In this document: piece after piece, positions 1 through 64,000 of the stretch
Position numbering within the stretch: the first letter of the stretch is position 1
Layout of the letters: each line of letters begins with the position of its first letter
Source of the DNA: an uncultured Schlesneria sp.
GTDB taxonomy: Bacteria; Planctomycetota; Planctomycetia; Planctomycetales; Planctomycetaceae
NCBI GenBank assembly: GCA_903899985.1
Contig: CAIULL010000106.1
Coordinates: forward strand, 1 to 64,000
Direction of reading: 5' to 3'
Length of the DNA stretch: 64,000 nucleotides
Translations under genes and position numbers: made by a program
The notes under the pieces: generated by a model
What the model was told of the DNA's origin: nothing
The model's database searches: none
Seen by the model: the letters and a program-made list of their open reading frames with translations, nothing else

Positions 1-307
1 CTCCGATCCGTGGCCATCAGTGTTATCCGTGGTTGAAATCTTTGTGATTCGCACTCCGTGGAAACCTGCGCAACAATGGAACCATTTGCGCAATATTGTG
101 AAAAACAGGGCTTTTTCGACATTTCAGAGGTGTCAGGGGTTGCGCAACTCTGGATGCGCGACAATCGCCGACGTTGCGGAAAGAAAGATTTTTAACCACG
201 GATAACTCGGATGGGCACGGATCAAGGCAAAGATGCGAATACGCCCATCTCTTCTTGTCCGATCCGTGGCCATCAGTGTTATCCGTGGTTGAAATCTTTG
301 TGATTCG
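1..307. repeat. Dispersed 'ccacggata' repeat, three copies
   Basis: A ~50-bp unit containing gatccgtggccatcagtg occurs at 1-52 and again at about 258-307. A shorter inverted version (aaccacggataactcgg) lies at about 193-225. The second and third copies form an imperfect hairpin of roughly 30-bp arms around 193-290. Downstream of the direct copies the match continues (aaacctgcgcaac), so the duplicated unit is ~80 bp. Such palindromic units are common between planctomycete genes. No gene is convincing here. Confidence 0.7.
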
Positions 308-1250
308 AACTCTTTGAAAACCTGCGCAACGATGGGCCAACGAAATTGGACACTCAAAGGACCTCGTAAAAACAGAGTTTGCAAATTCAGGAACCAGGAA
401 AAATTCGCTGAAATTTTTCCCTTTGAAGTCTTATTTGTGACCTCGGCGTGTCGAAGCGAAAGTTCCTCGTCCCCGTCTGCTCCCCTGGATTCAAGCCGTC
501 ACGAAATTCGGTGTCACAGTTCGATCAAGTTCGATCGACTTCGACCATTCCTCGTAATTTATAGCGTTTTCAACGCATTTGTCCCGCTTTTCGCCGCGAT
601 CGAGTTCGACACGGTTCGACTCAGTTCGAATCGAATCATTCCTCCAAGGCAAGCTGAGGATCATAGTTATCAGGTTCTTCATAAATTGTCGACTAACCAC
701 TATCTCAAAACGACTTTCTCGCCGCTTTGTCGAGGTTCACATGCGCAAAATGGCCAACATCAAGGCGACTTTGGTTTCATGCAAGTCTCCCTCACGCATT
801 TCTTTCTCTCCGTCATGAGGCGACAAGAATAAGAGAAGTTTTAATGTGCATTGTAAACGGAAAAATAAAAAAGTGTTCTTAACGTTTGGAAGGTGCTCGT
901 GAAGTTGTCTGCGTTGATCCGGCTGGGGTCGGAGGCGGCGAAAACTGCTGATTTTCCGTATCGGCCAAGACGCGACTTCGAGTCGAAATCGAAATCTGCA
1001 CAAGATTGGCCGTTACACCGGCCGTAATGGATGGTGCGATCCGCGGAATTACCGAAGAACAAAGAGTTCGATTGCCGCGGCAGTCGAACATTATTGGTAG
1101 ATGGTCCGCGTTACGCGCCCGAACGGGTTCTGACGAGTCGACATGAAGCGATGGAGCAGGGCGGCGTTTTCGGGTCGTGGGACATGACCATTGCACCAAG
1201 GACGCATTCAAAGAGACTTTACCTTCGCAAGCACGAAAAGGATTTCTCTG
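308..1250. other. Intergenic stretch without a convincing gene
   Basis: No reading frame here has a convincing combination of start, ribosome binding site and protein-like composition; the longer frames overlap on both strands and look like chance. The part from about 515 to 645 is rich in the words ttcgat and ttcgac (for example agttcgatcaagttcgatc), giving a weak set of short direct and inverted repeats of unknown meaning. Confidence 0.5.
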
Positions 1251-1616
1251 ATGCCACGCAATCGTACCCCAATCGTCGCCGGCATTTTACTGGCGGCGAC
1301 GTTCATGATTGTCGGATTCAGCCGAGAAGTGGCGGCCGAAGAATATGTCTGGGCCAGGTTCTATGGGTCCAATCTGCCGACCGGTTATTCCACGGACGGT
1401 TTCGGCAGCTATTACGTCCCCAAAAGCATGGTCAACAACAAACGGCAAACCGATCCAATCAAGAAACCTGCCGAACCGAAACCGGCAGCGAAAAAAGCAG
1501 CGCAAACCCAATCCACCGAAATCCAATCCGCTGACCCCGATGATGACGCACAACCGCCAAAACGAGAAACGCAATCGAAAAAGCCTTTCTGGAAACGATT
1601 CACGTTTCGAAAATAG
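1251..1616 (+). CDS. Small secreted hypothetical protein (121 aa)
   Basis: Not recognised. The ATG at 1251 is preferred over an upstream in-frame TTG because the protein then begins with a clean signal peptide: a basic start (MPRNR), a hydrophobic core at about residues 7-22 and a likely cleavage site after VAA. The mature part has a short aromatic segment (residues ~28-55, rich in Tyr, Phe and Gly), then a Lys/Pro/Ala/Gln-rich low-complexity tail ending in a basic WKRFTFRK. The tail suggests an extracytoplasmic, possibly surface-attached protein. The gene stands alone, 278 bases before the sigma-factor gene; no function can be given. Confidence 0.6.
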   Translation: MPRNRTPIVAGILLAATFMIVGFSREVAAEEYVWARFYGSNLPTGYSTDGFGSYYVPKSMVNNKRQTDPIKKPAEPKPAAKKAAQTQSTEIQSADPDDDAQPPKRETQSKKPFWKRFTFRK

Positions 1617-1894
1617 AACGCTTTCCGTCGTTGAACGGAAACAAAATGACACGCTGTCAGTCATGTCCGACTTCGTTTTTTCTCGATTTCAACTCGGCCT
1701 CGACCATGCGGCCTGTAACCGGCGAACCGTAATCCGTCTCCGACGATACAAGCGATAGGCACCGAATCCCCGGATGTGGTTGATTCGTCAGGTCTTGGTT
1801 ATACTTCTCCGCGGAATTTCGCTTCCGTTACCGCATCGCCGTTCACCTGGTTGGCTGAAACTGTTGCCTTCCGAGAGTTCCCCAAGGCCCGTTC

Positions 1895-2509
1895 ATGGAT
1901 CTCAATTTCAACTTAACCACTGATCTCAGCCTGATCGGGCACGCGGCCGAGGGTGATCCCGCGTCCTGGGTGGTGTTTTTTAAGAAATACGGCAGTGTTC
2001 TGCGGGGGTGGTGTCTCAAATGGGGGGCCAGTCCGCAGGATGCCGATGATCTGGTTCAAGAAATCCTGATCCGCGTTTTTCAAAAGCTTGATCATTTCGA
2101 GCCAAAGGATGGTTCCCGTTTCCGTGGCTGGCTGAAGACGGTCGCCTATCATTGCTGGCTGAACATTCGCCAGAAGTTCCTGCGACAACACGAGCTGAAT
2201 GCGTTAGACAGCCTGCCGGAAAACTTGAAGACCAAACTCGCCTCGTCGCTGGCCTGTAACGATCTGATTTCCGTGTTTGAAAGTATGGCCGATCAGGAAA
2301 TTCTGAATCTGGCGATGTCACGAGTCAAAGAACGGGTGAACGAATCGTCGTGGAATTGTTTCGCATCCTTTTACCAGGACGATGAATCAGGTGCCGATAT
2401 CGCAGGGCGTCTTCAAATGGATTCTTCCGCCGTTTTCATGGCGGTTTCTCGCGTTCGAAAAATGATCCGCGAGGAAGTGGCTGTGATTGATTCGAATGAT
2501 CGTATTTGA
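1895..2509 (+). CDS. ECF-type RNA polymerase sigma factor (204 aa)
   Basis: A group-4 (extracytoplasmic function) sigma-70 factor that would redirect RNA polymerase to a specific promoter set. Region 2 spans about residues 22-95 and includes the core-binding helix DADDLVQEILIRVFQKL and an aromatic/basic promoter-melting part (FRGWLKTVAYHCW). Region 4 (about 150-196) has a helix-turn-helix with the pattern ADIAGRLQ ... AVFMAVSRVRKMI. There is no region 1 or 3, as expected for ECF. The gene ends 15 bases before a Ser/Thr kinase gene on the same strand, so the two are probably co-transcribed. Planctomycete ECF factors are known to be paired with such kinases. The regulon cannot be read from the sequence. 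Confidence 0.9.
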   Translation: MDLNFNLTTDLSLIGHAAEGDPASWVVFFKKYGSVLRGWCLKWGASPQDADDLVQEILIRVFQKLDHFEPKDGSRFRGWLKTVAYHCWLNIRQKFLRQHELNALDSLPENLKTKLASSLACNDLISVFESMADQEILNLAMSRVKERVNESSWNCFASFYQDDESGADIAGRLQMDSSAVFMAVSRVRKMIREEVAVIDSNDRI

Positions 2510-2524
2510 AGCGAGACACGTCCG

Positions 2525-4564
2525 ATGAGCGTCGAATCGTCGTACAGCGACCAGACGACCGTTTTCTGTCCGAATCCTGATATTCTGCGTCGAGCAGCGT
2601 TGGGTGAGATTGATCCGGGCGAAATGGAGTCGATTGCAGAACATCTTTCCATTTGCCAGGGGTGCTGGCAGGTCATCGAGAATTATGTTCGGCATGGACA
2701 GCAAATTGTTACCCTTTTCGATGGCCTCGAAAGCAAGTTCCAAAAACCGGGCCGATCCGACACTCATCCTGTGCCGCTGGGGATTCCCGCCGCAGACGCG
2801 ACAGCTCTCCGAGAGGAATTTCAGGTCATCCGAAAGTTAGGGCGCGGCGGGTCAGGGGACGTGTTTGAATGTTTTGACAAACGTTTGAACCGTGCCGTGG
2901 CGGTCAAGGTGTTGCGGGCTGATCGCTTTACGCCTCAGCAGGTTCGGCGGATCCAGCACGAAGCCCGCCTGCAGGCGAAAATCAATCACCCCAATTTCGT
3001 GCAGATCTTTGAAGTGGGTGATTCGGTCGGCGTACCGTACATCACCATGGAACTTGTCGATGGTGGTTCAATCCGCGATCAGATCGCCGAACATCCTCTT
3101 TCCCCTCGCGTCGCGGCCCGGTTGCTCGCAGACATCGCGCAGGCTATCGACTTCGCTCATCAGCAGAACCTGATCCACCGCGACTTGAAGCCGTCGAACA
3201 TTCTGCTCACACGCGGGATCCTGGCTGATCCTCCTGCTGGAAGTGCGGTCGCTATCTCGACACCTGTCCCTGTCGCAATCCCAAAAATCGCCGATTTCGG
3301 GCTGGCAAAGGTCATCGGCGAAACCAGTGAGTTCAGCCAGCCGGATGTCGTGGTCGGAACACCGGCGTATATCGCGCCGGAACAAGTCAGCGGGAAGCAA
3401 TCCGCACAAAGCCCGTCGTCCGATATCTACAGTCTGGGCGTCATCCTCTACGAATGCCTGACGGGGACTCGACCGTTTCAAGCCGATACGATCGCGCAAA
3501 CACTGGCGATGATCGAGACCGCCACGCCCGTTTCTCCACGGCTGTTGCAGCCGGGTGTCAATCGGGATCTGGAAACAATCTGCCTGAAATGCCTCAGCAA
3601 GGATCCGGGACATCGGTATCCGACCGCCCTGGCGATGGCGGAAGATCTACGGCGATTCCTGGAAGGGAGGTCGATTACGGCGCGGCCGACACCCGTAATC
3701 ACTCGGCTGCTTCGGTGGAGTCGTCGAAACCGGGCACTGGCAACCGCCATCGTCGCCTCGATGGCTCTATCCGCATTGCTGGTCGTCGGCAGCCTGATCT
3801 TCGCCTGGGAGCAACAGCGACTGAAACAGATCGCTGACGACAAAACGATCAAGGCAAAGGTGGAGGAACAACGCGCTCTGGAATCAGAGCAACGAGCGTT
3901 GGAATCCGAAAAGCGCGCGCTGGACTCGGAAGCCAAAGCCATTTCGCTGCGGAACAAAATGATCCCGATACTGAATAAGAACATCGAGGCGACGTTTCGC
4001 TTGGCGCTATCGGTCCTCATCCTCGAAAACAAAGATATGGTGCCAGAAAAATTACAACCTCTGAAGGACCTGGCCATCGGAGCTGCGGATGTCTTTGACG
4101 AACTTTTCTTCACCGATCAAGAAGTGGTTGAAGCCGCTCCCATGTCGACCATGGAAACTCTCTATTCAATGTCCATGTGTGATATTGCGACTGGCCGAAA
4201 GGAATCCTTCTACAAACGCGGAATCCGGTTGATGGAATTTTCCAGGCAGCATCCCTCAGATAATCCGCGTCAGTTAATTGTGTCACTCGATATCCGTAAC
4301 CACCTGGATTGGCACTATTCCCGGATTGGTAAGAGACATGAGAGCGTGGTGTGGTTAAAAGAAGGCTGGGACGTCTGCCTTGATGTCCCGCCGGAGACTT
4401 TTGCCAAAAGCACGCAGATTAATAACATCATGCTTTGGCTCGCTGACAATTACATCTCTGCACTCAAGGAGTTGGGGCCAGAAGCGGAGGCGGAGAAAGT
4501 CTCGGCGGAATTCGACCAGCTTAAGCAACGAATCGCACAAGCAAATGCCGAGAAAAAAGAATGA
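2525..4564 (+). CDS. Membrane Ser/Thr protein kinase with N-terminal HC2-like motif (679 aa)
   Basis: A Hanks-type protein kinase. An N-terminal segment (about 17-60) has a cysteine/histidine pattern, CPN...HLSICQGC, resembling the zinc-finger motif of anti-sigma factors. The kinase domain covers about residues 97-375: glycine loop LGRGGSGDV, lysine in VAVKVL, catalytic loop HRDLKPSN (~218), DFG in KIADFGLA, and APE in YIAPEQ. One transmembrane helix follows at about 404-428, then a coiled coil of repeated RALES/RALDS units (~435-475) and a ~200-residue C-terminal part I do not recognise, presumably outside the cytoplasm. It follows the ECF sigma gene by 15 bases, suggesting that the kinase senses a signal and controls the sigma factor by phosphorylation or binding. 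That link is inference. Confidence 0.92.
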   Translation: MSVESSYSDQTTVFCPNPDILRRAALGEIDPGEMESIAEHLSICQGCWQVIENYVRHGQQIVTLFDGLESKFQKPGRSDTHPVPLGIPAADATALREEFQVIRKLGRGGSGDVFECFDKRLNRAVAVKVLRADRFTPQQVRRIQHEARLQAKINHPNFVQIFEVGDSVGVPYITMELVDGGSIRDQIAEHPLSPRVAARLLADIAQAIDFAHQQNLIHRDLKPSNILLTRGILADPPAGSAVAISTPVPVAIPKIADFGLAKVIGETSEFSQPDVVVGTPAYIAPEQVSGKQSAQSPSSDIYSLGVILYECLTGTRPFQADTIAQTLAMIETATPVSPRLLQPGVNRDLETICLKCLSKDPGHRYPTALAMAEDLRRFLEGRSITARPTPVITRLLRWSRRNRALATAIVASMALSALLVVGSLIFAWEQQRLKQIADDKTIKAKVEEQRALESEQRALESEKRALDSEAKAISLRNKMIPILNKNIEATFRLALSVLILENKDMVPEKLQPLKDLAIGAADVFDELFFTDQEVVEAAPMSTMETLYSMSMCDIATGRKESFYKRGIRLMEFSRQHPSDNPRQLIVSLDIRNHLDWHYSRIGKRHESVVWLKEGWDVCLDVPPETFAKSTQINNIMLWLADNYISALKELGPEAEAEKVSAEFDQLKQRIAQANAEKKE

Positions 4565-4680
4565 CCGGCACAGCCGGTTCGTGCGCGTCGCAGGATGGGT
4601 TGAGAATAGGTCGATCGTTCGCGCGTTGAATGAGCCGGCAGAGCCGGTTTGTGCGCGTCGACCAATGGGTTGATAACAGG
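4562..4680. repeat. Tandem duplication, ~68-bp period
   Basis: Two adjacent copies of an element beginning tgaccggcacagccggttcg (4562) and tgagccggcagagccggttt (4630) share ccggttNgtgcgcgtcg and a later atgggttga. Each copy holds a small palindrome (ccggc..agccgg). It starts inside the stop codon of the kinase gene, so it could act as an RNA hairpin or loose terminator. The rest of the gap to 5551 holds the inverted-repeat island and no gene. Confidence 0.6.
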
Positions 4681-4760
4681 GAAATCTTCTCACGTTGCCT
4701 GAGGCGAGCCGGGGTGCGTCAGCCCGGACTATTTTTACAACAGTTCTCAGCGGCCAAATT

Positions 4761-5158
4761 GAAACGAAACCCCACCGCCCCTGCGGCGGTGGTTAACGGG
4801 CCTTTGCACCAGCACGCGCGATCATTCACCGACAGGCAATCTCTTCAAATACCGGAGAATCACCACGAAGGACACGAAGATCACGAAGATGAAATTCGGC
4901 GATTTTTCCACATCGAGTGAATGCCCAGGCCAGAGAGATTCACCGATTTCATAAAACCAGGCCTGAACGATGGCTTCACGTTTTTCGTTCTCTAATTCCT
5001 TCTTCCTTCGCGCTCTTCGGGTCCTTCGTGGTGATGTGATCGTTCACCGCCAGGAAGCATGAGCGATCCTTCACCGACGCACAGCTGATGGCAAATTCCT
5101 AGGGCAAAGGCCCGTTAACCACTGCCGCAGGGGCAGTGGGGTGGGGTTTTCGTGAAAT
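4761..5158. repeat. ~400-bp intergenic island bounded by nested inverted repeats
   Basis: The outer arms, 4761-~4808 and ~5101-5158, are near-perfect reverse complements: cctgcggcggtggttaacgg on the left and ccgttaaccactgccgcagg on the right. Inside, a second pair is also inverted: caccacgaaggacacgaaga (4861) against cttcg...gtccttcgtggtg (~5016-5033), together with gatcattcaccg (4820) against gatcgttcaccg (5039). The whole block could fold into one long cruciform or hairpin. It contains no plausible gene and no transposase. The caccacgaaggacacgaag core resembles a repeat that recurs in part at 6341-6367. Confidence 0.7.
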
Positions 5159-5551
5159 CACGTCGTTGTCCATCAGATGCGTTTCGTTTCCAAAAACTCA
5201 TGCCACGACGCTGAAAACTGCGCCGTAATGGCCAGCCGTGTTGTGTGTGGCCATTTGTGCAATTCGCGTGTATCTAAATGCCTCATCAGCTTTTTTTGAA
5301 AATTTTTCAAAATCCGCGTTAGGTCGGGATGTCTGCGCCTGTTTCATTCGTGCAGCGATCGTCCGTTGAGGCTGATGGCAGTTATTGCCCGCAGCTCAAT
5401 GGGGATTTTTCGCACTGACGTGAAACATCTTCGCGCCGTGCGAAGAAGAGCGAAATGCCGATCGCGACCTGACTGCCAGTGTTGCTCGAATCTGTGTTCG
5501 AGACTTCCGGCGCTGGCATTTGATTGACGCTCGAAATGAGGAAGTTTGACT

Positions 5552-6238
5552 ATGAAACGATTGATGTTTGTTTTGTCTTTGATGGCGATCGCCAATTTTG
5601 CTGCTGAAACTGCTTCAGCCGGGCCAATCATTGACACCCCCACCGGACTTGTCGCCGGGGATCATTTCCGACTCGCGTTTGTCACGACCGGCACGACAAA
5701 GGCGACCTCATCCGACGTAGCGACGTACGACACTTTTGTGACCAATCAAGCACTCGGAGCGACTTATAACGGTAACACCATCACTTGGCAGGCACTTGTT
5801 TCGTCATCGACCGTTAACGTCAGAACGCATGTCGGTGAAACGGGCGCCGCTGTTTATCTGGTCGACGGCACTAAGGTTGCAGGTACTGATTCCATCCCCG
5901 GCCTCTGGAGCGGCGCCTTTCTTCATGCGATCGACGAAGACATAAACCAGGTTACCAAAACTGGGTATGTCTGGACGGGTACGAATTACGACGGGAAAAC
6001 CGGGTCCAATCCCGTCGGACAAAGTTCAGTCAACTATGGAAACCTAGCCTCTTCCGACGTTTGGCTTGATTTCGGACAGTATCTCAATTCGGCCTCATAT
6101 CATGTTTACGGGATCAGCGAAGAATTGACCGTCCCGTCAGCAGCGCCCGTTCCCGAACCTTCCACCTTCGCGCTGTTGGGTCTGGGTGGAATCGGTTTGG
6201 TCGTTCGGACACTTCGCCGCCGCCGAGTCACTGTCTGA
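5552..6238 (+). CDS. PEP-CTERM sorting-domain protein (228 aa)
   Basis: A secreted protein with an N-terminal signal peptide (MKRLMFVLSLMAIANFAA, cleavage near TASA-G) and a C-terminal PEP-CTERM signal: VPEPSTFALLGLGGIGLV followed by a basic tail RTLRRRR. In Gram-negative bacteria this tripartite tail is recognised by an exosortase and linked to surface or extracellular-matrix display. The middle part is Thr/Ser/Asn-rich with no domain I can name. The ATG at 5552 was chosen over a TTG six bases upstream because the Shine-Dalgarno-like gagga is well spaced from it. No exosortase gene is in the window. Confidence 0.85.
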   Translation: MKRLMFVLSLMAIANFAAETASAGPIIDTPTGLVAGDHFRLAFVTTGTTKATSSDVATYDTFVTNQALGATYNGNTITWQALVSSSTVNVRTHVGETGAAVYLVDGTKVAGTDSIPGLWSGAFLHAIDEDINQVTKTGYVWTGTNYDGKTGSNPVGQSSVNYGNLASSDVWLDFGQYLNSASYHVYGISEELTVPSAAPVPEPSTFALLGLGGIGLVVRTLRRRRVTV

Positions 6239-6264
6239 TAAACGGCTTTGACAATTCACCAAGT

Positions 6265-6306
6265 GCCACGGACTTTTCGAAGACTCCGAAACCGTGGCGC
6301 TTCCTT
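6265..6306 (+). terminator. Possible terminator hairpin after the PEP-CTERM gene
   Basis: An inverted repeat gccacgg (6265-6271) / ccgtggc (6292-6298) encloses a smaller ttcg..cgaa pair and is followed by the T-rich cttcctttc. The position, 27 bases after a stop codon, fits a terminator, but the T-tract is interrupted. Confidence 0.4.
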
Positions 6307-6340
6307 TCGCGGTTGTTCGATCAGAAGAGCAAGATGGTCT

Positions 6341-6367
6341 CACACGAACGCACGAAGCCACGAAGGG
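6341..6367. repeat. Short cacgaag-type tandem repeat
   Basis: The stretch cacacgaacgcacgaagcca followed by cgaaggg is an 8-9-bp periodic variant of the cacgaaggacacgaag sequence seen at 4861-4890 and, inverted, at about 5005-5033. It probably belongs to one dispersed intergenic repeat family. Confidence 0.5.
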
Positions 6368-6443
6368 TAGAATTTTCTTTTTTTCTTCTTCGCGACTCGG
6401 CGTGAAACCTCTGCCTCTGCGATTTCAATCGGCTGGCTTCATA

Positions 6444-6608
6444 TCGTTTAACCGCGCCTCGCAGAGAAGCGGGAACAGAGCGGCAGTATTGCGGTCAGCC
6501 GAGGGGTCATTTCTCGTTTGGCGATTGCGAAAAGTCAGGGCTGAGGCAACGCCTGAAGAGATCGGCTGAACGCCGATCCCCCTGCGCCGTTGGCTGCGGG
6601 TTAAACGA
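6444..6608. repeat. ~165-bp repeat with inverted ends, copy 1
   Basis: The element starts tcgtttaaccgcgcctcg and ends gctgcgggttaaacga, so its ends are inverted (tcgtttaacc...ggttaaacga). Inside it has a perfect hairpin, gatcggc-tgaac-gccgatc. Copies 2 (6622-6785) and 4 (12557-12720) have the same ends and length, and copy 3 (6799) is truncated. It holds no open frame of note. It may be a miniature inverted-repeat element or a structured-RNA/REP-like repeat. Confidence 0.85.
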
Positions 6609-6621
6609 AGAAATAGTTTTA

Positions 6622-6785
6622 TCGTTTAACCGCGCCTCGCAGAGAAGCGGGAACAGAGCGGCAGTATTGCGGTCAGCCGAGGCGTCATTTCTCGTGAGGC
6701 GATTGCGAAAATTGGGGCTGAGGCAACGCCTGAAGAGATCGGCTGAACGCCGATCCCCCTGCGCCGTTGGCTGCGGGTTAAACGA
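6622..6785. repeat. ~165-bp repeat with inverted ends, copy 2
   Basis: Nearly identical to copy 1, which lies 14 bases upstream in direct orientation. The linker aagaaatagtttta separates copies 1 and 2, and a near-identical linker (aagaaacagtttta) separates copies 2 and 3, so the repeat unit including linker is ~178 bp. This looks like local tandem amplification. Confidence 0.85.
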
Positions 6786-6798
6786 AGAAACAGTTTTA

Positions 6799-6865
6799 TC
6801 GATTAACCGCGCCTCGCAGAGAAGCGAGTCAACCGGCGGCGATGCAAAGCCCGAGGCGTTATCCC
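6799..6865. repeat. ~165-bp repeat, copy 3 (truncated)
   Basis: It begins tcgattaaccgcgcctcgca like the full copies and keeps gagaagcg and a degenerate cccgaggcgtt, but it runs into the 3' end of the DUF4058 gene and lacks the right half, including the terminal inverted end. Confidence 0.7.
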
Positions 6866-7663
6866 CTATCTTCGCTGAGCTTCGTGCAACAGCTTTGCCG
6901 CCCATTCCGCATCCTCGGGCAGAAACGGCGGCTCAGGTTCGAGGCGATAATCAGTATCCTCGTAACCACCGTTTTCGTAGGCGGCCTCGATCAGCGATTG
7001 CAGATCAAGTTTTGCGTCGGGGTCACCAGGTCGCAAGGGGATGCGGATCGTCGGCAGCCGCTCGCGTAAGGGGACGCGATACATTTCCACGTTTTCCGGG
7101 TCAGTCGCGCGACTGACGGAAACACGATAGGTGCCGAGGCATGATCGGGGGACGACTTCGAGTGGGGCGATCAAAACAGATCCACCTTCTCGCAGCAGAT
7201 CGATTTCCACCAGATTCACTCCGGCTTCTTCAAGCTGCTTTTGCTTCTTCCGGTCGGCCGTCCTCCCTTTGAGATCATTTTTGTTGGCAGGGCTGAGGAT
7301 CTCGATCGTTGTCACAATCCGATTTCCCGATCGAGAATCAATAATCTGCAGCGTACGTTCCGTCTGCGGCTCGGCCATGCGAGGGACCAGGATTGGTTCT
7401 GCAACCGCGAGGGAAGACGATTCAGCCGAAATCGATAACGTGGGTGAAGGCCGCTCAATAATCCGCAAGTCGGGGAAATACCCGACAGGCCGATCTTCCT
7501 CTTCGTCGGGGTCAAGTACAGAGATCTTTTCTTCCACTCGAACCTTCAGATCCGTTGGTAATTGCCGCCGAAGTTGATCACCGGAGTAAACGATCAAACG
7601 CGTATGCACGTCTCCCCAGTGGGCTTCAAGGTAGGGGTCCATGCCGGGAAAAGGACTTTTCAA
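6866..7663 (-). CDS. DUF4058 family protein (265 aa)
   Basis: The protein opens with the family hallmark KSPFPGMDPYLEAHWGDVH and continues with the usual core, including IIDSRSGNRIVTTIEILSPANK (about residues 108-129), a segment of the kind seen in nuclease-fold proteins, and a C-terminal R.PLRPGDPDAKLDLQ part. DUF4058 proteins occur in cyanobacteria and planctomycetes, often in several copies. Their function is unknown. The start is TTG at 7663, with gagg about 8 bases upstream (in tgaggtgccccc). The gene ends inside a truncated copy of the ~165-bp repeat. Confidence 0.85.
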   Translation of the reverse strand: MKSPFPGMDPYLEAHWGDVHTRLIVYSGDQLRRQLPTDLKVRVEEKISVLDPDEEEDRPVGYFPDLRIIERPSPTLSISAESSSLAVAEPILVPRMAEPQTERTLQIIDSRSGNRIVTTIEILSPANKNDLKGRTADRKKQKQLEEAGVNLVEIDLLREGGSVLIAPLEVVPRSCLGTYRVSVSRATDPENVEMYRVPLRERLPTIRIPLRPGDPDAKLDLQSLIEAAYENGGYEDTDYRLEPEPPFLPEDAEWAAKLLHEAQRR

Positions 7664-7810
7664 GGGGGCACCTCAGTTCCATTTCGACCGATTGCGAAAT
7701 TCCGACATCTGAAAGATTCTACGGAGAGCAATCACAACGGTCGAGACTGTCAGCAAACGAAGGGGCCTGTGTTTCCCAAGTCGAAGGCGCAACTGAGTTG
7801 CTGCTTGCCG

Positions 7811-8806
7811 CTACCACGCGTCCGTCACATTTTCGATTGTCGGGCTGAGTGATCTGAGCGTGCCGTTTCTGGTTGAGATGGCCATGAAGACGTTAAGATC
7901 AATCTTTTTGGAGACCGTGCGCGTCGAGCCATCGGCGAGTGCGAAATTGGAGACCTCTCCATGTCCACTTCCAAAGCTCAGAAATTGGAACGGGATATTC
8001 CATTCAAAGGGAGGCGCCTGATAAACGTAGGCGCGCCAGTAGGCATCCCAGACATCCGGGTGTTCGGGGTCCTTCCATACTCGGACGCAGCAACTGTAGC
8101 CATCGTGCCAGAAGCCATAGAGCGATTCGCCGATCATAATCGTATTCGAGAGTCCGTCGGACACGTCCTGTGTTTTCACGGCGCTGTTCGGGTAAAGCAT
8201 TCCATTGGGAATTTTGGGTGCATTGGGGGGGCCGCTTCCGTTGGCGTCGTAGGCCCCCATGGCCCCGCGATACGTCGAGATTCCGCGATTTAATGTGGCG
8301 GATGATGTCACGCTGGGGCAGACATAGCTCGGGATATTTGTGAACGTGTAATCAGTGTTCTGAATTTTTCGAATGTCCTCGGTTGGTCCCTCTTTTCTTT
8401 CGTGAAATTTGATCAGGATTGTCCCCTGATCCATTTGCGGGAGGATTAACGCTTGCCAGCTCCAGTCATTGGTAAATTGCCACTGGTGAAGCGTTTGTGT
8501 GATCGTGCGAACACCATTTTTCATGGTGTAAAGCTCAACGGGCGTGATGACTGTCAAAGGGTTTCCCGTGTGTATTTGCGAAACGACCATTCCTGAGGGA
8601 AATGATCGAAAGGCCGATTCGTAATTGTGCAGGGCTGTGGAGATCTGCTTGAGATTGTTGATGCACTGCGACCGCCTGGCGGCCTCGCGGGCCATCTGGA
8701 CCGCAGGGAGCAACAAAGCCGCGAGCATCGCGATGATGGCGATGACGACAAGGAGTTCAATCAGGGTAAATCCGGTCCGGTTCAGTGAATTACGCTTTCT
8801 CACCAT
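7811..8806 (-). CDS. DUF1559 prepilin-like secreted protein (331 aa)
   Basis: A type II secretion pseudopilin-like protein of the planctomycete DUF1559 family. The N-terminus has the prepilin cleavage and methylation motif [18 protein letters not shown] (about residues 12-29), followed by the conserved [17 protein letters not shown]. The C-terminal H-X9-DG motif is present ([12 protein letters not shown]). These genes are expanded into dozens of copies in planctomycetes and are thought to be surface or pilus-related; the individual role is unknown. The ATG at 8806 was chosen because it has a Shine-Dalgarno sequence (gagagg) 7-9 bases upstream. A longer in-frame start at 9010 would bury the prepilin leader deep in the protein. 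Confidence 0.92.
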
Positions 8807-9436
8807 TGTCCGACCTCTCATTGAGTTGACGCGATAATGAACTTTTGGGATCGAGCGAGTGATCTGAGTGTTCGTTGTCACAACAGTCGACCAGTCGTAA
8901 ACCGCGATCTGGTTCCAAGGTTTCGCGGGATTTTGTTTTTTGAAGGCAGATTGTCTTGTCTGGCGACGCAGGAAAGGGGTTTTCTTCGAGAAAACGCTGG
9001 TTTCACTCAAAACCGTGCTACAGCTTAACGGCCATCCGTCAAGCAGTGTTGAGTGACGCGATGAACGTCGGTTTCAAGACACTGCTTCTCCGGGGACTCC
9101 GAAGCAGTGGCACATTAAGATGAAGGTCGTCTGCGCATGACATCTTGTCACCGCTGATTTTGCGTTTTGTCAGATCTCATGCGGTTACCGGTTTCTGTCA
9201 GATTGGCAGGTGGGGGTCGGGTTGATCCGAGATCTGGCCACGATGGCAGAATCTTCTTCAAGGATGACTTGTCGGAAGTCCTTACAGTCATTGGTGATTC
9301 TTCATCGCGTTCAATTGGCGCGCCGTTCGCTTACCAATTCAGCGTCTCGTGGTGTCGTCTGTGGGCCGTCTACAGGCTCAGTGCCGAGTTGGAAGACTAG
9401 AAGACTAAACGCGTTTCGATTCTGGAGTAAGGTGAG
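8807..9436. other. Divergent intergenic region with a cluster of aagcagtg palindromes
   Basis: This 630-bp gap separates the DUF1559 gene (minus) from groES (plus). The word aagcagtg occurs at 9041 and 9102, with its complement cactgctt at 9080. The 9080/9102 pair forms a hairpin, cactgcttc...gaagcagtg, with a 12-base loop; 9041/9080 makes a second, longer one. These could be regulator sites. I found no match to the CIRCE heat-shock operator (ttagcactc-N9-gagtgctaa) in front of groES. Confidence 0.45.
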
Positions 9437-9751
9437 ATGGCAAAGAAGAGTGGCTCGAACGACCCTAAGTTGGTCCCCCTCGGTGATCGAGTGGTTCTTA
9501 AGCGAGCCGAAGCGGAAACGAAGACCGCCGGAGGGATTGTTCTGCCGGATTCCGCAGCAGATAAACCCCAACGTGGCGAAGTGATTGCTGTTGGTGAAGG
9601 GCACGTGAAGAGCACCGGACAGAAGGTCGCTTTGACCGTCAAGCCTGGTGATCACGTGATTTTCAGCTCATACGCTGGCGACGAATTCAAAGTCGGCGAT
9701 GAGACGTTCCTGCTGCTTCGCGAAAGCGACATTCTCGCCGTCTACGGCTGA
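9437..9751 (+). CDS. groES: Co-chaperonin GroES (104 aa)
   Basis: The 10-kDa lid of the GroEL chaperonin; seven copies close the folding cage. The sequence has the signature [20 protein letters not shown] (residues 14-33), the mobile loop that docks on GroEL (about 27-40), and the usual end [13 protein letters not shown]. It is a few residues longer than Escherichia coli GroES because of the N-terminal [12 protein letters not shown]. The ATG follows a purine-rich ggagtaaggtgag. groEL begins 164 bases downstream on the same strand, the normal arrangement, although the gap is long enough to hold a second promoter or a processing site. Confidence 0.97.
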
Positions 9752-9915
9752 TAAGCCAATCCGTTGATTTTCCTGGCGAATTCAAACCGTTTTCGCCGGG
9801 TGACTTCAACCTTTTGTAAATACCCTCGGTCCGAGTTCTACGAGTCGCTGATCACAGCTTCATCAGGTAATCGGATACGTGTTTTTGACATTATTAAAAC
9901 CAGGAGCCTTTCCGA

Positions 9916-11535
9916 ATGGCCAAGATTATCGCCTTTGATCAGGAAGCGCAAGAAGCAATGCGTCGCGGCGTGCAGAAGCTCGCCCGAACCGTGCGAGTGA
10001 CGCTCGGACCCCGCGGACGAAACGTCATCATCGAAAAGAGCTTTGGCTCGCCGACCGTGACCAAGGACGGTGTGACTGTTGCTCGTGAAATCGAACTCGA
10101 AGACAAGTTCGAAGACATGGGTGCCCGCATGGTCCGTGAAGTCGCCAGCAAGACTTCCGATACCGCCGGTGATGGAACCACGACTGCAACAATTCTCGCC
10201 GAAGCGATCTACGTCGAAGGTCTCAAGGCTGTTGTCGCCGGGGTGAACCCAATCGATATGAAGCGTGGTATGGACAAGGCTGTCGAGCAAATCGTCGCCA
10301 AGCTCAAGGGCATGGCGGTCGAGTGCAAAAACAAGAAGTCGATCGCTCAGGTTGGTACCGTCGCCGCGAACGGCGATCACGAGATCGGCAACATCCTCGC
10401 CGATGCGATGGAACAAGTCGGTAAAGATGGTGTGATCACGGTTGAAGAAGGCAAATCTCTGACGACGACATATGAAGTTGTCGAAGGGATGCAGTTTGAT
10501 CGCGGTTATCTGTCACCTTACTTCGTGACCGATCCCACCTCGATGGAATGTGTGCTGGAAGACGCTTATGTTCTGATCCATGAAAAGAAGATCAGCAGCA
10601 TTAAGGATCTGGTTCCTGTTCTCGAAAAGGTCGTCAACAGCGGCAAGCCACTGCTGATCGTTGCTGAAGAAGTCGAAGGGGAAGCCCTGGCGACGCTGGT
10701 GATCAACAAGCTGCGAGGGACATTCAAGATCGCAGCAGTGAAGGCTCCTGGCTACGGTGATCGCCGCAAGGCCATGCTGCAAGATCTGGCGATCATGGTT
10801 GGTGGTCAGGCAATTTTCGAAGACCTCGGTATCCAACTCGAAAACGTTCAATTGTCGGACCTCGGTCGCGCCAAGCGAATCGTGATCGACAAAGACAACA
10901 CGACGATCATTGAAGGACTCGGCAAGTCAGCCGACATCAAGTCCCGCATCGAACAGATCCGTCGTGAACTCGCCGCTTCAACCAGCGATTACGATCGTGA
11001 AAAGCTGGAAGAACGCGTCGCCAAGCTCTCTGGCGGTGTCGCTCAGTTGAACGTCGGTGCTGCCACCGAAAGCGAAATGAAGGAAAAGAAGGCTCGCGTC
11101 GAAGACGCTCTGCATGCAACCCGTGCTGCTGTGGAAGAAGGTATTCTTCCCGGTGGTGGCGTCGCACTGCTGCGATCGTCTCTGGAGCTGAAGCCAACCG
11201 GACTGAACGAAGACGAAACCACCGGTTTCAACATCATCGTGCGTGCTTGTCGTGCTCCTTTAACCCAGATCGCCAACAACGCAGGTGTTGATGGTGCCGT
11301 GATCTGTGAGAAGGTTGCCGAACACAAGGACGGCCACGGCTACAACGCTGCTACCGGCAAGTACGAAGACCTGGTCAAGGCCGGGATCATCGATCCATGC
11401 AAGGTGACTCGTAGTGCTTTGCAGAACGCAGCCAGCGTTTCGACCCTGTTGCTGACAAGCGATGCCCTGATTGCTGAAAAGCCAAAAGACGCTGACAAGA
11501 AGGCTGGCGGCCACGGCGATCACGACGAGTTCTAA
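9916..11535 (+). CDS. groEL: Chaperonin GroEL (539 aa)
   Basis: The 60-kDa chaperonin that folds proteins in an ATP-driven double ring with GroES. Family motifs are intact: the nucleotide-binding [12 protein letters not shown] (29-40), [15 protein letters not shown] (84-98), [17 protein letters not shown] (intermediate/apical region) and GGGVAL near residue 415. Length is normal. The C-terminus is [13 protein letters not shown], rich in His and Asp, instead of the hydrophobic Gly-Gly-Met tail of E. coli GroEL. Bacteria with several GroEL copies often have one with a variant tail; whether another copy exists here cannot be seen. A strong terminator follows the gene. Confidence 0.97.
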
Positions 11536-11561
11536 GATCGTCTGATCATGAAAAGAACCAG

Positions 11562-11600
11562 CAGCCCGCAGGCATATTTTGCCTGCGGGCTGTTTTCGTT
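11562..11600 (+). terminator. Rho-independent terminator after groEL
   Basis: A 13-bp near-perfect stem, cagcccgcaggca / tgcctgcgggctg, with a short tattt loop, is followed by ttttcgtt. It lies 27 bases after the groEL stop codon and ends the groES-groEL transcription unit. Confidence 0.88.
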
Positions 11601-11614
11601 ATTCCCATTTTTCT

Positions 11615-11791
11615 CGTTCCCAAGCTCCAGCTTGGGAACGTCCCTCTTCGAAGCTCCGCTTCGCGATTCGTCTGGAGGCCATGCAACTCGTGGTTGATTT
11701 GCATTTCGACTGATTCGCATTCACTGGCCGTCTGCCCGATCGGGAAGCAGAGCTTCCAAGAAGTGCGTTCCCAAGCTGGAGCTTGGGAACG
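11615..11791. repeat. Pair of 26-bp palindromes (cgttcccaagctNNagcttgggaacg)
   Basis: Perfect palindromes with 12-bp arms lie at 11615-11640 and 11766-11791, each able to form a tight hairpin. Between them are smaller palindromes, gaagctccgcttc (~11650) and gaagcagagcttc (~11742). The block is the kind of highly structured dispersed repeat often found between planctomycete genes; no frame in it looks coding. Confidence 0.75.
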
Positions 11792-11848
11792 AGGACATTC
11801 ACTGTTACGTAGTGTGCACATCAAACCTGCACACGCACATTTGACTTT

Positions 11849-11988
11849 AGCGGCTGGAAGCCGCTGCTACGGTTTGCGGCTCATCATTTTCCAAAACCGA
11901 CAACCTTCAGGATATTGTCTGGATTTATCGTTGAAGCTTCTCATCTTCACAAAAAAATGTGGCGCACGGGCTGAAGCCCATGCTACGG
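11849..11988. repeat. Two copies of a 'ggctgaagcc..tgctacgg' repeat
   Basis: agcggctggaagccgctgct followed by acgg (11849-11872) and cgggctgaagcccatgctac followed by gg (11967-11988) share the pattern of a short GC-rich hairpin followed by tgctacggt. Both are direct-oriented and 118 bp apart, just upstream of the small membrane-protein gene. Confidence 0.65.
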
Positions 11989-12089
11989 TGGGCGGCAACA
12001 GATATTGCGCGTTGAGCCAGGATTGCCATGAGTGCTGGTGTGATGTAGGTTATTGTTGGCTAGACCATATCATCAGGAGGTCTCACATC

Positions 12090-12500
12090 ATGGCCAGACG
12101 GAATTCGGAATCGGGAAGACAAGCAGTCATTTGGCTTGCGACGGCAATCGTCGTCGTGATCGGTGCCGCCGCGACTGCAGTCGTGATTTTTGCAGGTACC
12201 GATCACGTTGAGCAGCCGCTGATGGTCTGGGCCGTTTCTTTTTCGGGCCTGATTTTCGTGTTGTTTTGCATGAATTTCCGTTGGGAACAGCCCGTCAGCC
12301 GATTGCATCTCTGGCTGTCGGCGCAAAATCGTAACGACCCGACCGATGCCTATCGCGCTGCACGCCGACAGGCTCAAACTCGTGAGAAGTTTGGCAGCAA
12401 TCAGCCACCGACAATCGAAACCGTGCGCGACGCGTCTGACCACGGAGGCGCCTGGGTGCCACGATCATCGACTTCGGCGCAGTCGCGGAAACGGTCGTAG
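12090..12500 (+). CDS. Small two-helix membrane protein (136 aa)
   Basis: Not recognised as a named family. The ATG at 12090 has a perfect Shine-Dalgarno aggagg ten bases upstream, so earlier in-frame starts are rejected. Two transmembrane helices are visible: about residues 13-34 (VIWLATAIVVVIGAAATAVV) and 42-62 (LMVWAVSFSGLIFVLFCMNF). After them comes a soluble, Arg/Gln/Ser-rich tail of about 70 residues, probably cytoplasmic by the positive-inside rule. The gene stands alone between repeat blocks. Confidence 0.72.
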   Translation: MARRNSESGRQAVIWLATAIVVVIGAAATAVVIFAGTDHVEQPLMVWAVSFSGLIFVLFCMNFRWEQPVSRLHLWLSAQNRNDPTDAYRAARRQAQTREKFGSNQPPTIETVRDASDHGGAWVPRSSTSAQSRKRS

Positions 12501-12556
12501 TTTTCCTTGGTGGGCAGATCCATTGCAAAAGCTCAAACTGCTCCGCAGGCTTCTTA

Positions 12557-12720
12557 TCGTTTAACCGCGCCTCGAAGAGAAGCGGGAGCGAGGCGGCGTG
12601 ATTATGTTCAGCCGAGGCGTCATTTCTCGTTGGGGCTTTGCAAAAAACAGGGCTGCGGCAACGTTCGAAGAAATCGGCTGAACGCCGATTCGCCTGCGCC
12701 GCTGGCTACGGGTTAAACGA
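12557..12720. repeat. ~165-bp repeat with inverted ends, copy 4
   Basis: It has the same ends as the copies 6 kb upstream (tcgtttaaccgcgcctcg ... ggctacgggttaaacga) and the same internal hairpin (atcggc-tgaac-gccgat), but the middle has diverged (for example gcgaggcggcgtgattatgt). It is a second genomic location in the same orientation, showing that the element is dispersed and not only tandem. Confidence 0.85.
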
Positions 12721-12778
12721 TCAATCGGTTAATGACATCGGTTCTTCCTGGATACAATACCGATTCAAAAACCCGACC

Positions 12779-15700
12779 TCAGGCTTTGCCTTTGCGGTCT
12801 GACGGGGGTTGTTTCCACTGCTTCAGTTGTTGACGCAGTTCTTTCAAGCTGAGGGCTGGAATCGGAAGGTGCAGTTGTGGTTCGGCGTCGGGGGGAGCGG
12901 TTTCGCCCGATTCGTGAACTCGGTTCAGTTCTTCTTCCAGCGTTCTCAGCCAGGCGGGGATGTCGATGCCCGAACCGGAGGTTGTTTTCAGGTATTCTTC
13001 CACAGAAATCTGCAGGGCCTGGAATGAGGGTGATTCCTCGCGACCTTTTTCTGCGTCTTCACAGGCAGGTCGGATTCTGGCCAGCATATGATTGACCGAA
13101 AGCGGTTTGACGAATCGTTCTTCCAGGTGATTTGCCACAGAGGGCATTCGCATTCCGTACTTCTTCTGAAGTGATTCCAGCTGCTGTAAGTGTCCGTCAG
13201 CCATCTCTTCGGTCTTGAGCGAGAAGACATCTTCCCAGATTGTCGCCGCTTCGGGTTTGCCGAGGCGAGCCAGCACTTCATGCGCAACCGTGACGGGAAG
13301 CATGTTCCAGGCGTCTCGGTCGTACGAGGTTTCCAGTCTCAAGAAGTCGAGCAGCGAATAGAAGTGTTCGCCGTAGTCTGACTGAGTCGTCGTGGTGTTG
13401 TATTCGAGGAACCGATCGAATTTCTCGACGACAACCTGGTAGATCAGGTTCAGTTGCTCGGCCACGTCGTCACGTTCGATTTTTCCGCTGCGAAGGTCAT
13501 CCAGCAATTTGATGGGATGAAGTGGATCTTCGTTTTCTTCCAGGTGTTCGAGAAAATGCTCGACGCCGCTATGCAGGATCGCGCGGACATTTCCCAGTGT
13601 CAGCAAGCGGGCGTTCAGGACGTAGGAACCATATGTTTTGACGAACTCGGCAGTTTCTTCCCAAAGTGGTTCGACCTTCAACGCTTCGACGGTTGATAAT
13701 CGCATCGTGTTACTGTGTTCCAGCCACTGATCGAGATAGTTCTCGACGATCGTTCCGACGATTTCGATCAGATCCTCGTCACTGAAACGACCTCCTTTCC
13801 ACTCGCCGGAGGCTTTGATGACGCATTCGAGCGTGTATCGCAGGGCGATTCGAAACAGGCGATCGAATTCGGTGACGGCCATCCCTTTGGGCCGCGATGC
13901 ACGTTCCATCTGGCGAGCGGTTTTCAGCAGATGCCACGTTTCGCGCAGCAAGCCTAATTGAGGCAGGTGTGCCAGCAGAAAGCGAATCACCATCTGCATC
14001 GAGCGAGCGGTCAAGATCTGCCTGGGCTCGCCACCATGTTCAAGCGGTACATAGAGCAGGGGTTTGCTTTGCAGGGATCGCAGCAATCCGGGAAGGACTC
14101 GACGGACTTCTTCTTCATTTCGCTGCATGACGCCGCGATAGATATCGATGATCCGCACGTCGTCGGCGTTCGTCTTGACGGTGTCGTCGGCAGGAGAAAG
14201 TGCACAGGCGAGGCACCACTGCGCCGACCGGCAGCTTAGCGCTGTCTGGATCGTCGTCTGGATCAAAAACAGTTTCGTCTGCAGTTGCGTATCGTATTCA
14301 ATGTTGACGTCGTGTTCGGCTGTCGCTTCACCGATTTCCTGCTTCCACAGGTTATCAATCAAGCGACTTAAATCGGCCTGGACTTCGATAGAATGTCCCA
14401 GCCAGTGGCGTAGGGAGTCGGCCTGAGCTTGTTTCGATTCACGCACGGCGTTCGATTGTGAATCCACAGGGACCAGTTCACGTTCGACGGCAAGGGTCGC
14501 TCCCATTTGCCAAAGCTGCGCGATCGTTCGCAGGAACTTCAGTCTCGGTTCCAGTTGCTTTTCAATCAATTCAAATTCAGTCTCGCGATGGAAGGCGGGT
14601 CGATCGTCCATCGTCTCGCCTTCCTGTCCATCGTCGGCACTATCGCGATAGACGACACCTTCGTAGGCGGCATCAAACAGTTCATCTTCTTCGTCACGTG
14701 CGACATCGTCGGTGTCATGGGCCAGTTCCTCGCCATGATCCGGCTTATGTGGTTTACTGGAATCGGGCAACACGGGGACTGTCGGTGCGGACCACAGTTC
14801 GCCAGCGTTGGCTTCGAGATAATCGAACATACGGCGAATCAATGGCCACGGGTCGTCCTTGGTGATTGAACCGTTGTCGACAACGATTCCCATCCACCAG
14901 AGTAATAAATCCTCGAACGACATGTGTCCCGCTTCCAGCCCGACCTCTTCCTGCTGGCTGAGCCATTGCATCAGCAGTCCGAGTGCCGCGACCGTGTCAC
15001 GACGTTCCAGCAAAGCCGACACAACCTGTGCATAGGCTTTGGCACTTTCGAACTGCGCGACGTGTTCTCGCCAGAACTGGATGTCACCCGCTGCTTCGCC
15101 AGCCGTTCTCCATTCGGAAAGTGCCTGTGCGACATGGGACGCCGAATCGAGGCTTTCGCGTGCGGCGACACGAGGCAGGTCGTTAACGGTGGATGATCCA
15201 AACTTATCCCAGAATTCGGCGAGAGATTCGTAACGGAACGAGATCGCGTCGGCCATCTTCGAGTCACCACGAGCGGCGGCTTCCTCCCACGTTCGCGTGT
15301 AGGCGTCAAGTAATGCTTCCATGATATGTAACAGGATTTCAACTCGCTGATCGGGAACACTGTCTTCGCGAGACGAAAAGAGAGGGAATAATCCTTGAAA
15401 ACCAAGAATATTCCAGGGGTCGACCAGCGCCCCGCATTCTATTCCCCGATGAAGATATTCTTCGGCTTCTCCCAGAAGTCGAAACGCATCGGCGACTTTT
15501 CCGAGTTCGATCACACGGCGTGCTCCGTGAACTCGGCAGAGAACTTCACATTCAAATCTTGCCGATGCACACGGGATGACTGCCGCCTGTCGCAGGCTCG
15601 CTTCCGGATAGCCCATGCGAGCGAACAAATGTGCCAATTGTCGCCGCTGGACTTGTTGCGTCCCGTAGTTGGCCAGATACATATTCAGCGACTGACGAAC

Positions 15701-16813
15701 ATGTCCGAACGGTTGTCGCGTCGCTTTGGCGTGCTTCTTCAGCCGTTTTGCTCGTTGCCCCGTTGCACTTTCCAGCAGCCATGAATAAAACCGGTCGCGT
15801 TGACGTGCCACGCGCGGCAGAAGCGACGTCAGCGTCACGCTCGAATCATGACACTCGGGACCGTCACCGCTGATCGCCGATGCCATGAGAATCGTGCCGC
15901 ACAACACGGCAGCCATGTCAAACAGAACTTCTTCTGACGCGACCCGCTTTTGTTTCTGCTGCCAGTCAATCAGCGAATCGATAATCACTCGACGAATCAC
16001 GAAACGTCGATAATTACCCTTAATGTCAATCTGGTGCGGATCCCATTCACCGAACAGGTAATTGGTCCGTTTGTTGACCGGATGGGAATGATCGTGGGCC
16101 CGGGGATCGAGAGCCAGCTCGTCCATCTTATTGATATCAAAATAAGCATCCGAAAGCATTTCTTCCGGGACTTCGTTCAGCAGTTCTAATGCTCGCTTGA
16201 TCAGCGTTTCATACGGACCATGTGCGACTCCGGCATTGCGGAGATACAGCGGCCAGGGGCGGACCCGTTCATGGGGATAAAGGTCCATTTTCCTGCCGTT
16301 TTCCAGCACGGCAACCGGACGGAAGCCAACGAAATCGTTCAGGCGATGGAGAGCACCTTGAATGATCCCTTCCCGGTCATCCCAGGGGGCTCCTTGCTGC
16401 AAAACTGCTTCGAAGACTTTTGCCAGGAAGAACGGTTGCTCGAATTCCGCATCTTTCAGATGCGCAAGCAGATCACGGTGATGCACGCGGTAGGCAGGAA
16501 GCACATCAGAAAACACCAGCTTCAGTACCGCCTGTGCCTGAGCGACGTCGCTAAAGGCAGGTGCGGTCTGATGTAAGTGCTCAAGTAACTGCTGTAACGC
16601 GTCCGGAGCCTTCGACCAGGTGACACTGGCGATGAATTCATTAAGCTGTCGCTGAAATTTTGTGTCTGGGCGGCCCCCAGAGAAATTCAAATACCCGAGC
16701 AATTCTTGTGCTGTCGTCAAATCGGATTGGGAAAGATTCAAAGTCCCGGTCCCCCGGCCATAAATGTCGTCAGCCAACTGTGGCAGTCTTTGCCGAAGAG
16801 ACAATCCCTTCAA
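12779..16813 (-). CDS. Very large unrecognised protein, mostly helical (1344 aa)
   Basis: I do not recognise this protein. It has no signal peptide and no membrane segment, and it is rich in Leu, Glu, Ala, Gln and Arg with a strongly helical character throughout, suggesting a cytoplasmic repeat or scaffold protein. Around residues 690-745 there is a very acidic low-complexity stretch (HDTDDVARDEEDELFDAAYE) that splits it into two halves. Near the start is a YGRGTGTLNLS segment. The only workable start is TTG at 16813, because an in-frame stop (taa) lies seven codons upstream; a clear Shine-Dalgarno is missing, so the true start may be slightly internal. It is divergent from the ExbD-like gene pair across 399 bp, which may mean shared regulation. 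Confidence 0.75.
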   Translation of the reverse strand: MKGLSLRQRLPQLADDIYGRGTGTLNLSQSDLTTAQELLGYLNFSGGRPDTKFQRQLNEFIASVTWSKAPDALQQLLEHLHQTAPAFSDVAQAQAVLKLVFSDVLPAYRVHHRDLLAHLKDAEFEQPFFLAKVFEAVLQQGAPWDDREGIIQGALHRLNDFVGFRPVAVLENGRKMDLYPHERVRPWPLYLRNAGVAHGPYETLIKRALELLNEVPEEMLSDAYFDINKMDELALDPRAHDHSHPVNKRTNYLFGEWDPHQIDIKGNYRRFVIRRVIIDSLIDWQQKQKRVASEEVLFDMAAVLCGTILMASAISGDGPECHDSSVTLTSLLPRVARQRDRFYSWLLESATGQRAKRLKKHAKATRQPFGHVRQSLNMYLANYGTQQVQRRQLAHLFARMGYPEASLRQAAVIPCASARFECEVLCRVHGARRVIELGKVADAFRLLGEAEEYLHRGIECGALVDPWNILGFQGLFPLFSSREDSVPDQRVEILLHIMEALLDAYTRTWEEAAARGDSKMADAISFRYESLAEFWDKFGSSTVNDLPRVAARESLDSASHVAQALSEWRTAGEAAGDIQFWREHVAQFESAKAYAQVVSALLERRDTVAALGLLMQWLSQQEEVGLEAGHMSFEDLLLWWMGIVVDNGSITKDDPWPLIRRMFDYLEANAGELWSAPTVPVLPDSSKPHKPDHGEELAHDTDDVARDEEDELFDAAYEGVVYRDSADDGQEGETMDDRPAFHRETEFELIEKQLEPRLKFLRTIAQLWQMGATLAVERELVPVDSQSNAVRESKQAQADSLRHWLGHSIEVQADLSRLIDNLWKQEIGEATAEHDVNIEYDTQLQTKLFLIQTTIQTALSCRSAQWCLACALSPADDTVKTNADDVRIIDIYRGVMQRNEEEVRRVLPGLLRSLQSKPLLYVPLEHGGEPRQILTARSMQMVIRFLLAHLPQLGLLRETWHLLKTARQMERASRPKGMAVTEFDRLFRIALRYTLECVIKASGEWKGGRFSDEDLIEIVGTIVENYLDQWLEHSNTMRLSTVEALKVEPLWEETAEFVKTYGSYVLNARLLTLGNVRAILHSGVEHFLEHLEENEDPLHPIKLLDDLRSGKIERDDVAEQLNLIYQVVVEKFDRFLEYNTTTTQSDYGEHFYSLLDFLRLETSYDRDAWNMLPVTVAHEVLARLGKPEAATIWEDVFSLKTEEMADGHLQQLESLQKKYGMRMPSVANHLEERFVKPLSVNHMLARIRPACEDAEKGREESPSFQALQISVEEYLKTTSGSGIDIPAWLRTLEEELNRVHESGETAPPDAEPQLHLPIPALSLKELRQQLKQWKQPPSDRKGKA

Positions 16814-17212
16814 ACAAAGGTTCTCAGTTCTTTACATAGAATACGAGACTTGTCATCCCGTAAGCAAACCTGTTCGCACGTGAATTGAAGACAATCTGAA
16901 TTGTGTTGCCAGTCCCGAAGGTTTTGACTCATTCCATCGTCCGACGATGCCGATTGTTCCGATAAGTCTAAAAGCGCCGACTTTTCATTTGATCCTCAGT
17001 CAACTTGGTCAATGGGGTGACATAGGGATTATGGGCGGTCTGTGGGCGTTTTTGGAATCGTAAGTCATTATGCAGGCATGAGTTCGGGTTGAGTCTGGCA
17101 TAAGTCTCCGCGAATGATTCGCCATGGATTGAATGTTCACGGTTGAATCACTCGTGCGACTGACAGCAATCAGCTCGGATGAATCCATCAGCAAGAAATA
17201 CAAGTACTCGCG
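16814..17212. other. Divergent intergenic region, 399 bp
   Basis: It separates the 1344-residue protein gene from the ExbD-like pair and must hold both promoters. I see no convincing -35/-10 pair, terminator or repeat, and no small gene. Confidence 0.4.
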
Positions 17213-19900
17213 ATGAGCGGTCGAACGAAGGAAACTCATTCTTTTAAAGTCTTTCCGTTCCTCGCCGTGCTGATTTGCACGATGGGATCGCTGATTTTCT
17301 TGTTACTTGTGACGACGCTGAAAATTCGACAGAAGGAAGCGGAATTCGCGGCATCTGAGCGTGCTTACCGCAACATCGAGATTGCCGAAGCCGAAAAAGC
17401 GGCCGAAATCAGCAAGCCCGTTGCCAAGCCAGCCCCTCAGCCTCCCAAAGTCGTGGCTCGGCCAGCCCCCAAGCCCGTTTTCAAGCCGGTCGCACCACCC
17501 GTTGACGACGGCTATGAACTTGCCCTGGCGGAACGCCAGCGAGAACTGACGGATTTAAAGGCGAAATGGCAGAGCCGTGCAGACCAGCTTGCGTCCGAGC
17601 GTGAACAACGACTTCGCGTTCTCACGTTACGTCGACAACAGGTCCAAGAATCGCTGGAAAAAACGGAATCACTTAATTCCGGCATCCTGCAGCTGGAAAA
17701 CAATCTGGGTGAACTTGCCGGAGAAGCGGCCGCCGAAACTGATCCCAAGGAAGATGTCGAGCGGGTTCTCGTCGAGCAGCAGATCCTGCAAATGAAACGG
17801 CGTCTGCGTGCCGCACAGATTGCTGACGCGACGGAGCAAAACGATCAATTTCAAGTCGTGCCGTTTGACCCGCAAACCGGGACAACTCGACGACCAATCT
17901 TCATCGAGTGTTCTGCTGCAGGAATTCGATTCTTGCCCGAAGACATCCTGATTACCGCGAAAGATCTCGAAGGATTCACGCCGAAAGCAAATCCCATCGC
18001 TGCGGGGACCGGGGCGCTGATCAATTACTGGAACGCGATCAACTTGAAACAGCGGAACCCTCGGAGTGAACCCGAGCCGTACGTGCTGATTCTCGTGAGA
18101 CCTGAAGGTGTTGTCGCCTATTACGTTGCTTTGCGAATGCTTGAGCCGATTCGGACGTCACAAGGTTATGAACTGATCGAAGAATCGACCGTACTAAAAC
18201 TGCCGGATGTTGACAGTGGTGCAAAAACCGCCTGTCAGACTGCCGTCAGTCGGCTATTTTCCGAGCGTGACAATATTGCTCGTTCCGCCCTGATGACTGG
18301 AAGCGGTGGAAGCGTCTTCGGAGGTGCCCCCGGTCGCCGAGGCTCCGGTGGTGGAGGTCCAGGCGGTGGCGGAGGCTCGGGCGGCGGACGACCAGGTGGA
18401 GGTGTCGCCGGCAATTCTGGCTCAGGTAATGGGGGGCCGGGCAATGGGGGGCCGGGCAATGGGGGACCGGGCGGAGGGCCCATGTTTGGTGCCGTGCGAG
18501 GCTCCGGACCCGGTGGCACCGACGATTCCGGACAATCGGGTGGAAACGGCTTCACGTTGAACGATCTGACGGGGGGAGATAATTCTGTCGGATCGCGTAG
18601 CTGGGAACGGGTTGAAAACTTCCAGGGCCGTCCACGCGGGCAATCTCGTGGAAACGAAGTCGCGGGGGGCTTCGGTGGCGAATCGGGAGGAACATACGGA
18701 GGGGGTGGATCGGGAGCACGTCGTGGTGCCGATGCAGGAGCCGATACCGGAAGTGGTGACGGCTTCGAAGGTGGATCTGGCGACGGAACTTCTCGTGGTT
18801 CTTACGCCGGCGTCCGGGGCCGAACGGGCGGCGGAACGGGTGGCAGTCCCGGTGGGGAAAACGAAGACGGAGCCGACGAGGGATCCGACGGTGCAGCCAC
18901 TGGCGGAACTTCCGGTGGATCAGGTGGCCGATATGCTGCGGGATCAGGTGGTGGACCTGGCGGCGGAATCGTTGGCGGGTCTGGTGGTGGAAATGGTCAA
19001 GGCTCAGCAACGTCTGACCGGGGCAACTCACGAATGTCTCAAGGATCGGGCAGTCGATTCTCCGGTGGAAATGGTTCTGCGAACGCGAACGGAACCTCCT
19101 TTAAAGGATCGACCTCGGGCGGGGCCGGATCGGGTCAATCGTCGGAGGGTTGGGACGAGTCAGAGCCAGGAATGCCGATCGGACAACGTCCGAACCGCAA
19201 GTCCGCGAAGTCAAAGCCGGGGAGCGACGGAGAATCCAGCGGACCTGAGGGAGATTCGGAAGGAGACGGCCGTTACGTGCAAGGTGATGGGAGCTCCGGT
19301 TCGCGATCCGGTGGTCAATCTCGTTCGTCCGGTTTATCGGACAGCGGTTCATCCTCACCCCGTTTTTCGCATACCAAAGGATCTTCGACGCGGGCACCGC
19401 ATGCCGGCGAAAGGCCAAGCAAGAAAAACAATGATGACGCAGACAAGCCTCTGGAGCCTGAAATGCTTGCGGGCCGGCGCTGGGGATACTGCGAGCCAGG
19501 GGCCAGTATCGGGTTTGAGCGGGAAGTTCGCGTTGACGTCTCCGAAGATAAGCTGCTGATCGCCGAAAAGTTTGCAATTCCCGTGGGGCAGGGGGAGTCG
19601 AAGCAGGAAACGTTGGAATTGTTCGCCACAGCACTCGACGCCTATTCTCATGAATGGGGTCGCCCGCCGCAGGGATTCTTCTGGGCACCACGATTGAAAT
19701 TCATCGTGAAACCCGAAGGAAATGGTCACTACGAGCAGGTCAACGCCATGATGACTCGGGCCGGTTTGGCGACGTCGCACGAATTCTCGAAACAAAATGA
19801 GACGCTCGAATTTGGCCGTGACACGGCGAAAACGACAAAGCCAACAAAAAAGCCTGCACTCAAGGCTGCTTCCTCACCCAAAGCGGGAGCCAACCGATGA
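17213..19900 (+). CDS. Membrane-anchored protein with coiled coil and long Gly-rich linker (895 aa)
   Basis: A single transmembrane helix near the N-terminus (about 14-36, FPFLAVLICTMGSLIFLLLV) is followed by a Pro/Ala/Lys stretch (60-95), a coiled coil (about 100-195), a globular part (about 215-340), ~350 residues of Gly/Ser/Arg low complexity (about 360-730) and a C-terminal globular domain (about 750-870). The topology, with a short cytoplasmic start, one helix and a large periplasmic part, matches ExbD/TolR/MotB-type proteins. The segment YVLILVRPEGVVAYYVAL resembles the periplasmic ExbD/TolR strand-helix unit, and the C-terminus repeats that pattern (KFIVKPEGNGHYEQVNAMM). The gene overlaps the next one by 4 bases (ATGA). 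I cannot name a function. Confidence 0.8.
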   Translation: MSGRTKETHSFKVFPFLAVLICTMGSLIFLLLVTTLKIRQKEAEFAASERAYRNIEIAEAEKAAEISKPVAKPAPQPPKVVARPAPKPVFKPVAPPVDDGYELALAERQRELTDLKAKWQSRADQLASEREQRLRVLTLRRQQVQESLEKTESLNSGILQLENNLGELAGEAAAETDPKEDVERVLVEQQILQMKRRLRAAQIADATEQNDQFQVVPFDPQTGTTRRPIFIECSAAGIRFLPEDILITAKDLEGFTPKANPIAAGTGALINYWNAINLKQRNPRSEPEPYVLILVRPEGVVAYYVALRMLEPIRTSQGYELIEESTVLKLPDVDSGAKTACQTAVSRLFSERDNIARSALMTGSGGSVFGGAPGRRGSGGGGPGGGGGSGGGRPGGGVAGNSGSGNGGPGNGGPGNGGPGGGPMFGAVRGSGPGGTDDSGQSGGNGFTLNDLTGGDNSVGSRSWERVENFQGRPRGQSRGNEVAGGFGGESGGTYGGGGSGARRGADAGADTGSGDGFEGGSGDGTSRGSYAGVRGRTGGGTGGSPGGENEDGADEGSDGAATGGTSGGSGGRYAAGSGGGPGGGIVGGSGGGNGQGSATSDRGNSRMSQGSGSRFSGGNGSANANGTSFKGSTSGGAGSGQSSEGWDESEPGMPIGQRPNRKSAKSKPGSDGESSGPEGDSEGDGRYVQGDGSSGSRSGGQSRSSGLSDSGSSSPRFSHTKGSSTRAPHAGERPSKKNNDDADKPLEPEMLAGRRWGYCEPGASIGFEREVRVDVSEDKLLIAEKFAIPVGQGESKQETLELFATALDAYSHEWGRPPQGFFWAPRLKFIVKPEGNGHYEQVNAMMTRAGLATSHEFSKQNETLEFGRDTAKTTKPTKKPALKAASSPKAGANR
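18428..18472. repeat. 15-bp tandem repeat x3 inside the Gly-rich linker
   Basis: Three consecutive units of aatggggggccgggc (the last with one change, aatgggggaccgggc) encode GNGGP-GNGGP-GNGGP. They show that the linker grows and shrinks by slippage. Confidence 0.85.
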
Positions 19901-21072
19901 GTCGTCGTCGCCCGAAAGGTGAATTGCAGTTTGGTTCTGACTCGTTCCTCGACGTCGTTGCGAACATCGTCGGTATCTTGATCATTCTGATCGTGATTGC
20001 CGGTTTGCACGTCAGCAAGATCCCCGTTGTCTTCCTCCCTCCTGGGACCCCTTTATTAAACGAACCCATCTCTGAACTGGCCCGATATGCTCCTGGAAAA
20101 AACCATGAGTCCGAAGAGGCGACTGAGGAACCGCAGCAGCAAGAATTGACAATGCAGGAACCGGAAGAAGAACCGGAAGCGGAGCCGGAACCACAGGCGA
20201 TTCCGATACGGCCTCCTTTGCCCGAGCTGGTTGCTCCACAAGAGCTGGTGGAAATGACGAAGGAACTGGAAACAGTGCTCGCCTCGATCACCAAAGAGGA
20301 ACTGGCCCTGGCGGCTCGCGTACAGCAATCGAGTCTGCGTCAGGCCGAATTAACCGAACGTCAAAAGGCGGTCAAAGAGATGTTGGCCGTGTCGACGCAG
20401 CAACTCGACGCCAGCAAAATGCGGAAGGCAAAAGCGGTTGCCGATCTGGAACTCGCCAGAAAAGACCTGGAAAGACTGAAGCTTCAGATCGATGAGATTG
20501 AAGACAAGCCGGCGAATGTCCAGACGCTGGAACACAAGATCACACCGATCAGCCGCGTCGTGAACGGTAATGAAAAGCACTATCGTCTGGAACGAAATCG
20601 CGTTTCCGAAGTACCGGTTGACGAACTGGTTTCACGACTGAAGGATCAGATTCAAAAACGGAAAGACTGGTTGGTAAAAACTCGTCAGCACCAGGGGCAA
20701 ATCGGGCCAATCGAAGGCTTCAACATGCAGTACCTGGTGCGAGTGGAGACGCTTTCGGGATTGGACGAACTTCGAGCGGGACATGGTGGGTATCGGATCA
20801 GTCTTTCCAGCTGGCAAATTCATCCTGAACCAGACACCAAGGGAGAGACCGCTGAAGTTGCGTTACGCAAGGGCTCGCGGTTCTATCAGTCGATTCTTGG
20901 CGCGGCACCGGATACGACCCTGACCTTCTGGGTCTATCCCGATAGCTATGCACTCTATCGGAAGCTGCAAAAGTTCACGCATGATCATGGATTTTCCGTT
21001 GCAGGCCGACCGCTCCCTGCTGGAGTTCCCATCTCGGGCTCGCCAAACGGTTCTAAATCGGCGAGCCAATAG
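19897..21072 (+). CDS. ExbD/TolR-like membrane protein (391 aa)
   Basis: The start reads FGSDSFLDVVANIVGILIIL, with one transmembrane helix at about 18-41 carrying an Asp (D20) at its N-terminal edge. ExbD, TolR and MotB place the essential proton-channel Asp in the same way. It is followed by an acidic Pro/Glu-rich stretch (65-115), a coiled coil (about 120-205) and a periplasmic domain ending with a strand-helix unit (TLTFWVYPDSYALYRKLQKF). It overlaps the upstream gene by ATGA, so the two are translationally coupled and likely form a heteromer. No ExbB/TolQ/MotA-type partner lies next to it, which is unusual. Confidence 0.82.
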   Translation: MSRRRPKGELQFGSDSFLDVVANIVGILIILIVIAGLHVSKIPVVFLPPGTPLLNEPISELARYAPGKNHESEEATEEPQQQELTMQEPEEEPEAEPEPQAIPIRPPLPELVAPQELVEMTKELETVLASITKEELALAARVQQSSLRQAELTERQKAVKEMLAVSTQQLDASKMRKAKAVADLELARKDLERLKLQIDEIEDKPANVQTLEHKITPISRVVNGNEKHYRLERNRVSEVPVDELVSRLKDQIQKRKDWLVKTRQHQGQIGPIEGFNMQYLVRVETLSGLDELRAGHGGYRISLSSWQIHPEPDTKGETAEVALRKGSRFYQSILGAAPDTTLTFWVYPDSYALYRKLQKFTHDHGFSVAGRPLPAGVPISGSPNGSKSASQ

Positions 21073-21234
21073 CGGGCCGCGTGATCAATCATCATAATGC
21101 ATTCCGCAGGTGGTTCTTGAGAAGCTTCTGCTGCTTGAACCCTTGGAACTTCGTCGACACTGACCACGTGAAGTTCCTCGGGCGGGTGTATTGCCTGGGT
21201 TTCCTTTAACACCGATGATCGCAGTAACTTAGAG

Positions 21235-22299
21235 ATGGCGCGAGACATTCATCACAATCATCCACTCCCGATCCATTCCCAGGAAGTGCCATCAACTGTT
21301 TCCCCAACGTTAAAGCCACTTTCGATCGGGGCCGTCGCGATAGGATTTCCCGTTGTCCAGGCGGCACTCAGCGGTTACAGCGATGGTCCGATGCGGATTG
21401 TCGCCCGGCGGCTGGGGGCAAGTTATACCCTCGCCGAAGTGATGATTGACCGTTTCGTGCTCGACCTCAAACCGCGTCATCGAACTCGGCGGCATCTTCT
21501 GGTGACGGACGAAGAACATCCGGTCGGCGGTCAACTGATGGGTTCGGAACCCGCTGATTTTGCACCCGCCGCACAGAAGCTGGTCGGAGCGGGGTTCGAT
21601 GTGATTGACATCAATTTCGGGTGTCCCGTCAAATCCACAGCCGGTGCGTGTCGAGGTGGGTTCCATCTCAGTCAGCCAGATGTGGCGCTGGAGATCGTCA
21701 GTCGGACTCGTGCTGCTGTTCCCGATCACATTCCCGTGACGCTGAAGATGCGGCGCGGATTGGATGATTCGTCCGAAAGTCGTGATCGTTTCTTTGAAAT
21801 CCTTGACGGGGCGTTTGAGCGAGGTGTGTGTGCCATCACAGTTCATGGCAGGACGGTCGAACAGAAGTATATCGGCCCGAGCAACTGGGACTTTCTCCGC
21901 GAGGTGAAGCAGCACGCGGGATCAAAGACGATCCTTGGGAGCGGCGACCTGTTCACCGCACGGGCTTGTCTCGAAATGTTTCAGGTTACCGGAGTCGATG
22001 GCGTTTCGGTCGCACGGGGAGCGATTGGCAATCCGTGGATTTTTTCCCAGGTCAAAGCGTTGGCGGCTGGCCTTCCGCTGCCGGAACCGGATCTGTTCGA
22101 ACAACGTCGGGTCATGGAGCTTCAGTTCGAACTTTGCGTGCAAGTCAGCGATGTTCCGCAGGCATTGACGACCATGCGAATGTTCGGGATGAAATTTTCG
22201 CCGTTGCATCCGCAACATTCGGAGGTTCGGAATGCGTTTGCTGCTGCGCAAAGTGTTGAAGACTGGTATGGCGTGCTTGATCGCTGGTATCGCGGATAG
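21235..22299 (+). CDS. tRNA-dihydrouridine synthase, DusB-like (354 aa)
   Basis: An FMN enzyme that reduces uridine to dihydrouridine in tRNA D-loops with NADPH. The TIM barrel has the family residues: VQAALSGYSDGPMR at the first strand (position of the usual APMAGVTD), DINFGCPVKS with the conserved Cys at 130, TLKMRRG with Lys171, and the HGR motif at 204-206, followed by GSGDLF and the GARGAIGNPW-type end (VARGAIGNPWIFSQV). The sequence APMAGVTD is changed to AALSGYSD, a divergent feature. The first ~30 residues are extra and poorly conserved, so the start may be internal. It is convergent with nagA. Confidence 0.9.
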   Translation: MARDIHHNHPLPIHSQEVPSTVSPTLKPLSIGAVAIGFPVVQAALSGYSDGPMRIVARRLGASYTLAEVMIDRFVLDLKPRHRTRRHLLVTDEEHPVGGQLMGSEPADFAPAAQKLVGAGFDVIDINFGCPVKSTAGACRGGFHLSQPDVALEIVSRTRAAVPDHIPVTLKMRRGLDDSSESRDRFFEILDGAFERGVCAITVHGRTVEQKYIGPSNWDFLREVKQHAGSKTILGSGDLFTARACLEMFQVTGVDGVSVARGAIGNPWIFSQVKALAAGLPLPEPDLFEQRRVMELQFELCVQVSDVPQALTTMRMFGMKFSPLHPQHSEVRNAFAAAQSVEDWYGVLDRWYRG

Positions 22300-22323
22300 G
22301 CGCTGACGGAACCGTATGCCATG

Positions 22324-23574
22324 TTATCGCGGTAGGATCGACCCGAATTTCAATTCCCCGCCTGCGACTGTGGCTTCGATTTTCAGGCTCAGGCGTTCGT
22401 TTGTGGAAGAGATGGGACTGATTGGACTTATGGGACGTATAGGACCTGTTTGCGGTGTGGCGTTCGTTGTCCGTCCTTTGGCTGAGATGTGGAACACGAC
22501 CAGGTCTGCCAGTGATCCGCGGCGCAATCGCACGACTTCCTGCCCGAGTAACTTTGCCGGGTTCTGACTGGCCATATCAACCGCTTGTTTCACTGAGACA
22601 CCGGCAAAACTGATGGTGTTTGCCACGCATTCGTCGATTTCTTGAGCCGAACCGGCGAGCAGTTCCTGTTGTCCGGCGACGACCAGTTTACCGCTGGGAA
22701 GAATTTCGCTGCGGCCCAGTTTGCTTTCGTAAACACCAGGCGGGCAGCCGGCCCATCCGGCGGCATCACAAGTGAGGATCGTCTTTTGGGGGGACTTCAC
22801 GCGGATGAATGTCCGTACCAGATTGGGAGGCAGATGGTGTCCATCGACGATCAGACTTGCGCTCAACCTCGTGTCCGCCAGTTGTTCGTAGATCGCGTTT
22901 CGATGACGGTGAATCATGGAATGAGCACCGTTACCGAGATGTGTGCTTAATCTTGCACCGGCATCGACGCCCGCCTGGATTTGCTCGGGCGTGGCTGCGG
23001 TATGACCCAACGAAACCACCACGCCACTGGAGACTGCTTTTTGAATGAACTCAATTCCGTTTTCAACTTCGGGTGCCACGGTGACCAGGCGGATACGTCC
23101 CCCGGAGATTTCCTGCAGGCGTTGAAATTCGTCCCAGTCAGCCGGTCTGACGTGTTGTTTGGGATGTGCCCCGCGCGGTCCATCTTCGCCTGAAATGTAA
23201 GGGCCTTCCAGATGACAGCCAAACACCATTCGATTGGCCCACGCCGATTGTTCACACGCCGCTCGAATGGCGGCAAATCCGGTGGCCAGACCTTCGAACG
23301 AATTGGTGATCAGCGTTGGACAGAGCCTCGTCACCCCAAATCCAAAGTGGGGGGACAAGGCTTTCAACACAGCGTCAGCAGTCAACGCGTCATCGCTGAA
23401 CCATGTTCCGCCGTATCCATTGATCTGCAGATCAAGGAACGCCGGCGAGACGAACGGCCAGTCGTGAAGCGGGCCTTTCGGCCAGGCGGGCTCAATCCGG
23501 CGAATCCGATCGCCTTCAATTTCGACGCGAATCGGTTCGCCGTTCGCATAGTGACGAGCGAAAAGAGTGAGCAT
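22324..23574 (-). CDS. nagA: N-acetylglucosamine-6-phosphate deacetylase (416 aa)
   Basis: It removes the acetyl group from GlcNAc-6-phosphate, in amino-sugar and cell-wall recycling. The amidohydrolase barrel shows PAFLDLQINGYGG (44-56), the metal ligand Glu in GCHLEGPYIS (E123), SLGHTAATPEQI (H191), STHLGNGAHSM (H212) and the catalytic Asp in LTCDAAGWAG (D270). The last ~40 residues are odd: after the usual SLADLVVFHI the protein carries TGPIRPISPISPISS, encoded by a 9-bp tandem repeat, then 26 extra residues. The ATG at 23574 is chosen; a GTG at 23586 would overlap the dapL stop by GTGA. It is co-transcribed with dapL. Confidence 0.92.
   Translation of the reverse strand: MLTLFARHYANGEPIRVEIEGDRIRRIEPAWPKGPLHDWPFVSPAFLDLQINGYGGTWFSDDALTADAVLKALSPHFGFGVTRLCPTLITNSFEGLATGFAAIRAACEQSAWANRMVFGCHLEGPYISGEDGPRGAHPKQHVRPADWDEFQRLQEISGGRIRLVTVAPEVENGIEFIQKAVSSGVVVSLGHTAATPEQIQAGVDAGARLSTHLGNGAHSMIHRHRNAIYEQLADTRLSASLIVDGHHLPPNLVRTFIRVKSPQKTILTCDAAGWAGCPPGVYESKLGRSEILPSGKLVVAGQQELLAGSAQEIDECVANTISFAGVSVKQAVDMASQNPAKLLGQEVVRLRRGSLADLVVFHISAKGRTTNATPQTGPIRPISPISPISSTNERLSLKIEATVAGGELKFGSILPR
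22415..22450. repeat. 9-bp tandem repeat (ggactNatN x4) at the 3' end of nagA
   Basis: Units ggactgatt, ggacttatg, ggacgtata and ggacctgtt follow one another. On the minus strand they encode the GPIRPISPISPI part of the NagA tail. The sequence has the look of a dispersed intergenic minisatellite of the genome that has become part of a reading frame. Confidence 0.75.
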
Positions 23575-23582
23575 GTGTATTG

Positions 23583-24815
23583 TCACGCCATGATTTTTTG
23601 AATTCGAGTGACCGCTTCTTCGATGTTGGCTCGACTGTTGAAGGCACTCAGTCGGAAGTATCCTTCGCCTGCCGCACCGAAACCACTGCCCGGAGTCCCC
23701 ACCAGGTTCGCCTGGGACAACAGGTGGTCGAAGAATTGCCAGCTTGTTTGTCCGCCAGGCGTCTTCAGCCAGACATACGGGGCGTTCGTGCCACCGTAAA
23801 CGACCAGTCCCGCTTTTCGCAGCCCGGCACACAGGATCTTGGCGTTTTCCAGGTAGAAGTCGATCATGGCTCGAACCTGTGTTTTACCCTGCTCGCTGTA
23901 AACAGCTTCGGCTCCACGTTGCACGATATAGCTGACTCCATTGAATTTGGTGGTATGACGCCGGTTCCAGAGTGCGTGAAGTTCGACTGATTCGCCCGTT
24001 GATGTTTTGGCCTTCAGGCCTTTGGGCACGACTGTGAAAGCACAGCGAGTCCCTGTAAAACCAGCGGTCTTGCTGAAGCTGCGGAATTCAATCGCCACGT
24101 CTCGGGCACCTTCAATCTCGTAGATCGAATGAGGAATTGAAGGGTCGGTAATATACGCTTCATAAGCGGCGTCGAAGAAAATGATTGCGTCGTTGGCTTT
24201 GGCGTAATCGACGAACTTTTTCAACGTCTCTTTCGTCGCCACGGTTCCGGTCGGATTGTTAGGGTAACACAGATACAGCAAATCGACTTTGCGGTCGGGC
24301 AGGGCGGGGGTGAAATTGTTTTCTGCCGTAACGGGCAGATAAACCAGTCCTGCATATCGACCGGTCTCGTCGGCGGCACCCGTTCGGCCCGCCATCACAT
24401 TGGTATCGACGTAGACGGGATAGACGGGGTCGGTCACGCCGATCACGTTTCCCGCACCGAAAATGTCGAGAATGTTTCCGGTGTCACACTTTGAGCCGTC
24501 CGAAACAAAAATCTCGTCAGCAGCGACCTGTGCTCCGCGACTAATGAAATCGTTTTGAGCGATTGCGTTTCTCAAAAAGTCGTAGCCCTGTTCAGGGCCA
24601 TATCCGCGAAACGTTTCCCGTTTAGCCATTTCATCCGTGGCACGATGCATGGCGTCGATAATAGCGGACGGAAGCGGTTCGGTGACATCGCCGATCCCCA
24701 GCCGAATGATCTTGGCGGAGGGATTTTCCGCGGCGAACTTCGAAACTCGACGACCGATCTCGGGAAACAGGTAACCGGCCTTCAGTTTCAGGTAATTATC
24801 ATTGACCAGGGCCAT
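23583..24815 (-). CDS. dapL: LL-diaminopimelate aminotransferase (410 aa)
   Basis: A PLP-dependent class-I aminotransferase that converts tetrahydrodipicolinate directly to LL-diaminopimelate, the short route to lysine and to peptidoglycan cross-bridges used by plants, chlamydiae and planctomycetes. Family features are present: the N-terminal [31 protein letters not shown] (37-49), [15 protein letters not shown] (68-82), [10 protein letters not shown] (184-193), the Asp/Tyr of [10 protein letters not shown], and the PLP lysine in [13 protein letters not shown] (K249). Length is typical. Its stop overlaps a potential GTG start of nagA by four bases and the nagA ATG is 8 bases beyond, so the two form an operon. 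Confidence 0.95.
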
Positions 24816-25113
24816 GGATGAGTTCTCCGATTCGACGTAATGCGGTGTATTGGATCAAGGTTGAGGTCGAGTTGTAGAACCGCTTGCTATTGAATTCAAC
24901 CTTCCCTCAGTGTTCGGCCAAACGTGTGCTTAATGGACACGCGCCACAATGAATGCCAATTTGGCAGCTGTGGTTTTGTTCGATGGATGTGATTTCTCGT
25001 GAAATTATGGCATTTTTGACACTTCAGGCATGGCGCGCCAGTTGCTTTTCCTCCTTCGAGGCGGTCGATAGACTGCCTTTCTGTTTCGATGTTGATTGCA
25101 TTTGGAGTTCCCC

Positions 25114-27051
25114 GTGACGCAGCCTCAGGAATTCACGTTTCAGACCGAGATCAAGCAGCTCCTTCATATTCTTTCTCATTCGCTGTATCAGAACCGCGAG
25201 ATTGCCTTAAGAGAGTTGATTTCGAATGCGTCCGATTCATTGAATAAGCTTCGGCACATTCAATTGAGTGACGAGCAATACCGGGACGACGCTCCTTTAG
25301 AGATCACTTTGGAACCGGACAAAGAAGCCAAGCTGCTGGTGATTCGAGACAACGGCATCGGGCTGACCCATGACGAACTGGTTCAGAACCTTGGTACCAT
25401 CGCGCACAGCGGTTCGAAAGAGTTTCTCCGTTCCCTGGCGGCGAAGGCAGAGGGGGCTGGAGCGGCTCCATCGGCCGATTTATCGCTGATTGGCCAGTTT
25501 GGAGTCGGTTTTTATGCCGCTTTCATGCTTGCCGATAAGGTGGAAGTTGTCACGCGAAGCTATCGCGAGCAGACCGGTTGGCGCTGGGAATCTGACGGTT
25601 CGGGCCGATTTACGATCACGGCCGTCGAAGGTGACGTTCCGCGAGGTGCCCAGATTCGTCTGCATCTGAAAGACGATATGGATGAATTCACCGATCCCCA
25701 TCGGCTGAAATTCATTGTTCGCAAGTATTCGACGTTTGTGCCGCATCCGATCAAGCTTGCGACCGATATCCTGAACGAGCAAAAGCCGATCTGGGTCGAA
25801 CCCAAGAATCAGGTCACGGACGAGCAGCACGCCGGTTTTTATCAATGGTTGACTCACCACTCCGAAGAAAAACCGCTTTGGCATCTGCATCTTTCCAGTG
25901 ATTCACCGATTCAGTTTCATTCGATTCTGTACTGTCCTCCATCCAATTTCGAATTAATGGGATTCGGTCAGATCGAGCACGGAATCAACCTTTGTGCCAA
26001 GCGAATTCTGGTTCAGGACGACTGCCGTGACCTGCTGCCGGAATACCTGCGATTCCTCTACGGAGTCGTCGATTCTGCCGATTTGCCATTGAACGTCTCG
26101 CGAGAAACTCTGCAAGACCACAAGCTGCTGCCAAAACTGAAAAAGGTCCTGATTAAGAAGGTTCTGGACTATCTGGCAAGTTTGGCCGAAGAGCAGCCCG
26201 AGACCTTCAAGACGTTCTATCAGCAATTTGGTCCGATTCTTCGAACGGGGATCGGTCAGGATTTTGAGAACCGCGAGCGGATCGCCAAATTGATGCGATT
26301 CCATTCGACGCATACTGCGACCGAAGCGTCACTACTTGTTGGCGGGAAGGCCGATAAATCGGTGATTCCGAGTGTTTCTCTCGACAGCTACCTGCAACGG
26401 GCCGTCGAGGGGCAGACTCAGATTTTTTATCTCAGCGGACCCGATCTCGATGCCTTGTCACGACATCCACTGCTGGAAGCGTTCCGCAAACGAAACCTGG
26501 AAGTCCTGTTCCTGGACGACCCGATTGACGAATTCGCGTTGACGCAGCTACGTCGCTACGAAAATAAAGACCTGATTTCAATCGATTCGGCAGACGTCGT
26601 TTTCCCGGAGTCAACGAAGCCGGCTGAGACCGACGAATTAAAAATCAAGCCGAAAAACCTGACACGGATTCTGGAGCTCTTCCGGGGTGCCTTGGACGGG
26701 AAGGTAGAAGACGTTCGTGAGTCATCCCGATTGACGGACAGCAACTGCTGCCTGATTAATCCTCAGGGAACCATGAGCAATCAACTTCAAAAGGTGCTCA
26801 GCCACACGATGAAGGAATACGAAATGCCGAAGCGCATCTTCGAAATCAATCCTCATGCGGGACTGATTACTCGTCTTTGCGATCTCAGTAGCAATTCCGA
26901 CAACGACGACTTTATTCGCGATTGTGGACGTCAGTTATACGCCAACTCGCTGATTCTGGACGGATTGATTCCGGACGTGGAAGAGACGACCACTCGGTCT
27001 CTTCGATTTATGGAAGAACTAGCCAGAAGTAAATCGTCGATCGTGATCTAA
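25114..27051 (+). CDS. htpG: Chaperone protein HtpG, Hsp90 family (645 aa)
   Basis: An ATP-dependent chaperone acting in late folding and stress. The GHKL ATPase domain shows LRELISNASDSLNKLR (about 28-43), DNGIGLT (about 80) and GQFGVGFYAAF (about 130). The middle domain has LPLNVSRETLQ, and the C-terminal domain is complete. The start is taken as GTG at 25114, because ggag lies 8 bases upstream and the protein then begins TQPQEFTFQTEIKQLL, as family members do; an upstream in-frame TTG (25096) has no ribosome site. A terminator follows the stop. It is divergent from dapL across about 300 bp, in which I see no clear operator. Confidence 0.95.
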   Translation: MTQPQEFTFQTEIKQLLHILSHSLYQNREIALRELISNASDSLNKLRHIQLSDEQYRDDAPLEITLEPDKEAKLLVIRDNGIGLTHDELVQNLGTIAHSGSKEFLRSLAAKAEGAGAAPSADLSLIGQFGVGFYAAFMLADKVEVVTRSYREQTGWRWESDGSGRFTITAVEGDVPRGAQIRLHLKDDMDEFTDPHRLKFIVRKYSTFVPHPIKLATDILNEQKPIWVEPKNQVTDEQHAGFYQWLTHHSEEKPLWHLHLSSDSPIQFHSILYCPPSNFELMGFGQIEHGINLCAKRILVQDDCRDLLPEYLRFLYGVVDSADLPLNVSRETLQDHKLLPKLKKVLIKKVLDYLASLAEEQPETFKTFYQQFGPILRTGIGQDFENRERIAKLMRFHSTHTATEASLLVGGKADKSVIPSVSLDSYLQRAVEGQTQIFYLSGPDLDALSRHPLLEAFRKRNLEVLFLDDPIDEFALTQLRRYENKDLISIDSADVVFPESTKPAETDELKIKPKNLTRILELFRGALDGKVEDVRESSRLTDSNCCLINPQGTMSNQLQKVLSHTMKEYEMPKRIFEINPHAGLITRLCDLSSNSDNDDFIRDCGRQLYANSLILDGLIPDVEETTTRSLRFMEELARSKSSIVI

Positions 27052-27084
27052 AGTATTGACAGTCAAGTGTTTCTGGTGCAAACA

Positions 27085-27122
27085 GGGGGGCCTCGTTAAG
27101 AGGAAGCCCCCATTTTTGTTTT
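27085..27122 (+). terminator. Rho-independent terminator after htpG
   Basis: The hairpin gggggcctc-gttaa-gagg-aa-gccccc is followed by atttttgtttt. It lies 33 bases after the htpG stop codon. The remaining ~240 bases to the next gene show nothing else. Confidence 0.82.
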
Positions 27123-27365
27123 GCGGACCCCAAAAAACACGGCTCGCGGAATTAAAATGAGTTGTTTGGGTTGTTCTGAAAAACCCTGCGGGCTGTGACG
27201 ATCGTTTTATGTCTCCGATGGAAAACGCCGTCTGATCCCGTCAACACTTACGATCGTTGCAACCGATACTTGAAGAGGAAGCGTTTTATTCAGTCGCATA
27301 GCGAGGGTTTGCTTGCACTGACGTCAGCGTCATGCTGTCCTCCACGCGGTTCACAAGGTTGTGAC

Positions 27366-28922
27366 ATGAACAAGTGGTATCGCCCCTTCGGATTGGTGTT
27401 GCTGGCCGCCATGGCTGGTAATTTGTCTGGTTGCGCTCAAACGAGCGGTTGGCTCGCGAAGAAGCCGTCCAAAAAGGCCTCCGAAGAAAAGCTGGCTGAT
27501 TCGAAGGATTCGAAGAAGAAAACTCGCGATAAGGACAGCAAGGGGAAGAATTCGAAAGAACTCGCCGACTTGAAGTCTGATGAATCGAAGAGTGCTTTGG
27601 GTGGTCCAAAAGACAGCAAGCTCAAGGGTAAGTCCGCCAGGACTGATGACACCAAGGTCGTGTCTGCGTCCAAGACGGAACCTGCGAAAAAGACGAAACC
27701 GCGAGTTGATCCGCTTGCCGTCGAAGAGGGTGCCGAAACCGTTGCCAGCACTTCAGCGACAAAGTCCAAATCAAAGCCGGCAGCGCGACGGTCCGACGAC
27801 GATCTGGATACATTCCTGTCATCGATCGAGAATCCACCAGGCAAATCTGGAAAGGGCAAGGGCGCGGTCAAGGAAGAGGCGTCCGACGAATTTGATCAAC
27901 CAAGTGCCAATGACGCTCGCAAAAACGTTGTTCAAGTGAAAAAAGAAGTCGAGAGTCGTTCTGACGGGTTTGACGGAGATATCGCTGACTGGGCCGAAGA
28001 AAAATCCAGCCCTGCCGAAAGTCCCGTCAAATCGGCTCAGGCATCGAAAGTGACTTCGTCATTCGATGATGAACCGATCAGTACGACCGGCGAAAACGCC
28101 GAATCACAATCCGACGATGAAGCATTCGTTTCGACGGAAGAAAAACAGAAATCAACCGTTGATTCTTCTCGGACGCACTCGATCAAGCATGGCACTGGAC
28201 GTGGGATGCTTGATGTGTGTCATCATGCTGAAGGAGAGCTGGCTGACGTCTTGAAGGATCTTGACCCGTCGGATGCAGAATCGCTGAAGCGAGGTCTGCA
28301 TCAGATCGGCCAGATGGGCGATAAAGGAACAGCTGCGGCACCCTTGCTGCAAAAGTTGCTGAAGCACGAAGATCAGTTCGTCCGGGCGCATGCGGCATTG
28401 ACGATGGCTCGACTGAAATTGACAAATGTCGAATCAATCAAGGTTGTGACCGAATCGTTGAAATCTCGTGATGCAAGTTTGCGATCGTTTGCATCGGCCG
28501 TCCTCGGTGAAATGGGGCCACAGTCGAACAAAGTCCTCACGTCTCTGGCTGAAAGCTTGAATGACAAGGATGGTCAGGTACGACTTCGAGCGGCGGAAGT
28601 GTTGATCCGTCACGATGGATTTGCCTATCCCGCCTTGCAGTCGTTGCTGGCAAGTCTGGCCGACAAGGACGAAAACGTTCGCTGGCTGACGACTTACTCG
28701 CTGGCGGAGCTGGCTCCCGAATCGCCGGAAGCGGTGCAGGCCTTGCTCAAAGCCTCGCACGATCCTGTCCTGAAAGTTCAAATCGGAGCGGTTTATGCCC
28801 TGGGTGAGATCGGGCCGTACGCGAAACGAGCCACCAGCGAACTGCGGAAAGTGTTTAAGAGTTCCGACGACGAAGAGCTGAAGGCGGCAATCGTTTACTC
28901 GCTCGAACAAATCGAAAAGTGA
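27366..28922 (+). CDS. Lipoprotein with HEAT repeats (518 aa)
   Basis: It starts with a lipoprotein signal, a hydrophobic segment (LVLLAAMAGN) followed by the lipobox LSGC, so the Cys at about residue 23 is probably lipidated. Residues ~30-300 are a low-complexity Lys/Ser/Asp-rich linker with many KSK, KDSK and SDDE runs. The C-terminal ~210 residues are a tandem array of HEAT/PBS-like repeats: units such as VRAHAALTMARL, LRSFASAVLGEMG, VRLRAAEVLIRH, VRWLTTYSLAELAPES and VQIGAVYALGEIG. HEAT solenoids are binding scaffolds. The ATG at 27366 is preferred to an upstream TTG because of the lipobox. The partner and role are not known. Confidence 0.85.
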   Translation: MNKWYRPFGLVLLAAMAGNLSGCAQTSGWLAKKPSKKASEEKLADSKDSKKKTRDKDSKGKNSKELADLKSDESKSALGGPKDSKLKGKSARTDDTKVVSASKTEPAKKTKPRVDPLAVEEGAETVASTSATKSKSKPAARRSDDDLDTFLSSIENPPGKSGKGKGAVKEEASDEFDQPSANDARKNVVQVKKEVESRSDGFDGDIADWAEEKSSPAESPVKSAQASKVTSSFDDEPISTTGENAESQSDDEAFVSTEEKQKSTVDSSRTHSIKHGTGRGMLDVCHHAEGELADVLKDLDPSDAESLKRGLHQIGQMGDKGTAAAPLLQKLLKHEDQFVRAHAALTMARLKLTNVESIKVVTESLKSRDASLRSFASAVLGEMGPQSNKVLTSLAESLNDKDGQVRLRAAEVLIRHDGFAYPALQSLLASLADKDENVRWLTTYSLAELAPESPEAVQALLKASHDPVLKVQIGAVYALGEIGPYAKRATSELRKVFKSSDDEELKAAIVYSLEQIEK

Positions 28923-28986
28923 TGACTTGTGTGCGAACGAACTGCTGTTTTTCGTGATTGACCAGCAACCCTGACTTGGGATCAAG

Positions 28987-29298
28987 ATGATTCATGTTCT
29001 TGCTTTGGTTGAACTGGTACCTGGACATCGCGATGACTTCTTGCGTGAATTCGCTCAGGTGACGATCCCAGTTCGCCAGGAGGCTGGTTGTATCGAATAC
29101 GGAGCCGCCGTGGATGCGACCACGGACCTGACTCAGCAACAGCGTCTGGGAGATGATTTCGTTCTGATCGTGGAGAAATGGGAGAGTTTGGCCCATCTCA
29201 AGGCTCATCTCGTCGCCCCTCACATGACCGACTATCGAATTCTGATCAAACCATTCGTGAAGTCGACCCGATTGCAGGTTCTTGACCCACGGGTCTGA
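28987..29298 (+). CDS. ABM-domain (antibiotic biosynthesis monooxygenase-like) protein (103 aa)
   Basis: A small dimeric ferredoxin-like-fold protein of the ABM/YgiN type. Visible marks are the opening strand HVLALVELVPGHRDDFL, a central QEAGCIEYGAAVD and the ending EKWESLAHLKAHLVAPH, matching the usual pattern E.W.s...l..H...pH. Members include quinol monooxygenases and proteins with no known activity; the substrate cannot be assigned. It lies 64 bases after the HEAT lipoprotein gene on the same strand and may be co-transcribed. Confidence 0.85.
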   Translation: MIHVLALVELVPGHRDDFLREFAQVTIPVRQEAGCIEYGAAVDATTDLTQQQRLGDDFVLIVEKWESLAHLKAHLVAPHMTDYRILIKPFVKSTRLQVLDPRV

Positions 29299-29487
29299 TT
29301 CCGGGAATCGCGACTTTCTCCCCGGGATACCGCAATCCGATCTGCCGTCGTCCTCGCATGAGTTGACACGTGTCGGGCTGCAGTCTCTAATTCTCAACGG
29401 TTGTAGGGCTTAATGGCAGGCCGAAGGGTTGCACAACTTTGGGCTCTATATTCACGAAATTCTCTAAACACGGTGAGGAGTACGTTC

Positions 29488-29838
29488 ATGCGGAAGAGTT
29501 TGACTTGGATTGCGTGTTGCGCAGTGGTTGCTGCCTTCGTCGGGGGCCCTGAAGCACAGGCTCGTCCTGACTATTTGAAGGCATTCAATGCCGCTTATCC
29601 AACTCTGAAGGCCGAAGCTGAAACTGCGAAGTGCGGCATCTGTCATCCAGAAGAGAAGAAGTCTGTTCGCAGTGACTACGGCAAGGCCTTCGGCACGGCA
29701 GTTGGCGAAAAGAACGTGAAGTTCGCCACTGACGAAAAGAAACTCACTGACGCTCTGAAGAAGATTGAATCCGAAAAGAGCGCCACCGCTGGCAAGACCT
29801 ACGGTGAGCTGATCAAGGAAGGAAAGCTTCCTAAATAA
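29488..29838 (+). CDS. Small secreted protein with one CXXCH haem-type motif (116 aa)
   Basis: It has a signal peptide (MRKSLTWIACCAVVAAFVGG, cleavage near AQA-R) and a ~95-residue mature part beginning RPDYLKAFNAAYPTLKAEA. The motif CGICH at about residue 50 is a c-type haem-binding site, followed by a Lys-rich helical part (YGKAFGTAVGEKNVKF ... YGELIKEGKLPK). There is no obvious distal Met in the usual place (a normal cytochrome c ends with a Met ligand), so it may be a non-classical cytochrome c. The ATG at 29488 is preceded by gaggag. Similar short CXXCH proteins are frequent in planctomycetes; the electron partner is unknown. Confidence 0.8.
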   Translation: MRKSLTWIACCAVVAAFVGGPEAQARPDYLKAFNAAYPTLKAEAETAKCGICHPEEKKSVRSDYGKAFGTAVGEKNVKFATDEKKLTDALKKIESEKSATAGKTYGELIKEGKLPK

Positions 29839-29880
29839 ATCTGGTGACGTTGAACCGTCATCAATTTAGAATGGACCAGC

Positions 29881-29909
29881 TGAAGCCCGATTCTTCGAGT
29901 CGGGCTTCA
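29881..29909 (+). terminator. Hairpin after the CXXCH protein gene
   Basis: A perfect 10-bp stem, tgaagcccga / tcgggcttca, with a 9-base loop lies 43 bases after the stop. The following tract (ctcatt) is only weakly T-rich, so termination is likely but not certain. Confidence 0.6.
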
Positions 29910-29959
29910 CTCATTAACGCAGGCGAGATTTTCGTCCGCGATACAAACGACGGCTTATC

Positions 29960-30274
29960 ATGACCACTGATCACTTACACGGAAAAATCGACAGCGAACC
30001 AAAGCCCGCTTCGCTCGAGAAAGACCCTTTGTCAGGACCCAAAGCGAAACGATCCTGGTTCGGCTTCTTCCGTGATATCCTGATTTACTTTACGGTTTAT
30101 CTTGTGGTCTCCGGCGTCACCATCGGTCCATTTTTCTGGCACTGGTACGGTGCCGTCCATGCCGACGGATCAAAGTGGATTGCCCGTTTCTACCAACCTC
30201 TGGCTTTCCTTTGCGAGATTTGTCCACCGTTAGCCCGGCTGATTAACGCCTGGGTCAACTGGTGGATTCTCTGA
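29960..30274 (+). CDS. Small membrane protein (104 aa)
   Basis: Not recognised. A Lys/Pro-rich cytoplasmic start (about 1-34) is followed by a transmembrane helix (about 38-62, ILIYFTVYLVVSGVTIGPF) and a Trp-rich C-terminal segment (WIARFYQPLAFLCEICPPLA ... WVNWWIL) that may be a second helix or lie on the membrane. It precedes the AAA ATPase gene by 262 bases on the same strand. It may be a separate unit; no function can be given. Confidence 0.65.
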   Translation: MTTDHLHGKIDSEPKPASLEKDPLSGPKAKRSWFGFFRDILIYFTVYLVVSGVTIGPFFWHWYGAVHADGSKWIARFYQPLAFLCEICPPLARLINAWVNWWIL

Positions 30275-30536
30275 TCGGCGGCATTGATCTGACGGTCAGT
30301 TTCGCGATCTGTTGCAAATTCTCGACAACTTCTCAAGTATTAGTGTACAAGTCGTGTTTTTTCTGCCGCCGATTTTCCTCCAGGTATTCTCAGATGGCCG
30401 ACATTAATTTGTTTGCCCAATCGGATTGACGGTCTATACTCATGCGACATGCTATGAAATTCGATGTGGCATGGGCCCATCGACAGCAGATGTCAAATGA
30501 ACTCATAATCATCCTTAAGGTAGAAATTTCATACAG

Positions 30537-31946
30537 ATGCAAAGCCGTCCGACGAATCTTGACGACTTGCAAAAGAGTGGGTGGGTTTCAAAATCCGTCA
30601 AAACCGAGCTTCGCGACAATTTCCTTGCGGCCCTTTCCGCTGGCGAGCCACTGTTCCCCGGAATTGTTGGATACGAGGACACCGTCATTCCAGAGATCAA
30701 CATTGCATTGATTGCCGGTCATGACATGTTATTTCTCGGTGAAAAGGGGCAGGGGAAAAGTCGCTTGATGCGGACTCTGTCGCGATTTCTTGACGAAGCA
30801 ATCCCCTATATCGCTCATCCCGAAGCACCCTTGCATGACGATCCCTATCACCCGATTACCCGAGTCTGCAAAGACCTGGTCGCACAAGTCCCTGCGAGCG
30901 AAGTTCCCATTGCCTGGTGGCCACGCGAAGAACGGTATGTCGAGCGGTTGGCGCCTGGTACGAAGTTTGCCGACATTATCGGCGAAATCGATCCATCCAA
31001 ACTGGCTGGCGGTACGAGCATGTCAGCCGAAGCGGCGCTTCATTTCGGACTGATTCCGCGCATGCATCGCGGCATCTTCGCCATGAACGAGCTCCCTGAG
31101 CTGGATGAACTCGTGCAGGTGGGAATGTTTAATATTCTGGAAGAACGGGACGTTCAAATTCGTGGATTCCCCGTCCGCTTCGACATCGACGCTTTAATCC
31201 TCTTCTCTGCAAACCCTTCGACTTATAACCGAAGCGGGAAGGTCATTCCTCAGCTGAAGGATCGAATTGGTTCGGTCATCCATACTCATTATCCCCTCGA
31301 TCGTGATCAGGGAATTGAGATCATGGAACAGGAAACCGGAATCGATCTGAATGGTCCATTCCCTGTGATCGTTCCGCGCTTCATGAAGGAAATCATCGAA
31401 GAGCTCAGCATTGCTGCCCGTAAATCAAAATACATTGATCATCATTCGGGAGTCAGTGCCCGCTTCAGTATTGCGAATTACGGAACGATGATCGCCAGCG
31501 CCCGTCAACGCGCTGCTCGACTGGGTGAGCGTCCCGCGGTACCGAGGATCAGCGACCTGGGTCACTTGTATTCTTCCTCGCTCGGCAAGCTGGAACTCGA
31601 TTTGATGGGCAGCCATCAAATGAGCGAACGCCAGATTCTCGATTCGCTGATTGCAGAGGCGATTCGTACGGTCTTCAAAGAATACGTGGACGAACACGGG
31701 ATGGACGAGATCTCGCAGATCTTCAGCAAAGGGGTCAAAATCGAAGTCGGAGACATGCTGCCGTCTTCACATTATGCCGAGCGTTTGAAGCGAGTGCCGC
31801 CGGCCTGGGAAAAGGCCTTTGAAGTCAATGCGTCCGCTGATAGCGCCGTGCGCGCTTCATGCGTGGAATTTATCCTGGCTGGTTTATATGCGACAGACAA
31901 AATCTCTCGCAGCCAGTCCCGCGGAGAAATTCGTTATGAAGTCTGA
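30537..31946 (+). CDS. AAA+ ATPase, magnesium-chelatase I/MoxR-like (469 aa)
   Basis: A cytoplasmic P-loop ATPase of the ChlI/MoxR helix-2-insert clade. Walker A is [11 protein letters not shown] (67-77), the Walker B-like segment is [11 protein letters not shown] (179-189), sensor 1 is LFSANP, and a conserved RFSIAN near residue 310 belongs to the C-terminal helical part. Members remodel protein complexes or insert metals together with a VWA-domain partner. The next gene is exactly such a VWA protein and overlaps by 11 bases, so the two are coupled. No porphyrin or bacteriochlorophyll genes are near, so a chelatase role is unlikely. Confidence 0.9.
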
Positions 31947-33645
31947 CGAAATGAGCACGACCCAACTCGGCGGGGTTATTCACACCTATCAGCATTACGA
32001 CCCGACAAACATTCCCAGCCCCTCCGCAACATCACCCGATCTGGTGTCCCCTGCGTTTGAGCATATGCTCGAATTCGGCAACATGCGCGACTTGACCGAG
32101 GAAGAATTAGCGCGGGCGATCAAGCTCGATATTCGTCAGATCACTGGTCTTGGTCCGAGCCTCGAGTCGTTGCGAAAAATGCTGCTCGAACGAATTCAGA
32201 AAATACTGGCCACTTACGAGACGAAGAAAGTTGTTGAAGAGGCCAAACGCTCATTCACGAAACTTGCGAACAATACGCACCCTCCTGAGGAATTGAAATC
32301 TGCCTTCAAAAAGGGTGTTGAAGAAGAACAGATTCGAGATCTCGAACGCCTGTGGTATCAGGCAGGTGGCGAAAAATCCCGTTTCGCTCGTCAGCTTGTG
32401 CAACTGGTCGATCGACTGGGCGACAAATACCAGATCGACGAACTCGCTTCAAAGTACACTTTCACGGGGCGTAAGCCGCTGTCAATCGACGACGCTCTCG
32501 CCGTCAAAGAAGAGCTCGAGACAATCGAACGACTGTTAAAACAGCTCGACGAGGCTGCAAAGACGGCTCAGATTGCTGTCATCGATTTTTCAGAGTTGAG
32601 CAAGTATGCCGATGAGGAGCAACTCGAAGGTCTGCAGGCGATGCAGCGGCAAGTTGAAGAAATGGTCCGTCAGCTCGCGGAACAGCAAGGGCTGGAAAAG
32701 ACGAAGAAGGGTTATCAGCTCAGCCCGAAAGCCTATCGCATTTTTCAGGGACGATTGCTCGAACAGATCTTCAGCCAGTTGCAGGAATCGCGAACGGGAC
32801 GCCACCAGGGACCGATCCAGGGTGAAGGGGCCGTTGAGATGCCCGTCACGAAGGAATACGAATTTGGAGACGCTGTCTCGCAGATGGATATCCCTCAGTC
32901 ACTCGTCAATGCGATGATTCGAAATCCGTCAGGTCCGTTGCAGATGCGATCTGAAGACATTGTCATTCACCGCACGCGCAATAATCCGAAATGCGCGACG
33001 GCTGTCCTGATGGACATGAGCGGTTCGATGCGACAGGACGGTCAATACATGAACGTCAAACGAATGGCGTTAGCCATGGACGGTTTGATTCGTCGCGAAT
33101 ACCCCGGTGACTTCCTGCAGTTCATCGAGATGGCCACTTTTGCCAAGCCGCGGCACTGCAGTGAAGTTGCCGCCTTGATGCCGAAGACGGTCACGATTTT
33201 CGATCCGGTTGTCCGCCTGCGAGCTGACATGAGTCGGGAAGACATCAGCGAATCGGATATTCCGCCGCACTTCACAAACATTCAGCACGCCTTGCAAATG
33301 GGTCGCCAGTTTCTTTCTGCGCAAGACACTCCTAATCGTCAATTGATCCTGATCACCGATGGCCTTCCAACGGCGCACTTCGAAGGATCGCATCTGTATT
33401 TGCTGTATCCGTCAGACCCGCTCACGGAAGAAGCAACGATGAGGGAAGCATTGCTCTGTGAACGGGAAGGGATCGTGATCAATATCTTCCTGCTTCCGAG
33501 TTGGTCACAAACGCGCGAAGATGTCCGGTTTGCTCGCCGATTAGCGGAAACGACGAAGGGCCGCGTTTTCTTTACGGCAGGTAACGATCTCGATCGTTTC
33601 GTCGTCTGGGACTACGTGAACCGCCGGAAGTCGATCGTCGGTTAG
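31936..33645 (+). CDS. VWA-domain protein, partner of the AAA ATPase (569 aa)
   Basis: The C-terminal ~210 residues are a von Willebrand factor A domain with a full metal-ion-dependent adhesion site: DMSGSM (about 360-365), an internal Thr and TDGLPTAH. The N-terminal two-thirds are helical (coiled coils around 50-130 and 180-270) and rich in Glu, Lys and Gln. It has no membrane segment. ATG 31936 is used because it follows ggagaaattcgtt; it overlaps the ATPase gene by 11 bases. With MoxR/ChlI-type ATPases such VWA proteins bind and position the substrate. The target here is unknown. Confidence 0.88.
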
Positions 33646-33693
33646 GTTGATGAAGAAGGGAACGCCCGACCCCTGTTCTAAACGCCTGCGGTT

Positions 33694-35250
33694 TCAGTTT
33701 CCAACCGGCGAACTGAACGACGTTGGATTAGTCCCTAATGCGACTAACAACCTCAATTGGGCTCGGTTGTATTCGATGACCGCTGTCAATAACTGCTGCC
33801 TTGCGCTTGCCAGACGTGTCATACTGTTTAATGCTTCCAATGGCAGCGATTCGCCAGACCTTGTCAGTAACAAATCTTCTTGAGCACCTCGTTCGGCTGC
33901 CGACAATTGTGTCCAGGTAACGGCAACAGTACGACGGCGAGTGCGAGCCTGCATCTGGCGTTCTGCCACTTCCCGACGAATCTGAGCCAGAGAAATCGCT
34001 CGCCTGAAAATCGACTGATCTCGTTCAGCCTTTCGGATCCCCTGCCAACCGCGATTCCCCGCCCCAAGATTCTGGACGGTCCAAATGGCCCAGAGATCCA
34101 GATCCGTTCTGCCCTGCGTATTCGTGTAGAAGCCCGTGACTCCCAGGTCCTGGCGATTGCTTCCCCCGCCGAATGCGCCTCCGCTGAATCCAAGCGAAAT
34201 CAAAGGGAGCCAGGGCCGCATCTTTTCGTCTCGCAATCGATATTCGGCGGCGCCAATTTCTGCCGAGCGTGATACGACTTCGGGGCGATGCTGGTGCGCT
34301 TGAGCGACAAGCCCCTCAACATCCGCCGTTTCATCGACAAGATTCAACATTTCAATCGGTCCTGATGGCGTTACGAGTCGAACGCTCGGATCAAGGTGCA
34401 GTAGTCGGCTCAGTTCTGCTGCGGCAGCAGAGGCTTCTTCCTGGGATTGTTCTGCTTCCAGCCGGATTAGCAGGAATTCGGCGCGAGCTCGATGAGCGTC
34501 GGCATCACGTCCCTGCCCGACACGAGCAAAATCCTTCTGGGCCTTCTCGATCTCTCCAATTTCTTTCAACGAGACGAGCAGGGCTTCGCGACGGGCTTCG
34601 GCGGCGACGAGCGTCAGATAACTGTCTGCAACATCCAGCAGGGTCAAATTGTCGATCGCATGAGATTCATAGGCGCGGGCCGTCACCGTTTGCGCGGCAA
34701 CGAGCGGAAGATAATAGGCGTCTCCAGCGTGAGCAAAAATCCGTACGGCAGGAATCCCAATTGTCTGGGTACCGACGGTTTGCGTTCCACCGCCCAGGTA
34801 AAGCGATTGGGAATTCACATTCCGGATTTGACCGAACGATGTCTGTAAGACACCTGAGTGCAGATGGTAGTCGGTTCCTGCCGTCAGCGTCGGCAGCAGC
34901 AATGCTCGGGCTTCCTTGTGCTGCGCGATTGCCTCATTCACAACTTCTCGCGCCAATGCCATTCGTGGATTCTGCGATTCTGCCAATCGAAGTGCCGTTC
35001 CCAAATCGATCACCATCTCACAGGTCGGTGAAGGGATGATATCGACTTGCCGGTCATGATTACTGGCCGATGGAAGCTTTTGTTTAATGTCTCCGTCAGC
35101 ATCTGCGGCAAGTGACAAGTTCAGAAAAATAAAAGCGAACAAGATCCATTGACTGGCAGCGGCAGCCAAAGTCACTGTAACGTCCTTGTACCAAAAGAGG
35201 CTTTGATCTGGAGATCGCGTTCGCGGCAACTTCAACGTACGTCTCCTCAT
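33694..35250 (-). CDS. TolC-family outer-membrane efflux protein, third of three (518 aa)
   Basis: An outer-membrane channel of the TolC/OEP type, expected as a trimer with two repeated helical-hairpin halves. A hydrophobic N-terminal segment (LAAAASQWILFAFIFLNLSL) at about 28-47 is the likely signal sequence. The halves carry VIDLGTALRLAESQNPRMAL and the later LPLEALNSMTRLASARQQL and YNRAQLRLLVALGTNP. It has the paralogue-specific segment SLYLGGGTQTVG...IGIPA instead of the VGAGxNAxGxGTVN form of the other two, so it is the most divergent. Its start overlaps the preceding TolC stop by ATGA (35247-35250). Confidence 0.9.
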   Translation of the reverse strand: MRRRTLKLPRTRSPDQSLFWYKDVTVTLAAAASQWILFAFIFLNLSLAADADGDIKQKLPSASNHDRQVDIIPSPTCEMVIDLGTALRLAESQNPRMALAREVVNEAIAQHKEARALLLPTLTAGTDYHLHSGVLQTSFGQIRNVNSQSLYLGGGTQTVGTQTIGIPAVRIFAHAGDAYYLPLVAAQTVTARAYESHAIDNLTLLDVADSYLTLVAAEARREALLVSLKEIGEIEKAQKDFARVGQGRDADAHRARAEFLLIRLEAEQSQEEASAAAAELSRLLHLDPSVRLVTPSGPIEMLNLVDETADVEGLVAQAHQHRPEVVSRSAEIGAAEYRLRDEKMRPWLPLISLGFSGGAFGGGSNRQDLGVTGFYTNTQGRTDLDLWAIWTVQNLGAGNRGWQGIRKAERDQSIFRRAISLAQIRREVAERQMQARTRRRTVAVTWTQLSAAERGAQEDLLLTRSGESLPLEALNSMTRLASARQQLLTAVIEYNRAQLRLLVALGTNPTSFSSPVGN

Positions 35251-36776
35251 TTCGGACCCGGTACGACGTCGTCAGTCACTTCTACTTCGACAGCATTTCG
35301 CACCAGCAGTTCAGACTGAGGCTGCCCGAGGGCATGATAGAGTTCAAACTGAGCGAGATTGTAATTGATGATCGTATTCAACAGCGCGAGCCTCGATCTG
35401 ACGAGTAATCTCTGACTGTTAAGAACTTCAATCGGCAGTCCTTCGTTTCCTCGAATTCGTTTCAGGTCTTCACGCCACGAAAGCTCTGATTCTCGTATGG
35501 CTTCTTCAGCTGTCGACAATTGGTGAAACCGGGCATGAACGCGCACGTATGCCGTGGCAACTTCGGCTCTGACGCGGTCCAGAACAATCAATTGCTGCCA
35601 TTCTGATTGTCGAACTCGACTTTCCGATGCGGCAATCTGAGCTTTATTTCCGACACCCAGGTTTCGTAACGACCAATAGACAATCGCGTCCAGATCCGCG
35701 CGTGATTGAAAGTTGCCGAATCGTTCCTGGCCATTGGCGTTTGGAGTCGATCCAGCAGGTGCGGCTGCGATATCACTACCTCCTCCGAACGTACCGGAAC
35801 TGAAACCAAGAAACACAGTCGGTGAGAAAGGGAGCATTTTGGCTGCGTCAAGTGCCAGCAATGTCTGAGCGAATTCCGCTCGTTGCTCGGCCAATTCTGG
35901 TCGCCGCAGCGCGGCAATAGTGAGAAGTTCCGGTAAGGGGATCGGCTCTGGGACAATCGAATGCGGAACTGCCCAGCGATCAGCTGGTACCAGCCGAACA
36001 GCTGTATCGAGACCGACGAGCGACGCAAGGCGGGCCGAGGCGCTGAGCATTTTCCCTTCGGCTTCGATCACGTCATTGTCACGTCTAAGCAGTTCCACTG
36101 ATGCGCGATTTTCATCTGCTGGTCGGCCTTCGCCAGCTCGCGCGAAGGCTTTCGTAATACGGGCGACTTCGGCGAAATCCTGACGTGCTTGCCATGAAAT
36201 GCTGCGAGTACCCGCGGCACGTACGAGTTCCAGGTAAGCGGCGGCTACTCGCCGTTGAACGTCGTTATTGACGGTCACGGAATTCGCCACTTTTTGACTC
36301 TGAACTTGTCGACTGATCAGGTAGCGATAATAGGCGTCAGAAACGTTGAGGTTCCAGACAACGCCAGGGACGTTGACCGTTCCCGCTCCAATCGCGTTGG
36401 CACCAGCGCCGACGAATAATGCCTGACGACTGACAGTCAACATATTGCCTGTCGGCTGCTGAAGTGTACCTGTATGGCTGTTGAAGTTCGTTCCCAGGTT
36501 GATGGTTGGCAGCAATTGGACTGCGGCAAGCTGCCTGAGTGCGGCTGCTTCCAGAACACGCTGTTGGGCTGCAAGGAATTCTGGATTCTGGACACCAATT
36601 AATGAGAAGACACCGGCCATGTCGATCGGCGTCGTTTCTAACGACTGCGACGTCAAAATTGATTTCGGAGCGGCGAAATCCTGATTCATGGATTTCGCAT
36701 CAGTTTCGTCAGCCACGCAATCGTTGCAGGTCATTAAGGCAACGACGATCAGTAATACCAAAGAACGCCACATCAT
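35247..36776 (-). CDS. TolC-family outer-membrane efflux protein, second of three (509 aa)
   Basis: An OEP-family protein with the N-terminal signal WRSLVLLIVVALMTCNDCVA and the paired motifs DMAGVFSLIGVQNPEFLAAQ, LNLG-type NLGTNFNSHTGTLQQPTG, LFVGAGANAIGAGTVNVPG (about 120-138) and a second half ending YNLAQFELYHALGQPQ. It is clearly homologous to the flanking copies (the start of the barrel and the SHTG and GTVN blocks align). It overlaps the preceding tolC by ATGA at 36773-36776 and overlaps the next by ATGA at 35247-35250, so the three are translated from one message. Confidence 0.92.
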   Translation of the reverse strand: MMWRSLVLLIVVALMTCNDCVADETDAKSMNQDFAAPKSILTSQSLETTPIDMAGVFSLIGVQNPEFLAAQQRVLEAAALRQLAAVQLLPTINLGTNFNSHTGTLQQPTGNMLTVSRQALFVGAGANAIGAGTVNVPGVVWNLNVSDAYYRYLISRQVQSQKVANSVTVNNDVQRRVAAAYLELVRAAGTRSISWQARQDFAEVARITKAFARAGEGRPADENRASVELLRRDNDVIEAEGKMLSASARLASLVGLDTAVRLVPADRWAVPHSIVPEPIPLPELLTIAALRRPELAEQRAEFAQTLLALDAAKMLPFSPTVFLGFSSGTFGGGSDIAAAPAGSTPNANGQERFGNFQSRADLDAIVYWSLRNLGVGNKAQIAASESRVRQSEWQQLIVLDRVRAEVATAYVRVHARFHQLSTAEEAIRESELSWREDLKRIRGNEGLPIEVLNSQRLLVRSRLALLNTIINYNLAQFELYHALGQPQSELLVRNAVEVEVTDDVVPGPK

Positions 36777-38548
36777 TTGGACTCCGCGACCGGTGCTGGC
36801 GGAATCGTCGGAGGAACCGTATGGATCAAGAGATCAGCGGGGGGCTGACCGATGGCCGCATAAAGTTCATATTGGGCCTGGTTATAACTCCCGATCGTAT
36901 CAAGATAATCTTGTTGGGCGATGGCTCGCAGTCTCAGACTGTCCAGCACTTCGATTGGTCGACCTTCGCCAGAGTAGGCACGTTTCAAGTCTTCTTGAAA
37001 TCCTTGTTCGCTGGCAGTGACGGCGCGATCCCTCAAATCAAGCTGTGCCGTGCGCGTCTGGGTTCTCGCATACGCTTCAGCGACTTCTGCACGGATTTCA
37101 TTCAACCGCTTTGTACGCTCCCAATCGGCTGCTGCAAGCCTTGCCGTCGCGGTTTTAATAAGCGCTCGATTGGCAAGTCCCATGTTTCGGATCGACCAAT
37201 ACAGCACAATGTCCACGTCAGTTCGGTCACCGAAATCGCCGAACCGAGGGCGTCCTGTGTTGTTCGAGTTAACATTGCCCCCTCCACCAAACGCACCGTC
37301 ACTAAAGCCGGCGATGAATTGCGGTGAAAACAACAGAAGTTTTGCTCCATCCAGTTCCAGCATGGCTGCATGGACTTCCGCACGACGCTCAGCAAGTTCA
37401 GGCCGCTGGTAAAGCGCGATCGCAATCAGTTCTGGCAGTGGAATCAGATCAGGAACGATCGAGCGAGGAACAACCCAGTTTTCTTTCGATTGCAAACGGA
37501 CCGACGATTCCAGATTCAGAATCTGTCCCAACCGAGCGGACGCTTCGATGATCGCGGCATCGGCAGTAAAAATATCGGCTTCACGTCGGCCCACTTCAGT
37601 TCTGGCCCGCTCGGCATCGGAATGACGTCCCTGTCCCGCTTTGGCAAATGTCGCAGTAGTCCTGGCCACTTCCAGTGCGTCGTCACGAGCTTTGACAGCG
37701 ATGGCGCGTGTCCCCTGTTCTCGCACCAGTTGGCAATATGCGAGCGCAATCTGAAGCAATGTATTGTTCCGAACCGCAGCCGCACCCGCCTGTGCCCGTT
37801 CTGATTGCTGTCGACTGACAAGATACGCAAAGTAGGTTTCGTTAACGTTCATGTTGTATTGAAGACCCGGGATATTGACTGTCCCTGAGCCGACAGCATT
37901 GCCGCCCGCTCCGACGTACAGCGAACTTCGCTCAACGCTAAGAATCTGACCGCTCGACGCCTGCACGGCACCCGTATGTGAGTAGAAAGTTGTTCCGAGA
38001 TTGAGGTTAGGCAGCGCCTGCGCTGCCGCCAGCTGTTGGCGGGCCGTCACAGCGAGCACGCGTTGTTGGGCCAACAGCACTTCAGGTGACGTCAAGCCCG
38101 CGAGTTGCAGTGCCGCAGGCAGGTCAATCAGAGTGACAGGTTCTTCAACGTCCAGTGAGAACTCGCCGGACGGACCCATCGGCGCGGGATCAAGCTTCGG
38201 CCTGTCAGGGAATCGCCTCAAGACTGCCGCGTCGTTTTCGGTATGGGAATTCGTAGCCGTGACCTGTTGAACAGATTCCTTACGAATGTGGTTTGTCACA
38301 GCTGATTGCTTGGTTTCGGGCAGCGAAGCGGGCAAAACAGTCTGTTCGGCCTTTTGCTGAGATTTACCCTTCACAAGAAGGCCAAGTCGACTCAATAGAC
38401 TTGGGCGGTCTGCCGATCTCACCGGGGCATTCTGGACCAACCAGACGACAATCAGAAGCAGACAGAAACTCGTCCTACGAAAAATTCCCGGCGAACGACG
38501 CAGCTGTCTTCGCGAATTCTTTCCGCCGATTGTGAGCGTCCCGTCCAT
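36773..38548 (-). CDS. TolC-family outer-membrane efflux protein, first of three (591 aa)
   Basis: The longest of the three paralogues. A signal sequence (SFCLLLIVVWLVQNAPVRSA, about 27-46) is followed by a ~90-residue unique Lys/Gln/Thr-rich stretch, then the OEP repeats with NLGTTFYSHTGAVQASSG, LYVGAGGNAVGSGTVNIPG, YNMNVNETYFAYLVSRQQSE, and the C-terminal half (SIRNMGLANRAL ... EVLDSLRLRAIAQQDYL). The gene starts about 612 bp from, and divergent to, the HlyD-type adaptor and RND pump, so the whole locus is a two-directional efflux system. Confidence 0.92.
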   Translation of the reverse strand: MDGTLTIGGKNSRRQLRRSPGIFRRTSFCLLLIVVWLVQNAPVRSADRPSLLSRLGLLVKGKSQQKAEQTVLPASLPETKQSAVTNHIRKESVQQVTATNSHTENDAAVLRRFPDRPKLDPAPMGPSGEFSLDVEEPVTLIDLPAALQLAGLTSPEVLLAQQRVLAVTARQQLAAAQALPNLNLGTTFYSHTGAVQASSGQILSVERSSLYVGAGGNAVGSGTVNIPGLQYNMNVNETYFAYLVSRQQSERAQAGAAAVRNNTLLQIALAYCQLVREQGTRAIAVKARDDALEVARTTATFAKAGQGRHSDAERARTEVGRREADIFTADAAIIEASARLGQILNLESSVRLQSKENWVVPRSIVPDLIPLPELIAIALYQRPELAERRAEVHAAMLELDGAKLLLFSPQFIAGFSDGAFGGGGNVNSNNTGRPRFGDFGDRTDVDIVLYWSIRNMGLANRALIKTATARLAAADWERTKRLNEIRAEVAEAYARTQTRTAQLDLRDRAVTASEQGFQEDLKRAYSGEGRPIEVLDSLRLRAIAQQDYLDTIGSYNQAQYELYAAIGQPPADLLIHTVPPTIPPAPVAESK

Positions 38549-39160
38549 GGGATTAAACTTTTTTCAATTGCGATTCCAATCTTCAGATTGATCGCAGTCT
38601 GAGGCGTCTTCCTGACGTCCCCATGAATCCGTCACCAAGCGTTGTCGATTTCGCCCTTACACGCGGATCGGCAAAAGCTGCCAATGTTTTAACTGAGTTT
38701 TCCTGCAAATGCCGCTATCAATCGGTATCGCCCATTGTCTGTGAGTTCCGCACTCTAAAACGAAGGGAATCGCGAGGGGTGCGAAATGAGAGGGTTAGAA
38801 CTTGGCAGAGCGTTTTTTTCGGAATTGCTTATCCAAGCTTTGTGGTAAGACGTTCCATCATGCGTTTGCCGTCATCCCGATTGCCGGTGAAAAAGGATTT
38901 CCCGCGGCTAAAAAGTTTTGTCAGATTATTTGCCGTAGATTCGTTTGATTTCAATAGATCACATCAAATCGGGCAATAAGCTGACAGGTTCGTTAGACTG
39001 ATGTTGTTGAGAGTCGAGTTTGGCGACATGGCATATCCATTGCGATACAGAATCGAATTGTACAGAGTCGTGCATGCCAACATTGCTGATTCGCCTTCGA
39101 CGAACCAGTCGACTGAAGTCGAGCTAGATCGTCCTGTCAGAGTTTAACGAGAAATCATCA
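38549..39160. other. 612-bp divergent intergenic region of the efflux locus
   Basis: It lies between the first tolC (minus) and the HlyD gene (plus) and must hold both promoters. The region is AT-richer than the flanking genes. No regulator gene, clear terminator or long repeat is seen. I cannot define promoters with confidence. Confidence 0.5.
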
Positions 39161-40561
39161 ATGGCTCGAATTCGCTTCGGACGTTTTTTCGTCGTATCAG
39201 CAATGATCCTGATCGGAGGGCTGATCCCATTCGCGTGGATGCATCGCTCGCGGTCTGAGTCGTTGTCAAAAAGCGCGTTTGCAACGGGTAATGATCGACA
39301 TCCAATATCGCAGACGGACTCGCTCGTCAAAGTTGACGTCGTTAAGCCTCATCAGGGAGGAATCGAGCGAACCTGTATTTTGCCCGGTTCGATTCATCCC
39401 TACGAGGCGGCCGAGCTGTTCGCGAAAGTTCCTGGCTATCTTAAAATACAAAATGTCGATATTGGTGATCGAGTGACTGCTGGCCAGTTGCTGGCTCAAT
39501 TGGATTCGCCCGAACTTCAGCGTGACGTCGATCGAGGTAAGGCCGCTGTTGAACGAGCTGAGGCTCAAGTTGGGCAGATGACAGCCCGCATTCTTGCCGC
39601 CGAGGCCGATCTGAACGCCGCCAAAACGGGAATTGCCCGAGCCGAAGCAACCGTCAAAAGGGACATCGCGGCGTTTGATTTCCGCGACAAGCAATTTCGA
39701 CGCTTTCAAGAACTGGTCAATGCGAAATCGGTCGATGAGCGACTGGTTGACGAGAAGGAAGATCAGCGGTTGGCCGCACGGGCCGCCGTTGACGCGTCCC
39801 AGGCGAATCTCGCTGAGTCGAAGGCCTTAGTCGCCTCCGCAGCGGCCAAAGTCGATCAAGCCAAAGCAGATCTTGTTGATGCTGAGGCGGAGGTCGATGT
39901 CGCTAAAGCAAACCTGTCCAAGGCTGAGGTCTTTGTGGAATACACACGCGTGACGGCTCCTTATGACGGAGTGGTCACATCACGCGCATTCCATCGCGGC
40001 GATTTCATTCGTGGGGCCGATCAGAGTGCAGCTTTACCGATGTTAACTGTCGAACGAACAGACATCGTGCGACTGGTCTTGTATGTCCCGGACGGCGACG
40101 TCCCATTTACCGATCCTGGCGACGAGACGGTCACCGACATTGATGCACTTCCCGGTCATAAGTTCACTGGGAAGATTTCGCGAATCGCTTTTGCTGAAGA
40201 TAAGAAAACGAAAACAATGCGAACGGAGGTTGATCTGCCGAATGATCAAGGGTTGTTGAGAAATGGGATGTATGGTCGGACAAAGCTGATGCTTCAGGCC
40301 GGCAATCCCGAGGCATTTACCGTTCCTTCATCGACACTCAGTGGGACAACGAAGGGAGGCAAGGGGACCTTGTTTGTTGTGAGTGATGGCATTGCCCATA
40401 AGACGTCGGTTGAAATCGGTGTCGATAATGGGGTTCAAGCCGAAATTACAAAAGGGATTTCGTCGACCGACTTCGTGATCGTCGGGAATATTAATACGAT
40501 TAAGGACGGGCAGCATGTGGAAGTCCATGAACTGAATTCGTCGGCACCGAATAAGAGGTAA
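39161..40561 (+). CDS. RND efflux periplasmic adaptor, HlyD/MFP family (466 aa)
   Basis: It joins an inner-membrane RND pump to a TolC channel. A membrane anchor is at about 9-26 (FFVVSAMILIGGLIPFAWM). The lipoyl/beta-barrel half begins LPGSIHPYEAAELFAKVPGY and GDRVTAGQLLAQLDSPELQ. The long alpha-hairpin is at about 115-250, rich in Ala, Glu, Lys and Asp (AEAQVGQMTARILAAEADLN). The second lipoyl half and barrel follow with VEYTRVTAPYDGVVTSRAFH (262-281) and AEDKKTKTMRTEVDLPN. The hairpin contains 7-residue helix repeats. The RND gene begins 151 bases downstream, on the same strand. Confidence 0.93.
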   Translation: MARIRFGRFFVVSAMILIGGLIPFAWMHRSRSESLSKSAFATGNDRHPISQTDSLVKVDVVKPHQGGIERTCILPGSIHPYEAAELFAKVPGYLKIQNVDIGDRVTAGQLLAQLDSPELQRDVDRGKAAVERAEAQVGQMTARILAAEADLNAAKTGIARAEATVKRDIAAFDFRDKQFRRFQELVNAKSVDERLVDEKEDQRLAARAAVDASQANLAESKALVASAAAKVDQAKADLVDAEAEVDVAKANLSKAEVFVEYTRVTAPYDGVVTSRAFHRGDFIRGADQSAALPMLTVERTDIVRLVLYVPDGDVPFTDPGDETVTDIDALPGHKFTGKISRIAFAEDKKTKTMRTEVDLPNDQGLLRNGMYGRTKLMLQAGNPEAFTVPSSTLSGTTKGGKGTLFVVSDGIAHKTSVEIGVDNGVQAEITKGISSTDFVIVGNINTIKDGQHVEVHELNSSAPNKR

Positions 40562-40711
40562 TACGATTATTTCGATCAGAAGTGAGAAGATGAGTTGAAC
40601 GCGTGTGACAACTGCAATTGCGTTGTTCCTTCGCCAATTCACTCATCATTCTACGAACAAATGTTCCTAACGGTTAAGCTTCGCGACCTCCTCTGATTGG
40701 TACCTCGCTCC

Positions 40712-43700
40712 ATGAACGGCCTGATTCGAGCATCGCTGAAAAACCCATATGCCGTCACGGTGATGTGTTTGTCCGTATTGTTAATTGGCATCATTACGCT
40801 GACGCGAATTCCGATCGATATCCTTCCAGTCTTTCGCGCTCCAGCAGTTCAAGTGTTAACCTTCTACGGGGGGATGCCCGCTGAGGGGATCGAAAAAGAT
40901 ATCACGGGCCGAATCGAACGCTGGACAAATCAGGCGAACGGGATCGCACGACAAGAATCTCGTTCATTGATCGGGGCAAGCATCGTCCGAAACTATTTTC
41001 AAAGTGACGCCGATCCGAATGGGGCACTCACGCAAGTCAATTCGCTCGCATTAGCAGCCATGCCGACCATGCCTCCGGGAACGTTACCCCCCATCGTGCT
41101 GCCGTACGATCCCACCAGTTCAACGCCGATTTCGATCGTAGCAGTCAGCGGCAGTTCCCATAGTGAGGCCACGCTATATGATACGGGGCGGTATGAAGTC
41201 CGCCCGATGATCATGAATAATCCAGGGGCGATCACGCCGATTGTTTACGGGGGAAAAGTTCGGGCGGTGATGCTGTATCTCGATCGGATACGCATGGAGG
41301 CCCGTGGCCTCGCGCCGGTAGACGTCATGAAGGCGACGGATCAGTTCAATATTTTCCTGCCAACGGGCAGCGTCAAAGTCGGTGACACAGACTACGCGAT
41401 TGACTCCAATTCGATGATTGAGATTGTCGAACGAATGGGGGCGATGCCTCTCAAGGCCGAAGCAGGAAACGTCAGTTATATTAAGGACGTTGCGACTCCT
41501 AAAGATTCTTCTTTCGTCCAGACAAACGTCGTTCGCGTGGACGGCAATCGCCAAGTCTACATTCCCGTATTTCGACAGACGGGTGCCAGTACGCTGACCG
41601 TCGTCGACACATTGAAAAAGTCACTCAAGTCGATGCAGGACCGATTGTCACGTCCAGGCATTGATTTGAAACTTGTGATGGATCAGTCCGTTTACGTTCG
41701 CAGTTCAATCGCTGCGCTCGTGCAGGAAGGTCTGTTGGGAGCCATTCTCTGTTCGCTGGTCATTCTGCTCTTTTTGGGGCAGTGGAGAATGACCTTAATC
41801 GCTATCCTGACATTGCCGCTTTCCGTTCTGGGGGCCATTGTCTGTCTGTATGTCACCGGGAATACCGTGAATGTGATGACGCTGGCGGGGCTCGCGCTCG
41901 CGATCGGTCCGATGGTCGATAGTGCGATCATTTGCCTGGAAAATACGCATCGGCATTTGGGACTGGGAGTCGATTCCGAGGAGGCGGCCTACCTCGGTGC
42001 GAGCGAAGTGGCGCTTCCTGAACTTGTTTCAACCTTGTGTACGTTTCTGGTTCTGGCACCGCTTGCTCTGATGCCGGGGATGGGAGTATTTCTTTTTCGC
42101 CCGATGGCGTTGGCTGTTGCGTTTGCCATGATCAGCGCGTACATGCTTTCAAGAACCCTGGTCCCTTCATTCAGTGCATTACTGTTGCAGCCGCATGTTG
42201 GACACAACGATCCTCAGAAGCCCGCAGGCTGGTTCAGCCGAATCTTTCGTCGCTGGGAAGCACTGATCGATCTCGCGATTGCCTGGTACCTTCGCGGGCT
42301 CGACTTTGTCCTTCGCAATCGAATGACAACCATCGCCGCAGGAGCTGCCCTGTTTTGCATTGTACTTATGTCGTACGGCTGGATTTTGAAGAAAGAATTC
42401 TTTCCCGAAGTCGATTCCGGCGCATTTGAAATGGTCATGCGCGGCCCCAGCGGTCTGCGAATCGAAAGGACGGAGGAGTACGTCGCCAAGGCGGAAAGCA
42501 TGGTTCGTGAAGCCATCGGCGAACACGATTTGCAGATGATTATTTCCGAGATTGGTGTCGTCCCTGACTGGTCTGCGGCGTTTACCCCCAACGCAGGGCC
42601 AATGGACACGATTCTCAGAGTGCAGCTCAGTCCACATCGTCAATTCAGCGCCGAACACCACATCGCCAAGATCCGGGCGAAAGTCGCGAAAGAAGAGCAA
42701 TTCTCGCAATTTGAATTTGGTTTTGATTCAGGTGGAATGATCCGCAGCGCGCTGAACGAAGGGAAGTCGAACCCGATTCGAATTCGCGTGATCGGCAAAC
42801 AGCAGAAGCTGGCTTATGAAATTGCGTCGTCGATTAAGCAGGAGATTTCCAGGATCGAAGGTGTTGTTGATGCTCGAATTCTACAGAGGCTGAACTATCC
42901 GCAATTCGTGATCACCGTCGACCGGCAAAAGTCTGCCGAATTGGGACTGACGCAAGAGGATGTTATGCGAAACGTCGTGGCGGCAGCAAACAGCAGTATT
43001 TCATTCAACAAGAAAAACTTCTGGATCGATCCGGTCAGTTACAACCAGTACTTCGTCGGTGTGACGTATCCCGAAAAGGAATTTCAATCGATGGAAGATT
43101 TGCTCGACATTCCATTAACGGGCGCGGGTCAGCAGACACCAGTCTTGTTGCGTTCGTTGGCAACAATCACACGCGCCTCGGTTCCCACGGAAGCCACGCA
43201 TGTCAACCTTCAGTCTTCGATTGATCTCGTGATGTCTGTCGCCGGTCGTGACCTGGGTCACGTGGCTGCGGACGTACATCGAGTGCTCGAGAAATATGGC
43301 CGGGCTGACGGCAATGATTCATGGATTCCCTTTGATCCCAATTCTACTGATCGCAACGTTTTAAAGGGTTTTAAGATTGTTCTCAGTGGCGAGTATTCGC
43401 GAATGCAAGACACGTTCACTAATCTTTTCAGCGGCCTCTTGCTGGCAATTCTGCTGATGTACTTTCTGATGGTGGCGCTGGATAAATCCTGGATTGTCCC
43501 GCTGACGGTGATGTTGACCGTTCCACTGGCGCTAATCGGTATCTTGCCGTTCCTTTACCACACCGGCACGGCACTCAATGTCCAAAGTCTGCTGGGCATT
43601 ATTTTCATTGTTGGGATCAAAGTCGCCAATACGGTCTTGCTGACAGATTATGCTCAGGAACTTCGTCGTCACGAAGGTCTGAAGCCGACCGAGGCTATTC

Positions 43701-43918
43701 GCAAAGCGGCATCCGTTCGAGTCCGGCCGGTAACAATGACGGCTCTCGCTGCTTTCTTCGCCATGATTCCTGCAGCGCTGGCTCTTGAACACGGCAGTGA
43801 AGCCAACGCGCCATTGGCACGAGCGATTCTGGGTGGGTTGATTGCAGGCGAACCTGCGACGTTATTCGTATTGCCGTGCCTGTATTCAATTCTGGTCCGA
43901 GACCGCGACATCAAGTAA
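40712..43918 (+). CDS. RND-family efflux pump, inner-membrane permease (1068 aa)
   Basis: A proton-driven multidrug or metal exporter with 12 transmembrane helices and two large periplasmic loops. The family duplication is visible: first half TLAGLALAIGPMVDSAIICL and second half LLGIIFIVGIKVANTVLL. N-terminal IRASLKNPYAVTVMC and R.PIDILPVFRAPAVQV are typical. Compared with AcrB, the two Asp of TM4 are present as only one (VDS instead of VDD), and the Lys of TM10 is moved (GIKVAN). The ATG at 40712 replaces an in-frame TTG at 40697. It forms an operon with the HlyD gene 151 bases upstream. Substrate cannot be read from sequence; the lack of a metal site hints at organic compounds. Confidence 0.93.
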   Translation: MNGLIRASLKNPYAVTVMCLSVLLIGIITLTRIPIDILPVFRAPAVQVLTFYGGMPAEGIEKDITGRIERWTNQANGIARQESRSLIGASIVRNYFQSDADPNGALTQVNSLALAAMPTMPPGTLPPIVLPYDPTSSTPISIVAVSGSSHSEATLYDTGRYEVRPMIMNNPGAITPIVYGGKVRAVMLYLDRIRMEARGLAPVDVMKATDQFNIFLPTGSVKVGDTDYAIDSNSMIEIVERMGAMPLKAEAGNVSYIKDVATPKDSSFVQTNVVRVDGNRQVYIPVFRQTGASTLTVVDTLKKSLKSMQDRLSRPGIDLKLVMDQSVYVRSSIAALVQEGLLGAILCSLVILLFLGQWRMTLIAILTLPLSVLGAIVCLYVTGNTVNVMTLAGLALAIGPMVDSAIICLENTHRHLGLGVDSEEAAYLGASEVALPELVSTLCTFLVLAPLALMPGMGVFLFRPMALAVAFAMISAYMLSRTLVPSFSALLLQPHVGHNDPQKPAGWFSRIFRRWEALIDLAIAWYLRGLDFVLRNRMTTIAAGAALFCIVLMSYGWILKKEFFPEVDSGAFEMVMRGPSGLRIERTEEYVAKAESMVREAIGEHDLQMIISEIGVVPDWSAAFTPNAGPMDTILRVQLSPHRQFSAEHHIAKIRAKVAKEEQFSQFEFGFDSGGMIRSALNEGKSNPIRIRVIGKQQKLAYEIASSIKQEISRIEGVVDARILQRLNYPQFVITVDRQKSAELGLTQEDVMRNVVAAANSSISFNKKNFWIDPVSYNQYFVGVTYPEKEFQSMEDLLDIPLTGAGQQTPVLLRSLATITRASVPTEATHVNLQSSIDLVMSVAGRDLGHVAADVHRVLEKYGRADGNDSWIPFDPNSTDRNVLKGFKIVLSGEYSRMQDTFTNLFSGLLLAILLMYFLMVALDKSWIVPLTVMLTVPLALIGILPFLYHTGTALNVQSLLGIIFIVGIKVANTVLLTDYAQELRRHEGLKPTEAIRKAASVRVRPVTMTALAAFFAMIPAALALEHGSEANAPLARAILGGLIAGEPATLFVLPCLYSILVRDRDIK

Positions 43919-44135
43919 AAGATCTTGGATTACGCTTCAACTAACATCGTTTCAGACGCCAGCGAGATTGTATTGCTGACGAATGAATCTTGAACGGCTT
44001 TGAGCATTCGCTTTTCGAAAAACAGCGAAGTCACCGAAACTTCACCGACTTTCGTGTGTTAATTCGAATATCGGACGCCATTTGCTATCTCTTTGAAATG
44101 GGCAAAAATCAAATCCTCTATTCGAGTAAAAGCGA

Positions 44136-45624
44136 ATGTGGAATCGATGCAGGTTTCTATCATCAAAAGTTGTCGGGCTTGTCGTCGGTTTGTTGTTAGT
44201 CGCCGATCTCTCGTTTTGTCAGGAGCGGCAGCAGCAAAGGGGGAGCAAGCTTGGTGGTTACGAAAAGCCACCTGCCGCGAACGAAGTCCCCGATCATCAA
44301 TGGGATATTATCCTCGGCCGCCCAACAGATCACTCAGTCACTATCCGAGTGCTGGCGTATGAAGAATTGGAAGGTCGAATCGCTTCAGGCGTTCAATCCA
44401 AACGATACACGACTGAGACACCTGTGGTACGCTTGAACAAAGGTGAGCCGGTCGATTTTGTCATTGATTCACTGGCGGCAGACTCTCGCTGCTTTTATCG
44501 ATTTGAGTTTCGTCGAACGGCTTCAGCCCCATTTGAATTCAGCGATGAATACACGTTTCATACGCAACGAGCACCAGAAAGCTCGTTCGCGTTCACCGTT
44601 CAGTCCGATTCGCATTTAGACGAAAACACCAGCGCCGCTGTCTATGAGCGGACGCTAGCCAACGTGCTGACCGACAGTCCGGACTTCCACCTGGAGCTCG
44701 GCGACACGTTCATGGTCGATAAATATGTCAGACAAGAGATTTCGCTCGGGCAATACCTCGCTCAGCGATACTATTTTGGACGAGTCTGTCATTCCGCTCC
44801 GTTGTTTTTTGCGTTAGGAAATCATGATGGGGAACCAGGGGATCGCGGATCAAATGTCTGGGCCACCACGACACGAAAACGTTACTTTCCCAATCCCGGG
44901 CCAGATACGTTTTATTCAGGAAACCGCGAGACAGAAGCCTCCATCGGCACTGTCGAAAACTATTACGCATGGACTTGGGGCAATAGCCTGTTCGTTGTTC
45001 TCGATCCGTTCCGGTATACGACGAAACGCTCACGGGGGCGTGATGCGGTGAATGGGGGGCGGAAGTGATCAACAGGAACTCTGGAATCGAACCTTGGGAC
45101 GGACGCAGTATGACTGGTTTAAGTCAGTCCTGGAAAAAAGCAATGCACGTTTCAAATTTATTTTTCTGCACAATCTTGTCGGTGGAGCCGACCGAACGGG
45201 CCGAGGGGGAATCGAAGTGGCCCCGTATTTTGAATGGGGCGGAAAGGATCTCGACGGCAAGAATGAATTCGATCGCTTCCGGCCGGGCTGGGGGCTGCCG
45301 ATCCATGAATTGCTGGTCAAACACCACGTCTCGATCGTGTTTCACGGCCACGACCATTTGTTTGTCAAACAGGATCTTGACGGGATCGTTTACCAGGAAG
45401 TGCCGCAGCCCGGTCATGCTCGTATTGGCAGCATCCGCAGCGCGGTGGAGTACGGCTATCTCAACGGCGAAGTTCAAAGCAGTTCGGGGCACATCCGAGT
45501 GAACGTCTCAAACGATTCAGCCCGAGTCGACTATGTTCGTTCTTACCTTCCGGCCCAGGAATCCTCTCAGCGTAAGAACGGTGATGTTTCATATTCCTAT
45601 TTGATTCGCAACGATCAGCGATAA
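44136..45624 (+). pseudogene. Metallophosphoesterase (PhoD/purple-phosphatase-like) with a frameshift
   Basis: Two frames together make one ~495-residue calcineurin-like phosphoesterase. The first frame (44136-45068) has a signal peptide and the metal motifs DSH, ELGDTFMV and ALGNHDGE; the second (45052-45624) has FLHNLVGG and the C-terminal FHGHDH. They join at a run of six G (45054-45059): removing one G restores one uninterrupted frame (NGGGSDQQELWNRTLG). All catalytic groups are conserved, so the break is recent, a sequencing error, or a slippery switch. A secreted phosphatase or phosphodiesterase is the expected product. It sits upstream of a decayed sulfatase and an OprO/P-like porin. 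Confidence 0.8.
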
Positions 45625-45666
45625 TAACGTAACGAACAGGTGCCATACTGTTCGAAGGAAAGCCAG

Positions 45667-46325
45667 ATGCGACGAATCTTCGTGTTGATATTGATATCTG
45701 CACCGACGATGTGTCTCGCCGCAGATCGGCCAAATGTCGTTTTTATGCAGTCTGACGACCAGGGGTGAAGCGGACTATCGTTGCCATGCATCCTGATTTC
45801 GCCCGTTCAATGGGGGATCTTTTTCATACCCCATGCTTGAAAGTGCTCGCGGCTCAGCAAATGAGATTTTCGGCCGCTTTTGTTCGGTGTCTGAGTGTTC
45901 GCTTGCTGGCTGGCTAAAGCCCCTCACGATTGCATTGGACAAAAACGGCGTTACCTGAAGACACACGAAAGTTGATCGAGCTGCGACTCGCCAAACGAAT
46001 CTACACTGATGAAGTGACGGTTGCGGAGCTTTCACAAAGTGTCGGCTATTCCACAACACACTACGGGACATGGCATCTTTCGAGCGGCGGTCATGGAATG
46101 CATGGGTACGACGAGCACGATGGGGATACGGAAAATGAAAAGGACTTCCAGTTCACTGATCCAAATCCTGTTAATATTTTCGGGGTGGCACAGCGGGCTG
46201 AAGAATATATGGAAAAGAATTCTAAAGCGGGAAAGCCTTTCTCCATTCAGTTGTCATGGAACGCGCTTCATGCTCGGGAAAAAACACGTGGAAAAAACTT
46301 AACGAAACAAACGGAGGAAGTTTGA
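45667..46325 (+). pseudogene. Decayed sulfatase gene
   Basis: The start reads MRRIFVLILISAPTMCLAAD with RPNVVFMQSDDQG, the signal peptide and first metal site of a sulfatase, and then hits a stop. From about 45930 a second fragment resembles the sulfatase middle (VGYSTTHYGTWHLSSGGHGM, HGYDEHDGDTENEKDF, FSIQLSWNALHA). The catalytic region C-X-P-S-R that should lie between them is absent, and the rest of the enzyme (about 250 residues) is also missing. Large deletions and frame breaks show it is not functional. An intact copy could be elsewhere. Confidence 0.8.
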
Positions 46326-46540
46326 TCAAAGGTGTCGTCCATTCAATGATCGCCTCCGGCCTATTCGCGTTTCGACTTAAGTGATTTATTGCGATTACAG
46401 GGATTTTTTTTCTGATTTTCGTTGCATGGTCGGCTAAATTCCTATCCATTGCATAACCGATAAAGTTCACAGAGTTTGTCCAGACTCAAATAGCGCCACT
46501 TTGCTCGCTGTAATCAATCGGATATGGAATCCAACTTGCA

Positions 46541-48382
46541 ATGAAGTGGTCACTATGGAAAAAACTGCGGCGCGATTTTGTGACGCGATTCGCATGTAAT
46601 TGGCCGGCGACTACGGGAAATGTGCATTCAAGCCAGATTCTCAATAACCACACAGAGTCGATAACGGTTAAACTTCCTCGACGAATTCATGTTCGCGACT
46701 TCATTCTCACCGCGGTCTTCACCGCAACACTCATCACATCCAACACCAATTTGTACGGTCAAGACGGGCTAGTTCCGTTACGCTTATTAAATGAGGGTGA
46801 GTCCACTTCAGCTCAATCAACTTCTCTTGCGGCAGAATTTGCTGATCGTCTGGAAAAGAATCAAATCGAAATCGAGCGCGTGAAGTCAAAAAAAAATCTG
46901 GATGAGGACGAATCAAGGCCGGCTGAAATCGAATTGACCGGTTACATGAGTGCTGATCCCAATGTCAAAACGGATTCTGAGGAATCAGGAAAAACAACCT
47001 CGAGTCTGGCTGGTGATTTCGCGAAACGACTGTCCGATGTCGAAAAGAGTTTGAAGAAACGCGACGAAGCGGACGCCAAAAAAGCTAATACCTATCCAAC
47101 ACACAAGATCACCGGCTTTTTGCAGGTCGATAATGCGTTCTATTCACAGACCCCTCGAAACATTGCGACCGTTGGTGACGCTCAAGATGGAATGGGTTTT
47201 CGGCGTGCCCGATTTGCCGTCAATGGTAAGGTGGCCCAATTCACGAATTATCAATTGGAAGTTGATTTTGCAGCGGCTGGGCGTCCCAGCTTTTTTGATA
47301 ATTATGTTGAGCAAGGAAACCTGCCGATTCTTGGTGATGTCCGCGTGGGCCAGTTCCTGCAGCCGTTCAGCGTTGATGCGATGAGCGGTTTTCGCAATCT
47401 CGTGTTTCTGGAACGGTCGTTGCCTTTCCTGGCCTTCGTCCCTTTCCGGCGCGTCGGCATCATGTCGTCGAATGCTACTGACGATGACCTGACGCACTGG
47501 GCCTATAGCGTCTTTCGCACTGGTGGTTACAATAACGCCCCTCTAGGGGATTCCCGTTTTGCAACCGATTTCGGTAATGTCGGCGGCTATTCATTTTCGA
47601 CACGTCTGACGCATCTGCTTTATTACGATGAATGTGAAAAAGACCGTTATTTATGGCACGTCGGTCTCTCGTACAACTTCAGTGAATTGGGAGCAGACGA
47701 GGCGACCGGGGCTGGCGTTAATGGCAATGCCGGTACTCCAAAGCCGTTCTATCAGTCGCGTACGACGCCTGAATTTTTTCTTGGCTATCCTGAAGACAGT
47801 ACCACCTTCGACACCGCTGTGAATGGGACGCCGATATTTGTTGATACGGGTAAGTATCAGGCGAAAAACTTTAACTTGATTGGGTTAGAAACGGTCTATC
47901 AGGCCGGGGCGTTCAGCCTTCAGTCCGAGTATATGGCGAATGTGGTGGAAAGTGTCGTTGGTCCTGTCTTTTACCAGGGTGCGTACGGAGAAGTGATGTA
48001 CCGTCTGACGGGCGAGCATCGTGCCTATGACAAAAAGCTCGCATCGTTCAAGAATCCAATCCCGTATGCGGATTTCCTTCCGCTGAAATGGGACGGAGTT
48101 CGTGGCTGGGGGGCTTGGGGTCTCGCTGCTCGGTGGTCGGTTGTTGACCTGACCAATCCCTCAAAACTCGATGGGCATTACTACAATAGTAATACAAACT
48201 CGTTCAATACAACGAATAAGGCCGGAAATGGAGTCCTTAACGATTTCACGTTTGGCGTGAACTGGTATTTGAACCAGCACACGAAATTCCAATTCAATTG
48301 GATTCATGCCATGCTGGACAACACGAAAAAGGGAAACAGCACGGCAGAACTGTTTGTCACTCGTATGCAAGTCGACTTCTGA
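46541..48382 (+). CDS. Phosphate-selective porin (OprO/OprP-like) (613 aa)
   Basis: An outer-membrane beta-barrel for anions such as phosphate or polyphosphate. After an unusually long basic start (residues 1-50) a hydrophobic segment at about 52-68 (FILTAVFTATLITSN) is the likely signal, followed by Ser/Lys-rich helical parts, and the barrel begins at HKITGFLQVDNAFYSQ (~residue 188). The family signature MGFRRARFAVNGKV is followed by EVDFAAAGRPSFFDNYVE, and the end is aromatic (RMQVDF), as in barrel proteins folded by Bam. It is adjacent to a phosphoesterase gene, fitting phosphate acquisition. It ends next to the stop of a minus-strand gene with no gap. Confidence 0.88.
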   Translation: MKWSLWKKLRRDFVTRFACNWPATTGNVHSSQILNNHTESITVKLPRRIHVRDFILTAVFTATLITSNTNLYGQDGLVPLRLLNEGESTSAQSTSLAAEFADRLEKNQIEIERVKSKKNLDEDESRPAEIELTGYMSADPNVKTDSEESGKTTSSLAGDFAKRLSDVEKSLKKRDEADAKKANTYPTHKITGFLQVDNAFYSQTPRNIATVGDAQDGMGFRRARFAVNGKVAQFTNYQLEVDFAAAGRPSFFDNYVEQGNLPILGDVRVGQFLQPFSVDAMSGFRNLVFLERSLPFLAFVPFRRVGIMSSNATDDDLTHWAYSVFRTGGYNNAPLGDSRFATDFGNVGGYSFSTRLTHLLYYDECEKDRYLWHVGLSYNFSELGADEATGAGVNGNAGTPKPFYQSRTTPEFFLGYPEDSTTFDTAVNGTPIFVDTGKYQAKNFNLIGLETVYQAGAFSLQSEYMANVVESVVGPVFYQGAYGEVMYRLTGEHRAYDKKLASFKNPIPYADFLPLKWDGVRGWGAWGLAARWSVVDLTNPSKLDGHYYNSNTNSFNTTNKAGNGVLNDFTFGVNWYLNQHTKFQFNWIHAMLDNTKKGNSTAELFVTRMQVDF

Positions 48383-48691
48383 TCAATCGGCGGGCTTTTC
48401 GATTTTCTTCTCGACCTTGGGACGAATCTTGCCCGACTGAATATCTTTCACAACTTCGGCCACTTGTGCCGGATCAGCGGTCTTCATCACGTGTTCAACG
48501 CGTGATGGGGGAGTCCCAAGACGTTCCATCAGCTCTTTCGTTGATTCCCAGAGCTTGGGCTTTTTCTTGTCGTTGGCGAGGTAGAGCTCGGTCGCCAATT
48601 CCGCAAGACGTTGCTCGTCGAGTGCCGGTCGATTGTCGTAATAACGCTGAATAACCTTCTTCTGATATCTTGAAAAATCCTGGCCAGCCAT
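48383..48691 (-). CDS. Small conserved hypothetical protein (102 aa)
   Basis: No family recognised by me. The ATG at 48691 has a strong Shine-Dalgarno (ggaggga) upstream, so longer in-frame starts are rejected. The protein is soluble, helical and highly charged: it opens QDFSRYQKKVIQRYYDNRPA, has the repeating LAELATELYLANDKKKP and ends with a Lys-rich tail (KVEKKIEKPAD). Composition and length suggest a cytoplasmic protein. Its stop abuts the porin stop codon directly (48382/48383). Confidence 0.75.
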   Translation of the reverse strand: MAGQDFSRYQKKVIQRYYDNRPALDEQRLAELATELYLANDKKKPKLWESTKELMERLGTPPSRVEHVMKTADPAQVAEVVKDIQSGKIRPKVEKKIEKPAD

Positions 48692-48975
48692 GATCGACTC
48701 CCTCCGAAAGTATGATGTCACGAGCCAAACAATTTGTCGTTCGGTCGTCTGGTGGATCGCCGTTGTCACCGTCAATTGATGCGAGTATATCGAACGGAGC
48801 ATCCGTTCGGCATTGAAAAAATATGACAGGTCCGATCATGCCGAATAAAAGCAATTTCAGCCGAGAATGGGCCTGGGATCATTAATTTGGGTGATCAATA
48901 TTGTAGTTGGCACGTTGATATCGAATTTCCAAATCCTTGACGACATTTTTTTGCAGCCTAAATCCAGTCGCCTGA

Positions 48976-51900
48976 TCATTCGCTGGACACGCGAACGCCA
49001 CCCCAGTATCCGAACTCATAGGACCAGCCGGTCGCGACATTCATCAGGTCGATACGAATTTCTTTACCTGCAAATTTACTCAAGTCCACTTTAAAAGTTG
49101 CCCAGCCGCCTGAGCACGTTTTGGAACTGACGTCTTCTTTCAATACTTGCTCTCCGTTGGCCTTGATCACAAGCCGCCAATCACCTCGCGGGTCGTGGCT
49201 GACATCAACGACGAGCGTCGTCTTCTTGCCTGCCGGGATCGCAAAGGTTCCGGAAAGCACGCTCGGCGTTTCTGCTGACAGCGGGTGCGTGCGTAGCACT
49301 CCCGATCGACCAAAATGTTCGTTCAAAATCCCGACGCCGTTTTCACCCGATGTCGCTGATGTGAATCCCGGCAAGACTTCATTGACCGCTGGTCCAAAGT
49401 CTCCAGGCTTTGGCACTTCTCGGGGTACAACTTCGCCCGCACCTGCCAGTAGTCTTGCGGTCTTGTCTGAAGGATGTTTATCCAATGAGATGAAAGCAAA
49501 CAGGTCGACGATCTCTTGAGGAGTCAATTGTTTTTCTAACTGTTCTGGCATCAACGAAATTTCATTCACTTTGAATTCATCGATGTCCGACCGGGGAATC
49601 ACTTCCTGCTTGCCTCCCTGGACTTTCAGAACGACCCGTTGAGGGCTGTCCTCGGCTAGCAGACCATTCAGCACTCGACCGCCTTTTGTGACGACGGTGT
49701 AAGATCGATAACCAGCGCCAATCACCAGGCTGGGGTCGAAGACATTCGACAGCAATTGATTGAAGTCATTGCGGCCATTCAAGGTAATATCGGGCCCGAC
49801 TTCCGCTCCTTCGCCGTAGATTTTATGGCACTGCGCACAGACCTTCTTAAACGCCTTTTCTCCTTCAAACGGATCACCAGGTGACTTGCGGATCAGTTGT
49901 CGCATGTCAGCAATGTATTTTTCACGGTTGGGATCGCGACCCTCGCGCACTTGTCCCCAATGGGCAGCCAGCAGCTTTGTTAGTTCTTCATCTTTGAGAT
50001 CTTTCAATCGCCTGGCCTGATTCAGGTTGATCGTTGCGGCTGCAATTTTTTTATCGCCAATCGCAGCCAGTAAACTCTTGGCCCAGCGTGCTCGTTGAGT
50101 CAGCAATTCGATCGCACGCGGCTGAATATCGGGTTCGAGTTTCGCATAACGCGCGAGGATCACATCGGCAACCTTGGGATCATCCAGCTTGCTGAGCGAG
50201 GCAAGGATCTGTGACTTAAAGCTTGATGGCGTCGAAGCTGTGTCGAGTGTCGCGGCAACCGAGTCAATCAGTCCGTCATCCTTGGCTGTGATCAAAGCAT
50301 TCAGTGCAAGCAGCCTTTGATCCTGGATCGCCTTATCTGACGTAAAGATCGATCGGACGGCTTTGATCCCCTGCGAGTCGTTCCAGCTCGTTGCGAGAAA
50401 TGCCGCAGGCAAGTACATCGGCGAAGTGGTAGAACCTTGGAGAATCGTGTCGATCTTGGAGTTCATCGCGAGTTTCATTGCAGCAATTTGTTCGGCAGAA
50501 AGTTCGCGGTTTTGCACCTTTGCAGCGAGTTGCCCAAGCCCCAGGGCGGCAGTGTCCGGCTGGAGATCAATGAGCAATGACACGACGGCACCAACTGGCT
50601 TCGCTTCGAACTTTTTACGACCAAGCAGCCGATCAATGATCCTGGGCATCATCGCCATGAGAGAGGGGGACTGCTTTGTTTCCGGCCCCTTTAGCAACTC
50701 GACAAATTCATCCGCATTCGCTTCGAGAAATGGATGTAAGTTCTGCCATACGATCTGAGAAAGAATTGGGTCGTTCGGGTCCCTGCGTAGAGCGTTGATG
50801 TAAATCTGGAACAATGTCCCAATTTCGTTTCCATCCTGCTTTTCGCGGGCTCGTTGCAACTTTGTCGCTGCAACAACCGCATGCAAGCCCCCTTGAGCCG
50901 ACAAATGTGAACTTATCTGATTTAAACTGGGGACATTTTCCGGATGATCACCGATACTTCGTATCCGCCAGTTTTCAATGACTTCGTCTCTCGGGTTTAT
51001 TGGTCGGAGCGGATTAAATAAATCGGTATTTGGTACCGAGAGGCCACAAGCTGTCATAAACATTCGACGGCGAGATTGATCAGAAACCTGGCCTTGCCCG
51101 TAGACACCTTCGAGAAGTGAACCGAGAATTGCGGCCGTATTACGCTCTTGGAGCAGACGCCGCGCCGTGTCACGGATGAAATCGTTGTCTGCCCCGAGCC
51201 TTTCGATCAATTTCCCGTCCGATTCCCTGGCGAGATTAAAATCCTTCGAAATTCGCGGAGTCTCTTTGTAACGGACTCGATAAAGTCGTCCCTTCAGACG
51301 ATCTATTCCAGCGGGGTCTCGATTGGCATCCTGATAACAGTGATACCGATCGTACCAGTCGAGGACGTACAGGCTGCCATCCGGACCTGTCTTCTGCACG
51401 ACGGGCATGAACCATGCATCGTTCGCTGTCAGAAAATCAGGTTCACCAAAGCCTTGATAGGTCGAACCTTTTGATTCGACACGGTCGACGTTAATACAGC
51501 CGCCGTGAATGTTCCCCATATAAAGCTTGCCTCGATACTTTTCGGGATAGGCATCGCTATCGAAGAAGTGGATACCACAGTAAGCCGCCTTCTGGTGTTT
51601 GTGTTTGACGATCGATTCGATCTTCCATGTGAAGGGAGGGTAGGGGCCACCTTGCCGATGGTAATAACCTGTTTCCACGAGATGCCACAGGTGATCAATC
51701 ACGCAGGCCGACACGAATGCTTCCCCTTCGTCGTTAAACGCGATCCCCCACGGGTTGCTTGTCCCTTCGCAGAAGACCTGGAATTCTCGCGTGCGGGGAT
51801 GAATCCGGTACATGGCGCACGTCAGTGGCCAACCGGGATGCTTTTCATCATAGTTCGGGTTCGTCTTCGCATATTTGACGTGCGAATGATTAAAGACGCC

Positions 51901-52476
51901 GTTCAATCCATACAGCCAGCCATCAGGCCCCCAAGTCAGGCTGTTTGGTAACTCGTGCGTATCGGTGCGACCAAAGCCGGTGACAACCACTTCCTGTTTG
52001 TCGGCTTTGCCGTCTCCGTCGGTATCCTGCACAAACAGGATATCGGGTGAATTGGCGATCCAGACACCGCCGTGTCCGACAGCGATCCCGCTGGGGATAT
52101 TCAGTCCCTCCATGAAGACTGTGAACTTGTCCGCCGTGCCGTCACCATCCGTGTCTTCCAGAATTTTGACTCGGTCTTTGCCTGGTCCTGGTTCACGACG
52201 GGGATATTCGAGTGACTCGGTAATCCAGAATCGGCCTCGTTCATCGATCGTCATGGCGACCGGGTTAACGATATCTGGTTCAGCCGCCACAACCTCGACG
52301 GAAAAGCCATCCGGAACGGTCATCATCTTCGCCGCGGTGATCGGATCACGCGGATCGTTCGGCGGTTTGTCCTGAGCATGAGGAATCAGCGGCTGCTTGA
52401 CCTGTTGTGCAAACAATACCGAACTGCAGCAGGCCATCAAACCAATCACGGTGACAAATCGAAACGCTTTGCACAT
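48976..52476 (-). CDS. PVC-type haem-binding membrane-bound dehydrogenase protein (1166 aa)
   Basis: A giant secreted protein typical of planctomycetes. Signal peptide at 1-26 (FRFVTVIGLMACCSSVLFA). Residues about 50-430 form a beta-propeller of the 'membrane-bound dehydrogenase' type, with EDTDGDGTADKFTVF, TDGDGKADKQ and NPWGIAFN motifs; about 440-830 is a helical/HEAT-like region; a c-type haem site CAQCH lies near residue 880, followed by GPDITLNGRND, the usual cytochrome end and a C-terminal ~150-residue jelly-roll-like domain. It is thought to oxidise sugar or similar compounds and pass electrons to its haem. ATG at 52476 is preferred to an upstream ATG because the signal peptide begins here and gagga precedes it. 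Confidence 0.9.
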   Translation of the reverse strand: MCKAFRFVTVIGLMACCSSVLFAQQVKQPLIPHAQDKPPNDPRDPITAAKMMTVPDGFSVEVVAAEPDIVNPVAMTIDERGRFWITESLEYPRREPGPGKDRVKILEDTDGDGTADKFTVFMEGLNIPSGIAVGHGGVWIANSPDILFVQDTDGDGKADKQEVVVTGFGRTDTHELPNSLTWGPDGWLYGLNGVFNHSHVKYAKTNPNYDEKHPGWPLTCAMYRIHPRTREFQVFCEGTSNPWGIAFNDEGEAFVSACVIDHLWHLVETGYYHRQGGPYPPFTWKIESIVKHKHQKAAYCGIHFFDSDAYPEKYRGKLYMGNIHGGCINVDRVESKGSTYQGFGEPDFLTANDAWFMPVVQKTGPDGSLYVLDWYDRYHCYQDANRDPAGIDRLKGRLYRVRYKETPRISKDFNLARESDGKLIERLGADNDFIRDTARRLLQERNTAAILGSLLEGVYGQGQVSDQSRRRMFMTACGLSVPNTDLFNPLRPINPRDEVIENWRIRSIGDHPENVPSLNQISSHLSAQGGLHAVVAATKLQRAREKQDGNEIGTLFQIYINALRRDPNDPILSQIVWQNLHPFLEANADEFVELLKGPETKQSPSLMAMMPRIIDRLLGRKKFEAKPVGAVVSLLIDLQPDTAALGLGQLAAKVQNRELSAEQIAAMKLAMNSKIDTILQGSTTSPMYLPAAFLATSWNDSQGIKAVRSIFTSDKAIQDQRLLALNALITAKDDGLIDSVAATLDTASTPSSFKSQILASLSKLDDPKVADVILARYAKLEPDIQPRAIELLTQRARWAKSLLAAIGDKKIAAATINLNQARRLKDLKDEELTKLLAAHWGQVREGRDPNREKYIADMRQLIRKSPGDPFEGEKAFKKVCAQCHKIYGEGAEVGPDITLNGRNDFNQLLSNVFDPSLVIGAGYRSYTVVTKGGRVLNGLLAEDSPQRVVLKVQGGKQEVIPRSDIDEFKVNEISLMPEQLEKQLTPQEIVDLFAFISLDKHPSDKTARLLAGAGEVVPREVPKPGDFGPAVNEVLPGFTSATSGENGVGILNEHFGRSGVLRTHPLSAETPSVLSGTFAIPAGKKTTLVVDVSHDPRGDWRLVIKANGEQVLKEDVSSKTCSGGWATFKVDLSKFAGKEIRIDLMNVATGWSYEFGYWGGVRVSSE

Positions 52477-52616
52477 GAATGCAGAATCCTCGAAGCCGAA
52501 GTCTAAAAAGGGATTTTCATATGTTAAAGCAGAGCGGGCCAAGTTGCACTTCTGGTAAATGCCAGTGCAGTGCAAAAACTGTTGAAACGATTTAAGTCCT
52601 GAAAATCATCAAAGAA

Positions 52617-52660
52617 ATAAAAAGTGCGAGAGACTTCTGCAGGTCTCCCGCACTTTGCTT
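52617..52660 (-). terminator. Rho-independent terminator of the EF-hand operon
   Basis: On the minus strand aaagtgcgggagacctgcag pairs with aagtctctcgcactttt, a ~16-bp stem, then tttatttc. It lies just after the EF-hand gene stop (52676). It also lies upstream of the dehydrogenase gene, separating the two units. Confidence 0.85.
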
Positions 52661-52675
52661 GAGCATCAAGAACGA

Positions 52676-53440
52676 TCAGTCTGGTCGTCGAGGCCGCTCG
52701 GGACGTTCGCCTGCGCCTCCACCGGGTCGACCACCGCCAGGTCCGCCAGGAGGCCCGCCAGCGCCTCCTCCACGCGGTCCGCGACCGCCGCCCGGTCCTT
52801 CTCCACCACCTGGACCACCAGGTCCGCCAGGACCTTCAGGCCCCCCATGAAGCTGAACAAAGTCATCAATGAACTTTTTCATTTCGTCTTTGCTGAGCTT
52901 GCCGTCTTTGTCCGTGTCAAATTCAAATGCATGGCTCAGCATCCGCTCGGGATCAGGGCCTGGTCGACCTCCACCAGGAGGCCCTCCTTCGGGGCCACCA
53001 CGACCGGGACCGCCGGGGCCACCGCCAGGTGGGCCACCCTCGGGACCACGACCGCGTCCCCCACCTGGAGGTCCTCCAGGTCCTTCCCCGCCAGGGCCAC
53101 CGGGACCACCCGGTCCTCCGCGTCCCCCACCAGGCCCCTCGCCACCGGGGCCACCACGCCCGCCTGGGCCGCCCGGGCCACCTTGCGGTCGATATTCGTC
53201 TTCGGTCAGTTTCCCGTCTTTGTTTTTATCGAGCGTCAGTAATGCTGCTGTCGCGTTTTTTAATTCTTCTGCTGAAATCACTCCGTCATGATCGGCATCC
53301 AGGGCCTCAATCACCGGCATCGGACGTCGGCCGCCAGGGCCACCCGGTCCACCTCCACCTGGACCGCCGGGAGGTTGAGCAATTGCCAACGTTGCACCAG
53401 CGGCAACGATGGCACCGAGAGTCCACATCCAACGTTTCAT
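52676..53440 (-). CDS. Secreted EF-hand protein with Gly/Pro-rich linkers (254 aa)
   Basis: It has a signal peptide ([20 protein letters not shown]) and three EF-hand calcium loops: [12 protein letters not shown] (about residues 48-59), [12 protein letters not shown] (about 71-82) and [12 protein letters not shown] (about 173-184). Between and after them lie [13 protein letters not shown] stretches, about half of the protein, which are probably disordered. The frame is real in spite of the low complexity: the other frames in this stretch lack signal peptide and motif. It is the last gene of an operon with a PQQ-type propeller and a YHYH-PEBP fusion, and ends in a terminator. Confidence 0.87.
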
Positions 53441-53503
53441 GACAGTCTCCTCAAGTTCTGGGGGTTAACGACAGTAAGTGCAATTGATCATCGCCGAAAC
53501 TCA

Positions 53504-54811
53504 CTATTTCTTCGGCGTCGCTACGCAATACAAGAAACGATTTGACCTCAAGAACAGTTCATCCTGGCTGATTGCCGGGGTCGCGTTGAAATCACTTTCG
53601 TCCTTGAATTTATTTTGAGCCAGGACCTGGTACTGAGGTTTTGCCGGAAGCACCAGAACTCCGTTCCATCGAGTGGGGACATAAATGTTTCCCTTGGCGA
53701 GGACTGGAGATGCGTAGACTGGTCGTCCTCCCGCTTCGAGTTCAGAAACTCGCTCGCGATAAACCATTTCTCCCGTTTTCGCGTTAAGACAATAAGCCTG
53801 ACCGCGATCGTCAATCCAATATAAGTGACCTTCGAAAAAAACAGGTGTTGAAACATACGAACTGGTTTTGCTTGTCCAAAGTACCTTGGGTTTGGGTGAC
53901 GTTTTTTCTCCACTGATCTGCAGAGCCAGACTTCCCGCAGAACGGAATCCACCAAACACAAAAACTGTCTCTTTATCTGCAACGATACTGGGGCAGATAT
54001 TGCCCGTCAGTTGATGTTCTTCGAACCAGCGAATCTTTCCTGTATCAGGATTGATCCCCCAGATTTCTCCGGGAACAGCGATGACAAGATCGGTCCGTCC
54101 TTCGTTTAATGTGATTAATGAAGGGGTCCCGTAGGCCAGTTCCAGAGCTGCTCCCGACGCCTTCCAGATCTCCTTTCCGGTCTTTTTGTCTAAAGCCCGA
54201 ATTGATTGACTCTCTTCGGAGGCGTTTACGATGACGTAGTCTTTGTAAAGAATCAGACTCGCGGCCGATCCCCAGCGTCGATTACTCGATTCTTTTCCCA
54301 CTTCCGTCTGCCAAAGTTGATTTCCATCGAGATCAAACCCGACTACGCCACTCTTGCCGAAGAAACAATAAATTCGTTCGCCATCGGTGACCGGAGTATT
54401 GCTGGCGTAACCATGCTCGGAGATATACCCCTGATAGTTGTCTTCCGGCATCAGGCCGGGAACGGTTTTTGTCCAAAGGATCTTTCCATCGGTCCGCGAA
54501 ACTGAAGTGAGGTGACGTCGGAGCGACTTGACGTCTCCACCATTTTCTTTCGGCACACCATAACCGGAATAACTTGTCACGAAGATCCGATTACCAAGAA
54601 CAATCGGACTGGATGAGCCAGCACCCGGCAATTCCGCCTTCCAGCTCAGGTTTTCCGTTTCGCTCCACGTCAACGGCAGGCTTGAGTCGGTACTGATGCC
54701 GGCCCCACCAGAGCCTCGGAATTGAGTCCAATCCGCGGCGAGACAACGTTGCGTCCCCAAGGCGAACACAATCATAAAGAGCAGGTTTCGTGTCATCGTG
54801 AAAGGCCGCAT
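53504..54811 (-). CDS. Secreted PQQ-like beta-propeller protein (435 aa)
   Basis: Signal peptide at about 1-25 (LLFMIVFALGTQRCLAAD), then DWTQFRGSGGAGISTD and six to eight blades of the PQQ/BamB/YncE type, e.g. RTDGKILWTKTV, KKTGKEIWKASG, PDTGKIRWFEEH, AKTGEMVYRERV and the final NRFLYCVAT. Members include BamB-like scaffold proteins and quinoprotein-related ones; the catalytic residues of alcohol dehydrogenases are not seen, so the enzyme role is unlikely. The ATG at 54811 is 7 bases after the stop of the YHYH-PEBP gene; a second ATG at 54796 is possible. Confidence 0.88.
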   Translation of the reverse strand: MRPFTMTRNLLFMIVFALGTQRCLAADWTQFRGSGGAGISTDSSLPLTWSETENLSWKAELPGAGSSSPIVLGNRIFVTSYSGYGVPKENGGDVKSLRRHLTSVSRTDGKILWTKTVPGLMPEDNYQGYISEHGYASNTPVTDGERIYCFFGKSGVVGFDLDGNQLWQTEVGKESSNRRWGSAASLILYKDYVIVNASEESQSIRALDKKTGKEIWKASGAALELAYGTPSLITLNEGRTDLVIAVPGEIWGINPDTGKIRWFEEHQLTGNICPSIVADKETVFVFGGFRSAGSLALQISGEKTSPKPKVLWTSKTSSYVSTPVFFEGHLYWIDDRGQAYCLNAKTGEMVYRERVSELEAGGRPVYASPVLAKGNIYVPTRWNGVLVLPAKPQYQVLAQNKFKDESDFNATPAISQDELFLRSNRFLYCVATPKK

Positions 54812-54818
54812 AAAAATT

Positions 54819-56453
54819 CTATTTCTTTCGTTCGTATTGGAAATCCAAGGTCCCTTCGGCGATCGTGATGTCTTTGATCGCCGACAACAAATTCGCTCGA
54901 GTCGCCTGATTCGCCGAAAGTTTTGGTTCGGCTGAGAGCGCGTAGACCGTGATATGATAAGTCTTAACACCAGGGCCTTTTGAACACATGGGGTCATAGG
55001 CGGCTCGTCGTTTATCGTTCAGCCCCGTCGTTCCAGTGGACTTAGCATTCCTGGCGATTTTTGTGACATCCCCAGGAATGCCGTAGACGACCCAATAGGA
55101 TTTTTCCATATCAGGGGCCGTGTGCCAGAGACTCAACGCATAACACTTGGTTTCAGGAGGTCCCCCCGTCCATTCCACAGGAGGTGATGCGCTCGCTCCG
55201 TCACAGGTGAATTCCGCTGAAATATAACCCTTTTCATCCAACGCAGAACTGCTGATCGCCAACTGCGGAAGGTTACTACGAGGCTTGGGCGAATTGTCTT
55301 GCCGTGTGTTTCTCGGATCCCGTTCATTATCGCGGGGAGGGCCTGGCTGTTCGCCTCGCGGCGGCGGCGGACCATCTGCCCGAGGTGGCGGTGGTGGTCG
55401 TCGGTCATTGCCACCAGGACCGCGTCGTCGTGGAGTGTAAGTTTCGCTCCTCGACCCGCCAGCTGGATCGACGTACGTAAAATTGGAAGAGCCATCAGCC
55501 GCAAGCACGTAGCTGACAGACCCTTGTTTTCCGCGCACTTCGTACGTCAGCTTGTAACTCCCCGGTTTCGTTTCGACAAAGTCGGTGATTTTGGCATCGC
55601 GGAGCGGTCTGCCATCCGGGCGAACTGGTTCAGCTCGCGGTTGCGGATCGACCTGCCCGCCACGTTCAGTCACCTCACCATGGAAACCTCCGTTGAGATA
55701 GGGATAAGTTTTGGTGGCGTGATAATGGTAATTCCCATTTGAGTCCGTATGACCATTGAAGGGGTCGAGTCCCACAACTTTGGAGCCATCCGGCTCAGTA
55801 TATCCATAAATCGGATAACCATCGAGAGCATAAGCGATGGGCAATCCCTTGCCGATCGTTTTTTCCAGATGAACTGGTGCGATGTGATAATGGTAATCGT
55901 CTGCTCGCCCGCAATGCCCGCCAAATTCATCGAGTTCCCCGATCGCGTAGGAATCCTCACCGCGATTGTTCAGCGGATTGAAAATCGGGATGCCGTTGGC
56001 AGCCAGGGCGATGGCACCGCGCAGAAAGCGGTTCTTCGTCGAAAGGGGATTCCTGGCGGGAACGGGGCGAAGCGGGATACGCCAGGCATTTTCACCAGAA
56101 TAAGGTTGGGGCAGGGGAACCTGTTGCTGCCAGGCAGTGATGCCGACCATCATGGGATGGCTGGGCATACCGTTCGATTCCACATAGAAGAAGTTTGCGT
56201 CCCAGCGAGTACGAATCGCTTTTGTTTTCAAAAACGCCTCAAACGCCAGAGCAATTTCAGGACGTTTCTCGTCATCTCGACCCCGATTTTCATTGGTCAG
56301 CTGTGCCAACAAAACCGGAAGTTTTCTTGCGGCGATCTCGTCCAGCATTTGCTCATCATTCTCATCGTGTGAATGCCCGGGATGTGCAGTCCCGGTCGAT
56401 ACCGCGCAAAACCACGCGATCAACATAACGATCGATATCAAGCCTCTGAGCAT
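54819..56453 (-). CDS. YHYH-domain/PEBP (YbhB-like) fusion protein (544 aa)
   Basis: A secreted protein (signal peptide 1-22, ending TGTA-H) with an N-terminal His-rich segment (HPGHSHDEND). The YHYH domain (about 100-280) contains GGHCGRADDYHYHIAP, IAYALDGYPIYGYTEPDGS and DSNGNYHYHATKTYPY. A disordered Pro/Arg-rich linker follows (about 335-395: RRPPPPPRADGPPPPRG). Residues about 400-544 are a phosphatidylethanolamine-binding-protein domain of the YbhB/YbcL type (AEFTCDGASASPPVEWTGGP, SYWVVYGIPGDV, KTYHITVYALS). The fusion is unusual to me; its His-rich start could bind metal. It heads an operon with a PQQ propeller and an EF-hand protein. Confidence 0.9.
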   Translation of the reverse strand: MLRGLISIVMLIAWFCAVSTGTAHPGHSHDENDEQMLDEIAARKLPVLLAQLTNENRGRDDEKRPEIALAFEAFLKTKAIRTRWDANFFYVESNGMPSHPMMVGITAWQQQVPLPQPYSGENAWRIPLRPVPARNPLSTKNRFLRGAIALAANGIPIFNPLNNRGEDSYAIGELDEFGGHCGRADDYHYHIAPVHLEKTIGKGLPIAYALDGYPIYGYTEPDGSKVVGLDPFNGHTDSNGNYHYHATKTYPYLNGGFHGEVTERGGQVDPQPRAEPVRPDGRPLRDAKITDFVETKPGSYKLTYEVRGKQGSVSYVLAADGSSNFTYVDPAGGSRSETYTPRRRGPGGNDRRPPPPPRADGPPPPRGEQPGPPRDNERDPRNTRQDNSPKPRSNLPQLAISSSALDEKGYISAEFTCDGASASPPVEWTGGPPETKCYALSLWHTAPDMEKSYWVVYGIPGDVTKIARNAKSTGTTGLNDKRRAAYDPMCSKGPGVKTYHITVYALSAEPKLSANQATRANLLSAIKDITIAEGTLDFQYERKK

Positions 56454-57020
56454 CAGGTTCTCCTGAAACCGTTTATCACCAACTTGCGTTTCATAATCAA
56501 GTATTCATCGTCGAAGTGTGATGCGAAAGCGAGGTGATGAATTGGTGACCTGACAATTAGTCACGAAGGAACAGGTAAAACCGCCGAACATTGACGTACT
56601 TTTTTTGGTATTTGTTTTCGGTGCATGAACACAAAAGGTGTGCTCATGATTTCTCGTGTCTTTTTTATTCGTACGATTCGTGGTTAGAAATCCTTTGCAT
56701 GATTTATCAGTCCTCAGAGCATGACTCAAAGATCTACTTATCGAATCGGATTCTGGCAACTCAATTTCCGACTTCTCCCATTTGAACACTCCAGCGGACG
56801 AAACGGGTCGCGTTTTTCCGGGATTAATACAACTTTGTCGCGAATCGAAAATCTCCCGATACGTACGACGTTGAATTCGGCGGCAAGGGGTCTGAACGAG
56901 CGAAAATCAATTTTTCCAGAAGACACGAACGGGAGTTCACGCTTTTTGACGCTTAGAAATAGCCGTGCGCGACGGCGTGGTACGCCAATTCGAAAACATG
57001 ATCCGTTCTGGATATTTACG
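56454..57020. other. Long intergenic gap, ~570 bp
   Basis: This region separates the YHYH-PEBP operon (minus) from the transglutaminase gene (plus). At about 56650-56690 it has ttctcgtgtcttttttattc and cgtacgattcgtggtta, which resembles the inverse of the cacgaaNgacacgaa repeat seen near 4861 and 6341. No gene or RNA is visible. Confidence 0.45.
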
Positions 57021-57027
57021 TGATTAT

Positions 57028-57058
57028 TTGCGCTTTGCCGCAAGTAATGTGGTATAAT
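57028..57058 (+). promoter_or_regulatory. Putative sigma-70 promoter with extended -10
   Basis: A perfect TATAAT at 57053-57058 is preceded by TGG, an extended -10 (tggtataat). A weak -35 candidate, ttgcgc at 57028, has 19-bp spacing. The ATG of the transglutaminase-like gene is 55 bases further, a normal leader length. Confidence 0.6.
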
Positions 57059-57113
57059 GCGCGTTGGGATGAAAGCGCCATTTCAGACCCCGCCGCCTTA
57101 GATCGGAACCAGA

Positions 57114-57956
57114 ATGTTGATCAGAGTCGGTTATGAAATTGCCTTCGAATCACCCGAACCTGCGGCCATGATTTTGATGCTTTACACACATCCACTTCGG
57201 TCGCCGACGATTCGAAAGCCGGAGCATTTGCAGATCGAACCGTTCGTTCCGGTCTCAGATTTTATTGACACCTATGGCAATCGATCGGCGCGCGTCTTCG
57301 TTCCGGCGGGGCGAGTTCTCTTTCGCAACGATGCGGTTTTTATGGATTCCGGATTGCCGGATCTGCAAGTCCCCAGTGCATCGCAGCAAGCCGTTCAAGA
57401 TTTGCCGTGCGAAGTTCTACAGTATTTGCTGGCAAGTCGGTACTGCGAAGTCGACAGCGAACTGAAGGATGTTGCCTGGACGTTATTTGGTGGAAGTCAA
57501 CCAGGCTGGCCTCGAGTCCAGGCCATTTGCGACTTCGTTCACCAGCACATTCGTTTTGATTACATGAAAGCCCGGGCCAATCGAACGGCTCTGGAAGTTT
57601 ATCGCGAGCGACACGGAGTCTGCCGCGACTTCATGCATCTGGCGATTACCTTCTGCCGCAATTGTAATATCCCGGCACGTTACTGTACGGGATACCTTGG
57701 GGACATTGGTGTCCCACCGGTTGCCGCAGCCATGGATTTCAGCGCGTGGTTCGAAGCCTACCTCGGCGGACAATGGTACGCCTTTGACGCTCGAAACAAT
57801 GTCCCTCGGATTGGCCGCGTTCTTATGGCCCGAGGTCGCGATGCCGCGGATGTGGCTCTGACAACAACGTTCGGGGCGAACACGCTGAAGTCGTTCAAAG
57901 TCTGGACTTACGAAGTCCCTGACGGTGGTGTGTCATCGGGGATTGCAGTCAATTGA
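57114..57956 (+). CDS. Transglutaminase-like protein (280 aa)
   Basis: A papain-fold transglutaminase-core protein (residues about 125-235). The catalytic Cys is in ERHGVCRDFMHLAI (C170) and the third-position Asp is in QWYAFDARNN (D225). The usual His of the triad, in the motif HAWxE, is replaced by Ser (MDFSAWFEAYL, S210). The same MDF-AW-FEAYL pattern is characteristic of one bacterial subfamily as I recall it. An N-terminal beta domain (1-90) is typical for that group. Roles reported for such proteins are proteolysis or cross-linking. The next gene overlaps by 4 bases (TTGA) so the two are coupled. Confidence 0.85.
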   Translation: MLIRVGYEIAFESPEPAAMILMLYTHPLRSPTIRKPEHLQIEPFVPVSDFIDTYGNRSARVFVPAGRVLFRNDAVFMDSGLPDLQVPSASQQAVQDLPCEVLQYLLASRYCEVDSELKDVAWTLFGGSQPGWPRVQAICDFVHQHIRFDYMKARANRTALEVYRERHGVCRDFMHLAITFCRNCNIPARYCTGYLGDIGVPPVAAAMDFSAWFEAYLGGQWYAFDARNNVPRIGRVLMARGRDAADVALTTTFGANTLKSFKVWTYEVPDGGVSSGIAVN

Positions 57957-58411
57957 CGATCTTCTATTTTGCTTATGGCAGCAATCTGTGGATGCAACAG
58001 ATGGTCCAGCGCATCGGCACCGTTGATCGAAATGACGGCTGGCCGCGACGCGCTTCGTTAAATGGCTACCGGCTGGTGTTCAACATGCAGGGCGAAGACG
58101 GGAACGTTTACGCGAATATTGAGGCAGCAACAGTGTCATGCGTTCTAGGCGTCGTCTATCGTTGCACTCCAGATGAGTTGCGAATCATGGATCAGTATGA
58201 ATCAGGATACGAACGACGTCAGACGACTGTCACCTGCGAAAATGGCGATCGAATTGAGGTCACGACATACGTCGCCTTGATTGATCGTGTGACGACAATT
58301 GCGATGACGCCCACCGACGAATACCTTCAAAGGATCGTTAACGGAGCAACAGAGCAAAGACTACCCGAAACCTATATCAGCGAAATCCTATTAAATGCTC
58401 ATCGGTGTTGA
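57953..58411 (+). CDS. Gamma-glutamylcyclotransferase-like (AIG2/GGCT fold) protein (152 aa)
   Basis: A small cyclotransferase with the nucleotide-like FAYGSNL motif (residues 6-12) that binds the substrate alpha-amino/carboxylate, and the catalytic Glu in MDQYESGYERR (E83). The predicted reaction converts gamma-glutamyl amines into 5-oxoproline. It starts at TTG 57953, overlapping the transglutaminase stop (TTGA), so it depends on translational coupling. The pairing is chemically suggestive, because transglutaminases make gamma-glutamyl amide (isopeptide) bonds that GGCT-type enzymes can cleave in degraded form. Confidence 0.87.
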   Translation: MTIFYFAYGSNLWMQQMVQRIGTVDRNDGWPRRASLNGYRLVFNMQGEDGNVYANIEAATVSCVLGVVYRCTPDELRIMDQYESGYERRQTTVTCENGDRIEVTTYVALIDRVTTIAMTPTDEYLQRIVNGATEQRLPETYISEILLNAHRC

Positions 58412-58931
58412 AGAAGCATGGATTAAATTCTACTCAAAAAATGAGAGAGTGATTGCCCGGCATTAATGCGCAGTCCGCAAATCAGTCTTCGGGGGGGACT
58501 TTCTGTTCTCAGGGCATTCGCCAGACTTCCTCGGCTGGGCGGGCCAATAGTCGGTTTGTCACGTAGTATCCTTGATAGTCGTTCTTCTCATCTCCCGTCT
58601 GTCCGTCAGTCTCCCGACACGGTAACAGTTTCTGACCGAAGGTCTCATCTCAGCTTCTGAGCGATTTTGCCAAGCGCTTCTTCAAAACGCCATGATTGCA
58701 GATTTTCTCAAGCGAAAACATGATCCATTGTGTAACGAACCACGTTCACGAACTGTTGAGGGAGAAGTGAAGATCTTCGGTCGCTGACTCGTGAGCGGCA
58801 GGGGCTCTCGCACAACGCGTTCGAGCGAAACAGCGTATGCAACAGCATGCATTGAACCCAATGGAAATGTGGAACCCTCATGGATTGGTTCAAATTGTCA
58901 AATTAAATGAGACAGTATTGGAAGGGGCAAA
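58412..58931. other. Intergenic region, ~520 bp
   Basis: No gene, RNA or clear repeat is visible between the GGCT-like and DUF4112 genes. The last 60 bases hold the ribosome binding site of the DUF4112 gene. Confidence 0.45.
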
Positions 58932-59321
58932 GTGACCAGGGGAGTACCAATCGAACCCGAACTCGTGATCGATCCTGAAAAGCACCAAAAAATTGAACAG
59001 CTGCGGAGAATCGCTGAACTTTTCGATGGTCAGTTTCGCATTCCCGGCACAGATATCGAGTTTGGGCTCGATGCGATCATTGGTCTGGTACCCGGTATCG
59101 GCGATCTCATCAGTGGCGGTATTTCCATGTGGATGATTCGCGAGGCACGGCAGCTTGGGGCTCCTCGCTGGTTGATCGCAAGGATGGTCTGGAACGTCGC
59201 CGTTGATGTGACTGTGGGGGCTGTTCCCGTCCTTGGTGATATGCTAGACGTCGCCTGGAAAGCGAACCGAATGAATATGGAATTGCTCAGACGGCATTTC
59301 GAGAAGTCTTCACGCCGCTAA
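58932..59321 (+). CDS. DUF4112 family protein (129 aa)
   Basis: DUF4112 proteins are small, predicted membrane-associated proteins; this one has the family core DGQFRIPGTDIEFGLDAIIG and LVPGIGDLISGGISMWMIRE (residues about 31-76), followed by VDVTVGAVPVLGDMLDVAWK. Two hydrophobic segments lie at about 49-68 and 88-108. GTG at 58932 is the start, with gaagggg just upstream. The function of the family is unknown. Found as a single gene; KptA follows 116 bases later. Confidence 0.85.
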   Translation: MTRGVPIEPELVIDPEKHQKIEQLRRIAELFDGQFRIPGTDIEFGLDAIIGLVPGIGDLISGGISMWMIREARQLGAPRWLIARMVWNVAVDVTVGAVPVLGDMLDVAWKANRMNMELLRRHFEKSSRR

Positions 59322-59437
59322 AATCATTCCTCGATGTTTTCGAAGAGGCTGCAATTACGTCTGGAAATCACGCGGACGACGAGCCGCCTGTCTGGTTCTA
59401 TTGAGTGATTTCATGTTTTTGTTGATTTGAGTGCACT

Positions 59438-59989
59438 ATGAGTAAACGCATCGTCACGATCAGCAAATTTATGAGCAAGTATCTTCGGCATGAACCCGAA
59501 ACACTCGGTTTGAAATTGGAGCCGGGTGGCTGGGTGATGATCGCTGACTTGCTGGAAGGAGCGGGGAAACTCGGATTTCCGATCACCGAGGAAGAGCTTC
59601 TTCAAGTTGTCGCGGAAAATGACAAGCAGCGGTTCGCTCTCGACGAAACAGCAACGAAGATCCGTGCAAACCAGGGGCATTCGACCTCTGTTGACTTGCA
59701 ACTCGTCGAAGTTGAACCACCAACCGAACTTTATCACGGCACCGTCAGAAAGTTTCTCGACGCGATTCTAATTGAGGGATTGAAGAAGATGGACCGTCAC
59801 GACGTGCATTTGTCGAAGGACGTTGAGACTGCGGCCAAGGTTGGTGAGCGACGTGGAAAGCCGGTGATTCTGGTTGTCGATTCGCAGGGGATGGCGTCCG
59901 ATGGCTATCAGTTCCGGCTTTCCGAGAATGGTGTCTGGCTGACAGACCATGTTCCACCAATGTACCTACGGCTGATGGAGGATTCTTAG
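59438..59989 (+). CDS. kptA: RNA 2'-phosphotransferase, KptA/Tpt1 family (183 aa)
   Basis: It transfers the 2'-phosphate of an RNA splice junction to NAD+, making ADP-ribose 1''-2'' cyclic phosphate; yeast Tpt1 does this in tRNA splicing. Bacterial homologues have the activity but an unknown natural target. Conserved elements are present: SKYLRHEPETLGL (13-25), the WH-like N-domain GWVMIADLL, KIRANQGHS (74-82), LYHGT (98-102) and HDVHLS (121-126) plus VILVVD...G. Catalytic Arg/His/Arg residues are conserved. No RNA ligase or 2'-phosphate-generating enzyme is next to it. Confidence 0.93.
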   Translation: MSKRIVTISKFMSKYLRHEPETLGLKLEPGGWVMIADLLEGAGKLGFPITEEELLQVVAENDKQRFALDETATKIRANQGHSTSVDLQLVEVEPPTELYHGTVRKFLDAILIEGLKKMDRHDVHLSKDVETAAKVGERRGKPVILVVDSQGMASDGYQFRLSENGVWLTDHVPPMYLRLMEDS

Positions 59990-60024
59990 GCGAATACTAG
60001 AATTCTGACTCCATTATTTCCCCG

Positions 60025-60843
60025 TCATCGTCCCATCACTTTGCGATTTCCGCTGAACGCATCCAGGCTTCGGTTGGCTGGTTGAGTGTATGCTGGTCCC
60101 GCGTAGGTTGCGGCAACACTGCCTCCTTCCCGTTCATGGATATCGTCATGAAGCGAGCGAAGTTCTTCGGTGGACCAGTTTTCGATGGCTCCGTAGGGAG
60201 CGGAAGAATTCCCGTGGATGCCTCGCAAGTGCTTTAAGACGAATTCTTTGCTGGGGTTCGGGTCACCTTCCACGGTCCAATGATTGCCTCGCAACCGGTA
60301 ATTTCCTGTTGTTTCCACCCGTGCTGCTTCAGAAATTGCGGATTTCGGTCGCTCATTTGCACCTTTCAGTAGCCATCCGAACGTCCAGACGTCGAGAGGG
60401 GTCGTGCAACCGTCCTTGAAAGAGCGAACAATTTCTCCGTCAACAATACAGGCGACTGTTGGGAATTCCTTAACTTTCAGCAATTGCATCAGTTCGGGAA
60501 TATCTTCGTAATCAACGATCTGAATGTGGTTGTTCGGACCGTCACCAATTCTCCAGCCGGTTGACTGAAGTTTTTCGAAGTCGCCCCCTGGTGCGCGCAG
60601 GCGAATCAGCTCACTTTGGCATCGCTCACAGCCGTCTTTCGTGATAAACAGGACGCGAGTTCGGAGTCCATTTGATTTGCGATCTTGTTGTTTCGTTATC
60701 GGCGCTGGGTTGATGTCCGCTTCCGTCACAATCTTTCGCGCATTGATTTCCACCGAATCTCGTCCCTGATCATCCGCAAAAATCGTGATTCCAGCCACGA
60801 CTATGAGCTGCAAAGCCGCATAAACAGGCGATCTCTTCGGCAT
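60025..60843 (-). CDS. Secreted thioredoxin-fold protein (272 aa)
   Basis: Signal-like start (YAALQLIVVAGITIFADD). Residues about 60-165 look like a thioredoxin fold: RVLFITKDGCERCQSELIRL has a CXXC redox pair (CERC, about 72-75), and VKEFPTVACIVDGEIV keeps the cis-Pro (FPT) and following strand. The Cys pair is preceded by Gly rather than Trp, and the C-terminal ~100 residues (NYRLRGNHWTVEGDPNPSKE ...) form an extra domain with no name I know. It may be a periplasmic thiol-disulfide enzyme. The gene stands alone, on the opposite strand to its neighbours. Confidence 0.75.
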   Translation of the reverse strand: MPKRSPVYAALQLIVVAGITIFADDQGRDSVEINARKIVTEADINPAPITKQQDRKSNGLRTRVLFITKDGCERCQSELIRLRAPGGDFEKLQSTGWRIGDGPNNHIQIVDYEDIPELMQLLKVKEFPTVACIVDGEIVRSFKDGCTTPLDVWTFGWLLKGANERPKSAISEAARVETTGNYRLRGNHWTVEGDPNPSKEFVLKHLRGIHGNSSAPYGAIENWSTEELRSLHDDIHEREGGSVAATYAGPAYTQPANRSLDAFSGNRKVMGR

Positions 60844-61313
60844 TCGATAAAACCTCTATCAATGCGACTTGGAAAATGGATTCAGTCCGATTTTTCGGGC
60901 TGAAAGAACGAATCTCGGCAGGCCAAGGAGGCAACGATCCACGCCGAAATCACGAGGTTTGGAAAGCCTCATATGCATAATCCCACCCACATGGTGTCGG
61001 TAGAGGCATACCGCATTCCATGAGTTTCGGCAGAATCTGCGCCTTGGAAAATCTTCGGCCAAATTTTGATCGTCGCTTTGAAGTTGAAGACGCTGTTAAT
61101 CGCATTTCTTAAAATCGGATATTGTCATCCGGTATAATCCGCATGCCCGGCTTGCGTGTTGGGGCTGGGTGAACGTTTCAGGGGACGTTTTCGAAAACGA
61201 CCCTCAGATTGCAAAACCTGTTTGACCAATCGACTCTGTGTCGATTAGTATCAACGATGACCGATGCGTCGGTCGCCTGCCGGAATTTCCTGCCTGACCC
61301 GAAAGGCCCACCT
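60844..61313. other. Divergent intergenic region with one -10-like site
   Basis: This 470-bp gap between the thioredoxin-fold gene (minus) and the DUF1501 gene (plus) has a perfect tataat at 61133-61138 on the plus strand, 175 bases before the chosen DUF1501 ATG. No good -35 can be seen at the normal distance. Nothing else is visible. Confidence 0.4.
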
Positions 61314-62693
61314 ATGTTTCGAATCGATGTTGGATCGACCCGCCGGTATTGTGATGGGATGTCTCGCCGAAGTTTTGTTCAACTCGGTGTCGCAGGGATG
61401 GCATCAGCTGGGATTCCGCAGATATTGCGAGCAAAAGAAGCCTCCGTTGAACGGGGGCATTCGAGCAAGAAGACGAGTGTGATCTTGCTTTGGCTGGACG
61501 GCGGACCAAGTCATCTCGATCTTTATGACCTGAAACCTCAGGCACCAGCAGAATATCGTGGAATCTGGAATCCGATCCGGACGAATGTCGATGGGATCGA
61601 GATTGGCGAGCTCTTTCCGTTACAGGCGAAGTGTGCCGATAAGTTCTCGATCATCCGATCTCTGCATCACGGCTCAGGCGACCACTTTACGGGTGGCCAT
61701 TTTATGCTCACGGGGCGGGGCGGGGTCAGCGGTGCTGCGACGCAAGGAAAATCCCCCTTTGTCGGGTCAATCGCCACAAAAATGACAGGTGCGCGGCAGC
61801 CAGGAATGCCCCCATACGTTGCGGTCCCTTATGGAATGAGTATCGGGCTGCGGCCAGGATATTTTGGTGCCAATTATATCGGGGCTTCGCACAATCCGTT
61901 TGAAACCGACGGTGATCCAAACGCAGCCGGCTTTAAAGTCCAGAATATTCAAATGCCTTCAGGGATGACGGTTGATCGATTGGATGACCGCGCTGCGCTT
62001 GCCAAGCATGTTGATCGGCTGCGGCGCGATGTCGAGAGCAAGGGGATGCTCGATTCGATGGATCGATTCGATCGTCAAGCGTTGGACCTTGTGACAGGTC
62101 AGGCGGCTCGGACCGCATTTGATCTGGGGTTAGAAGATCCCAAACTTCGTGATCGGTACGGACGTCACAGTTGGGGGCAAAGCACGTTACTGGCTCGTCG
62201 GCTGGTGGAAGCCGGAACCACATTCGTCACCGTCCATTTTGGTGGCTGGGATCATCACTGGGACTTGAAATCAGGGATGGAAAGATATCTGCCGATCGTA
62301 GATGCAGCCGTTTCTTCGCTGTTTGAAGACTTGTCTCAGCGTGGACTGCTTGATGATGTCCTGGTGATGCTCTGTGGTGAGTTCAGTCGAACTCCTCGTA
62401 TGAATAACGGAGGTAACGGTGGTCCGCCGCTCAGTATGGGAACTCCAGGTCGCGATCATTGGGGGAATGCGATGTTCTGCCTGATGGGTGGCGGAGGCGT
62501 AAAAGGTGGGCGTATTGTTGGTTCCACAAACAAGTTAGGTGAAGTTCCTCAGGATCGACCTGTCACACCCGCGGATATTCACCACACGATGTTCCACGTG
62601 CTCGGGGTTGATCCACAGATGAGTTTCCTGAATCACAGTGGACGGCCGACGACAGCACTGGAACCGGGTTCTGTCATCCAGGAATTGCTGTAA
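61314..62693 (+). CDS. DUF1501 family protein, Tat-exported (459 aa)
   Basis: A sulfatase/alkaline-phosphatase-fold protein of the planctomycete DUF1501 family. The N-terminus has the twin-arginine signal SRRSFVQLGVAGMASAG (residues about 18-34). Family motifs: ILLWLDGGPSHLDLYDLKPQ, FSIIRSLHHGSGDHFTGGHF and LCGEFSRTPRMNNGGN..GRDHWGNAM, plus VTPADIHHTMFHVLGVDP near the end. The biochemical role is unknown, but it is normally encoded next to DUF1549/DUF1553 cytochrome-like proteins; here none is near. The ATG at 61314 with aaagg upstream is chosen over more distal starts. Confidence 0.9.
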   Translation: MFRIDVGSTRRYCDGMSRRSFVQLGVAGMASAGIPQILRAKEASVERGHSSKKTSVILLWLDGGPSHLDLYDLKPQAPAEYRGIWNPIRTNVDGIEIGELFPLQAKCADKFSIIRSLHHGSGDHFTGGHFMLTGRGGVSGAATQGKSPFVGSIATKMTGARQPGMPPYVAVPYGMSIGLRPGYFGANYIGASHNPFETDGDPNAAGFKVQNIQMPSGMTVDRLDDRAALAKHVDRLRRDVESKGMLDSMDRFDRQALDLVTGQAARTAFDLGLEDPKLRDRYGRHSWGQSTLLARRLVEAGTTFVTVHFGGWDHHWDLKSGMERYLPIVDAAVSSLFEDLSQRGLLDDVLVMLCGEFSRTPRMNNGGNGGPPLSMGTPGRDHWGNAMFCLMGGGGVKGGRIVGSTNKLGEVPQDRPVTPADIHHTMFHVLGVDPQMSFLNHSGRPTTALEPGSVIQELL

Positions 62694-62830
62694 ACCCACT
62701 TCCTTGACCGTCATTTCCTGTTCAAGTAGTATGTCATGCTTCACTCGGGGGACAGTCCCGCCAAATTTTTTGGCAATCTGGGTTATTTCCTCGTTCATTC
62801 ATTGCCTCGATAGGTTGGGAACAACTCAAC

Positions 62831-63010
62831 ATGGCCGCACCTAAGCGTCGTCAGTCCAAAGGTCGTTCACGTCGTCGTCGAAGTCACGACGGTTTGACTC
62901 CGGTTCAGCTACACAATTGTCCGAAATGTCAGACAAAGATTCCTTCGCACGTCGTCTGCCCGACGTGCGGCGATTACATGGGGCGGACACTCGTCGAAGT
63001 CGAGGAATAG
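62831..63010 (+). CDS. rpmF: 50S ribosomal protein L32 (59 aa)
   Basis: A small basic protein of the large ribosomal subunit. It reads MAAPKRRQSKGRSRRRRSHD at the start, then a zinc-ribbon with the pairs CPKC and CPTC (residues about 31-34 and 44-47) and the end YMGRTLVEVEE. All four Cys are kept, so this is the zinc-binding form. It stops 6 bases before plsX, the widely conserved rpmF-plsX arrangement. Confidence 0.97.
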   Translation: MAAPKRRQSKGRSRRRRSHDGLTPVQLHNCPKCQTKIPSHVVCPTCGDYMGRTLVEVEE

Positions 63011-63016
63011 TCCTCT

Positions 63017-64000
63017 ATGCGGATTGCACTGGACGCAATGGGTGGGGACTTTGGTCCTCAGCCCAACATTGACGGAGCGATTGCGGCCCTCAAAGAGAAT
63101 CCGGATCTTCATGTGACTCTCGTTGGTGATGCGCCATCGCTCGAGTCGATCTTGTCGAAATCTGGTTTTAGCAGCGATCGCTTAACTCTTAAGCCAGCCG
63201 ATGGTTGGGTTGAGATGAGCGAGAAGCCGGTTGAGGCGCTGCGCAGTAAGCCAAATTGTTCAATCATCGTTTGCTGGCAGCTGATGGCAACCCAGCATGT
63301 TGATGCGGTGGTCAGTGCCGGTCACACAGGTGCTGTTGTTGCGGCAGGTTTGCGGACGCGTTTATTCCTCAAAGGTGTCAAGCGGCCTGGAATTGCTGTC
63401 GCGTTGCCGACAACCAAAGGCAAGACTGTTCTGATGGATGTCGGGGCGAATCCCGGTGCGCGGCCTGAGCATCTGGTTCAGTACGGGACCATGGGTTCGA
63501 TCTACGCCCGTGAAATGCTCGGAATCGAACGGCCAACTGTCGGCATCATGAATATTGGCAGTGAAGATGGTAAGGGGACTGATGACGTGCGCGAATCGCT
63601 TGCGCTATTCGCGAAGAGTCCGTTTCGAGATCGTTTTATCGGCAACGTGGAAGGTCGCGACCTTTATTCAGGTGGGGCGGACGTTGTCATCTGCGAGGGT
63701 TTCGTCGGAAACGTGCTTCTGAAAGCGGCAGAAGGAATGGTAGAGATGCTGATGAAATCGGTTTCTGCCGAAGTTCTGGGTGCCCTTGATAAAGAAAAGC
63801 CACAGGCGATTGAGGCGTTTCGAAACCTTGGGAAAAAGTTTGAGTATCACGAAGCGGGTGGGGCACCCTTAATGGGTGTTGATGGGATTGCGATTATTTG
63901 CCATGGTTCAAGTAATTCGCGATCGATCTACAATGCGCTGCGTGTCGCCACGACATTGAAAAATCGGCGGATCAACGAACAGATTGTTGAAGAACTGTCT
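63017..64000 (+). CDS. plsX: Phosphate acyltransferase PlsX (partial, 328 codons in window)
   Basis: It makes acyl-phosphate from acyl-ACP, the first step of phosphatidic acid synthesis with PlsY. The start is clear: MRIALDAMGGDFGPQPNIDG, with the N-terminal DAMGGD signature. Later blocks fit the family: VSAGHTGAVVAAGL, GKTVLMDVGANPGARPEHL, IMNIGSEDGKG, FIGNVEGRDLYSGGADVV and CEGFVGNVLLKAAEG. Length is near complete; the last part and stop lie beyond the window. Six bases from rpmF, therefore co-transcribed. Confidence 0.96.
   Translation, partial: MRIALDAMGGDFGPQPNIDGAIAALKENPDLHVTLVGDAPSLESILSKSGFSSDRLTLKPADGWVEMSEKPVEALRSKPNCSIIVCWQLMATQHVDAVVSAGHTGAVVAAGLRTRLFLKGVKRPGIAVALPTTKGKTVLMDVGANPGARPEHLVQYGTMGSIYAREMLGIERPTVGIMNIGSEDGKGTDDVRESLALFAKSPFRDRFIGNVEGRDLYSGGADVVICEGFVGNVLLKAAEGMVEMLMKSVSAEVLGALDKEKPQAIEAFRNLGKKFEYHEAGGAPLMGVDGIAIICHGSSNSRSIYNALRVATTLKNRRINEQIVEELS

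Follow-up and report, generated by a model that had tools for sequence, protein, structure and literature searches.

A MotA/TolQ/ExbB-family ring gene and two unlike ExbD/TolR-type partners as a candidate ion-driven motor of Planctomycetia

Planctomycetia encode a three-gene cassette, U-P1-P2, in which U is a ring gene of the MotA/TolQ/ExbB family and P1 and P2 are adjoining genes for membrane proteins. We read P1 and P2 as two unlike and strongly diverged axle subunits, of ExbD/TolR type, in an ion-driven motor of the ExbB/ExbD type (5:2), and give a probability of about 0.68 to this reading, in which the ring of the organism studied here is probably U2, a distant homologue acting in trans. 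The pair lies in a 64,000-nucleotide stretch of DNA from an uncultured Schlesneria sp., analysed as a whole and called the window below, with the following features.

12779..16813, minus strand: P3, a conserved, divergently transcribed neighbour of 1344 aa (ORF, relatives)
16814..17212, no strand: P3-P1 gap, the usual U1 site in relatives, U1 being absent here (comparison with relative G002)
17213..19900, plus strand: P1, an 895-aa membrane protein, candidate first axle subunit (ORF, model, orthologue adjacency to P2)
17258..17326, plus strand: P1 transmembrane helix region, residues 16-38 (model helix, in register with the P2 helix)
17264..17266, plus strand: P1 codon 18, Ala, at the place of the ExbD/TolR/MotB proton-site Asp (orthologue alignment)
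17852..18181, plus strand: P1 periplasmic domain 1, residues 214-323, TolR-like fold (structural comparison)
18302..19432, plus strand: P1 Gly-rich linker, residues 364-740, predicted disordered (pLDDT below 50 nearly throughout)
18428..18472, plus strand: 15-bp tandem repeat in 3 copies, coding for GNGGP units (repeat scan)
19511..19804, plus strand: P1 periplasmic domain 2, residues 767-864, ExbD-like fold (structural comparison)
19897..21072, plus strand: P2, a 391-aa membrane protein, candidate second axle subunit, carrying the proton-site Asp
19939..20016, plus strand: P2 transmembrane helix, residues 15-40 (predicted model)
19951..19953, plus strand: P2 codon 19, Asp, candidate proton-binding residue (orthologue alignment)
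20239..20505, plus strand: P2 long coiled coil, residues 115-203 (predicted model)
20563..21069, plus strand: P2 periplasmic C-terminal domain, residues 223-391 (pLDDT mostly at least 90)

The two ORFs overlap by ATGA (17213-19900 and 19897-21072) and contain every motif quoted in the original prediction, which had also given each protein one N-terminal helix; both predicted models agree, the helix running from residue 16 to 64 in P1 and being followed by coiled coil in either protein. P2 is matched in 104 of 119 genomes, the window's own included, and among the genomes sampled its strong matches all fall in the class to which the window belongs. Its locus was read in 100 of the 104 (leaving out G023, G034, G058 and G068), and because P1 and P2 orthologues adjoin on the same strand in 99 of these 100, we regard both as real genes; the linkage on which the original prediction had staked the pair thus holds across orthologous loci.

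That prediction had also noted the lack of an adjacent ExbB-like gene, which is true of the window but not as a rule. The starts of P3 and P1 lie 399 bp apart in the window, and in six frames this gap contains no U1 remnant and no trace of an ExbB-like gene. When an ExbB-like gene was sought upstream of the pair in orthologous loci, U was found there in 76 of 89 genomes, downstream in 2 and convergent in 1 (one ringless family being set aside for this count), which rules out a partnerless pair as a general property; linkage to a ring gene, a trait of the ExbD/TolR family, is accordingly seen in 79/89 genomes, the window having no linked U. Among named records, 58 loci hold both genes, with U upstream in 52 and downstream in 6.

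U1 and U2 belong to the MotA/TolQ/ExbB family: against Pfam MotA_ExbB (PF01618, cut-off 22.9 bits) four U1 orthologues score 47.0-55.3 bits and the U2 of the window genome 41.1. The window genome encodes six further MotA/ExbB proteins, and in five of them threonines align with two threonines of U1 and U2, which we take, from the ExbB/TolQ structures, to be the pore threonines. The residue beside the second threonine is Asp in most U1 and hydrophobic in five other family members encoded by the window genome, and behind its ring domain U has a long C-terminal coiled-coil tail.

In the window's Schlesneria lineage U1 is missing and the divergent homologue U2 lies on another contig, while the P3-P1 gap retains part of the P3-side sequence (132 bp, 71% identical to the gap between P3 and U1 in relative G002). 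Among the U matches listed, U2 occurs in 14 of 16 genomes that do not have an intact U1 and in 2 of 69 that do, an association with Fisher 3.6e-12 when relatedness is ignored and with 6:0 independent pairs (3 ties, p 0.031) on trees that were quick (LG+G4) and have many open branches. The call of 'intact U1' was made on motifs; it includes the odd ring of G052, and f2 genomes were excluded. G041, in which a contig end truncates U, does not enter the pair test for U1 loss, and weaker U2-like rings could be missed in the U2 counts. A U2-type ring is present in at least 17 genomes, 16 of which have the P1-P2 pair (the exception, G003, is 89% complete), and three genomes with such a ring (G012, G022, G084) still hold U1 copies that have lost the pore residues. 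The pair-bearing genome G061 yielded neither U1 nor U2, also in two further stretches of its sequence. The U1 of the window lineage was probably replaced by U2 elsewhere in the genome. With no linkage between U2 and the pair in the window genome, their partnership there is argued from other genomes, in some of which U2 adjoins P1-P2.

Two other accounts of the window lineage bear on this point. The pair might borrow an ordinary ExbB, for example the 306-aa protein encoded on contig C237, which is one of seven MotA/ExbB genes in the genome and lacks an adjacent ExbD in the stretch read, the contig stopping ~2 kb downstream. But ExbDs with no adjacent ExbB (C35, C76) could be its partners, and the tail and C-terminal motif of U1 are common to U2 and not found in the C237 protein; we consider such borrowing very improbable. 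Alternatively, the pair may no longer be energised in this lineage, P1 and P2 having become static envelope proteins after the loss of U1 while U2 serves another purpose. The disappearance of U1 with no remnant, the unlinked position of U2 and the retained Ala of P1 fit this account, as does a ringless family of 15 genomes in which P2 is kept, P1 is kept in the 14 loci where it is visible, and no ring gene stands beside them. That family, however, lacks the helix motif in 15/15 P2 and 14/14 P1 read, and the Asp motifs with it, whereas the window clade retains P2 Asp19 and the full helix motif; taken together with the pair's presence in 16 of 17 genomes with a listed U2-type ring and the 14 of 16 above, this makes a static pair unlikely, and the reading of an energised pair with U2 in trans is preferred.

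P3 is a conserved neighbour of the pair. Its co-conservation with the pair, proposed as a check in the original prediction, proved loose: it is found in 0/15 genomes of the ringless family, yet in 12 genomes in which no full-length P1 or P2 was found.

Membership of P1 and P2 in the ExbD family fails at the level of sequence. Neither protein has an hmmscan hit to Pfam ExbD (PF02472) at E up to 1, and a PF02472 search of the window genome at E up to 10 returned nine ExbDs above the cut-off and a weak tenth, none of them at the P1-P2 locus. Comparison by hhalign with the nine ExbD-like proteins of the window genome was not significant (E 0.11 and 0.025, probabilities 0.5 and 1.9%), and in PDB searches with the P1 and P2 profiles the matched stretches in the 60 matches listed for each are the coiled-coil part. 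The N-terminal halves of P1 and P2 are homologous to one another (hhalign E 1.1e-14, a value that the coiled coil may inflate), with P2 Asp19 opposite P1 Ala18. P2 combines a helix (residues 15-40) with a conserved Asp, as ExbD-type proteins do; the P1 of the window has the helix but Ala.

Structure gives a divided answer on the ExbD-type units that had been predicted for both proteins, two in P1 and one in P2. Both P1 domains resemble the family: domain 1 matches TolR 5by4 (Z 6.2, rmsd 3.1, 83/105 residues aligned) and domain 2 matches ExbD 8p9r (Z 6.9, rmsd 2.8, 71/74 residues aligned, 22% identity), with 8vgd and 8vgc alike. All of these Z values lie below 8, in the range that the search tool calls possibly generic; the unrelated YqgF (Z 7.3) and Pelota (Z 7.1) outrank ExbD as matches of domain 2, and Foldseek alone gave no match for P1 at E 0.001. 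No such unit is visible in the C-terminal domain of P2, which has no Foldseek match at E 0.001 or better and for which the VIA-align matches listed are Argonaute (the best, Z 5.4), S11, RuvC, actin-type and other folds with Z of at most 5.4, ExbD and TolR not being among them; these matches lend an ExbD fold for this domain no support.

P1 thus has the layout helix, coiled coil, TolR-like domain, Gly-rich linker, ExbD-like domain. The giant linker is borne out, with pLDDT below 50 for nearly all of residues 364-740, and the whole interdomain stretch of 400 residues is the longest among 55 aligned orthologues (106-400, median 248); its Gly content is 34%, within an orthologue range of 8-37%. 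The 15-bp repeat that had been called slippage-prone is present in three copies, and slippage fits it, since in three close relatives compared the unit does not occur in two or more copies.

The Asp noted at the ExbD/TolR/MotB proton position of the second protein is there and invariant (Asp19 in 78 of 78 P2 orthologues). The corresponding position of P1 is Ala in 45 of 55 aligned orthologues, Asp in 8 and Thr in 2. This difference raises a further alternative, that a P2 homodimer forms the axle with two Asps and that P1 is a peripheral transducer outside the ring, comparable to TonB or TolA, with its linker and terminal domain as the arm. The transducer-like order of helix, linker (up to 400 residues) and terminal domain speaks for it, as does the missing Asp in 47/55 orthologues. 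Yet the P1 helix is homologous to that of P2 in register and keeps the ExbD-like FPFL.V motif, 8/55 orthologues have Asp at the exact site, the whole P1 helix of G054 is of P2 type, and it is not evident why a helix outside the ring should need such features. We therefore judge a peripheral P1 somewhat unlikely and retain P1 as an axle subunit.

The P1 residue also varies with the ring. P1 Asp occurs on several branches, though the trees do not tell its gain from its loss, and seven of the eight genomes with it have U2 and no intact U1. Lack of intact U1 in 7/8 P1-Asp genomes against 9/76 others gives Fisher 1.8e-5 with relatedness ignored; independent pairs are not significant (4:0, 1 tie, p 0.125), and the P1 residue of G071 is not known. 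The 20-residue stretches of the P1 helix in L120 and L119 (FPFL-A/D-VLVCTMGSLILLLLV), both from one MAG clade, differ at the A/D position only, a difference that goes in step with ring exchange. A strict charge swap of ring Asp against P1 Asp, pairing a G-D ring with P1 Ala and an H-N ring with P1 Asp, was rejected as a rule: P1 Ala stands beside U1 rings with Gly (G020, G045, G056) or Asn (G117) and, in nine genomes, beside a U2-type ring (G000, G001, G004, G005 (window clade), G006, G007, G011, G012, G084). Of these, G084 has a Y-N ring, and G007 and G011 hold an intact U1 besides the U2-type ring; in G052, P1 Asp occurs beside an odd ring (GFVGTIGGLA/TAFDATV) that belongs to the U1 side. 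The window clade combines P1 Ala with U2 and in this differs from the seven U2 genomes that have P1 Asp, a point that counts against our reading.

In the motor that we propose, the U ring would enclose a P1+P2 axle in the inner membrane, and ions would flow via the P2 Asp (and the P1 Asp where present) past the ring pore threonines, driving movement. P1 would relay the force to the periplasm through a folded domain, a long disordered tether and the distal ExbD-like domain, which could bind envelope partners; in the window lineage, where the adjacent ring gene has been lost, U2 from another contig probably acts in trans. An energised envelope complex specific to planctomycetes, as originally suggested, is well supported by the U gene that precedes the pair in most relatives, the invariant P2 Asp and the class-restricted P2 matches among the genomes sampled, with two refinements: as a family the pair does have a partner gene, and in the window the Asp is carried by P2 only, P1 having Ala. 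A more specific version is offered tentatively, with the odds somewhat against it: an asymmetric motor in which a ring of five subunits encloses a P1/P2 heterodimer whose only ion site is one carboxylate, lineages switching between one-site and two-site axles with ring type and the window clade joining a new ring to a one-site axle. Such a motor would complete a turn in five 72-degree steps and not ten of 36.

The cassette shares with ExbB/ExbD and TolQ/TolR a MotA/TolQ/ExbB-family ring gene with matching threonines, a single-helix partner with Asp at the helix start, and P1 domains resembling ExbD and TolR. It differs in having two dissimilar partners, neither of which Pfam ExbD detects, in a P1 that mostly has no Asp and holds long coiled coils and a tether, and in its ring, with a long tail and, in most U1, Asp beside the second threonine. 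The layout of P1 recalls TonB and TolA, but its helix is homologous to that of P2. The TonB/TolA transducers are marked by an SHLS-type helix motif containing His (PMC12204202) and by a C-terminal domain of their own. Heterologous pairs are already in print, since the section of that paper on tolR-like pairs describes, for the same superphylum, a ring gene accompanied by two tolR-like partners that are unlike each other; P1 and P2, not being Pfam ExbDs, are set apart from these by description, overlap of loci being possible, and that section mentions neither a partner missing the Asp nor ring replacement. AglRQS of Myxococcus gliding likewise has one ring protein and two different MotB-like partners, for which the review's account gives heterodimer formation as not yet known; there AglQ and AglS both have the conserved Asp, which P1 mostly has not (PMC9389320). 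As to Zorya, whose ZorA has a long tail behind the ring domain as U does and occurs among the PDB sequence hits, the top PADLOC matches of U1 and the window U2 are ZorA2 models (57.0 and 31.2 bits). P1 and P2 have no PADLOC match at E 0.01, however, and U1 is far under the NCBIfam ZorA cut-offs (35.8 of 100 and 18.7 of 700), as the U2 match also is below them; membership in Zorya defence was rejected. The U-P1-P2 cassette is not named in the publication titles or abstract openings listed, which is no proof of its absence from print, and the main text of PMC10632474 contains none of six motor terms.

For 5:2 motors, 10-fold rotational symmetry has been described in a review as 'almost certain to be a universal feature', an argument that in the passage concerned starts from nominally identical subunits (PMC9389320). 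If our reading is true, a widespread two-chain axle in which one chain usually has no ion-site Asp would be a natural exception to that symmetry, and the question of one-site versus two-site axles would become testable with natural pairs. The family also presents an apparent whole-ring replacement in which the incoming ring genes form one distinct clade, and it provides a candidate complex for force transduction in a phylum whose envelope biology is unusual.

The predicted overlap of two genes at an ATGA is borne out. Both are candidate axle subunits, here called P1 and P2, and they lie divergent to a large neighbour, P3, with 399 bp between the starts of P3 and P1:

12779-16813, - strand: P3, 1344 aa, divergent to P1
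17213-19900, + strand: P1, 895 aa
19897-21072, + strand: P2, 391 aa, overlapping P1 by ATGA

Neither P1 nor P2 had a match above cut-off in Pfam or NCBIfam or a PADLOC family at E 0.01, and P3 matched neither Pfam nor NCBIfam at E 1. The assembly comprises 296 contigs (8.0 Mb), and a scan of named records with P2 finds its nearest named relatives among Schlesneria MAGs.

The coupling of the two genes extends to orthologous loci, where P1 and P2 are side by side in 99 of the 100 genomes in which the surroundings of P2 were read. These loci, laid out by profiles, typically carry 5' of P1 a gene of ~400-500 aa, U, of the MotA/TolQ/ExbB ring family (47.0-55.3 bits to Pfam MotA_ExbB for four examples, against a cut-off of 22.9). 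Of 89 genomes (the ringless family f2 excluded, the window's own genome counted), 76 have U upstream of P1, 2 have it downstream and 1 convergent; the other 10, in which it is unlinked, include the window genome, one genome without P1 and P2 (G003) and one whose locus is cut by contig ends (G071). Among named records U precedes P1 in 52 of 58 loci holding both and follows it in 6; 10 further loci have P1 without U, 6 of them beginning within 350 bp of a contig start. From these positions and the P1-P2 adjacency, the usual cassette is U-P1-P2, so that the original prediction of a pair lacking an ExbB partner describes the window locus but not the family.

That prediction also saw ExbD-type units in both proteins, and predicted models lend this support for P1 but not visibly for P2. 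P1 domain 2 resembles ExbD (8p9r; Z 6.9, 71/74 residues at 22% identity), and its domain 1 resembles TolR (5by4; Z 6.2, 83/105 residues); because Z is below 8 and unrelated folds rank near or above (YqgF, 7.3, and Pelota, 7.1, outrank ExbD, with many ribosomal S11-type folds close behind), these matches are supportive rather than decisive. The P1 model has mean pLDDT 61.8, with residues 364-740 predicted disordered. For P2 (mean pLDDT 80.5) a helix, coiled coil and C-terminal domain are confidently predicted, with no ExbD or TolR among the structural matches listed.

The rings fall into two types, U1 (GTVxGI, AFDTT) and U2 (GTVxHF, AFNTT). Residues at the two distinguishing positions are G-D in 69 rings, H-N in 16, G-G in 3, and Y-N and G-N in one each; two others carry different residues and have lost motif residues, and one is a cut copy. 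The 17 U2 rings, including the Y-N one, form a single clade (SH-aLRT 100, quick tree). Both types share a long C-terminal coiled coil and, by eye, an end motif, and two of their threonines align with 5 of the other 6 MotA/ExbB proteins of the window genome.

Among the U matches listed, the 85 P2-bearing genomes outside f2 divide into 67 with intact U1 only, 14 with U2 and no intact U1, 2 with both and 2 with neither (G061, and G041, whose locus is cut by a contig end). U2 thus accompanies absence of intact U1 (Fisher p 3.6e-12, ignoring relatedness), and independent pairs agree (6:0, 3 ties, p 0.031). Three genomes (G012, G022, G084) pair a U2-type ring with a linked U1 that has lost pore residues, a name borrowed from ExbB/TolQ structures; the degraded linked rings of G022 and G084 read GLLGLVLGFI/AAFAPLA and GLLGSALLTA/VALDPTI, with the U2-type ring elsewhere in each genome. 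The coordinates of these two ring genes are:

L259:336-2162, degraded linked ring gene
L232:5738-7231, degraded linked ring gene

Searches found no U1 in the window genome, and the gap 5' of P1 holds no U1 remnant, although 132 bp of it are 71% identical to the gap between P3 and U1 in a relative (G002). The window genome's U2 (41.1 bits to MotA_ExbB) lies on another contig, C121, with no ExbD-like gene within the 15 kb read around it. We infer that U2 takes over from U1, acting in trans in the clade of the window.

P2 position 19 is Asp in 78 of 78 orthologues, and all nine aligned ExbD-like proteins of the window genome have this Asp too. The P1 site in register with it by profile comparison is Ala in 45 of 55 orthologues and otherwise Asp (8) or Thr (2). 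On a tree of P1+P2 from which the helix columns were excluded, the Asp state requires at least 7 changes, by gain or loss. Seven of the 8 genomes with P1 Asp carry U2 without intact U1, the exception being G052 with its odd ring, and intact U1 occurs in 67 of the 76 without; independent pairs point the same way but not significantly (4:0, 1 tie, p 0.125). The clearest single case is a nine-row clade of named MAGs (support 100) containing both states: P1 Ala in L102 (cut at a contig end), L120 and L162, the latter two with U1 upstream, and P1 Asp with U2 downstream in a nested six-row clade (support 96). Contrary to this pattern, P1 Ala is kept in nine genomes with U2-type rings, the window's clade included, and P1 Asp occurs in two named records that lack a linked U2: L114, of the G052 type, and L144, with no ring found within its locus. 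In G054 (L170:7224-10145) the entire P1 helix is P2-type (SDSFLDVLANMVGIL), giving Asp in both partners.

Family f2 comprises 15 genomes, all with P2 read and 14 with P1 read as well. The stretches read contain no U gene, and the best matches to U1 anywhere in these 15 genomes are weak (E 4e-16 to 4.5e-8). The helix motif is absent from 15/15 P2 and 14/14 P1, whose N-termini are different and, by eye, helix-like. Since f2 lacks both, the Asp motif is retained alongside detected ring genes and absent when none is detected.

Of 119 genomes, counting the window's own, 104 have a P2 match. In a 199-genome phylum sample 11 match strongly (E <1e-60), all from the same class as the window; weak matches, over the helix and coiled-coil part only, come from two distant genomes. 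G220, of the window's own family, has no P2 match at E 1e-8. The suggested co-conservation of P3 with the pair is partial: P3 is likewise present in 104 of these 119. In family f3, 12 genomes carry it without a full-length P1 or P2 match; it was not found in any of the 15 ringless f2 genomes. Six MAG records titled 'Candidatus Kuenenia stuttgartiensis' (L108, L121, L153, L156, L158, L160) contain the cassette's P2 and cluster with other named Planctomycetia; their titles look mislabelled. Paralogous three-gene cassettes have a ring gene with a zinc-ribbon-like start, then a P1-like and a P2-like gene:

L171:8226-11803, paralogous cassette
L269:3132-6759, paralogous cassette
L270:4377-7936, paralogous cassette
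L271:2208-6038, paralogous cassette

By motif readings made by eye and script, their P1-like genes have Ser in place of Asp (FPFLS, FPFMS; LPFLS in L271), and their P2-like genes have Asp (LDSLLDT, LDSLMDT; NSLMDT in L271). At L273:5413-10139 a ring gene precedes two similar partners, each starting NFSFLDILACTVGAL, with a P1-like helix and Asp in both.

Heterologous tolR-like pairs adjoining tolQ-like genes are already published for PVC bacteria (PMC12204202). The portions of the literature consulted gave no account of an Asp usually absent from one partner, of a P1-type Asp accompanying ring replacement, or of ring and motif absent together. AglRQS, as described in PMC9389320, resembles P1/P2 in having two unlike partners but differs in that both carry the Asp, which P1 usually lacks. 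Going beyond gene content, residues and folds, the cassette probably works as a motor in which ions would pass by way of Asp19 of P2, and the P1 tether would bring its distal ExbD-like domain to an envelope partner.
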